33,846 nucleotides of DNA from Candidatus Harrysmithiimonas galli (lineage in GTDB: Bacteria; Bacillota; Bacilli; CAJFEE01), in assembly GCA_904373265.1 (NCBI GenBank), contig CAJFEE010000026.1, forward strand, positions 1 to 33,846, written 5' to 3'. The first letter of the stretch is position 1; each line of letters opens with the position of its first letter. Below the pieces are notes generated by a model that was not told the DNA's origin, did not search any database, and saw only the letters and a list, made by a program, of their open reading frames with translations. The position numbers and the translations under genes are program-made. Below are positions 1 to 33,846 of the stretch, one piece after another.

Positions 1-10
1 AACCAAAAAA

Positions 11-86
11 GGTCCCGTGGTGTAGCGGTTAACATGCCTGCCTGTCACGCAGGAGATCGCCGGTTCGATCCCGGTCGGGACCGCCA
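11..86 (+). tRNA. tRNA-Asp (GTC)
   Basis: A complete cloverleaf is visible: the acceptor GGTCCCG pairs with CGGGACC, the anticodon loop reads CTGTCAC with anticodon GTC, the T-loop is GTTCGATCC, and the 3' CCA is encoded. It is the first of nine co-oriented tRNAs with short spacers. Confidence 0.97.
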
Positions 87-98
87 GCTTTTTAAAAG

Positions 99-174
<76 letters not shown>

Positions 175-188
175 CTGATTGTATTTTT

Positions 189-264
<76 letters not shown>

Positions 265-276
265 TGGAAAATTTTT

Positions 277-360
277 GGAGGGGTAGCGAAGTGGCTAAAC
301 GCGACGGACTGTAAATCCGTTCCTTCGGGTTCGGCGGTTCGAATCCGTCCCCCTCCACCA
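277..360 (+). tRNA. tRNA-Tyr (GTA)
   Basis: This is a class II tRNA with a long variable arm. The acceptor GGAGGGG pairs with CCCCTCC, the anticodon loop is CTGTAAA with anticodon GTA, and CCA is encoded. The variable arm and the GTA anticodon identify tyrosine. Confidence 0.97.
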
Positions 361-385
361 TTTATTTATGAATAATATAGAATGT

Positions 386-459
386 AGGGGCATAGTTTAA
401 TGGTAGAACTAAGGTCTCCAAAACCTTCAATGTGGGTTCGATTCCTACTGCCCCTGCCA
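386..459 (+). tRNA. tRNA-Trp (CCA)
   Basis: The acceptor AGGGGCA pairs with TGCCCCT. The anticodon loop is CTCCAAA with anticodon CCA, the discriminator is G, and the 3' CCA is encoded. In the B. subtilis trnD order tRNA-His would follow; here only 27 nt separate it from tRNA-Gln. Confidence 0.97.
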
Positions 460-486
460 TCTTTATTTTAGTTTGTTTTTAAAATT

Positions 487-561
487 TGGGCTATAGCCAA
501 GCGGTAAGGCAACGGACTTTGACTCCGTCATTCGTTGGTTCGAATCCAGCTAGCCCAGCCA
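487..561 (+). tRNA. tRNA-Gln (TTG)
   Basis: The acceptor TGGGCTA pairs with TAGCCCA. The anticodon loop is CTTTGAC with anticodon TTG, the T-loop is TTCGAATCC, and CCA is encoded. Confidence 0.97.
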
Positions 562-564
562 TTT

Positions 565-639
565 GCGGAAGTAGTTCAGTGGTAGAATACAACCTTGCCA
601 AGGTTGGGGTCGCGGGTTCGAACCCCGTCTTCCGCTCCA
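565..639 (+). tRNA. tRNA-Gly (GCC)
   Basis: The acceptor GCGGAAG pairs with CTTCCGC. The anticodon loop is TTGCCAA with anticodon GCC, the T-loop is TTCGAACCC, and CCA is encoded. It begins 3 nt after tRNA-Gln. Confidence 0.97.
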
Positions 640-652
640 TTGCTTGTATTTT

Positions 653-723
<71 letters not shown>

Positions 724-741
724 TGTAGCGTTTAAAAAATA

Positions 742-771
742 TTGACAAATATTTAGAGATTATGTTAGTAT
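742..771 (+). promoter_or_regulatory. SigA-type promoter for tRNA-Leu
   Basis: TTGACA at 742-747 is a perfect -35 element. It is followed after 18 nt by TAGTAT at 766-771, with an upstream TGn extended -10 motif. It lies in the 92-nt gap between tRNA-Cys and tRNA-Leu, so tRNA-Leu can probably be transcribed separately from the rest of the cluster. Confidence 0.6.
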
Positions 772-815
772 ATGTTTATCTTTTCTCTCTAGATTCTAAG
801 TATTTAGTGATTTAT

Positions 816-897
816 GCCGGTGTGGCGGAATTGGCAGACGCGCACGACTCAAAATCGTGTTCCTTCTGGAGTGTCGGTTCGACCCCGACCACCGGTA
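816..897 (+). tRNA. tRNA-Leu (CAA), CCA not encoded; integration target
   Basis: This is a class II tRNA with a long variable arm. The acceptor GCCGGTG pairs with CACCGGT through one G-T pair, and the anticodon loop is CTCAAAA with anticodon CAA. The discriminator is A and is followed by TTA, so CCA is not encoded. Its last part, TTCGACCCCGACCACC at 878-893, is repeated at 2467-2482 beyond a recombinase remnant, which marks it as a probable integration site. Confidence 0.96.
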
Positions 898-923
898 TTA
901 TTAGTTTTTTAAAGTGTGTTGTG

Positions 924-966
924 AAAAAGTTATAAACATTGATATATCAATGTTTATAACTTTTTT
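924..966 (+). terminator. Intrinsic terminator after tRNA-Leu
   Basis: A perfect palindrome of about 42 bp is centred on GATATATC at 941-948 and ends in a run of T. It is AT-rich but long. By position it terminates tRNA-Leu today, although it may have arrived with the integrated element, since another terminator lies beyond the second att copy at 2511-2554. Confidence 0.7.
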
Positions 967-1060
967 AATTTTGTAGGTTTATCATAAAATAGCATGGCTT
1001 TTCATACCTGTGTGCACAAATCGCACACAAATGATTGTGTTTTCATCCTTATGAACTTTT

Positions 1061-1237
1061 TTATAAAATGCTTTCAAATACCTCGATGCTTAAGGCTTTA
1101 TCAGACTTTCTTAATTCTTTTAATACATGAGCATACGTACCTAACGTTGTATTAATGTCTGAGTGCCCCAATCTTTCTGAAACGTAGTAAATAGATACAT
1201 TTTTACTTAAAAGAATGCTTGCGTGTGCCGTAAGAAG
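1061..1237 (-). pseudogene. Tyrosine recombinase (integrase) C-terminal remnant
   Basis: Reading leftward from about 1237 to the TAA at 1061, the frame encodes a phage-type integrase C-terminus. Visible motifs are HASILLSKN, a YVSERLGHSDINTT box with the catalytic His, and GTYAHV with the presumed nucleophilic Tyr. Only about 58 residues of a protein normally near 350-400 remain. The segment just upstream, where a LRHTHAS motif is expected, is disrupted: the leucine-arginine-histidine part is in another frame, consistent with a short deletion in a CA repeat. It sits 164 nt inside the tRNA-Leu end, the usual place for an integrase. It cannot be functional. Confidence 0.8.
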
Positions 1238-1439
1238 TTGATTTTGTGGCTAATATTTTACTCTCTATTTTAGTAATTGTTTCTGCTGATAAGTTATCTT
1301 TTTCCGCAAAAATTTTAATTACCAGTTCATTTTTTGTTAGTGATGAATCAATATTTAGTTCAGTAGCTAGATCTTTTAATGTTGACTTTGTAAGTTTAAA
1401 TAAGTCCTGCATAAATATAATATCAAATATTCTATTCAT
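1203..1439 (-). pseudogene. SAP/Rho-N-like phage fragment running into the integrase remnant
   Basis: An open frame of 78 codons starts at an ATG preceded by GGAAGG. Residues about 12-45 (LTKSTLKDLATELNIDSSL and following) resemble the short helix-extension-helix seen in SAP or Rho N-terminal domains of small phage proteins. The last dozen codons overlap the integrase remnant in another frame, so the C-terminus looks like a junction artefact of a deletion. I infer a degraded phage gene; whether the short product is still made is unknown. Confidence 0.4.
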
Positions 1440-1520
1440 AAATCATTAATTCCTTCCTCGTATCTTATGCTTTTTTACCCCCTTTGACAAATAATACTAA
1501 AGTCCTGCTTTAATTTACAA

Positions 1521-1553
1521 AAAAACCCCCAAGCCATAGGACTTGGTTTTTTA
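1521..1553 (+). terminator. Possible terminator inside the tRNA-Leu element
   Basis: CCAAG at 1528-1532 pairs with CTTGG at 1542-1546, and an A-run and a T-run flank it, separated by a small C bulge on one side. Either strand could use it. No intact gene immediately precedes it. Confidence 0.35.
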
Positions 1554-1644
1554 TATCGGGTGGCTAAATTTACGTTTTCATTATTGGTGCTTCAGGTTTT
1601 AGAAAGACTGAAATGTTGTTTTATCCGATGGTTTATGCATGATC

Positions 1645-1677
1645 GCAAAAAAAAAAGAAGGTTTGTTAGAACCTTCT
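1645..1677 (-). terminator. Leftward intrinsic terminator
   Basis: AGAAGGTT (1656-1663) and AACCTTCT (1670-1677) form a stem with a 6-nt loop. On the minus strand a run of about 11 T follows. It would end leftward transcription such as that from the VOC gene whose stop is at 1863. Confidence 0.7.
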
Positions 1678-1862
1678 ACCTAAGAATCCGCTATGGCTTT
1701 AGCCTAACGGTAGTTCAACTTGTTCCATTACTAAATAAGTATTGTTTCGTTATTCATGTTAGATACTTGTAAAATATGGAGTTGTCCTAAAAATCATGAA
1801 AAATAATGATTTTTAAGTGTGATCCTGTTTTTTTGTGCCAATATGAAATATGATACAGTCTT

Positions 1863-2267
1863 TCACATGGATACTTTCTGATAGTCTAAAATCCATGGAA
1901 TCCCATTTCTATCTACAACATGTCCGTGTATTGAGTTCCAAAATGTTTCTTGAAGCGGCATAATAATATGCCCATCCTTGCTTAACTTGTCATAAACAGA
2001 ATGAATTTCATTTTCATGGTCAAACTTCAGGACAATTTGTATATGATTTCCCTGTTTTTTCGGTTCAAATGGGTCACAGAAATGAATCAAGGAATCACCA
2101 ATAACCAATTCTCCATGCAATATATATTCTCCTTCATTTTCTTGACAAGGTTTTTTGTTTTGATCCGCAAATTGGATATTTTGCAGTTTGCCTTGAAATA
2201 TGGCTGCATACCATTCCATATTTTCTTTACAATTTTCCATATAAATATATGCTTGTGCACTTTGCAT
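1863..2267 (-). CDS. VOC-family (PhnB/glyoxalase-like) protein
   Basis: The product is 134 aa and looks like a single vicinal-oxygen-chelate protein of the PhnB-like group, whose members include glyoxalases, bleomycin-binding proteins and many of unknown substrate. It opens with the AYIYMENCKENMEWYAAIF pattern typical of the first beta-alpha-beta unit, has HFCDPFEPKK in the middle, and ends with a conserved WGxxxxxxxDxxGxxW-like stretch (FWNSIHGHVVDRNGIPWIL). The ATG at 2267 is chosen because AAGGAGG lies 8 nt upstream; the 33-codon extension further upstream lacks such a site. It is the only intact gene between the two att-like repeats, so it may be cargo. The substrate cannot be inferred. 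Confidence 0.8.
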   Translation of the reverse strand: MQSAQAYIYMENCKENMEWYAAIFQGKLQNIQFADQNKKPCQENEGEYILHGELVIGDSLIHFCDPFEPKKQGNHIQIVLKFDHENEIHSVYDKLSKDGHIIMPLQETFWNSIHGHVVDRNGIPWILDYQKVSM

Positions 2268-2466
2268 GATTAAGCCTCCTTTTCTTCTTTGTATTTTATC
2301 CATTTTTGCCCATTTGATTCTCGCTTTTGTTACAGAATGTTCACGAGTTGAATTGCAAGGGATCATTTTTTATCATATTGGTAATTTGTAACGAATAAAT
2401 ATTTTAGTTCACAAAAAGCACACAACATATAAATATTTGTTGATATATCAGCGCTCATAATGGTAA

Positions 2467-2488
2467 TTCGACCCCGACCACCCCGGTA
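2467..2488 (+). repeat. att-like duplicate of the tRNA-Leu 3' end
   Basis: TTCGACCCCGACCACC at 2467-2482 is identical to 878-893 within tRNA-Leu and is followed by CCGGTA, close to the tRNA's own GGTA end. No D-arm, anticodon or variable arm precedes it, so it is not a second tRNA. This is the pattern left when an integrase inserts DNA into a tRNA 3' end (attL at the tRNA, attR here). The two-base difference after the core suggests drift. Confidence 0.7.
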
Positions 2489-2510
2489 CTTTTTTATTAT
2501 AAGATGTTTT

Positions 2511-2554
2511 AAAAAGCTATAAATGTGCTATAATCAACACTTATAGCTTTTTTT
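2511..2554 (+). terminator. Intrinsic terminator beyond attR
   Basis: AAAAAGCTATAA (2511-2522) pairs with TTATAGCTTTTT (2541-2552), with an inner GTG/CAC pairing and further T residues downstream. It directly follows the att-like repeat and is plausibly the original terminator of the tRNA cluster, displaced about 1.6 kb by the insertion. Confidence 0.65.
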
Positions 2555-2942
2555 ATTTTATACAGATCTTTCTATAAGATATTTTTACATATGTTTTTTG
2601 ATGTCAATATGTTTCATTCATTTGAAAAACAGATAAAATAGCTTGGTCGCCCCTCTTTCCTGTTTCTATATTTTGTACTTCAATCAATATACCCGGTTTT
2701 GATTGATTCAATCGGAGCTTAGGTTACCATTGTCAAAACATATATCTTGTTTGGAAGCCAAGTATTACTTAAACAGTTTTTTAATGTAAATTTTAGCGTT
2801 TTTATCTTTTTTTTACGTCATTTCTGCGAATTTCTCAAAAGAAATTGGTTTACAGCTTACACTTGTAATGGTTTTTGAGAAACACTTATATTTTTTAAAA
2901 TTATAAAATATATTATAAATTTTATAATTTATTTTCTCGTTT

Positions 2943-3080
2943 TTATACTATACTTGCTGCACGCCCAATCATTGGGTGGATTTCCAACCAATGAATCATC
3001 ATTTCAGTCCAATCTTTTTTGAAAAATGAAATGCTCGCATTAGAGACATCTGCTACACTTGCCAACCATTGGAACCATTC
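2943..3080 (-). pseudogene. Coding-like 45-codon fragment, unrecognised
   Basis: On the minus strand a frame between an in-frame TAA at 3081-3083 and the stop at 2943 encodes 45 residues (beginning EWFQWLASVADVSNAS, later DWTEMMIHWLEIHPMIGRAAS). It has the amphipathic, Trp-rich character of real protein rather than random AT-rich translation. It has no start codon or ribosome binding site near its 5' end. I do not recognise the family; it may be the C-terminus of a lost gene. Confidence 0.25.
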
Positions 3081-3147
3081 TTAGCATATCTAGTATGAGC
3101 TAGACAAAGTTTAACAATTTTTATTTAAATTTCATGATCTTTCCTAA

Positions 3148-3179
3148 CTGTTTTATTTTTAATTTAAAAAATAAAACAG
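3148..3179. repeat. AT-rich perfect inverted repeat
   Basis: CTGTTTTATTTTT at 3148-3160 is matched by AAAAATAAAACAG at 3167-3179, with a loop of about 6 nt. It could act as a weak terminator on either strand, but no intact gene abuts it. Confidence 0.5.
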
Positions 3180-3675
3180 AATAATTTGATATACCATATA
3201 GTTTTCAAAAGAAAATTTATGGTCCATGTAAGAAAATCATGTGTCATACATGAATTTTGATGTTCATTTCATTTTTTGACGATGTAAAAACTTATTGTTA
3301 ACCATTGAAACAGCATATATTTTGCAATTTTTATGTACTGGGGAGTAAACGAACCATTGCTTAAAATTATATGCGTATTTTTTTATTAAAAAAGAGCTTG
3401 GATTCAATTCTTTTTTGAAACTTCTATATGAGTAAGCTGTTCATTAGGAAAAAGAGATAAGCAAGATCAGCTATTTACAACATGTTTTTATAGAGTCATT
3501 TTAAAGATAAAAAATGAATTTTTATTTTTCATTGCTTTTGGGGGATTGAGTTGTATTTTGATTTGGAATTTGTATGTTAGCTTGATGAAGAAATAAAAGT
3601 ATGTTTGGTAATATATAAAGATAGAATATGTTTTATGAAAACTGTTTTAGCATGTTGTTTGATTTAAAGTGTGCA

Positions 3676-5055
3676 TTATGAATTTAGGAGATTTTCTAAC
3701 AGAAGATCGGGTTGCTTTACAGATTGCTTCAGTAAATAATAAGCAAATAAATAAATAGAAGACAATGATGTTTCTTCCGATTCTACTAGCAGAGGATGCT
3801 GAAAAATGGCACGTCCTGGTTTTGCATTTCCCTCTAGCAGCCAAACTTTTTCTTTGTGGTCAATTCCGATATCAAAACCGATTTCTCCAATATAGCCTGA
3901 ATATTCTTTTTCAATGATTTGACTCATTTGTAAAACAGCTTGATAAATTTTCTCGCGTAGACGACGCTTTTTTTTGATAGGAAACGGTAAAAGCTCTAAA
4001 GGTTGCACTTTTCCACCATATTTTGTATGTGTGGTTGGTGCACCCTTTGCAGCGAGTTTGACAGCGAAAGCGGTCACCTTCCAATCACCATTTTCATCTC
4101 GATTGGTATGTACACGAAAATCAAAAGGAATGCCATTTAAGCGCTGGAGTCCGATATCTGCCTGAATTAAATGATTTGTGGTATTTTGTTTGAAGACGGT
4201 TTCTTCAAGCAATGTTTCTAAGTTATCGAATGCGCGAAATACTGGTTTGTCGTTTTTATAGTAGCCTGCATAATACAGCCCTGTTTCTTTACGGAAAAAG
4301 CATTTTACAATTCCGATACCCGCACTTTGATGAATTGGTTTGATATAGGCTGCCGTATGGGTGTGTAAAAATGTAAAAATATCGGCTGTATTGGGCTGTA
4401 TAACAGTTTTTGGTAAATATTGCATAGTTTCTGTAAAGCGGCTGAGAGCTTGAAAAAAGCTTACTTTATCAAAAAAGTTTGGATTAAAAATTGGAATTCC
4501 ATAATGGCTTTGAAGCGTATTTTTTATTTGCTTGATGCGCGGTGAAGCTTCAATATAGCGATTGGGTAGTCGATTGTAAATGGCAGTAGGAAACCCAATT
4601 TTCTTTTGTATCCAACCTTCTTTATCATGATAAAAGAATCCTTGGATTGTACCTGTTTCCCAACAAATCTGTCCAGGGCCAAAAAGAAATGAAACCGCTC
4701 CAAGTTTGGTTTGTAAGCGAAGCAGTTTTTCGAAAAAAATCGTACGCTCATTTAAAATTGGTTTTTGTTCTTTCTCAGAGAATCCAGTTGTAAAAATGCC
4801 AAGTAATGGACCAAAATATAAACAGTCTTGGTCAGCAATGAAATGAATGACAGTATTTTCTTGGATAAAAATCTGGTTGCAAAGTGCTTCACTGAGTTCA
4901 ATTTCATGTTTTAAGTGCTCTTTGGGAATAAAAAGGCATTCGCTACACTGTAGACCAAATGCAATTTTTTGAGCTCCAATATAGCCAATCTGCCATGGAT
5001 TATAATAAACGATTTCTGGCGCATCAAAATGAATTTGAATCGTGCAGGTTTGCAT
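3676..5055 (-). CDS. yheD: YheD, spore coat-associated ATP-grasp protein
   Basis: The product is 459 aa, close to B. subtilis YheD (about 450). YheC/YheD proteins are endospore coat-associated and belong to the ATP-grasp fold; their biochemical reaction is not established. The C-terminal half carries ATP-grasp hallmarks: the KPIHQSAGIGI lysine and glycine-rich loop, DFRVHTNRD, and WLLEGNAKPGRAIF, which matches the metal- and ATP-binding E-x-N-x-xPG element. The ATG at 5055 is chosen because GGAGGG stands 6 nt upstream; the earlier in-frame ATG at 5115 lacks a site and would overlap yheC. It lies 19 bp after yheC, so the two form an operon probably expressed during sporulation. Confidence 0.9.
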   Translation of the reverse strand: MQTCTIQIHFDAPEIVYYNPWQIGYIGAQKIAFGLQCSECLFIPKEHLKHEIELSEALCNQIFIQENTVIHFIADQDCLYFGPLLGIFTTGFSEKEQKPILNERTIFFEKLLRLQTKLGAVSFLFGPGQICWETGTIQGFFYHDKEGWIQKKIGFPTAIYNRLPNRYIEASPRIKQIKNTLQSHYGIPIFNPNFFDKVSFFQALSRFTETMQYLPKTVIQPNTADIFTFLHTHTAAYIKPIHQSAGIGIVKCFFRKETGLYYAGYYKNDKPVFRAFDNLETLLEETVFKQNTTNHLIQADIGLQRLNGIPFDFRVHTNRDENGDWKVTAFAVKLAAKGAPTTHTKYGGKVQPLELLPFPIKKKRRLREKIYQAVLQMSQIIEKEYSGYIGEIGFDIGIDHKEKVWLLEGNAKPGRAIFQHPLLVESEETSLSSIYLFAYYLLKQSVKQPDLLLENLLNS

Positions 5056-5074
5056 GAATGTCCCTCCGTTAGGC

Positions 5075-6139
5075 TTATGTTTTGTTTGCCTGCCTTTCAA
5101 AAAGAAATTTTGCATATGGAATCGGGAAATCTGGATCTGGAATTTCCCGGTAGGCCATTATTTTATTACGTATTTGTGGTGTTGGTTTATGATTCCAATG
5201 CAGTAGACAGGGTTGCATATGTGTATAAATCCCGATGTCAAGTAATAATTCAAATGTTTTGAGCAAGTCATCAAGGATAGAAGCTGCTTGTAAAGCAAAA
5301 GTTGAAAGTTGAACCATTCGTTTGGTGTCATATCTAGTGAAATTTTGCAAAATAAATGAATGAAGTGATAAATAATATTCCGCTTGTTCTGATTCATGCC
5401 AAGCGCTTTTTGGATATAAAATTGCTGCTTTGGCTGCAATCTGCCATTGACCATTTCCTGATTTTTGCAACAGGAAACGAAGTAAAAATGGGATATGTTT
5501 TTTTGTGTAAAATTGCCATATTGGTTGTGCTACATATGTTTTATGGGTAAGAAGTTGTGTTAAAAATGTCATACATTTTGCTTCAGATGAAATGGTTTTG
5601 GTCATCCGTTTTTCTTTTTTTTGGATTTGAAAAATATAGTCTGTTTTTGTATAGCGGATATAAATTTGACCGGATGTACTGTAATCAGTAGCAGGCTGTA
5701 AAATGAGCCCACCTGTCTGATAAAGCTGTATCAGTCCATCTTGTGCTCGACTAATTTTTTGGATTGGAAGAAGTGTGATCGGATTTTGGGCAGCCTGTAA
5801 AGTCTGATAAACTGTTAATTTGTCAGAGAATCCAGGATTGAGAAAAATCAGATTCGGTTGTGCCAAAAGCCAGTTGACAATACTTTTATTTTTCATCCGT
5901 TTTTCTTTTGTATCATAAAAGCATTGATCATATAAAATACTTGGAATGGGAAAGGAAGCTTCCTTCCAGTCTGTGGTTTCTTTACAGAAACGATAGCCGT
6001 TGACTTGATTTGAAATTGGCTCAATTGCGCAGGGAGAAAAACAAAAGAATTCAACCTTTGGATCGGCATTTGCTTTTACTCGGTCAGTGATATGCGCTGG
6101 CGGTTTTTTGGAACAGGTTAATATACCAAAGAAAAGCAT
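5075..6139 (-). CDS. yheC: YheC, spore coat-associated ATP-grasp protein
   Basis: The product is 354 aa (B. subtilis YheC is about 360) and is a paralogue of the neighbouring YheD. It starts MLFFGILTC and shares the layout of an N-terminal unique part and a C-terminal ATP-grasp-like part (FLLRFLLQKSGNGQWQIAAKAAI around the middle; a degenerate DIGIYTH segment near the end). The glycine loop and the E-x-N-x-xPG element clear in YheD are weak here, so ATP binding may be lost. The ATG at 6139 follows AAAGAGG by 8 nt. It is transcribed divergently from yheB, and a CATATAATA element upstream could be a sporulation-sigma -10. Confidence 0.88.
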   Translation of the reverse strand: MLFFGILTCSKKPPAHITDRVKANADPKVEFFCFSPCAIEPISNQVNGYRFCKETTDWKEASFPIPSILYDQCFYDTKEKRMKNKSIVNWLLAQPNLIFLNPGFSDKLTVYQTLQAAQNPITLLPIQKISRAQDGLIQLYQTGGLILQPATDYSTSGQIYIRYTKTDYIFQIQKKEKRMTKTISSEAKCMTFLTQLLTHKTYVAQPIWQFYTKKHIPFLLRFLLQKSGNGQWQIAAKAAILYPKSAWHESEQAEYYLSLHSFILQNFTRYDTKRMVQLSTFALQAASILDDLLKTFELLLDIGIYTHMQPCLLHWNHKPTPQIRNKIMAYREIPDPDFPIPYAKFLFERQANKT

Positions 6140-6193
6140 GAAAAAAACCTCTTTCCGGATTGGATTGGTGGAAGTAAAATCCGTTTTACCGAT

Positions 6194-6202
6194 TATTATA
6201 TG
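6194..6202 (-). promoter_or_regulatory. Candidate SigE/SigK -10 element for yheCD
   Basis: The minus strand reads CATATAATA about 55 nt upstream of yheC. This fits the CATAnnnTA pattern of mother-cell sigma factors and the expected sporulation role of yheCD. No convincing -35 element was found, and the same bases could serve as a SigA -10, so this is tentative. Confidence 0.3.
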
Positions 6203-6249
6203 TTGTTTTTATGAAAGGACAATCTGAAAAAAATTTTACAAATATCGAC

Positions 6250-6281
6250 TTGAGACGTGTCGAATGTTGGTGTAGTATAAT
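6250..6281 (+). promoter_or_regulatory. Candidate promoter for yheB
   Basis: TTGAGA at 6250-6255 is followed after 17 nt by TAGTAT (6273-6278), which overlaps a perfect TATAAT at 6276-6281. The start codon of yheB is 34 nt beyond. Which -10 register is used is unclear. Confidence 0.5.
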
Positions 6282-6314
6282 GCTTTTAGAAGTTTTTGTA
6301 GAAAGGAAGATTTG

Positions 6315-7448
6315 ATGGATTGGATAACGATCATAATGATGGGTGTTGTCGGTGGCTTTATTGGCTGGATGACAAATTATTTTGCCATTGGTATGCTTTT
6401 TCGTCCATATCAGGCGATACGAGTCGGAAGATATACATTACCTTTTACACCAGGGGTGATCCCAAAACGAAGAAAGGACATTGCAAAGAGTATTGGTCGG
6501 ATTGTTGGTCAGGAGTTGATTCATACTAAGAAGGTTACAGATCAGATTTTAAATAAGAAGGTTAGAAAAGAACTCAAGGATCAAGCGTTGCATACATTAT
6601 CCCAAGCCTTTCGCAGTGAGAAAACACCAGCAGACCTATTGAAGAGCTATTTGAATTTGTCAGATATACAGATAAAAAAAATGGAGACATCAATTATAAA
6701 GAAGCTTCAAAAAAAGTTGGATAATTTATTGGCACGCTCTGTTTGGGAAACGGTTGAAAAAACAGCCGGTGTTGACAAAGCGATGTTAATTGGAAAAATG
6801 TCAAAGGAAGTGCAGGGTTTACTGGTTCAAGCTTTGCAAGAGCCTAGTTTTCGTCTGGTTTTAATGGATAAGATTCATGAATTTTTAAAAGGTCTGGCGT
6901 TTGGGAAATTGGTCAGTCAGGCCATTCCAGTTGAAAAAATTGCGGATAAAATCATTTCTGGTATTCATCCGCATATTGGTTCTGAAACAGTATATGAATT
7001 TATTTATCAAGGAATTTTGCAAACATGGAAAAAATATGAAAATGAGCCGATTGGTGAGGTGCTTGATTCACTTGGGATTTTGCAAAAGGAAAATTTACAA
7101 CATATGATTTCAGATATGTTCTCTAAAAATAATCCGTTTCATCAACGCCTTTGCGATTTGCTGGCAGATGTGGATGAAAAAGCCTTTGAACAAACTGTGT
7201 TAGATTCTATTGATTATTTATTTGAAAGTCCGTTTATTCATTCATTTTTACAAGCGTCTGTTCAAAAAATTGATTTTCAACAACTTGTTGAAAATGAAAT
7301 CAATCATTTTTCTTTACCAGAGCTGGAAGCAAAGATTTATGAAATTGCACATCGGGAATTGTTTATGATTCAGGTGCTTGGTGGTGTTCTTGGATTTTTC
7401 ATTGGGGTTGTGCAAGCATTTTTTATCTTGTATGTATTTCCGTTTTAA
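6315..7448 (+). CDS. yheB: YheB, DUF445 membrane protein
   Basis: The product is 377 aa, the length of B. subtilis YheB, of the DUF445 family (function not established). The N-terminus is a hydrophobic segment containing the family signature GWMTNYFAIGMLFRP, followed by PFTPGVIPKRR. The middle is a long helical, charged region. The C-terminus ends with a glycine-rich transmembrane helix (VLGGVLGFFIGVVQAFFIL). The architecture suggests a membrane-anchored protein with a large cytosolic helical domain. The ATG at 6315 is preferred over the adjacent TTG at 6312 because AAAGGAAG at 6302-6309 gives the better spacing. It is divergent from yheCD. Confidence 0.92.
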   Translation: MDWITIIMMGVVGGFIGWMTNYFAIGMLFRPYQAIRVGRYTLPFTPGVIPKRRKDIAKSIGRIVGQELIHTKKVTDQILNKKVRKELKDQALHTLSQAFRSEKTPADLLKSYLNLSDIQIKKMETSIIKKLQKKLDNLLARSVWETVEKTAGVDKAMLIGKMSKEVQGLLVQALQEPSFRLVLMDKIHEFLKGLAFGKLVSQAIPVEKIADKIISGIHPHIGSETVYEFIYQGILQTWKKYENEPIGEVLDSLGILQKENLQHMISDMFSKNNPFHQRLCDLLADVDEKAFEQTVLDSIDYLFESPFIHSFLQASVQKIDFQQLVENEINHFSLPELEAKIYEIAHRELFMIQVLGGVLGFFIGVVQAFFILYVFPF

Positions 7449-7480
7449 TGGGCTTCTCCATGTTCTATTTTGCTTTTTTT

Positions 7481-7497
7481 TCTCATAAAGTATGAGA
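7481..7497. repeat. Short perfect palindrome before yhaX
   Basis: TCTCATA-AAG-TATGAGA has perfect 7-bp arms and lies 31 nt before yhaX. There is no T-run on the yhaX side, so it is not a typical terminator for yheB. It is immediately followed by TATAAT at 7500-7505, so it could be an operator. Confidence 0.35.
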
Positions 7498-7528
7498 AAT
7501 ATAATTTGATTTTGGGGGAGGCATTTTT

Positions 7529-8395
7529 ATGCGTTTTCAATTATTGGCTTTAAATATTGATGGCACGCTTTTGCAAAAGAACGGCTCTATTTCTCGGGCA
7601 ACACGAGATGCTGTTTTATATGCATTGGAGAAAGATGTATATGTTACGCTCGTAACCAATCGGAATTTTCCATCGGCGCAAAAGGTTGCAAAAACGTTGA
7701 AGCTATCTGATGCACTTTTGATTACGCATAGTGGTGCACTGATCGCCAGAGATATGGATGAGCCATATATTCAACGGAAAATCAGTGAAATAGATACTTA
7801 TCGAATTGTGCAAGCATTGGAATTTTATGCGTGTAATGTACGGATTTTACATGAACGTTTTTCTTATGGCAATCGAAAAAAATTGGATGTCGGTGAAATT
7901 GCAAATGAAATTTTCTCTAAAGGGGATCCAGTTTTTTATCCAATTCAATTTTTCGATTCTTTAACGGAGCAGCTACGAGATGAGCCAGTATCTGCCCCGA
8001 AAATTGATGTATATTTTGATGATTGCAATGAACTATTGCAGGCAGAAAAAGTTATACGGGAGACATTTGATGCTGTAGATTTGATCCGTGTTTCCAAAAA
8101 TAAATTGGAGGTTGTACCTAAACCGGTTTCAAAATTATGGGGGCTGATTCAGTTGGGACGGCTTTTACATATTCCGTTGTCACAGATGGTATATGTCGGA
8201 GACAATTGGGACGATCGGGCAGTTATTGAAACGGTTGGCTGTGGAGTTGCGATGTGGAATGCTGCCAAGGAAATTAAAGAAGTGGCGGACTGGGTGACAC
8301 GGTCCAATGATGAAAATGGAGTGGCTTATTTGGTTCGAGAAATTTTTCGAAAGCAACAGCGAGCAGAATTTCTATCGCAATATGTGCATAAATAA
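7529..8395 (+). CDS. yhaX: YhaX, HAD-superfamily (Cof-like) protein with Asn in the nucleophile position
   Basis: The product is 288 aa, matching B. subtilis YhaX, a mother-cell (SigE-controlled) HAD protein. The Cof-type layout is intact: motif II Thr in TLVTNRN, a C2-type cap domain in the middle, a motif III Lys near KNKLEVVPKPVSK, and motif IV VGDNWDDRAVIE. Motif I reads LALNIDGTLL, so the residue that should be the nucleophilic Asp is Asn9, while the second Asp (Asp11) is kept. Classical phosphatase chemistry is therefore doubtful. I recall the same feature in YhaX orthologues, so it is probably a family trait rather than a sequencing error. The ATG follows GGGGGAGG by 8 nt. Confidence 0.88.
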   Translation: MRFQLLALNIDGTLLQKNGSISRATRDAVLYALEKDVYVTLVTNRNFPSAQKVAKTLKLSDALLITHSGALIARDMDEPYIQRKISEIDTYRIVQALEFYACNVRILHERFSYGNRKKLDVGEIANEIFSKGDPVFYPIQFFDSLTEQLRDEPVSAPKIDVYFDDCNELLQAEKVIRETFDAVDLIRVSKNKLEVVPKPVSKLWGLIQLGRLLHIPLSQMVYVGDNWDDRAVIETVGCGVAMWNAAKEIKEVADWVTRSNDENGVAYLVREIFRKQQRAEFLSQYVHK

Positions 8396-8468
8396 TTCAA
8401 CCGGTTTTGCAAAAAAAGAGGAATACATTGTATGATAAATTCGATCATGGAACAGTAGGAGAGAAAAG

Positions 8469-8999
8469 ATGACGGTTTTGCGACTAGAAAAGCCTTTACT
8501 TGTTTATAAAGAACAAATTTTAGATTATAAACAAGAGTTTTTGGCTGCGAATGAATCTATGGATGGTTCAGGTGTACTTGCACAAGTCGAAACCATAGAG
8601 GAATTTATTGCTTTGTCAGAACAAGGGATGTATAAAGTATTACCCAGAAATTTTGTTCTAGCAACGCAATTTTTACTGATTGAGGAAACAAAAGACAAAT
8701 TGGTCGGCATGATGCAAATTCGTCATACTTTAGACAAAAAACTGGCGGTGATTGGCGGACATATCGGATATTCTGTTCGAAAATCCATGCGTAGCCAAGG
8801 TTATGCTAAGATCGGACTTAGATTGGCTCTATTGTATTGTCAAAGTCATTTACAATTGTCTCGCGTGCTTTTGACTTGCCGAAAAGACAATTTTGCTTCA
8901 AGAAAGGTTATTTTGTCACAAGGTGGCATAAAAGAAAATGAAGTGATATTTGGACCATATGTCATTGAACGATATTGGATTGAACTGAATCTGCAATAA
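8469..8999 (+). CDS. GNAT-family N-acetyltransferase
   Basis: The product is 176 aa with a GNAT fold. GGHIGYSVRKSMRSQGYAK at residues about 97-114 contains the beta-4 strand and the RxxGxA pyrophosphate-binding loop of acetyl-CoA (Arg108, Gly111, Ala113). It is followed by helix alpha-3 and by a TCRKDNFASRKVILSQGG segment typical of the C-terminal half. The closest general group is the predicted-acetyltransferase family related to COG3981. The acceptor substrate cannot be inferred. The ATG follows AGGAGAG by 6 nt, and the gene lies 73 nt after yhaX on the same strand. Confidence 0.88.
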   Translation: MTVLRLEKPLLVYKEQILDYKQEFLAANESMDGSGVLAQVETIEEFIALSEQGMYKVLPRNFVLATQFLLIEETKDKLVGMMQIRHTLDKKLAVIGGHIGYSVRKSMRSQGYAKIGLRLALLYCQSHLQLSRVLLTCRKDNFASRKVILSQGGIKENEVIFGPYVIERYWIELNLQ

Positions 9000-9319
9000 A
9001 AAAGGAAAAGAATCTGGATCAAAGGTGGCACAAATAAAACCATATTAAAATTGTTTTGAAAAACGGCGAGTTTTATGGGAGATGTTGTTTTTATTGTTTT
9101 GTAGGTTATGCAAATAACGATCATGTGGAGGATTTCCACAAGGTTGGTGGATGAAATTATTGAATGGATGTGATGTCCTTGGAATCGTAAGACCTATATA
9201 AAAATATGAAAACATACGATATTTGAAAACTTTCCGCTATACTGCTCTACATGTAAATTATGAAATGCTCATCTATATACGACAAATGAGTACATCCGTT
9301 ATCAAAGAATCGGACACAT

Positions 9320-9366
9320 AGTCGATAAATTTGTGAGTAATCACAGTTTATCGACTTTATTTTTTT
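9320..9366 (+). terminator. Intrinsic terminator
   Basis: AGTCGATAAA (9320-9329) and TTTATCGACT (9347-9356) form a 10-bp stem, with inner TGA/TCA pairing and a T-rich tail. It lies 320 nt after the acetyltransferase gene, further than usual, so a gene between the two may have been lost. Confidence 0.7.
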
Positions 9367-9457
9367 ATATCATCCTACCATTCTAAGGGCAAAATTGCAT
9401 GTTGGAATTTGTGGTTGTTAAAAAGGGCACATCTGATTTTCACGTGGGGTGATTCTT

Positions 9458-9592
9458 TTGATAAAAGAGTGTCAAATTCTGATTGAACCCATTGAAATGG
9501 ACATACGGGTTGATGTACAAAACATAGTGATAGAAAAGGCTAGTGATCAAGAAGTTTTGCCCATTTCTCAAATGAGTGCAAAAAACTGTTAG
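9458..9592 (+). CDS. Small ORF of unknown function (44 aa), possibly a gene remnant
   Basis: A TTG start at 9458 preceded by GGGGTGA opens a 44-codon frame (MIKECQILIEPIEMDIRVDV and on, ending MSAKNC). The composition is protein-like with regular beta-strand-type alternation. No family is recognised. It may be a true small protein, or the N-terminus of a decayed gene, because another coding-like frame follows at 9648-9740 in a different phase. Confidence 0.3.
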   Translation: MIKECQILIEPIEMDIRVDVQNIVIEKASDQEVLPISQMSAKNC

Positions 9593-9647
9593 CGATATTG
9601 AAATGAAAAGTACAGCGCTGCATCAAATATGACATCAGAAAAATTTT

Positions 9648-9740
9648 ATGCTGACACAGAATGTAAAAGTGAGGGATTATACTGGTTTGTTTGAAAGATG
9701 GTTACCTGACAATATTTTTATGGATCGGATTACAGTATAA
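9648..9740 (+). pseudogene. Coding-like 30-codon fragment after 9458-9592
   Basis: The frame from the ATG at 9648 to the TAA at 9738 encodes 30 residues including VKVRDYTGLFERWLPDNIFM. It has no clear ribosome binding site and lies in a different phase from the preceding small ORF. Together they could be the two ends of a gene that lost its middle; this is inference. Confidence 0.2.
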
Positions 9741-10148
9741 TTTTATAGTAGAGGTCTGCCATATATGATTAGCAAATTAGGTGTTTTGGTGCGTATATGA
9801 AAAGAAAATATGTGATGACACAATTTCGAAACTTAAGAGGAATTGTTAGAGAAATAATCTTATAATAAAGAGTATACAGACTATTATGGTGGAGGTAAAA
9901 ATATTTGTAAAAGGTTTACAAAGTTTACTATGTTAAACTGGAATGCAGGTTTGTTTCTCTGTTAACCAAGGTCTAAATTAAAGTTTAAAATAAAATTTTT
10001 TAAGCTGTATTGTTTCATTTGTTGTAAGGAAATAAAATTTAAAATAATGATCTAATGAATCTGAACAAATCAAAATGACAGATAAAACCCGAAAGTAATC
10101 AATGAAAATGTTATGAATGACATTGGATGAATTAGTTTTGTATCAGCG

Positions 10149-10177
10149 TTTTGATTTTCAAACAAATCTGTTACACT
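10149..10177 (+). promoter_or_regulatory. Candidate promoter for hemZ
   Basis: TACACT at 10172-10177 has a TGn extended -10 motif directly upstream. TTTTGA (10149-10154, 17-nt spacer) or TTGATT (10151-10156, 15-nt spacer) could be the -35. The hemZ start is 25 nt downstream. Confidence 0.45.
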
Positions 10178-10202
10178 AGAAAGAAAACATTTAGGTGAAC
10201 TT

Positions 10203-11657
10203 ATGAAAGTATATATTCAAGCATTCGAAAATGAAAAATTGACACGGTCACTTTTCTCACTTGTTCAAATTTTTGACGCGAAGGCAACGCTGTCAACAGA
10301 TGATTGGGAGATTTGCCTAATCATTCAAGCAAAAGACGAACAATATATTGGAAAGCTGAAAAAACGCATGGATGGACAAGATTTTACCTTTGTGCTGCCC
10401 ATTCGAAGGAATATTCCATGGACATCAAACGCATTAAATTTTCAAGTTCGGCAATTGGTTTATCAATTGTTTTGTCAAGCAGGATTTAAAAAGCAGCCTT
10501 GGGGCATTTTAACTGGGATTCGTCCGACCAAACTTGTACATAAAATGCAAACACTGGGTATGTCTCAAAATGAAATATTCAATGTACTGCAAGATGAATA
10601 TTTCATCCATGAAGATAAGGTCTTGCTTTTGCAAAAAATCGCAAGCATGCAAAGAAAAAGATTTCCAGAATGGTCAGAGCAAAACAATCGAGCAAGTGTC
10701 TATATTGGAATCCCATTTTGTCCAACCAAATGTGCATATTGTACGTTTCCGGCCTATCAGATTCCAAAAAACGAGCAACAAGTTGAACAATTTTTGTCTG
10801 CTCTAATAGAAGAAATTCGTCAGATTGGTCCGTTTTTGCCTGCATTGACAACAGTATATATCGGAGGAGGTACACCAACAAGTTTGACTGTTCAGCAAAT
10901 GCAACGGCTATTTTATGCCATCGCATCTTATTTTCCACTTGAGTATGTGGAGGAATTTACGGTTGAGGCGGGTCGTCCAGATACCATTACTGAAGAAAAA
11001 CTGCGCCTATTTCATACATGCGGTGTTACACGTATTTCAATTAACCCACAGTCCTTTCATCAAGATACTTTGGAGGCTATTGGACGTTTGCATCAGGTTG
11101 AAGAAATTTATCAGGTTTATGATCTGGCAAGAAAAATGGGGATGAACAATATTAATATGGATATGATTCTGGGACTTCCAGGAGAAAATTATACCAAATT
11201 ATTGTATACGATGTCGGAAGTTTTGCGTTTGTCCCCTGAATCGATAACCGTCCATACATTGGCATTAAAACGTGCCTCCCAAATAACTCAAAATCGTTCT
11301 GCCTATCAGTGGAATGCTGGTGATGAAATAGAGAAAATGATGGAAAGCTGTCGGCTGCAGCTAGAGAACCATGGGTATTTACCTTATTATTTATATCGAC
11401 AAAAGCAGATGTGTGGCAATTTGGAAAATATTGGATATTGTAAGCCTGGATTTGAAAGTTTGTATAATATTTTAATGATGGAGGAGCTACAAACCATTGT
11501 TGGTTTTGGATGTGGTGCATCCAGTAAATGGGTAGATCGGTGGACAGGCAAAATCACACAGGATCATAATCCAAAAGATCCGAAGACTTTAATAGAGAAT
11601 ACAGAGCATTATATTGAGAAAAAGAAAGAGCGGCTAAAACAGATTTTTGTAAAATGA
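10203..11657 (+). CDS. hemZ: HemZ, radical SAM coproporphyrinogen III oxidase-like protein
   Basis: The product is 484 aa; B. subtilis HemZ is about 500 aa. It belongs to the radical-SAM HemN/HemW-like family. GIPFCPTKCAYCTF carries the CxxxCxxC iron-sulfur motif (Cys173, Cys177, Cys180), followed by the glycine-rich SAM motif in TVYIGGGTPTSL and a HemN-like C-terminal domain. The N-terminal 160 residues are the extension typical of HemZ (GILTGIRPTKLVH motif). HemZ has been linked to anaerobic heme formation, but its exact reaction is uncertain because Gram-positives use the coproporphyrin-dependent route. The ATG at 10203 follows AGGTGA by 4 nt. It is monocistronic in this window. Confidence 0.92.
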   Translation: MKVYIQAFENEKLTRSLFSLVQIFDAKATLSTDDWEICLIIQAKDEQYIGKLKKRMDGQDFTFVLPIRRNIPWTSNALNFQVRQLVYQLFCQAGFKKQPWGILTGIRPTKLVHKMQTLGMSQNEIFNVLQDEYFIHEDKVLLLQKIASMQRKRFPEWSEQNNRASVYIGIPFCPTKCAYCTFPAYQIPKNEQQVEQFLSALIEEIRQIGPFLPALTTVYIGGGTPTSLTVQQMQRLFYAIASYFPLEYVEEFTVEAGRPDTITEEKLRLFHTCGVTRISINPQSFHQDTLEAIGRLHQVEEIYQVYDLARKMGMNNINMDMILGLPGENYTKLLYTMSEVLRLSPESITVHTLALKRASQITQNRSAYQWNAGDEIEKMMESCRLQLENHGYLPYYLYRQKQMCGNLENIGYCKPGFESLYNILMMEELQTIVGFGCGASSKWVDRWTGKITQDHNPKDPKTLIENTEHYIEKKKERLKQIFVK

Positions 11658-12107
11658 GGTAGAGAAGTTTTAGATGAACATGAAAATGCTACGTATTCTA
11701 AATGAAAAAAACGAATGATTTATAAAAAATACGTGATGCAGATGATCGCATTTTGTGGATTGGGTTGACCCAAAAGAAAAAGATTATATTCATTTTGTTG
11801 CGTTCTGTTTTGTTATCATAAAGTCTGGTGTTTTCAATTTGAAATGTTTATTGACAAGTATAGATTGATGAGAAGGAGCGAAAAAAATAGAGAAGTAAAG
11901 GAAAAATAAGGAAAAAGTTTTTTGGATATTAAAAAAGGGTTTTGCTTTCTTATCTCTTTGTTTTATGGAGAATACAGGCTGATCTATGAACTATTTTTCT
12001 CTCACTGTCAGTTAAGAACGATCACTTCATAAAGTCTACATTGACATAAAATAGGGTAGATTGTAAAGACGATGGGTTTCATATCGTCTAAGTAAAGGTA
12101 AAATTTT
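11658..12107. other. Intergenic stretch between hemZ and the MFS gene
   Basis: No intact gene is seen. After hemZ, an ATG at about 11674 opens a 14-codon frame (MNMKMLRILNEKNE). A second coding-like scrap (RDADDRILWIGLTQ) begins near 11731 in a different frame. These could be remnants of one short gene. A 7-bp stem (AGACGAT 12067-12073, ATCGTCT 12083-12089) lies just before the MFS promoter candidate. Confidence 0.35.
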
Positions 12108-12136
12108 TTGGATACATCTATAAGCACTCGTATAGA
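12108..12136 (+). promoter_or_regulatory. Candidate promoter for the MFS-yhaM-yhaL operon
   Basis: TTGGAT at 12108-12113 is followed after exactly 17 nt by TATAGA at 12131-12136, 41 nt before the MFS start. A perfect TTGACA at 12041-12046 further upstream has a poorer -10 partner (TAAAGA after 17 nt), so two starts are possible. Confidence 0.45.
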
Positions 12137-12177
12137 ATAAAGAACAAATACTTCTGAAATGCGAACGAGGTGAATAT

Positions 12178-13377
12178 ATGAATTCCAGAGTATCCATAGG
12201 AAGGGTACCTTCATTTTTGTTTTTGTTGATGTTGAATTTATGGATTGTAATGACGGCAATTGGTCTGGTTGTTCCAATTTTACCTTTTTATGTGAAGTCG
12301 TTTGGGGCCTCAGCAGAAACTTTGGGTTTATTGGTTGCTTCTTATTCTATTATGCAGTTTTTATCTGCTTCGTTTTGGGGGAGATGGAGTGATCGGTATG
12401 GAAGGAAACCCATTTTGGTTATTGGCATGATGGGGTTTTGTCTTGCGGAGTTTTTATTTGCTTTTGCGCATTCGCTTTGGATGTTGTTTTTATCACGAAT
12501 TGTGGCTGGTTTATTTGGAACAGCTGTGATGCCGGCGGCGATGGCTTATGTTGGTGATGTAACCACCCATGAAGAACGAGCAAAAGGAATGGGGCTGATT
12601 TCGGCAGCAATGGGACTGGGAATTGTTATTGGACCAGCACTTGGAGGATGGTTGTCTCATTGGGGAATACGTGTTCCTTTTTTCACAGCAGGTTTTTCTG
12701 CATTAGCTGCTGTTTTTCTAACTTTGTTCTTTTTAAGGGAATCTTTAACCAAACAGGAAATTGCATATAATCGAGCGCAGAAGGGACGCAGTTTTTTTGT
12801 ACAAATTTGTGCGGCTGCAAAATCATGTATGGGTCCGTTATTTATCTTTCTTTTGATTATGAGTTTTGGGTTAGCCAATTTTCAATCCATTTTTAGTTTT
12901 TATGCCATGGATCGGTTGCATTTTTCTGCCGCGCAGATTGGCTGGATTTTTTTATGGATTGGTTTGATCGGTGTTTTGTTACAAATTTTTGCACTGGATC
13001 GATTGGTGAAACGTTTCGGGCAAGCTACGATTGTGACTGTTTCTTTTTGTATCGGTGGTGTAGCTTTTTTACTGCTGATTTTTTTTCACTCGTTATGGAT
13101 GATTGTCGTTGCAACGGGTCTTTTCTCGGTTAGTAATGCTTTGTTGCGCCCCGCATTAAACACACTGGTATCCAGAATGACAAAGGAAAAACAGGGTGAA
13201 ACGATGGGACTTTCCAATGGTGCAGTCAGTCTTGGGAATGTTATCGGTCCAATTGTTGCCACTCAGAGTTATAATCAGGCGTTTTTTATGCCTTTTGTAA
13301 TTGGAAGCATTGTAATGTTTACAATGCCGTATTTTGTGTTACGATGGAAAAGAAAATATGTGATTAGATCAAAATAG
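12178..13377 (+). CDS. MFS drug-type efflux transporter
   Basis: The product is 399 aa with 12 predicted transmembrane helices and belongs to the DHA1-type major facilitator superfamily (Bmr/TetA-like). Motif A is intact between helices 2 and 3 (GRWSDRYGRKP, residues 68-78). The antiporter motif C is visible in helix 5 (GLGIVIGPALGG). Exporters with both motifs usually remove drugs or metabolites in exchange for protons; the substrate is not predictable here. The ATG follows GAGGTGA by 5 nt. The stop is 21 bp before yhaM, so the two are probably co-transcribed. In B. subtilis yhaN and yhaO precede yhaM, so this gene occupies their place. Confidence 0.9.
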   Translation: MNSRVSIGRVPSFLFLLMLNLWIVMTAIGLVVPILPFYVKSFGASAETLGLLVASYSIMQFLSASFWGRWSDRYGRKPILVIGMMGFCLAEFLFAFAHSLWMLFLSRIVAGLFGTAVMPAAMAYVGDVTTHEERAKGMGLISAAMGLGIVIGPALGGWLSHWGIRVPFFTAGFSALAAVFLTLFFLRESLTKQEIAYNRAQKGRSFFVQICAAAKSCMGPLFIFLLIMSFGLANFQSIFSFYAMDRLHFSAAQIGWIFLWIGLIGVLLQIFALDRLVKRFGQATIVTVSFCIGGVAFLLLIFFHSLWMIVVATGLFSVSNALLRPALNTLVSRMTKEKQGETMGLSNGAVSLGNVIGPIVATQSYNQAFFMPFVIGSIVMFTMPYFVLRWKRKYVIRSK

Positions 13378-13398
13378 TCAAGACTTGGAGGGGTTGAA

Positions 13399-14331
13399 AT
13401 GAGTTTAGGGACTGCTCATGTTGGAGATAAAGTTGATCAGTTAGCTATGTTGAAAACGGTAAGCAAGCTGCTGACCAAACAAGGGAAACCATATTTTTCT
13501 ATTATTTTTCAGGATAAAACTGGAGAATGTGAAGGAAAGCTTTGGGATGTTCGTGAAGGAGACGAAAATCTTTATGAACCAGGAAAAATTGTACATATTG
13601 TTGGCGAAATGCAAAACTATCAAGGTAGACATCAGCTGCGAGTAGTTTCCATTCAACCTGTGGAAACACATTTGGTTGATATGGGCGATTTTGTTACGAC
13701 AGCACCAATTCCTAAGGAGGAAATGGGAACAGAAATCAAACGATTTTTAAATGAAATAAAAGATGAAGTTTATTATGCAATTACACATGGTTTAATTAAA
13801 AAATATGGAAAAGATTTTCTTGTATTTCCAGCAGCAACGAAAAACCATCATGAATTTATGTCTGGTCTGGCCTTTCATGTAGTCAGCATGTTGCGCTTAG
13901 CGAAGGCGATTTGTGACTTGTATCCGTCTTTAAACAGAGATTTATTATATGCAGGTGTGATTTTGCATGACCTTGGCAAAGTGACAGAGCTTTCTGGTCC
14001 AGTTTCAACGGTGTATACTATAGAAGGTCAACTGCTAGGTCATATTTCTATTATGGTGACAGAAATTAAACAAATGGCAGAAGAATTGGGGCTTGAGGGT
14101 GAAAAAGTGACTCTACTTCAACATATGGTTTTAAGCCATCATGGAAAGGAGGAATGGGGCAGCCCGAAGAAGCCGCAGTTAAAAGAAGCGGAAATGTTAC
14201 ATTATATCGACAATATTGATGCGAAAATGAATATGATGGATCGTGTGTTAGAAAAAACAAAGCCCGGTGAGTTCAGTGAGCGTGTTTTTGCATTGGAAAA
14301 TCGTTCAATTTATCGTCCGCTTGAGAATTAA
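13399..14331 (+). CDS. yhaM: YhaM, 3'-5' exoribonuclease
   Basis: The product is 310 aa (B. subtilis YhaM is 314). YhaM is a metal-dependent 3'-to-5' exoribonuclease that helps degrade RNA ends in Gram-positive bacteria. Residues about 13-90 form an OB-fold nucleic-acid-binding domain (PYFSIIFQDKTGECEGKLWD). The catalytic HD domain follows, with His151 in NHHEFMSGLAFH, the His190-Asp191 pair in VILHDLGK, and HHG near residues 247-249. The ATG at 13399 follows GGAGGGG by 6 nt. It lies 21 bp after the MFS gene and 68 bp before yhaL. Confidence 0.95.
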   Translation: MSLGTAHVGDKVDQLAMLKTVSKLLTKQGKPYFSIIFQDKTGECEGKLWDVREGDENLYEPGKIVHIVGEMQNYQGRHQLRVVSIQPVETHLVDMGDFVTTAPIPKEEMGTEIKRFLNEIKDEVYYAITHGLIKKYGKDFLVFPAATKNHHEFMSGLAFHVVSMLRLAKAICDLYPSLNRDLLYAGVILHDLGKVTELSGPVSTVYTIEGQLLGHISIMVTEIKQMAEELGLEGEKVTLLQHMVLSHHGKEEWGSPKKPQLKEAEMLHYIDNIDAKMNMMDRVLEKTKPGEFSERVFALENRSIYRPLEN

Positions 14332-14399
14332 ATCGAGCATACTTGTCCGTTTTCTTGCATAGATATAAAAGTAAATGGATAGGAAAAGGATGAAGTGAT

Positions 14400-14591
14400 A
14401 TGAATGAAGTTGTAGTAATACTTCTTCTCGGAATTTTACTGAGTATGGTGATGTATATACAAACTATGCGGGCAGAGAGAAAACAACTGTATTCGGAAAT
14501 TGAAGCCGAAGGTGAAGTTTATATGCAGCGTTTAAAAAAAGAGCGCACTGGAAAACAACAAATCAATGAGCATTACCCGTCAAATGGCTGA
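14400..14591 (+). CDS. yhaL: YhaL-like sporulation membrane protein
   Basis: The product is 63 aa with one N-terminal transmembrane helix (residues about 4-21) and a charged cytosolic tail containing EAEGEVYMQRLKKER, which resembles the conserved E-x-EGE-x-YM motif of the B. subtilis sporulation protein YhaL (about 70 aa). The position directly after yhaM agrees with B. subtilis gene order. AAAGGATG lies upstream of the start. In Bacillus prsA follows yhaL; here about 3.2 kb of inserted and decayed DNA separates yhaL from the oppositely oriented prsA. Confidence 0.75.
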   Translation: MNEVVVILLLGILLSMVMYIQTMRAERKQLYSEIEAEGEVYMQRLKKERTGKQQINEHYPSNG

Positions 14592-15813
14592 TCAAAAGAG
14601 ACACACATAAAAAACTGAGCGGTTTCTCTTTAGGTGAACAGGTGGATAAAATGTTTGCCTTTTGGAAGCAATCGATCAGTTTTTTTCTTCATGTATATTG
14701 TAAGGGTACTTTTATGGTACTCCTGATTGTCCACGACTAGGGAGTAGGCCATCTATAAAAACAGCAATATTGAACAATATAAAGATAATCCATTTCAGAC
14801 TCCTGATATTTTCCGAACATCAAGTTTCTTCTTTTCAATCAATCGAAAAGTAAATGATTTGATGTGCTGTAAAAAGAAGTGTATGATTATGTTATCGTTA
14901 AGATGTCTTGTTAAAATAGAAATCAAATGTTTTAATCAATGGCAGTAATACTTTGTATAAATTTGCCAATTTATAATAATAAAAGTTATTTTTCTGTTCA
15001 ATAAAGTGAAATTTTCTTTTTTAGAAAGTAAAATGGCAAGGAAAATCCCATAGATTGTCACAGCTCTGTATCCAGATTATCATTTTGTAGGTTCCGTTAC
15101 TTTTGCAAGATGGGTGGAAAGATTGCATCAAGCACAAGTTTCTAAGCTAGAATGAAAGCAGCTTGGAGAACGATATATTTTGGGATAATGTTTGTACGGT
15201 ATCTGCAATGGCTATTTTAAGTATGTCCATTGCAAAAGGTGTAAGTTATAGATTGGGTGATTGGAACCGTTGGTATTTTTTTCAGTGAATCAATATCTAG
15301 TAAAAAGAGTGCACAGAAGATGAGTTAAAAAATATTCAATGTGCATGGATCTTTCTATTTACAAAACAAATCTGTTCATAAAATTTGCATGTCTGTTGAA
15401 AAGATCAGCAAAAATATGAAGAAGATCTCTCAAAATCCTCTTGGAAGTGAACGTTTCCAATTAGTAAATCAATCTTAAATAAGGAAACGAAGACCCTGAT
15501 CATTTGATTTTTTTCAGCAGAGAAGGAACAAATTTTCACACAATATAGATTTTCTAAATTGGAAGGCTATTTTGTATAATAGTTTGTTCTTCGATATGGA
15601 ATGAGTAGGCAGCGTGAATGCTATCCGTGAAGTGGTTATAGAAATCATCTGTACAGAGGCGATCTTTGTATGGGAAAACCACAAGTATGATCTTTATTTG
15701 ACCATAGGGGAATACTAAGTGATGTTCCATGCACGGATTGACTTTTGTAATGAATTGTGTACTATACTGTTGCTGTTAATAAAGTCATTCTAAAACTGTG
15801 AAAATAAGTCTAC
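14592..15813. other. 1.2-kb decayed region between yhaL and the ABC-F leader
   Basis: No intact gene is present, but several plus-strand segments look coding and lie in shifting frames. A 29-codon frame starts at the ATG of about 14651 (MFAFWKQSISFFLHVY) behind AGGTGG. Others lie at about 15057-15155 (ALYPDYHFVGSVTFARWVER), 15150-15290 (FWDNVCTVSAMAILS), 15330-15478 (FNVHGSFYLQNKSVHK, ending FQLVNQS) and 15607-15718 (ending HKYDLYLTIGEY). I do not recognise the families. The pattern suggests one or more genes broken by frameshifts. Confidence 0.35.
15057..15478 (+). pseudogene. Probable frameshifted gene remnant, unknown family
   Basis: Three consecutive coding-like stretches run on the same strand with phase changes. 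The first ends at a TGA near 15155, the second continues in the next frame to about 15290, and the third occupies about 15330-15478 and ends in TAA. Together they could represent some 130 residues of a protein that is no longer made. No start site is visible and no motif allows a name. Confidence 0.25.
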
Positions 15814-15844
15814 GACAGCAAAAAGAAATCGTTGCTGTCTTTTC
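15814..15844 (+). terminator. Intrinsic terminator upstream of the ABC-F promoter
   Basis: GACAGCAA (15814-15821) pairs with TTGCTGTC (15832-15839), followed by TTTT. It insulates the ABC-F promoter, whose -35 begins 40 nt later, from upstream transcription. Confidence 0.75.
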
Positions 15845-15883
15845 GATAATTATACCATTTGTGTATCAACCTTTTGGCAGTAC

Positions 15884-15912
15884 TTGATTATTTTGTGAAT
15901 TTATACTATAAT
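15884..15912 (+). promoter_or_regulatory. SigA promoter of the ABC-F gene
   Basis: TTGATT (15884-15889) is followed after exactly 17 nt by a perfect TATAAT (15907-15912). Transcription should start near 15919, giving an unusually long leader of about 370 nt before the ABC-F start codon. Confidence 0.8.
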
Positions 15913-15945
15913 ACTATCTATTTTTAAAAAGAAAGAGGTGGAAAG

Positions 15946-15969
15946 ATGATTAACTTTTCTTGCAGATAA
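15946..15969 (+). CDS. Leader peptide MINFSCR
   Basis: An ATG preceded by AAAGAGGTGGAAAG, an excellent ribosome binding site, opens a frame of seven codons (Met-Ile-Asn-Phe-Ser-Cys-Arg) and a TAA. It lies about 27 nt after the predicted transcription start. Its codons overlap the first RNA stem segment (15951-15965), so ribosomes on it would control folding of the leader. This is the arrangement known for antibiotic-inducible resistance genes. The peptide itself probably has no other role. Confidence 0.7.
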   Translation: MINFSCR

Positions 15970-16133
15970 AATTGGAATATGTGGTATACCGATTTTATGG
16001 TACGATTGTGTCCATTGCAAGAAAGTTATCAGTCTATCCAACTCTATATAGTTTTATCACCACTTTTTAAATTGGTGTAATTATGCTATGACTGAGCTGC
16101 AAGAATGGACTTTCTTGCAGCTCTTATTATTTT
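15951..16133 (+). promoter_or_regulatory. Attenuator: competing RNA stems in the ABC-F leader
   Basis: Four segments can pair alternatively. Segment 1 (15951-15964, within the leader ORF) pairs with segment 2 (TGCAAGAAAGTTA, 16016-16028) with one bulged base. Segment 3 (GAGCTGCAAGAA, 16094-16105) pairs with segment 4 (TTCTTGCAGCTC, 16112-16123) to form the terminator. Segment 2 can instead pair with CTTTCTTGCA at 16110-16119 over 10 perfect bases, breaking the terminator. A ribosome stalled on the leader ORF would mask segment 1, free segment 2 and allow read-through. The mechanism is inferred from base pairing. Confidence 0.7.
16094..16133 (+). terminator. Intrinsic terminator within the ABC-F leader
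   Basis: A 12-bp perfect stem (16094-16105 with 16112-16123) has a 6-nt loop and is followed by TTATTATTTT. It lies after the promoter and leader ORF and 158 nt before the ABC-F start codon, so by default it would stop transcription before the gene. Confidence 0.85.
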
Positions 16134-16153
16134 GTGAAAGGAAGGTGGCATTG

Positions 16154-16213
16154 ATGGAAACGGTAGAGTTGGTTGTTACGTATGATTTTCTCCATATGGT
16201 GTTGGTATACTGA
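16154..16213 (+). CDS. Second upstream ORF, 19 codons
   Basis: An ATG preceded by AAGGAAGGTGG opens a frame of 19 codons, METVELVVTYDFLHMVLVY, ending in TGA. It lies between the attenuator terminator and the ABC-F start. It would be translated only on read-through transcripts and could add a translational control step or couple ribosomes to the downstream gene. I do not recognise the peptide as a known leader. Confidence 0.5.
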   Translation: METVELVVTYDFLHMVLVY

Positions 16214-16251
16214 TAGAGTCTATACGGAGTGAAACATCATCGTGACACGGA

Positions 16252-16281
16252 CTTTGTATTTCATAAGACATACAAAGGAGG
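16252..16281 (+). promoter_or_regulatory. Small stem overlapping the ABC-F ribosome binding site
   Basis: CTTTGTA (16252-16258) is complementary to TACAAAG (16271-16277), the first half of the AAAGGAGG ribosome binding site at 16274-16281. The 7-bp stem with a 12-nt loop could lower translation when formed. Confidence 0.35.
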
Positions 16282-16290
16282 ATTTCGTTT

Positions 16291-17751
16291 ATGGCAATGA
16301 TTAAAATAGAAAATCTTACTTTTTCCTATCCAACGAGCTATGACCATATATTTGAGAATGTAAACTTTCAGGTTGACACCGATTGGAAGCTCGGTTTTGT
16401 CGGAAGAAATGGTAGAGGTAAAACAACTTTCTTAAACCTCTTGCTTGGAAAGTACGAATATAGTGGAAAAATAATCAGCTCGGTACAGTTCGATTATTTC
16501 CCATATCCTGTAACAGATAAAAGCCGATTAACAAGGAAAATCTTACAAGGAATTTGCCCATTTGCCAAAGAATGGGAGTTCATGCGGGAGCTATCTTATC
16601 TCGAGGTAGATGCTGATGTGCTTTGGCGACCATTTGAAACACTTTCTGACGGTGAGCAGACAAAGGTTTTGCTTGCGTGCCTTTTTTTAAATGAAGGGCA
16701 TTTTCTGTTGATTGATGAGCCAACAAATCACTTGGATATGAAAGCAAGAGAAATGGTATCGGCATATCTGAAAAAGAAAAAAGGGTTTATATTGGTATCT
16801 CATGACCGCTGTTTCTTGGATGGCTGTGTTGATCATATTCTGTCGCTAAACAGAGCGAATATAGAAGTACAAAACGGCAATTTTTCTTCTTGGGTGAAGA
16901 ACTTTGAACGGCAACAAGAATTTGAGATGTCACAAAATGAACGCTTACAAAAAGATATCAGCCGCTTACAGCAATCGGCAAAACGTTCTGCGGTATGGTC
17001 TGATCGAGTGGAAGCATCAAAAATCGGTGCAGCCGATAAAGGATATATCGGTCATAAAGCCGCAAAAATGATGAAGCGGTCAAAGGCAATAGAGGCAAGA
17101 CAACAGCAGGCAATCCAGAAAAAATCTGGATTGCTAAAAAATATCGAAATAAACAAAAAATTAAAACTATCACCACTGATATATCACGTAAATATGCTCG
17201 TTTCCTTTTCTGATGTTGCGGTCTGTTATGATGGGAATACAGTCTGTGATTCTGTTTCGTTTACGTTGCAGCGGGGGGCTCGGATTGTGCTTGATGGTAG
17301 AAATGGTAGTGGAAAAAGCAGTTTATTAAAGCTCCTATTGAAAGAACCGATTGGATATACCGGCATGATCACTATCGGATCCGGTCTTGTAATTTCCTAT
17401 GTGCCGCAGGACACTTTACACCTAAAAGGAACTCTGTCAGAGTTTGCGAAGGAAAACCATATAGACGAAAGTCTGTTTAAGGCGATCTTACGGAAGATGG
17501 ACTTTAAACGAATACAGTTTGAAAAGAATATACAGGATTTTTCGGATGGACAGAGGAAAAAGGTACTGATTGCCAAAAGTCTTTGTGAACAGGCTCATTT
17601 GTATGTATGGGATGAACCACTCAATTTTATGGATGTTTATTCCCGTATGCAGCTTGAGCAGCTGATAAAAGAGTTTTCGCCTACAATGATTTTCGTGGAA
17701 CATGACCAAGCGTTTAGAGATACGATTGCAACAAAGATAGTGCGGTTATAA
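16291..17751 (+). CDS. Lsa-type ABC-F ribosomal protection protein
   Basis: The product is 486 aa with two ATP-binding cassettes and no membrane segments. ABC1 has Walker A GRNGRGKT (38-45), signature LSDGEQ (118-123) and Walker B with LLIDEPTNHLD (139-149). ABC2 has GRNGSGKSS (336-344), FSDGQ (417-421) and LYVWDEPLNFMD (437-448). The DEPLNFMDVYSRMQ stretch and the length point to the Lsa group of antibiotic-resistance ABC-F proteins. These bind the ribosomal E site and displace lincosamides, pleuromutilins and streptogramin A. The interdomain linker at about 205-300 would set specificity. The long leader with attenuator supports drug-induced expression. The gene sits where Bacillus has prsA next to yhaL, suggesting acquisition. 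Which drugs it protects against is unproven. Confidence 0.9.
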   Translation: MAMIKIENLTFSYPTSYDHIFENVNFQVDTDWKLGFVGRNGRGKTTFLNLLLGKYEYSGKIISSVQFDYFPYPVTDKSRLTRKILQGICPFAKEWEFMRELSYLEVDADVLWRPFETLSDGEQTKVLLACLFLNEGHFLLIDEPTNHLDMKAREMVSAYLKKKKGFILVSHDRCFLDGCVDHILSLNRANIEVQNGNFSSWVKNFERQQEFEMSQNERLQKDISRLQQSAKRSAVWSDRVEASKIGAADKGYIGHKAAKMMKRSKAIEARQQQAIQKKSGLLKNIEINKKLKLSPLIYHVNMLVSFSDVAVCYDGNTVCDSVSFTLQRGARIVLDGRNGSGKSSLLKLLLKEPIGYTGMITIGSGLVISYVPQDTLHLKGTLSEFAKENHIDESLFKAILRKMDFKRIQFEKNIQDFSDGQRKKVLIAKSLCEQAHLYVWDEPLNFMDVYSRMQLEQLIKEFSPTMIFVEHDQAFRDTIATKIVRL

Positions 17752-17819
17752 AAAAGGCAGCAGTGAGCAATTCTCATCGATTTATCAGTATGTTGTTGAA
17801 GTGAATACAAGTAACGAAT

Positions 17820-17855
17820 CCCTTGTAAAATATACCATTTTGCAAGGGGTTTTTG
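17820..17855 (+). terminator. Terminator of the ABC-F gene
   Basis: CCCTTGTAAAA (17820-17830) pairs with TTTTGCAAGGG (17838-17848), with one G-T pair, followed by GTTTTTG. It lies 69 nt after the ABC-F stop. Confidence 0.85.
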
Positions 17856-18524
17856 TATGGCAATCTATGTATGTACTATAAGCATAAGGTGGGGGAAGCT
17901 TTGTAATGTTGTTTTTGATGTGAAAGCGAAAAGGATTTGCGTTTAAGTTTTTACGTTCCGCTTTTTGAGTGATACCTGTTGTTCTTTTTTTGGTTTTCTT
18001 TTGGTCTTATGTTTACTTGGAAAGTTCGCGATTGTACGGTTTATGGTTTTGGCTTTGTGGTAAATTCCTATAAATGTCCATATATGGATAATGTTTTTTT
18101 GGTAACGTTTTGATATAGCCAAGATTTTCTTTTCCGTTTGCTATATTTGTTTCCCCATTGCTCTTTTCTTTTGAAGGATTCCTTTTGTTTTAACATTGAT
18201 ATGCTGATAGACAACCAAAGAAAACTATGGTGCGATTTTCCCTGTATTATAGTAGCAGTCAAACTGACTAGATGTGCAAAGGCTTTTAGGGCACTCTGAT
18301 GACAATTTACGCTTATGCTATAAGGGAAGCAAAGTGTATTTTTACAAAACGGTTTGACAAAGTAGTCGGGGGAGAGGATAAAAAAACTTTTTCTTGTTTT
18401 GGCTCATAAGGACAAAAATAGGGGAAAATACAATAACTTTGGGTATGAAACTACTGAGATCTCAATAAAATCAAGGGTTTTCAGAGAGAATTTTTCATTT
18501 CAATTATGTTTAAAACAGAATAAA
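17856..18524. other. 670-nt stretch without a supported gene
   Basis: The minus strand is purine- and lysine-codon-rich, so open frames occur in more than one phase here. None has a ribosome binding site or a recognisable motif. I see no RNA gene. Confidence 0.45.
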
Positions 18525-18569
18525 AAAATATCTCCAACTGCAAGTTTGCTTTGTAGCTGGAGATATTTT
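18525..18569 (-). terminator. Terminator of prsA (convergent side)
   Basis: AAAATATCTCCAACT (18525-18539) and AGCTGGAGATATTTT (18555-18569) form a 14-15 bp stem with one mismatch. On the minus strand the stem is followed by a run of seven T, so it mainly terminates leftward transcription from prsA, 170 nt upstream. The plus strand has only four T after the stem. Confidence 0.75.
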
Positions 18570-18738
18570 AGAGCTTTTTATTTTCCTGTTGGTTTTATTA
18601 AAAATGGTTTGTTTTTATTTCTAGTTTTAAAACTATCATGTGTACTGTGTATAGATGCGCAATTTTAAATACACTTAGAATACTGATTTTTGTTTTTCAA
18701 TCTTTGGTCGATTTCAAACAAAAACATGAGATTAAAAC

Positions 18739-19695
18739 TTATTGATTGTTTTCAGTGCCATTGGTGTTGGTTTCCTCATTGGCGTTATTTTCATCGGTAT
18801 TGCTTTCGCTATCAGTGTTATTTTCATTGGTATTGTTTTCTTCACTTATAAATGTAGAAGATAAATCTTTATCTAAAATATTCACTTTGGATTCTTGAAT
18901 CAGTTCATCTAAATATTGCGCAGTTAATTCAGTTGTAATTTTACCTTGAGCAATTTGTTCGCGCAATTCACTCTCAAGTTCTTCAAATGTACCTTTTTCT
19001 GGTTTTTCGACCAATTTAATAATGTGATAGCCAAATTGTGATTTTACAACATCTGAAATTTCACCAACTTTTAAATTATATGCAGCATCTTCAAATTCAC
19101 TCACCATATCACCAGGTCCGAAAAATCCTAAATCGCCACCATTGGCAGCAGAAACTGTGTCGGTTGAATTTTCTTTGGCCAATTTTGCAAAGTCGGCACC
19201 TTCATCCAATTGTTTTTTCAAATCTTTTGCTTTTTGTTCTGCGTTTTCTACATCAGATCCAATTAAAATATGGCTGGCACGAATTTCTGGTTGATATTCT
19301 TTGTATGCGGTTTGCAGCTCTTCATCTGTAATTTCAATCTTACTGGTTACATACTTGTTGATCAATAAAGTTAATTTCAATTGTTGTTCGTATGCGGCAA
19401 TGGTATCAACACCAATTCGTTGTTGAATTAAGGAGAGTAGAGAATCGCCGTATTGTTCTTTTAACTTATCCATTTCTTCTTTTACTTCATCGTCAACATT
19501 AAATTTTTCTGATAAAAGTTTTTCATACACGAGGCTTTGAATTGCTGTTGCACCTCTTAGATCTTTTAATGTTGTATAAAGTTCTTCTTTTGTAATGTCA
19601 CCAGCGCTGGTTTCAGCAATTTTCTCATTGCTTCCACAGGCAGAAATTACTAAAACAGTGGATAGGCATAAAGCAAGTAAACCTCTTTTTTTCAT
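18739..19695 (-). CDS. prsA: PrsA, peptidyl-prolyl isomerase lipoprotein
   Basis: The product is 318 aa. It is an extracellular membrane-anchored foldase that helps secreted proteins fold after translocation. The signal peptide ends in a lipobox, LVISAC, with lipidated Cys20. The parvulin domain spans about 137-232 (ASHILIGS, GGDLGFFGPGDMV, FGYHIIKL), flanked by the N- and C-terminal SurA-like helices. The ATG at 19695 is chosen because AGGAGTG lies 9 nt upstream; a GTG four codons earlier lies inside that site. About 30 C-terminal residues are an Asn/Thr/Glu/Ser-rich low-complexity tail beyond the usual end. It is next to scoC, a classic regulator of exported enzymes. Confidence 0.95.
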   Translation of the reverse strand: MKKRGLLALCLSTVLVISACGSNEKIAETSAGDITKEELYTTLKDLRGATAIQSLVYEKLLSEKFNVDDEVKEEMDKLKEQYGDSLLSLIQQRIGVDTIAAYEQQLKLTLLINKYVTSKIEITDEELQTAYKEYQPEIRASHILIGSDVENAEQKAKDLKKQLDEGADFAKLAKENSTDTVSAANGGDLGFFGPGDMVSEFEDAAYNLKVGEISDVVKSQFGYHIIKLVEKPEKGTFEELESELREQIAQGKITTELTAQYLDELIQESKVNILDKDLSSTFISEENNTNENNTDSESNTDENNANEETNTNGTENNQ

Positions 19696-19751
19696 GATTT
19701 GTAACACTCCTATAAAATAATTTTGTATCTTTTCTGATACGTTACTTGATT

Positions 19752-19760
19752 ACTATACCA
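19752..19760 (-). promoter_or_regulatory. Extended -10 of prsA
   Basis: On the minus strand, TATGGTATAGT gives TATAGT preceded by TGG, a TGn extended -10, 57 nt upstream of the prsA start. The -35 region is weak. A small hairpin (GTATC/GATAC) lies in the leader. Confidence 0.45.
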
Positions 19761-19984
19761 TAGGAAGGAAGAGAAAATAAAATAATAACGATTGTTGTGA
19801 CGAAATTGTTAATTAAAGTATCCAGTTTACAGATTCAAGTTCATTTTTAATGTTTGATAAAATTATGCTAAATAGACAGACATGCAATTTTGGTCTGGAT
19901 ATAAGCAGAAATCGTGATAAACGCACAGACATTTTTTCCTTTTTTCCATATGTTATTAAAGAAATCACGAAGGAGGGAATAAAC

Positions 19985-20095
19985 ATGAATAATTGTTGCG
20001 CAAATACAGGAAACGGTGGTTATGGAGCTGGTTTTGCTTTGCTTGTCGTATTATTTATCTTGCTGATTATTGTTGGTGCGGCTTTTATTTGCTAA
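19985..20095 (+). CDS. YjcZ-type sporulation microprotein, copy 1
   Basis: The product is 36 aa: a Cys/Gly/Asn-rich head (MNNCCANTGNGGYGAG) followed by one hydrophobic helix (FALLVVLFILLIIVGAAF). This is the YjcZ-family layout, found in spore-formers and linked to sporulation. The ATG at 19985 follows AAGGAGGG by 7 nt. The longer upstream frame has no such site. It is one of two tandem copies lying between the divergent prsA and the convergent scoC. Confidence 0.85.
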   Translation: MNNCCANTGNGGYGAGFALLVVLFILLIIVGAAFIC

Positions 20096-20164
20096 TGTGT
20101 CAGGCAGGTTGCAAATGATAAAGTTTTGCATAAAATAACGTATCACAATAAGGAGGTGTATGAG

Positions 20165-20284
20165 ATGTCACAATGTTGTGGTGGAAACTCATGTTGCGGA
20201 GGTTATAACGGTTTTGGGAACGGCTTTGCACTACTGGTTGTATTGTTTATTTTGCTGATTATTGTCGGTGCAGCGATTTTCTAA
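20165..20284 (+). CDS. YjcZ-type sporulation microprotein, copy 2
   Basis: The product is 39 aa, a close paralogue of the gene 69 nt upstream: a head of Cys, Gly and Asn (MSQCCGGNSCCGGYNGFGNG) and an almost identical hydrophobic helix (FALLVVLFILLIIVGAAIF). AAGGAGGTG lies 7 nt before the ATG. A CATAAAATA element at 20129-20137 fits the mother-cell SigK -10 pattern CATAnnnTA but lacks a clear -35. The two copies have diverged in the head while keeping the membrane helix, with different numbers of cysteines (two in the head of copy 1, four in copy 2). Confidence 0.85.
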   Translation: MSQCCGGNSCCGGYNGFGNGFALLVVLFILLIIVGAAIF

Positions 20285-20337
20285 GTATTTGCTAGGATGT
20301 ATGTATAGTCTTTGGATATAAATTACCCTATATTCAA

Positions 20338-20386
20338 AAAAAGAACTGAGACACACGCATATGAAAGCGAGTGCTCAGTTTTTTCT
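20338..20386. terminator. Bidirectional terminator between the YjcZ pair and scoC
   Basis: AACTGA-CAC-CGC on the left pairs with GCG-GTG-TCAGTT on the right, with small internal mismatches. A-rich sequence precedes it and TTTTTTCTT follows it, so it can serve the YjcZ genes from the left and scoC from the right. Confidence 0.75.
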
Positions 20387-20393
20387 TATTTAT

Positions 20394-20981
20394 TTATTTT
20401 AAAATACGTTCGGTACGGGTTGGGTTAAAGTCTTTTTTTGTTTTTAGGTTCCCATCAACTTCTTCAAATTCTTCATTAATATTTACAAGAGAATGTTCGG
20501 TAATATTCATAAAATCTTCACCATATAATGTGTGAACCATTCCGTTAAGCTCCAATAAAGTCGGAAATTTTCCGAACAATTCTTTGAGTGGAAGTGCAGC
20601 TTGATAAATTGAACTTTCATTTTTATTAAACGTTTCAACCAAATTTGAGTAAAGCTCCTCTCCCTTTTCGGAAAGTCGAACATATGTATTTCTTTTATCG
20701 TTTTCATTTTTTGAAAAAATAATATATCCACGTTCCTCTAGTTTTTTTGAAAAGTTGAAAGCAGTGGAAATATGCATAATGCCGAATTTTGCGATCTCTG
20801 ATACGCTTGCACCTTTTAAATGGTGTGTGATCCAAATGATATGATGCTCATTAATATTTAAGTCGTAAGGTTTAATCCATTGTTGCCAATCTTTTTCTAC
20901 GGCTTTCCACACCGCTTTTGAAAGTTGGGCTATACGATGCGTAAATAGTAGAGCTTCTTTAATTTCTGAATGTTGAGTCAT
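20394..20981 (-). CDS. scoC: ScoC (Hpr), MarR-family transition-state regulator
   Basis: The product is 195 aa (B. subtilis ScoC is 203). ScoC is a MarR-type DNA-binding repressor of exoprotease genes and sporulation functions during the transition state. The highly conserved core is clear: [20 protein letters not shown], then the winged helix with [20 protein letters not shown] as recognition region and KLEERGYI followed by [10 protein letters not shown] as wing. The C-terminal tail ([11 protein letters not shown]) differs from B. subtilis. The ATG at 20981 sits 6 nt after GGGGGA; an ATG two codons earlier is too close to it. It follows yhaH by 78 nt and may be in the hit-yhaH operon. Confidence 0.95.
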
Positions 20982-21059
20982 TTTCATTCCCCCAAAAATC
21001 TAGAAATTGCCTTTTTTCTGTTTACATACCCTCTCTTTTGGTAGTTCAGATGCATGTTT

Positions 21060-21413
21060 TTATGGTTTTGGCAAATGATTTTCCAAATGCGTCAGTTCTT
21101 TTTGAAGCGATAAAAATTCCTGCTGCATTTTTGTATCGGATTCAGAATGAACAGAAACAGATGCATCCTTTTTTTGTGGAAAGATTTGTTTGTTTGTTTG
21201 TGTAATGAAATGGGTAATTTTGTTTTGAATGTCCTCTTGTGAATATCCTTGTTCTTCCATATATTCTTGTGCTCGTATTTTCAAGTTGGACATTTTTTCT
21301 TGTGCGAGCTTTTTCATAGCCTGCCCATTTTCGGTTTTCAGTACGTACATTGTTGCGCCTGCTGCGATTCCACCCAATAGGGCACCAAGCAATAAAGATT
21401 TTTTCTCAGACAT
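21060..21413 (-). CDS. yhaH: YhaH, YtxH-family membrane-associated protein
   Basis: The product is 117 aa. Residues about 6-24 form a glycine/alanine-rich hydrophobic segment (LLLGALLGGIAAGATMYVL), the hallmark of YtxH-type proteins, followed by a charged helical tail with KLAQEKMSNLKIRAQEYMEEQ and a second helix near the end (QQEFLSLQKELTHLENHL). The family is membrane-bound and often stress- or sporulation-associated without a defined reaction. AGGAGG lies 7 nt before the ATG. It begins 11 nt after hit and is probably in the same transcript. The B. subtilis order scoC-yhaH-(yhaG-serC)-hit is conserved here without yhaG and serC. Confidence 0.85.
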   Translation of the reverse strand: MSEKKSLLLGALLGGIAAGATMYVLKTENGQAMKKLAQEKMSNLKIRAQEYMEEQGYSQEDIQNKITHFITQTNKQIFPQKKDASVSVHSESDTKMQQEFLSLQKELTHLENHLPKP

Positions 21414-21424
21414 TTTGCCGCCTC

Positions 21425-21856
21425 CTATTTTTGCATTTCAGGATTTATTTTTTCGGCAATTCGTTGTAAAATTCCCGGTGTATACTTACTGCTGTTTGTT
21501 TTCCAGACAGCTAAATATCCGTCACCTTTTCCATAACGTGGAATTAAATGCACATGATAATGGAAAACTTCTTGCCCGGCATTTTTGCCGTTATTATTGA
21601 CAAGGTTAATACCGTCAACTTCTAGATTTTCTTGCATTTTCCCCGCAATTTTTTTCACTGCCTGGAATACTTGTGCGAGTGTTTGTTCATCTAATTCAAA
21701 AATATCTTTACAATGCTTTTTCGGAATCACCAATGTATGACCTTCCGTAACTTGTGAAATATCCAGAAATGCCAAAATATTTTCGTCTTCATAAACTTTT
21801 GCAGAAGGTATTTCATGATTAATAATCTTACAAAAAACACAGTTCTCTTGTTTCAT
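21425..21856 (-). CDS. hit: HIT-family nucleotide-binding hydrolase
   Basis: The product is 143 aa, matching B. subtilis Hit. HIT proteins cleave nucleoside phosphoramidates or dinucleotide substrates through a histidine triad. The triad HYHVHLIP is at residues 99-106 (His99, His101, His103), with GHTLVIPKKH at 39-48. An N-terminal CVFC at 6-9 fits the zinc site of this subgroup. The ATG at 21856 follows AGGAGGACAACAT. The long upstream open frame is not translated from this site. The gene is transcribed away from ecsA, as in Bacillus. Confidence 0.93.
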   Translation of the reverse strand: MKQENCVFCKIINHEIPSAKVYEDENILAFLDISQVTEGHTLVIPKKHCKDIFELDEQTLAQVFQAVKKIAGKMQENLEVDGINLVNNNGKNAGQEVFHYHVHLIPRYGKGDGYLAVWKTNSSKYTPGILQRIAEKINPEMQK

Positions 21857-21893
21857 ATGTTGTCCTCCTATCAAATTAAATTGTTCTGTTACT

Positions 21894-21902
21894 ATTTTAC
21901 CA
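21894..21902 (-). promoter_or_regulatory. Extended -10 of hit
   Basis: On the minus strand, ATGGTAAAAT gives TAAAAT preceded by TGG, a TGn extended -10 motif. It lies about 40 nt upstream of the hit start. No good -35 is seen. Confidence 0.45.
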
Positions 21903-22172
21903 TATTTTTCAAAAAGGAATAGTAGGCAGTAGAAGATTTTATAAAAAATTAAGAAGAAATATGGAGGTTGGAACAAAACGAGAATCCTTATCTTTATAAA
22001 ATGAGCCATAAGGTTCATATAGCAAAAAACAAACAAGTATACCATTTTTTCTTATCGTTTGTTTTTCTTTGAATCAAATTTTTTTGCCTTTGTCTCATGT
22101 GCCTTCTCATACCTTTTTATAGTATTTTTTGTTAAAATAAAAATAGCTATCATTCATGAAGGGAGGACATGC

Positions 22173-22904
22173 ATGCAGTCGCTATTAAAAGTTTCGCATG
22201 TGTACGGTGGTTATTTTGGAGTACCGGTTTTAAAGGATATTAGTTTTGAAATTTATCCTGGAGAGATTGTTGCACTCATTGGTTTGAATGGTGCAGGGAA
22301 AAGTACATTGATTCGGCATTTGATTGGTCTAATGAATCCGCAACAAGGAGAAATTCGAATCAATGGTCAGTCCATACATGAGAATGTGAGAGATTATCGT
22401 AGAACATTTACGTATATTCCGGAGATGCCTGTTCTATACGAGGAATTTACATTGGAAGAGCACCTGAGGTTTATCGGTGCTTCTTATGGTTTAGATGATG
22501 TGCAGATTGAATCACGAATGCGTATATTGTTGAAAGAATTTCGCATGGATGGTAAGGAAAAATTTTTTCCGATTCATTTTTCTAAAGGAATGAAGCAAAA
22601 AGTGATGATTATGAGCGCATTTTTGGTAGAGCCATCACTTTATATTGTGGATGAACCTTTTTTGGGATTGGATCCGCTTGGGATTCATTCTTTACTTGAG
22701 ACAATCACTGAGGTAAAACAAAAAGGTGCTGCAGTTTTTATGTCTACACATATTTTATCTACTGCAGAAAAGTATTGTGACCGGTTTATGATTTTACATC
22801 ACGGAAGGTTGATCTCAATGGGTTCATTGGAGGAAATTCAAGCACAGACTCAGCTTCAGAATGCTTCCTTAGATGAAATTTATTTTTCGTTAACGAAGGG
22901 GTAG
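22173..22904 (+). CDS. ecsA: EcsA, ABC transporter ATPase
   Basis: The product is 243 aa (B. subtilis EcsA is 247). It is the ATPase of the Ecs transporter, which in Bacillus affects protein secretion, regulated intramembrane proteolysis of RsiW, competence and sporulation. Walker A is GLNGAGKST (37-45), the signature is the atypical FSKGMKQK (137-144), Walker B is LYIVDEP (156-162), and the H-loop is STHIL. The ATG at 22173 follows GGGAGG by 6 nt; the longer upstream frame lacks a site. It is 7 bp from ecsB. A third gene, ecsC, present in B. subtilis, is absent: hemE follows ecsB. Confidence 0.94.
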   Translation: MQSLLKVSHVYGGYFGVPVLKDISFEIYPGEIVALIGLNGAGKSTLIRHLIGLMNPQQGEIRINGQSIHENVRDYRRTFTYIPEMPVLYEEFTLEEHLRFIGASYGLDDVQIESRMRILLKEFRMDGKEKFFPIHFSKGMKQKVMIMSAFLVEPSLYIVDEPFLGLDPLGIHSLLETITEVKQKGAAVFMSTHILSTAEKYCDRFMILHHGRLISMGSLEEIQAQTQLQNASLDEIYFSLTKG

Positions 22905-22911
22905 ATGAATA

Positions 22912-24120
22912 ATGAATCTTTGGAAAAAAAGGTTACAGGAAGCCATAGAGGAAATTACAAAATATGGGAAATATTTATTGAACGATCATGCTGGCATTTT
23001 TCTTTTTTTTCTATCCATCGGCGGAGCTGTTATGTATCAGAAATGGTTGTTTTCCCTGCCAAGTACGTTTCCATGGGCTCTGGTTGTATGTCTCTTTTTG
23101 GCTCTAATAATGAACCATCAGCCGTTTTTTTCTTTGCTTAAAAAAGGTGATATTGCTTTTTTAACACCACGAGAAGGAACAAGTGAGATGAGGCAATATA
23201 TTCAGCGTGCACAAATATTGAGTATTATTTTTCAGCTTTTTGTTTTGTTTGTATGCTTTTTTGTCTGTGTCCCTTTAATTTTGTATTTTACGGATTATAC
23301 CAAAGGAGAATGGCTGCAAATTGTCTTAATCCTTATCCTATTGAAGCTTTGGACATTTTATTTGTATCAAGTTCGTGCACGTCTGTTGTTTATGCAAAAA
23401 CCAGTAGCTGGCTTTATTCCATTTTTTTCGTTTATTGGTAGTTTTACTCTTTTATACTGTACCTTTATGTTTGGATTTTATGAAATTGTGTGGGGGTTAT
23501 TGTTTATTGTTTTTGGTATTACATTGTTTTTCTTATTGATTCAATGTACGAATGTTTTTCCTTGGCAATATTGGATTGAAAAAGAGGAGAGCAGATGGGG
23601 ATTTTTTTATCGTCTGGCCAGTCAAGTGACGACTGTTCCGAATTTGCCAATAAAAATTCGAAAACGCGCATATGCACGATTTCTACTGTCAGAAAAACGA
23701 AACACAGATCAAGAGCAGTTTCAATATGAATTTTCAAGAAGCTGGCTTCGAATGGGAGATTATTTTCCGATTTTTCTTCGATTGTTGTTCGTTTTTTTTG
23801 TTGTTGTGTACTATTTTCAACTTCATATCGGAGCTTGGGTCCTTGGATTGATTTTTCTTTTGCTTTATGGTTTGCAACTTTTGCCAATGTATCAGATTCA
23901 TCAACATGATTTATGGGAACAGGTGCTGCCGTTAGATGGGACAATTCGTAAACAAGCATTTATTCACTTTATTCAAGGGAGGTTGTTTTTGTTTAGCGGG
24001 TGTATGAGCGGAGGTATATTGATTTTTACCTTTCATTGGTGGAGTTTCGTCGGTGGACTGGTTTTATTTTTGTTGCTTTCTATTTTGTTTTCAAAGTTTT
24101 ATATTGCAAATAAAATATGA
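22912..24120 (+). CDS. ecsB: EcsB, ABC transporter membrane subunit
   Basis: The product is 402 aa (B. subtilis EcsB is 408). Several hydrophobic helices are visible: about 27-46, 60-75, 100-150, 160-215, 290-330 and 360-400. Amphipathic charged loops lie between them, including FYRLASQVTTVPNLPIKIRKRAYARF and later parts typical of EcsB. It forms the membrane part of the Ecs exporter with EcsA. AAGGGGTAGATGA precedes the ATG, and only 7 nt separate it from ecsA, so translation is probably coupled. No clear terminator follows before hemE. Confidence 0.92.
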   Translation: MNLWKKRLQEAIEEITKYGKYLLNDHAGIFLFFLSIGGAVMYQKWLFSLPSTFPWALVVCLFLALIMNHQPFFSLLKKGDIAFLTPREGTSEMRQYIQRAQILSIIFQLFVLFVCFFVCVPLILYFTDYTKGEWLQIVLILILLKLWTFYLYQVRARLLFMQKPVAGFIPFFSFIGSFTLLYCTFMFGFYEIVWGLLFIVFGITLFFLLIQCTNVFPWQYWIEKEESRWGFFYRLASQVTTVPNLPIKIRKRAYARFLLSEKRNTDQEQFQYEFSRSWLRMGDYFPIFLRLLFVFFVVVYYFQLHIGAWVLGLIFLLLYGLQLLPMYQIHQHDLWEQVLPLDGTIRKQAFIHFIQGRLFLFSGCMSGGILIFTFHWWSFVGGLVLFLLLSILFSKFYIANKI

Positions 24121-24278
24121 AGGATTTATCGAGAAAATATGAACTTCGCATTTTTTGTAAATAAAATGTAACCAAATTTTGAACAATGGAATATAAAACT
24201 GTACGACTTCTTGATTTATATGTATAGTTTGTTAAGGATAAGATTTTATTACATATGGAAATAAGGATGGTGAAATGG

Positions 24279-25316
24279 ATGATCAATACAAGATTTAATG
24301 ACACATTTTTAAAAGCGTGTCAAAAAGAAAAGACCGATCATGTGCCGGTATGGTATATGCGTCAAGCTGGACGCTCACAACCGGAATATCGGAAAATTAA
24401 AGAAAAATATTCTCTGTTTGAAATTACACATCAGCCAGAGCTTTGCGCTTATGTAACCGAGCTTCCAGTAAAAAACTACCATGTTGATGCAGCTATCTTA
24501 TATAAAGATATTATGACCCCATTGCCAGCATTAGGTGTTCAGGTGGAAATTAAAGCAGGAATCGGTCCGGTTATTGATCATCCGATTCGTTCACTGGCAG
24601 ATGTGGAGAAATTGGGTGTCATTCATCCAGAGGAAGATATTCCGTATGTCTTGGATACCATTAAATTATTAACCAATGAAATGTTGACAGTTCCGTTGAT
24701 TGGTTTTTCTGGTGCACCATTTACGCTTGCCTCCTATATGATTGAAGGCGGTCCAACACGGAATTTTCATAAAACCAAAGCATTTATGCATGGTGAACAA
24801 AAAGCATGGTTTGCTTTAATGGATAAATTGGGTGAAATGACGGTGACATATGTAAAGGCGCAAATTCGAGCCGGTGCCAAAGCCGTTCAAATCTTTGATT
24901 CATGGGTTGGCACAGTGAGTCGTCAGGATTATTGTTATTTTATTAAGCCAACGATGGAAAAGATTTTTACGGCTTTACGTAAGGAAAATGTTCCGTTGAT
25001 TATGTTTGGGGTTGGCGCTTCGCACTTGGCATTGGAATGGGCATCGCTACCGCTTGATGTGGTTGGTCTGGATTGGCGGCTTCCAATTCAAGAGGCACGC
25101 AATCTAGGTATTACAAAAGCTTTGCAGGGAAATCTGGAACCATCTTTGTTATTGGCACCTTGGGATGTGCTAGAAGCAAAGACTAAGGAAATTCTTGATG
25201 CGGGTATGGAGCAACCAGGATATATTTTCAACTTGGGGCATGGGGTATTCCCAGAAGTCCATCCAGACACATTGGTCAAGCTTACGGCGTTGATTCATGA
25301 ATATTCAAGGAAATAG
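24279..25316 (+). CDS. hemE: HemE, uroporphyrinogen III decarboxylase
   Basis: The product is 345 aa. It decarboxylates the four acetate side chains of uroporphyrinogen III to give coproporphyrinogen III. The two signature motifs are visible: [17 protein letters not shown] near residues 22-38 (substrate-binding Arg) and [16 protein letters not shown] near 141-156, followed by [11 protein letters not shown]. The ATG at 24279 ([10 protein letters not shown]) aligns with the usual N-terminus and has AAGGATGGTG upstream; ATGs at 24255 and 24267 would add up to eight residues. It is the first gene of hemEHY, with hemH 29 nt downstream. Confidence 0.95.
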
Positions 25317-25345
25317 GAAGTAAACCGTAAAAAGGAGTTAATTCA

Positions 25346-26353
25346 ATGGAGCAAAAAACATTAGGGCTATTCATTATGTCTTATGGTTCACCTGAGCATG
25401 AAAAGGATTTAAAAGATTATTATACCCATATTCGAAATGGAAAAGTACCCACAGATGAAATGATGGCAGAACTAAGAGAAAAATACGAAGGAATTGGCGG
25501 TGTGTCTCCACTTGCCAAAATTACAAAAGCACAGATGGATGCACTTGCGTCCCATTTAAATTCTGTGCAGGATCAAATTGAAGTGAAGCTATATGAAGGT
25601 TTTAAGCATGTTGCTCCATTTATTGAAGATGGTGTAAAAAAAATGAAGGAAGATGGAATTGAAGCAGCTGTTTGTCTGGTTCTGGCTCCACATGATTCAA
25701 AATTTAATCAAATGACATATGTTGCAAGGGCGAAAAAAGTTGCTGAAGAATTGAATGGTCCGAAATTGTTTTTCGCCAAAGAGTGGTATCATCTTCCCGA
25801 ATATATTGATTTTTGGGTCAATGGCATTGAAAATATTTTGCAAGGGATGTCAAAGAAGGAACAGGAAAAAGCAGCCATTTTTATTACGGCGCACAGTTTA
25901 CCTGTTGCTGCATTAAAAGGATGTCCGTATCAGAAACAAGTTGAACATACAGCAGAGCTGATTAAAGAAAAATTGGGCCATAAAAATGTATATGTTGCAT
26001 GGCAGAGTGCAGCTGTTGGCAGCAAGCCTGGAACTTGGCTTGAGCCAAGCGTGCTTGATTTAACGCAAAAGTTGGTGCAGGAAGAAGGTTATACTTCTAT
26101 TATTTATGCACCAGTCGGTTTTGTTGCGGATCATTTGGAAGTTTTATTTGATAATGATGTAGAGTGTAAAGATTTGGCAGAAAAGTTGGGCATCCAATAT
26201 TTTCGTCCTCCGATGCCAAATACAGATCAGAAATTTATTGAAGGATTAGGGAAGCATCTGATTTCTATGTGTACCTATGAAGAATGGAAACGAGATAAAA
26301 AGCCTTTGCAGGGTTCAAAGTCATTGGAACATTCCATTGTGGCTTCTCGTTAA
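25346..26353 (+). CDS. hemH: HemH (CpfC), coproporphyrin III ferrochelatase
   Basis: The product is 335 aa; B. subtilis HemH is 310. In the coproporphyrin-dependent pathway it inserts Fe(II) into coproporphyrin III to give coproheme. Key residues are present: Tyr13 in MSYGSPE, the catalytic His183 in FITAHSLP, and Glu265 in ADHLEVLFDND. The difference in length is mainly a C-terminal extension of about 20 residues (EWKRDKKPLQGSKSLEHSIV). AAAAGGAG precedes the ATG. The C-terminus has no cysteine cluster suggestive of an Fe-S centre. hemY follows after 91 nt. Confidence 0.95.
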   Translation: MEQKTLGLFIMSYGSPEHEKDLKDYYTHIRNGKVPTDEMMAELREKYEGIGGVSPLAKITKAQMDALASHLNSVQDQIEVKLYEGFKHVAPFIEDGVKKMKEDGIEAAVCLVLAPHDSKFNQMTYVARAKKVAEELNGPKLFFAKEWYHLPEYIDFWVNGIENILQGMSKKEQEKAAIFITAHSLPVAALKGCPYQKQVEHTAELIKEKLGHKNVYVAWQSAAVGSKPGTWLEPSVLDLTQKLVQEEGYTSIIYAPVGFVADHLEVLFDNDVECKDLAEKLGIQYFRPPMPNTDQKFIEGLGKHLISMCTYEEWKRDKKPLQGSKSLEHSIVASR

Positions 26354-26444
26354 AATTCTATGATAAACGAATTGATCAAGTAAATAACAATTTTGTTTGG
26401 AATGTTAAGGGATTGGTTGAATTTCAAGGAGATGGACAAAAATT

Positions 26445-27899
26445 ATGATGCAAAAAAAGAAAGTGATTGTTGTAGGAGGTGGGATGGCAGGCTCCTCAGC
26501 GACCTTTTATTTGCAAAAATGGGTGAAAGAAAAAGGCTTGCCTATTGAAACGCTTTTGATTGAGGGAAAGGATAGACTGGGTGGCAAGGTGCAGACTGTT
26601 GTGAAAGACGGATTTGTTGTAGAGAGAGGACCAGATAGTTATTTAAAACGAAAACAGTCTATGACAAAATTGGTTGAGGAATTGGGACTTGGAGACAAAA
26701 TCGTTTCAAACACAGCAGGAAAATCCTACGTTTATGCAAGAGGAAAATTAAATGTTATGCCAAAAGGTGCATTTATGGGAATTCCGGTTGAGGTTCGCCC
26801 GTTTATTTTTTCAGGTTTGTTTTCCCCACTTGGAAAGTTGCGAGCAGGTTTTGATTTTATTTTGCCAGCAAGTAAGCCAAAAGCGGATCAATCAATTGGT
26901 GCTTTTTTGCGTTATCGTTTTGGGGATCAAGCAGTAAATAATTTGATTGAGCCATTGCTTGCGGGCATTTATGCAGGGGATATTGATGAGATGTCGCTGA
27001 TGTCTATTTTCCCAATGTTTTATGAAGTGGAACAAAAATATGGCTCTGTTATTCGAGGCATTCAAAAAATGATGCCAAAAACACCAAAACAGTCCAATTC
27101 TTCATTTAAAGTGAATTCAAGAAAAGGAATGTTTAATACGGTGACAACTGGATTGGAATCAATTATCCATGCGATTGAGGCAAGGCTGGATGAAGGCAGT
27201 GTGATGAAAAATACACGTGTTCTTCGAATTGAAAAATTGGCACAAGGTTATCATGTCTATTTAAGCAATCAACAAGTCTTATTTGCTGATGCAATGATTT
27301 TGGCTACAGAAGGACGAGCGCTTGCGAAAATGTTTCCTAAAGATGACACATTGGCATGGTTTGGTAATCAGCGTGCCACTACGGTGGGAAATGTTGCGCT
27401 GGTATTTTCTAAATCAGCAATTGAGAAGGATATTGATGGGACAGGATTTTTGGTTGCTCGCAATAATGGATTTGCAATTACAGCGACAACTTGGACACAT
27501 AAAAAATGGCCGCATTCTGCACCGGATGATAAAGTACTGCTTCGCTGCTATGTTGGACGTCCAGGTGAAGAAGGTATTGTTTCACAAGCGGATGAAGAAA
27601 TTACTTCTGTTGTCTTAGAGGATTTAAGAAAAACAATGAATATTACAAAAGATCCAGAATGGGCAATTATTTCGCGTTGGGAAGAAGCGATGCCACAATA
27701 TACAGTTGGACATAAGGAACGGATTCACAAAGCGAAGGCATATATGAGAGAAAATTTTCCAGGGATTTATTTTGGAGGTGGCTCTTATGAAGGTTCCGGA
27801 TTGCCGGACTGTATTGATCAAGGTATTGCCGCTGTACAAAATATATTGGAATTTTTGGCATTATCTGATCAAAGAGAGAGTGTACCCATTGTAGTATAG
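26445..27899 (+). CDS. hemY: HemY (CgoX), coproporphyrinogen III oxidase
   Basis: The product is 484 aa; B. subtilis HemY is 470. This FAD enzyme oxidises coproporphyrinogen III to coproporphyrin III (historically called protoporphyrinogen oxidase). The dinucleotide-binding motif VIVVGGGMAGSS is at residues 7-18, GKDRLGGKVQTV follows, and the C-terminal FAD motif IYFGGGSYEGSGLPDCI is near the end. The upstream AAGGAGAT gives a plausible start at either of two adjacent ATGs (26445 or 26448). The last enzyme, ChdC (HemQ), is not in the window. Confidence 0.94.
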   Translation: MMQKKKVIVVGGGMAGSSATFYLQKWVKEKGLPIETLLIEGKDRLGGKVQTVVKDGFVVERGPDSYLKRKQSMTKLVEELGLGDKIVSNTAGKSYVYARGKLNVMPKGAFMGIPVEVRPFIFSGLFSPLGKLRAGFDFILPASKPKADQSIGAFLRYRFGDQAVNNLIEPLLAGIYAGDIDEMSLMSIFPMFYEVEQKYGSVIRGIQKMMPKTPKQSNSSFKVNSRKGMFNTVTTGLESIIHAIEARLDEGSVMKNTRVLRIEKLAQGYHVYLSNQQVLFADAMILATEGRALAKMFPKDDTLAWFGNQRATTVGNVALVFSKSAIEKDIDGTGFLVARNNGFAITATTWTHKKWPHSAPDDKVLLRCYVGRPGEEGIVSQADEEITSVVLEDLRKTMNITKDPEWAIISRWEEAMPQYTVGHKERIHKAKAYMRENFPGIYFGGGSYEGSGLPDCIDQGIAAVQNILEFLALSDQRESVPIVV

Positions 27900-27999
27900 T
27901 AGATGCAAATATAAAAATTTCATATAAACAATATTCTGTTATTCTTTTTGATGGAAAAATATAAGAAGATGGTTTTAAAGGATGATTTGATATGTACAC

Positions 28000-28046
28000 A
28001 AAAGCTCTTTCCAAAATCAAAGATGATTTTGTGAGGGCTTTTTTGT
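28000..28046 (+). terminator. Terminator of the hemEHY operon
   Basis: AAAAGCTC and CAAAATCA on the left pair with TGATTTTG and GGGCTTTT on the right through a small internal loop, followed by a T-run. It lies about 100 nt after the hemY stop. Confidence 0.85.
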
Positions 28047-28865
28047 TTCTTTGTCCAATCATGTTGATGAGGCATTTCAACTGAATCAAGTAATGACAGC
28101 CAGTAAGGAAATGATTTTGCCCATTTTGTGATTTTAAGTGAAAATGATATTTTGAATTTGGATCGATTCTGTCACATAAATGTAGGAAATTTTGATAATC
28201 AAATGAAATATGTTTAATTGTTTTTATGCTGTGATTGAAATTTTTGATTTTCGTATTTAGGAAGAACAAGACCTATGAATCTTTAATCTTGTTTTTGTAT
28301 TTTTTATAGATGTTAAATTTATTTCTCAACCATTGTGGGTGTTTTTATTCAAATGAGTACTGAAGCATTTGAAAAACTAAGTTTAAAATTTTATTTATAA
28401 AAAAATCCATTTATTCACAATATCTTACTGATTGAATGGATTTATGGAGGGATATAACCCTTTAGAAAATATTGAACGGTTCTGTTTCCTTTAGGCATCA
28501 CTTACAGAAATGTTTGACTCTCTGATATTTTTTCTAAGTTAGGGCATCTAATTTCTTGAATGAATGGTTTTCACATCAATATAATAGGTTTCAAAAATGT
28601 CTTATGTTGCGGTTTTAGATTATGAAAACGAGAATCATATTTTTATTGATTGGAAACGAATTCATATAAATTTTGGATTCATTGATGTATGTTTATAGGA
28701 GCTAATGCTTTATTTGGATGCTGGGATATTCTTGGTGCATAATTTTACCATTGATATGTGAGCAAACTTTCATTCATTTTTATCCATGTGATGGCGGAGT
28801 TTTGGTTTGAAAAAATGTGTTACAAAGGAGAATACTTCTCAAATTCTTTTGCGAAATTAATTCGG
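28047..28865. other. 0.8-kb gene-free stretch before yhgD
   Basis: I see no intact gene. A minus-strand scrap near 28497-28545 (LRKNIRESNISVSDA then stop) precedes the orphan terminator and could be the end of a lost gene. The rest is AT-rich with stops in all frames. Confidence 0.4.
28396..28443 (-). terminator. Orphan leftward terminator
   Basis: AAATCCATT (28403-28411) is complementary to AATGGATTT (28435-28443). On the minus strand the stem is followed by a T-run (TTTTTTTATAAATAA). No intact leftward gene lies to its right, so it may be left over from a lost gene. Confidence 0.5.
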
Positions 28866-28894
28866 TTGACAAGAAAAGTGTAACTGTATAGAAT
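28866..28894 (+). promoter_or_regulatory. SigA promoter of yhgD
   Basis: TTGACA (28866-28871), a perfect -35, is followed after 17 nt by TAGAAT (28889-28894). Transcription should begin near 28901, just upstream of the inverted repeat at 28910-28932. Confidence 0.8.
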
Positions 28895-28909
28895 GGGTTT
28901 TAGATTGAC

Positions 28910-28932
28910 TGACTAATTTTTAAAAATGGTCA
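28910..28932 (+). promoter_or_regulatory. Putative YhgD operator 1
   Basis: The 23-bp site has the form TGACT-N13-GGTCA, nearly palindromic. It lies just after the predicted start of yhgD transcription and 14 nt before its ATG. The same form recurs before yhgE (29654-29676). A bound TetR repressor here would block elongation, giving autoregulation. Confidence 0.65.
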
Positions 28933-28946
28933 TTTTGAGGTGGAAA

Positions 28947-29513
28947 ATGGATCGTAAACAGTGGATTTTAGATGCAGCAACAGAATGCTTCTCAGAATAT
29001 GGTTATAAGGGTACATCTGTTGAACAGGTAGCTAAGCGAGCAAATGTTGGAAAAGGAACCATCTATACGTATTTTAAAAATAAAGAAGAACTGCTTCAGG
29101 TTATTATGATGCGTGTGGTTCAACGTTTTGAACTGTCATTGGAAAAAAATGTTGTGGCGCATGTGCCATTTCATGAAAATGCACAGCAAGTATTAAAAGA
29201 TTTCTTGAAATTTCAAAAGGAAAATGCGTTAACCTTTCAATTATTTAAGGAAATGCGAGAGTTGAAAACCGCTGAGGTGGTTACAATTGTTCAAGAATTT
29301 GAAGATTGCATTTTGGCATTGCTAAAAAAGCAGTTGAATGTAGCAGTGCAAAATGGTGAAATTGTTGCTTGTAATTTGGAGTTAACTGCTTTTTTAACGT
29401 ATCACATGTATTTAGCGCTTGTTGCAGAGTGGTCTAAACGTCATAAGCCCCTGACAGATGAAGAAATTTCAAAAGTGTTTCAGTTATTTTTTTGTGGTGG
29501 TTTGATGCGCTAA
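28947..29513 (+). CDS. yhgD: YhgD, TetR-family repressor
   Basis: The product is 188 aa (B. subtilis YhgD is about 190). It is a TetR-type repressor with an N-terminal helix-turn-helix: DAATECFSEYGYKGTSVEQVAKRANVGKGTIYTYFKNKEELL at residues about 9-50 contains the family's classic recognition helix (VGKGTIYTYF). The C-terminal part is a helical ligand-binding domain. The ATG at 28947 follows GAGGTGG by 4 nt; an upstream ATG lacks a site. It precedes yhgE by 191 nt on the same strand. The shared inverted repeats make yhgD and yhgE the likely targets. The inducer is unknown. Confidence 0.93.
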   Translation: MDRKQWILDAATECFSEYGYKGTSVEQVAKRANVGKGTIYTYFKNKEELLQVIMMRVVQRFELSLEKNVVAHVPFHENAQQVLKDFLKFQKENALTFQLFKEMRELKTAEVVTIVQEFEDCILALLKKQLNVAVQNGEIVACNLELTAFLTYHMYLALVAEWSKRHKPLTDEEISKVFQLFFCGGLMR

Positions 29514-29615
29514 ATAACGATTTTTCATTCAATCATCTGAATAAAAATATTTATAAAAAATTAGTGGAAAATAAAAATTACTGGTTTGTGAAGTGTAATA
29601 TTACAGATCCAGACA

Positions 29616-29646
29616 AAACTTGACTGCTGTCAAGTTTCCTTTTTTC
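29616..29646 (+). terminator. Terminator between yhgD and yhgE
   Basis: AAACTTGAC (29616-29624) pairs perfectly with GTCAAGTTT (29629-29637), with a 4-nt loop, followed by CCTTTTTT. It lies about 100 nt after the yhgD stop and before the second operator copy, so yhgE seems to be transcribed separately or by read-through. Confidence 0.8.
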
Positions 29647-29653
29647 TCAAAAA

Positions 29654-29676
29654 TGACCGATTTACAAAAATGGTCA
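29654..29676 (+). promoter_or_regulatory. Putative YhgD operator 2
   Basis: TGACC-N13-GGTCA is a perfect inverted repeat with the same arm spacing as the site before yhgD, including a shared AAAAAT just before the right arm. It lies 28 nt before the yhgE start codon. No clear -35/-10 pair was found around it. Confidence 0.7.
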
Positions 29677-29704
29677 AATTTTTACAAGAAGGAAGTGTGA
29701 ATGT

Positions 29705-31939
29705 GTGAAATGTCATAATGGGTTTCCATTAATGAAAGAAGAATGGAAGCATATTTTTCAATCACGAAAGTTTTGTGTAACGTTCTTTGTGGTCATGTTT
29801 ATCCCGTTATTGTATGCTGGTTTGTTTTTGTATTCCTTTTGGGATCCATATGCCAGACTGGATCGTGTACCAGTTGCAGTTGTCAATACAGATCAGGGTG
29901 CGGTACAAAACGGAAAAAGACTGGAAATTGGTGCCAAGCTCGTTCAAAAACTGGAGGAAAATCCGAAATTTGCCTGGGACTTTGTTTCTAAGACAGAAGC
30001 AGAATCTGGAATGGATACACAAAAATATTATGCAATGATTGAAATTCCGACGAATTTTTCCCAAAAGGCGACAACAATTACGCAACAACAACCAGAGCAA
30101 CTGCAATTAAAGGTTTCGCTGAATGAAGGATTTAATTTTTTGGCAGCACAAATTGGTGAAACGGGCATGCAGGTAATTTCAGATGAACTATCGGCAACGA
30201 TTACTGAAACTTATGTGAAGGCGATGGTAGATGGCTTATCTACTCTAGTTGTGGGAATCGATTTGGCAGAGAATGGAAGTGCTGAATTGGAAAAAGGAAC
30301 AATAAAGCTTCAGAATGGTACTGAAAATTTAACAGAAAAATTTAATTTATATAAAAATAAAATGATTGAATTTGAAACAGGTGTTGGGATACTTTCACAA
30401 GGTATGGATAATTTATCCAGTGGTATCCGTGATTTAAATCAAGGCTTAAATGAATTTAATCAAAATTTTTCTCGATTGTTGAATGGTTCAAGTCAAGTAC
30501 AGCGCGGAACAGAAGAACTGATCGGCGGCATATATGCGTGGCATAATGGAGCAAAAGAAATCGAGAACAATCTTCCGAATTTAACGCAAGGTGCAATGAA
30601 GTTGTCGGAAGGTAGCAATGAATTTTCCATACAGATGAATGGTTGGATTGACTCAGTAAACGAGGTTGCAACAGGTATGGATGCATGGTCTACTGATATT
30701 TCTGAGTTAAAAATACAAATGGAAAACGCTTTGGCAGGTCTGCCAGAAGAACAAATGCAGCAAATCATTTCCAGATTGACACAACTTGAAATGCAAAGTC
30801 AGACACTTACAGTAAGTATGAAGCAGGTTGTCAGTGGAGCGGATGCCTTGAGTGAAGCAGCAAATGATTTTTCCATTGGAGCACAAAATGTTTCAAGTGG
30901 GGTTGAGCAATTTGTCAATGGGATTAGCATGCTTGTCCAGACTTCAGATCGTGTGGCAGTTGGAGCAGAAAGCTTACTTACTGCTCAAAAATCATTGCAT
31001 GATGGTTTGGTTGTATACAATCAATCGTTTCAGCAAGTATTGTCGGGTGGAAGTCAAGTGTTTTCTGGTGCAAACCAAGTTTCAACTGGTATGACAGCTG
31101 CTGATACATCGGTTCAAGAATTAACAAAGGCTGCTGGGTCTTTGTATGAAGGTATCGGTGTATTGGCTGATGGCACACAAGCCTTACATGAAGGTGCTGT
31201 AACCTTGAATCAAGGCTTGCAGGACGGAGCGAATGAAGCGAAGGCAGTGACGTTCTCTGACAAGGCTGCAAAAATGATCGCTCAGCCAGTTATGCTGGAA
31301 ACTCAAAAGCTCAATAAAGTACCAAATTATGGAACTGGTTTTGCGCCATATTTTATTTCACTTGGATTGTTTGTGGGAGCTCTTGTATTGTCTGTTGTAT
31401 TTCCATTTAAAGAAAGTGTAGGCAGACCACTGAATGCAATGACATGGTTTTTTTCAAAATTTCAAGTGGTTGTCGGTGCCGCTGTGATTCAAACAGCTTT
31501 AATATTGACGTTTGTTTTATTCGCTTTGGATCTTTATGTAGCGAGTATTCCATATTTTATATTGTCTACGTTTGTGACCAGCCTTGCATTTTTATGCATT
31601 GTTCAGGCATTGGTGATTTGGTTGGGGGATCCGGGACGGTTTGTTGCCATTTTAATTTTAATTCTTCAATTAACAACCTGTGGTGGAACGTTTCCGATTG
31701 AAACGGTTCCGAGTGTCATGCAAATTTTTCATCCAATTTTGCCAATGACTTACTCAGTTACTGCTATGAAAGCAGCGATTTCATTAGGAGATGCGCATTA
31801 TGTTTTTCAATCTGTTGGTATTCTGATGGGATTTGCAATTGTTTTTGCCTTTCTTGCACTCCTTTATTTTCAAATTCACCATAAAAAAACTTTTGGGTTC
31901 GTGAAACAATCGGTGGATTCAACGACACGATCGATATAG
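29705..31939 (+). CDS. yhgE: YhgE/Pip-family membrane protein
   Basis: The product is 744 aa (B. subtilis YhgE is 775). The family includes the lactococcal phage infection protein Pip and ESX-linked EsaA-like proteins; it shares the ABC-2 permease fold at its C-terminus. One transmembrane helix lies at about 25-46. A large extracellular region follows, rich in coiled-coil 'LxxGxxxLxxG' repeats (for example MDNLSSGIRDLNQGLNEF and QVFSGANQVSTGM). Five to six C-terminal helices begin near 545 (ISLGLFVGALVLSVVFPF). The GTG at 29705 is chosen because AAGGAAG stands 9 nt upstream; the next ATG, at 29732, lacks a site. Its function is not settled; it may export a compound sensed by YhgD. Confidence 0.9.
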   Translation: MKCHNGFPLMKEEWKHIFQSRKFCVTFFVVMFIPLLYAGLFLYSFWDPYARLDRVPVAVVNTDQGAVQNGKRLEIGAKLVQKLEENPKFAWDFVSKTEAESGMDTQKYYAMIEIPTNFSQKATTITQQQPEQLQLKVSLNEGFNFLAAQIGETGMQVISDELSATITETYVKAMVDGLSTLVVGIDLAENGSAELEKGTIKLQNGTENLTEKFNLYKNKMIEFETGVGILSQGMDNLSSGIRDLNQGLNEFNQNFSRLLNGSSQVQRGTEELIGGIYAWHNGAKEIENNLPNLTQGAMKLSEGSNEFSIQMNGWIDSVNEVATGMDAWSTDISELKIQMENALAGLPEEQMQQIISRLTQLEMQSQTLTVSMKQVVSGADALSEAANDFSIGAQNVSSGVEQFVNGISMLVQTSDRVAVGAESLLTAQKSLHDGLVVYNQSFQQVLSGGSQVFSGANQVSTGMTAADTSVQELTKAAGSLYEGIGVLADGTQALHEGAVTLNQGLQDGANEAKAVTFSDKAAKMIAQPVMLETQKLNKVPNYGTGFAPYFISLGLFVGALVLSVVFPFKESVGRPLNAMTWFFSKFQVVVGAAVIQTALILTFVLFALDLYVASIPYFILSTFVTSLAFLCIVQALVIWLGDPGRFVAILILILQLTTCGGTFPIETVPSVMQIFHPILPMTYSVTAMKAAISLGDAHYVFQSVGILMGFAIVFAFLALLYFQIHHKKTFGFVKQSVDSTTRSI

Positions 31940-32043
31940 AAAATATATGGATGGGTGTGATGTACTAAAATAGAAGACATACTTCATTTCAGTTTTCTAT
32001 AGGAACGGAATGTCGATTGATTTCGTTAAAAGGAAACAAAAGT

Positions 32044-32069
32044 AAGAATGATAAAGTGATTCTTTTTTA
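32044..32069 (+). terminator. Weak terminator after yhgE
   Basis: AAGAAT (32044-32049) pairs with ATTCTT (32059-32064), followed by TTTT. The stem is only 6 bp, so efficiency is uncertain. Confidence 0.35.
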
Positions 32070-32318
32070 TTTGAGAGGGATGAAGTAAAGTGGCAATTGA
32101 AACAAAAATATTCTATCTTCATTTATTGTCTCCAAAAATAGTGTAATATAAAATCGGCGTGTAAAAATGTTGATATACCTAAGGAAATTGCATAAAAAAG
32201 ATTATTGGTATGTGGTCTTTCTTGGGGAAGAAAAATGTTTTTACGCGCGATTTTTTGTTTGTGTCATTTTTGTCCCAATCCTTTGTATTTGTAAGCTTCT
32301 GTGCTTTGGTTTGATTTT

Positions 32319-32327
32319 TGTTATAAT
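32319..32327 (+). promoter_or_regulatory. Extended -10 promoter of the rRNA methyltransferase gene
   Basis: TGTTATAAT combines a perfect TATAAT (32322-32327) with a TGn extension, 37 nt before the start codon. The -35 region is poor, as is common for extended -10 promoters. Confidence 0.6.
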
Positions 32328-32364
32328 GAAAATAAGCTAGGGAAAAAGTTTGGAGGAAGATTTT

Positions 32365-33795
32365 GTGGACACGATAAAACAAAGAAAAAACAATGATAGA
32401 AAAGACGAGATTGTGGTTCACATCGGGCAGCAGTTTCCGCTTACGATAAAGAAAATCGGTATTAACGGTGAGGGAATCGGTTATTTCAAAAGAAAAATTG
32501 TATTTGTCGAGGGTGCATTACCAGGAGAAGTTGTTACAGTTGAAGCGACTGAGGTTCAAGAAAAGATCATTATTGGTCGTATATGTAAAATTCGTAAGCG
32601 TTCTGTAATCCGGCAAAAACCATTGTGTACACATTACAAAAAATGTGGTGGTTGTCAATTGCAGCATGCCAAATATGGAGCGCAGCAAGCGTTCAAGCAT
32701 CAAATCGTATTGGATGCATTAAAGAAATATGCCCATTTATCTGAAGATGATGTTTGTGTTTTTTTGCCGCTCATGATGAAGCATCCGTTTCAATACCGCA
32801 ACAAAAGTCAGTTGAAATTTGGTGAAAAGGATGGACAAGCGGTTTTAGGATTGTATGAAAAAGATTCTCATCAGTTGGTCGAACTTTCTGATTGTCCGAT
32901 TCATATGGATCGCATAAATAAAATAAATCGAACTGTGATTAAAATCATCCGAAAATACCAAATCCCAGTCTATAAGGAAAGAACAAAAAAAGGGATTTTG
33001 AAAAATCTAGTTGTACGTGTCAGTACCACACATCCTGAGGTACAGGTTACTTTTGTTGCGACAACTAAAGAAATTCCCAATATACAAAAGATGGCCTATG
33101 AACTCATGAGCCAGCATCCTCAAGTAAAGGGAGTTTTTGTTAATGTAAATGTGCAAAACACGCCGCTTGTTTTTGGCACACAAACAATCAAAATTGCCGG
33201 AAGGGACACCATTACACAGAAGCTAGGTGATTTGGTATTTGATTTGTCCCCACGATCATTTTTTCAGCTTAATCCAATACAAACGGAAGTACTGTATGAT
33301 GTAGTCAGAGATTTTGCTGGGTTGACTGGGAAGGAAAATGTAGTAGATGCTTATTGTGGTGTTGGAACCATTGGATTGTACCTCAGTGCAGCAGCAAAAG
33401 AAGTACGCGGTATGGATACTGTTGAAGAAGCAATTGTTGATGCGAAGAAAAATGCAAAGAAAAACGGTTGCAGACGTGTTTCATATTTTCATGGAACTGC
33501 CAAAAAATGGGTTAGTCAATGGAAACGAGAAGGTTGGACAATGGATGTGTTTGTTGTCGACCCACCGCGTATTGGCTGTGACCGTGAGCTGTTAGATACG
33601 ATTTTATCTTCGGGTGCTAAACGGGTGGTGTATGTCAGTTGCAATCCGTCAACGATGGCACGTGATATCCAAACCTTACGTGAAAAATATATCGTTCAAA
33701 AAATTCAGCCAGTCGATCTTTTTCCAATGAGTGGACATGTGGAGACAGTTGTATTGATGTCAAAAGTCAAAGAAAAAAATAGCGAAAAAGTGTAG
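32365..33795 (+). CDS. rlmCD: RlmCD-type 23S rRNA (uracil-5-)-methyltransferase
   Basis: The product is 476 aa and belongs to the TrmA/RlmD family, which methylates uracil C5 in 23S rRNA (the Gram-positive RlmCD modifies U747 and U1939, E. coli numbering). An N-terminal TRAM domain covers about 15-75. The Fe-S cluster cysteines are Cys88, Cys94, Cys97 and Cys177 (CTHYKKCGGCQ and LSDCPIH). The SAM site is VVDAYCGVGTIGLYL near 326-340. DPPRIGCD at 399-406 and the catalytic SCNPST (Cys426) follow, with Glu460 in HVETVVL as general base. The GTG at 32365 follows GGAGGAAG by 5 nt. Whether it makes both modifications is not shown by sequence. Confidence 0.92.
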   Translation: MDTIKQRKNNDRKDEIVVHIGQQFPLTIKKIGINGEGIGYFKRKIVFVEGALPGEVVTVEATEVQEKIIIGRICKIRKRSVIRQKPLCTHYKKCGGCQLQHAKYGAQQAFKHQIVLDALKKYAHLSEDDVCVFLPLMMKHPFQYRNKSQLKFGEKDGQAVLGLYEKDSHQLVELSDCPIHMDRINKINRTVIKIIRKYQIPVYKERTKKGILKNLVVRVSTTHPEVQVTFVATTKEIPNIQKMAYELMSQHPQVKGVFVNVNVQNTPLVFGTQTIKIAGRDTITQKLGDLVFDLSPRSFFQLNPIQTEVLYDVVRDFAGLTGKENVVDAYCGVGTIGLYLSAAAKEVRGMDTVEEAIVDAKKNAKKNGCRRVSYFHGTAKKWVSQWKREGWTMDVFVVDPPRIGCDRELLDTILSSGAKRVVYVSCNPSTMARDIQTLREKYIVQKIQPVDLFPMSGHVETVVLMSKVKEKNSEKV

Positions 33796-33846
33796 AAAAC
33801 AAGGGATTTCCGGGAGTCGGGGCTTGTCAGAGGACAGGTTTTGGCT
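33796..33846 (+). other. Window end downstream of rlmCD
   Basis: The last 51 nt are more GC-rich than the surrounding DNA (GGGAGTCGGGGCTTGTCAGA). They contain a short TGTC/GACA stem. They could be the start of a terminator or of a repeat cut by the window edge; nothing firmer can be said. Confidence 0.2.

Follow-up and report, generated by a model that had tools for sequence, protein, structure and literature searches.

A conserved leader before Lsa-family ABC-F genes, probably a ribosome-controlled transcription attenuator

Introduction

Short upstream open reading frames (uORFs) have been described for other ABC-F genes, with the peptides MIN, MK[L/Q], MR[I/M], MAGN, MLV and MVGDDDISG. For instance, the vmlR leader of Bacillus subtilis carries the uORF MIN, where stalling of the ribosome at initiation is supported by a toeprint at +16 (PMC9226507), and the uORF of LsaA has been given as MAGN (PMC10201436), unlike the leader considered here. 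That leader lies in a contig of 33,846 nucleotides from Candidatus Harrysmithiimonas galli, a member of the Bacilli (the whole stretch is hereafter called the window). A first-pass annotation, made from the letters of the window, proposed that its Lsa-type ABC-F gene is controlled by attenuation, as are genes such as vmlR, and the same architecture has indeed been demonstrated for vmlR (PMC9226507). It did not recognise the leader peptide, MINFSCR, or the set of stems. In the open-licence literature, no report was found of the MINFSCR or VTHxxLRIS peptides, nor of lsa(E) attenuation (earlier reports are possible), and no Rfam family scored above its threshold for the window leader.

Here we describe the anatomy of this leader, its conservation, the compensatory changes in its helices, the genes with which it is associated and a switch observed in modelling. 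We are quite confident that it represents a conserved ribosome-controlled transcription attenuator, in which a drug-stalled ribosome on the AUG of the uORF would open the Lsa gene.

Anatomy of the leader

All features described are on the forward strand. The leader is preceded by a sigma-A type promoter (15884-15912; TTGATT at 15884-15889, TATAAT at 15907-15912, 17-nt spacer) with 10 of 12 consensus matches. By itself, such a match is at chance level (four sites found versus 3.3 expected); the -10 box ends 14-18 nt upstream of the leader module in 56 of 98 relatives. The first uORF (uORF1, 15946-15969) has seven codons, ATG ATT AAC TTT TCT TGC AGA TAA including the stop, and reads MINFSCR. Its Shine-Dalgarno sequence (SD), AGAGGTGG at 15934-15941, can also pair with 16032-16045, and this pairing with its own downstream segment is more stable (-10.0 kcal/mol) than with swapped (-8.8 kcal/mol) or shuffled (-7.9 kcal/mol) ones.

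Segment 1 (15951-15964) lies inside codons 2-7 of uORF1. Segment 2 (16015-16028), upstream of the SD-pairing stretch, may have as its partner either segment 1, forming an anti-antiterminator (1:2), or the right arm of the terminator, forming an antiterminator (2:4). Within the 1:2 loop there is a hairpin recovered by RNAalifold with strong covariation (hairpin A, 15981-16009, pairing 15981-15991 with 15998-16009). A second one, seen in the minimum free energy fold and variable in sequence, brings segment 2 close to the terminator (hairpin B, 16046-16089). The intrinsic terminator (3:4, 16094-16123) has 12 pairs and a 6-nt loop, is followed by the T-rich tract TTATTATTTT (16124-16133), and is the sole terminator-like site in the region, where 0.2 would be expected by chance. 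The folding energy of the whole leader is -68.2 kcal/mol versus -41.3 kcal/mol for shuffled sequences (z = -7).

The promoter, the leader ORF behind a strong SD and the 12-bp terminator with its T-rich tail are thus present where the first-pass annotation had placed them. Its middle segment with two possible partners also stands, with 13 pairs and one bulged U to uORF1, but the pairing with the terminator right arm comprises 12-14 pairs in the fold and not the 10 originally counted. Hairpin A, the pairing of the SD with a downstream segment and a second uORF/hairpin module (16140-16281) are additions to that description.

Conservation and compensatory changes

Among the 80 close relatives that, with the window, formed our starting set, a leader of the form M-x-x-[FIVT]-[SFL]-C-x-stop, or near it, was found at 41 loci (window included), and the leader elements are kept in 35 distinct relatives found by this uORF pattern. 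The terminator starts 136-153 nt past the AUG of the uORF in nearly all of them; in a few, the distance reaches 221 nt. Thirty leaders were aligned for covariation. Their RNAalifold consensus recovers 1:2, hairpin A and 3:4, in which 94.2% of the alignment cells are paired and 21 of 37 pairs have changed on both sides. None of 500 shuffles did as well, shuffle statistics being inflated by kinship among the sequences. Taken separately, helix 1:2 has 95.9% of its cells paired, and hairpin A shows compensatory changes in 10 of its 12 pairs. The antiterminator 2:4 is missing from the consensus fold; its cells are paired in 96.6% of cases, 7 of 13 pairs are compensatory and, again, 0 of 500 shuffles reached this level. 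Since segment 1 resembles segment 4 in sequence, and segment 2 resembles segment 3, alignments could overfit these helices; own partners pair better than swapped partners, with z of -11.3 and -12.7. In the terminator loop, the 3′ half (R-C-T) is nearly invariant and the 5′ half drifts, a pattern that pairing between the loop and segment 2 would produce.

The earlier proposal of a transcription attenuator built from an anti-antiterminator, an antiterminator and a terminator is strengthened by this comparison across relatives, as all three helices covary, with compensatory changes in each, the alternative antiterminator included. These changes, notably those in 2:4, and conservation over two bacterial classes also make it extremely improbable that the terminator is an ordinary one whose other pairings are fortuitous, with the gene read constitutively or from elsewhere, although the chance-level promoter would agree with such an explanation.

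A modelled switch

Partition functions were computed on growing transcripts, with and without a ribosome over the uORF AUG. In the window, the free RNA is predicted to form 3:4, while with an AUG-bound ribosome 2:4 wins from position 16116 to 16122. Extended to 100 leaders, the model flips 98 to 2:4 when the ribosome is placed on the AUG, and keeps 3:4 in 97-99 as free RNA. When a 36-nt mask is slid along the window leader, the outcome flips only while segment 1 is covered; in a comparison over 50 leaders, a mask just after segment 1 flips 5, versus 48 for the AUG mask. The proposed release of the middle segment by a ribosome sitting on the uORF is therefore borne out in the model, in both the window and family folds. 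The expected effect of masking the uORF holds in the co-transcriptional reading, where 2:4 wins, but not at full length, where the equilibrium fold with the AUG masked slightly favours the terminator again in the window. Because 3:4 regains this small edge, the modelling implies that the decision would have to be kinetic, with 2:4 getting ahead during transcription. Mutually exclusive anti-antiterminator, antiterminator and terminator helices, seen by covariation and in the modelled switch, and a short uORF with an SD, its ATG correctly placed in all 100 aligned relatives, are two of the features that define an attenuator of the vmlR kind, the third being induction by cognate drugs that depends on the uORF.

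We propose the following model. Without drug, the ribosome would complete or quit uORF1, and segment 1 would pair with segment 2; with 1:2 formed, the terminator would form and transcription would end near 16130. A drug acting on the peptidyl transferase centre (PTC), such as a pleuromutilin, a lincosamide or a streptogramin A, would hold the ribosome on or just after the start codon of the uORF, where it would cover segment 1. Segment 2 could then grab the emerging right arm of the terminator before the hairpin is completed, and the RNA polymerase would run on into the Lsa ABC-F gene, whose product would protect the ribosome. In this scheme we infer that the uORF is translated, which class of drug acts, where the ribosome stalls and that the polymerase reads through in the cell. 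The sensor would be the ribosome held at the AUG, with a constant spacing to segment 1, and not the peptide sequence.

Peptide or RNA

One alternative is that nascent MINFSCR (or its FSC), together with the drug, itself halts translation at a particular codon within the uORF or at its stop codon, as in erm or tna leaders. The F-S-C-[KR] motif is strongly recurrent in the leaders of Clostridia, and segment 1 would be covered as well by a ribosome at any position between codon 1 and roughly codon 7. However, the uORFs of the 100 leaders have seven codons in 36, six in 24, five in 4, three in 1 and two in 10, and consist of AUG and stop in 25 (TAA in 18, TAG in 6 and TGA in 1), so that 36 of the 100 have three codons or fewer; relatives encode MK*, MI*, MRN* or a bare AUG-stop. 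Residues are swapped as well (K/R to M, I or stop; F to I, V, T or L; S to F or L), and three leaders read segment 1 as F-L-A instead of F-S-C, the same RNA appearing in another frame (MDNFLA or MDSFLA). By contrast, all but one of the 100 leaders have the end of segment 1 at 15-19 nt past the A of the AUG, regardless of uORF length or frame.

The uORF thus changes in length, residues and frame, but the RNA and the AUG spacing hold; what is conserved is the RNA segment with its spacing to the AUG, and not the peptide. FSC is a chance reading, in one frame, of the pairing sequence TTTTCTTGC. The conserved letters of the uORF are its pairing letters, and conserved amino acids independent of pairing, which would mark a peptide-dependent arrest leader, were not found. 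We thus regard peptide arrest as improbable, and the implication of the first-pass proposal that stalling depends on MINFSCR is not supported. A stall at or just after initiation is most likely; the fixed spacing of 15-19 nt fits the +16 toeprint of the initiating ribosome on vmlR (PMC9226507).

The cysteine codon could suggest a second alternative, namely amino-acid sensing in the manner of trp leaders, with the Cys codon of the uORF reporting a shortage of cysteine or of its charged tRNA. This codon is invariably TGC in FSC leaders, and a leader with cysteine codons has been described before cysS (PMC8632094). Nevertheless, TGC is never replaced by TGT in the alignment, which pairing of its C with segment 2 would explain, a translated Cys codon is missing from many relatives, and the downstream genes confer resistance to ribosome-targeting drugs and are not amino-acid genes, so there is very little to recommend this explanation.

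With respect to the shortest leaders, we tentatively suggest, with somewhat less than even confidence, that an AUG-stop uORF may act as a minimal drug sensor: a PTC drug would hold a ribosome whose P site contains just the initiator tRNA and whose A site contains a stop codon, and this alone would open the resistance operon (Lsa, Cfr or cfr-lsa). If so, the nascent peptide would have no role, and the leader could sense only drugs that prevent release or the formation of the first peptide bond. Initiation is uncertain in these leaders, which have a longer spacing between SD and AUG. Conservation of the stop codon in this group was considered as proof of selection on the stop and discarded, as UAA can also pair with UUA of segment 2, a pairing that leaders with TAG or TGA retain by means of G-U. 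A TTG start yielding MKRIM* in some of these leaders was likewise dismissed, the frame being broken in several members.

Distribution of the leader and the genes behind it

A covariance model was built from the aligned leaders found by pattern, AUG-stop leaders not being part of the building set. In the window's own genome it gives one real match; the weak hit on the opposite strand of this site is an artefact. At E <= 1e-6, matches were found in 42 of 399 genomes of the window's class (Bacilli) and in 24 of 391 genomes of Clostridia, the class of an Anaerostipes relative, and they include many genomes never used in model building. Of the 100 leaders aligned, 90 precede an Lsa ABC-F gene, 8 a Cfr methyltransferase gene, one another ABC-F gene and one a Cfr remnant (one Cfr gene was assigned by TIGR04432, and the others by 80-97% identity to it). 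The single non-Lsa ABC-F gene follows a leader with the uORF MIIFSCK (locus L109). The Cfr remnant, of 12 residues, follows an orphan leader copy, and a ribosomal protein L4-like gene, possibly a second copy, lies after it (locus L164, 443-478 and 1219-1852). In Paenibacillus-type loci (L040, 1339-4479; L041; L057), the order is attenuator, cfr, module 2 and then lsa. Several gut genera share identical tandem leaders (L010, L013, L014, L016-L019), which points to recent transfer.

The plasmid gene lsa(E) carries the leader, with the uORF MYNFSC (L088, 80 bits), and this lsa(E) leader occurs at >=99% identity in about 100 plasmid records from Enterococcus, Listeria and others. The window leader used alone gave no match in the plasmid search. 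The leader is absent from plasmid cfr(A), cfr(B), cfr(C) and cfr(D), and an Lsa-like gene of E. raffinosus (43%) has a different leader.

In the window, the leader is followed by a gene for an Lsa-family ABC-F ribosomal protection protein of 486 aa (16291-17751), as first proposed; its whole-protein score with NCBIfam NF000167 is 761.4 bits versus a curated cut-off of 750. Its identity is 82% to the proteins of gut Clostridia, and to those of Bacilli it does not exceed about 70%. Its neighbours (yhaM, prsA, hpr, ecsAB and hemEHY, named from sequence, prsA and hpr also by profile search) are of the kind found in Bacillus, and the genome's own relatives at class level appear Bacilli-like in behaviour. 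The ABC-F gene is absent from the single same-family genome compared, where yhaM, a small gene and prsA are adjacent, while about 4.1 kb lie between the small gene and prsA in the window. This stretch (14592-18738), largely ORF-free and with no counterpart in that one relative, looks like a decayed insertion carrying the cassette. The Clostridia-like gene, the Bacillus-type neighbours and the gene-less relative with its closed yhaM-prsA gap point to acquisition of the ABC-F cassette from a clostridial source.

A second module between terminator and gene

Downstream of the terminator there is a second uORF (uORF2, METVELVVTYDFLHMVLVY-stop, 16154-16213), with the SD GGAAGGTGG at 16140-16148, which is a diverged copy of the Bacilli uORF (I/V)VTHxxLRI, having FLHM in place of LLRI. 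It is accompanied by helix A:B (16190-16229, pairing 16190-16199 with 16220-16229, with one mismatch in the window) and helix C:D (16252-16281, pairing CTTTGTAT at 16252-16259 with ATACAAAG at 16270-16277), which covers the SD of the ABC-F gene, AAAGGAGG (16274-16281). In the corresponding alignment (A3), A:B has 98.2% of its cells paired with three compensatory pairs, and C:D 94.3% with two. An SD-hiding helix and an upstream helix containing the end of a uORF, as in erm-type translational attenuators, are thus present. The alternative helix B:C, which would free the SD, is 90% paired, without compensatory change. As a working switch in the window, module 2 finds no support in modelling, where the SD of the ABC-F gene was not freed.

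Module 2 also precedes Lsa genes of Bacilli, often behind a different attenuator, and lsa(B). In the tree of the Lsa family, the attenuator is found on the deepest branches, and module 2 occurs in two regions. This placement suggests that leader modules are gained, lost and combined, and module 2 may add translational control.

Significance

One rule would likely apply to the switching on of a group of PTC-drug resistance genes, including lsa(E), chromosomal cfr and cfr-lsa operons. Additionally, the natural series from seven codons to AUG-stop offers a ready-made test of peptide reading versus the initiating ribosome. The field's uORF finder has a default minimum of nine nucleotides (PMC10219788), and leaders with one codon before the stop fall under it, which may be why they are unreported.

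Comparison with known systems

As in the window, the vmlR leader has a very short uORF with MIN as its first codons (PMC9226507), an anti-antiterminator over the uORF, an antiterminator with an apical hairpin, an intrinsic terminator and a further SD-hiding hairpin, and the same drug range (pleuromutilin, lincosamide and streptogramin A) is expected for both ABC-F proteins. By contrast, the window gene belongs to another ABC-F subfamily, uORFs of up to seven codons contain segment 1, the antiterminator uses the right arm and the loop of the terminator, and there is a second uORF. The cplR gene of Clostridioides difficile (uORF MR[I/M]; PMC10201436) shares uORF-dependent attenuation of a clostridial ABC-F gene through alternative stems, but its terminator itself hides the gene SD, and its uORF and sequence differ (PMC10201436).

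The Rfam family RF02452 (ncr1575) has a similar order of stems and contains AUG AUU AAC UAA, that is, MIN-stop. It occurs before an Lsa gene of Bacilli (L055, 2570-2786, 154 bits); ncr1575 carries the annotation of a Bacillus sRNA but is probably an attenuator instead. The window scores 33.3 bits against a gathering threshold of 60, placing it outside the family; homology to ncr1575 looked plausible at 33 bits, but other members of the leader class gave no match, and we do not claim it.

Module 2 resembles erm-type translational attenuators in having two stems, of which the first contains the end of a uORF and the second the gene SD, but its B:C switch helix is present in the sequence without covariation and the window uORF2 has diverged.
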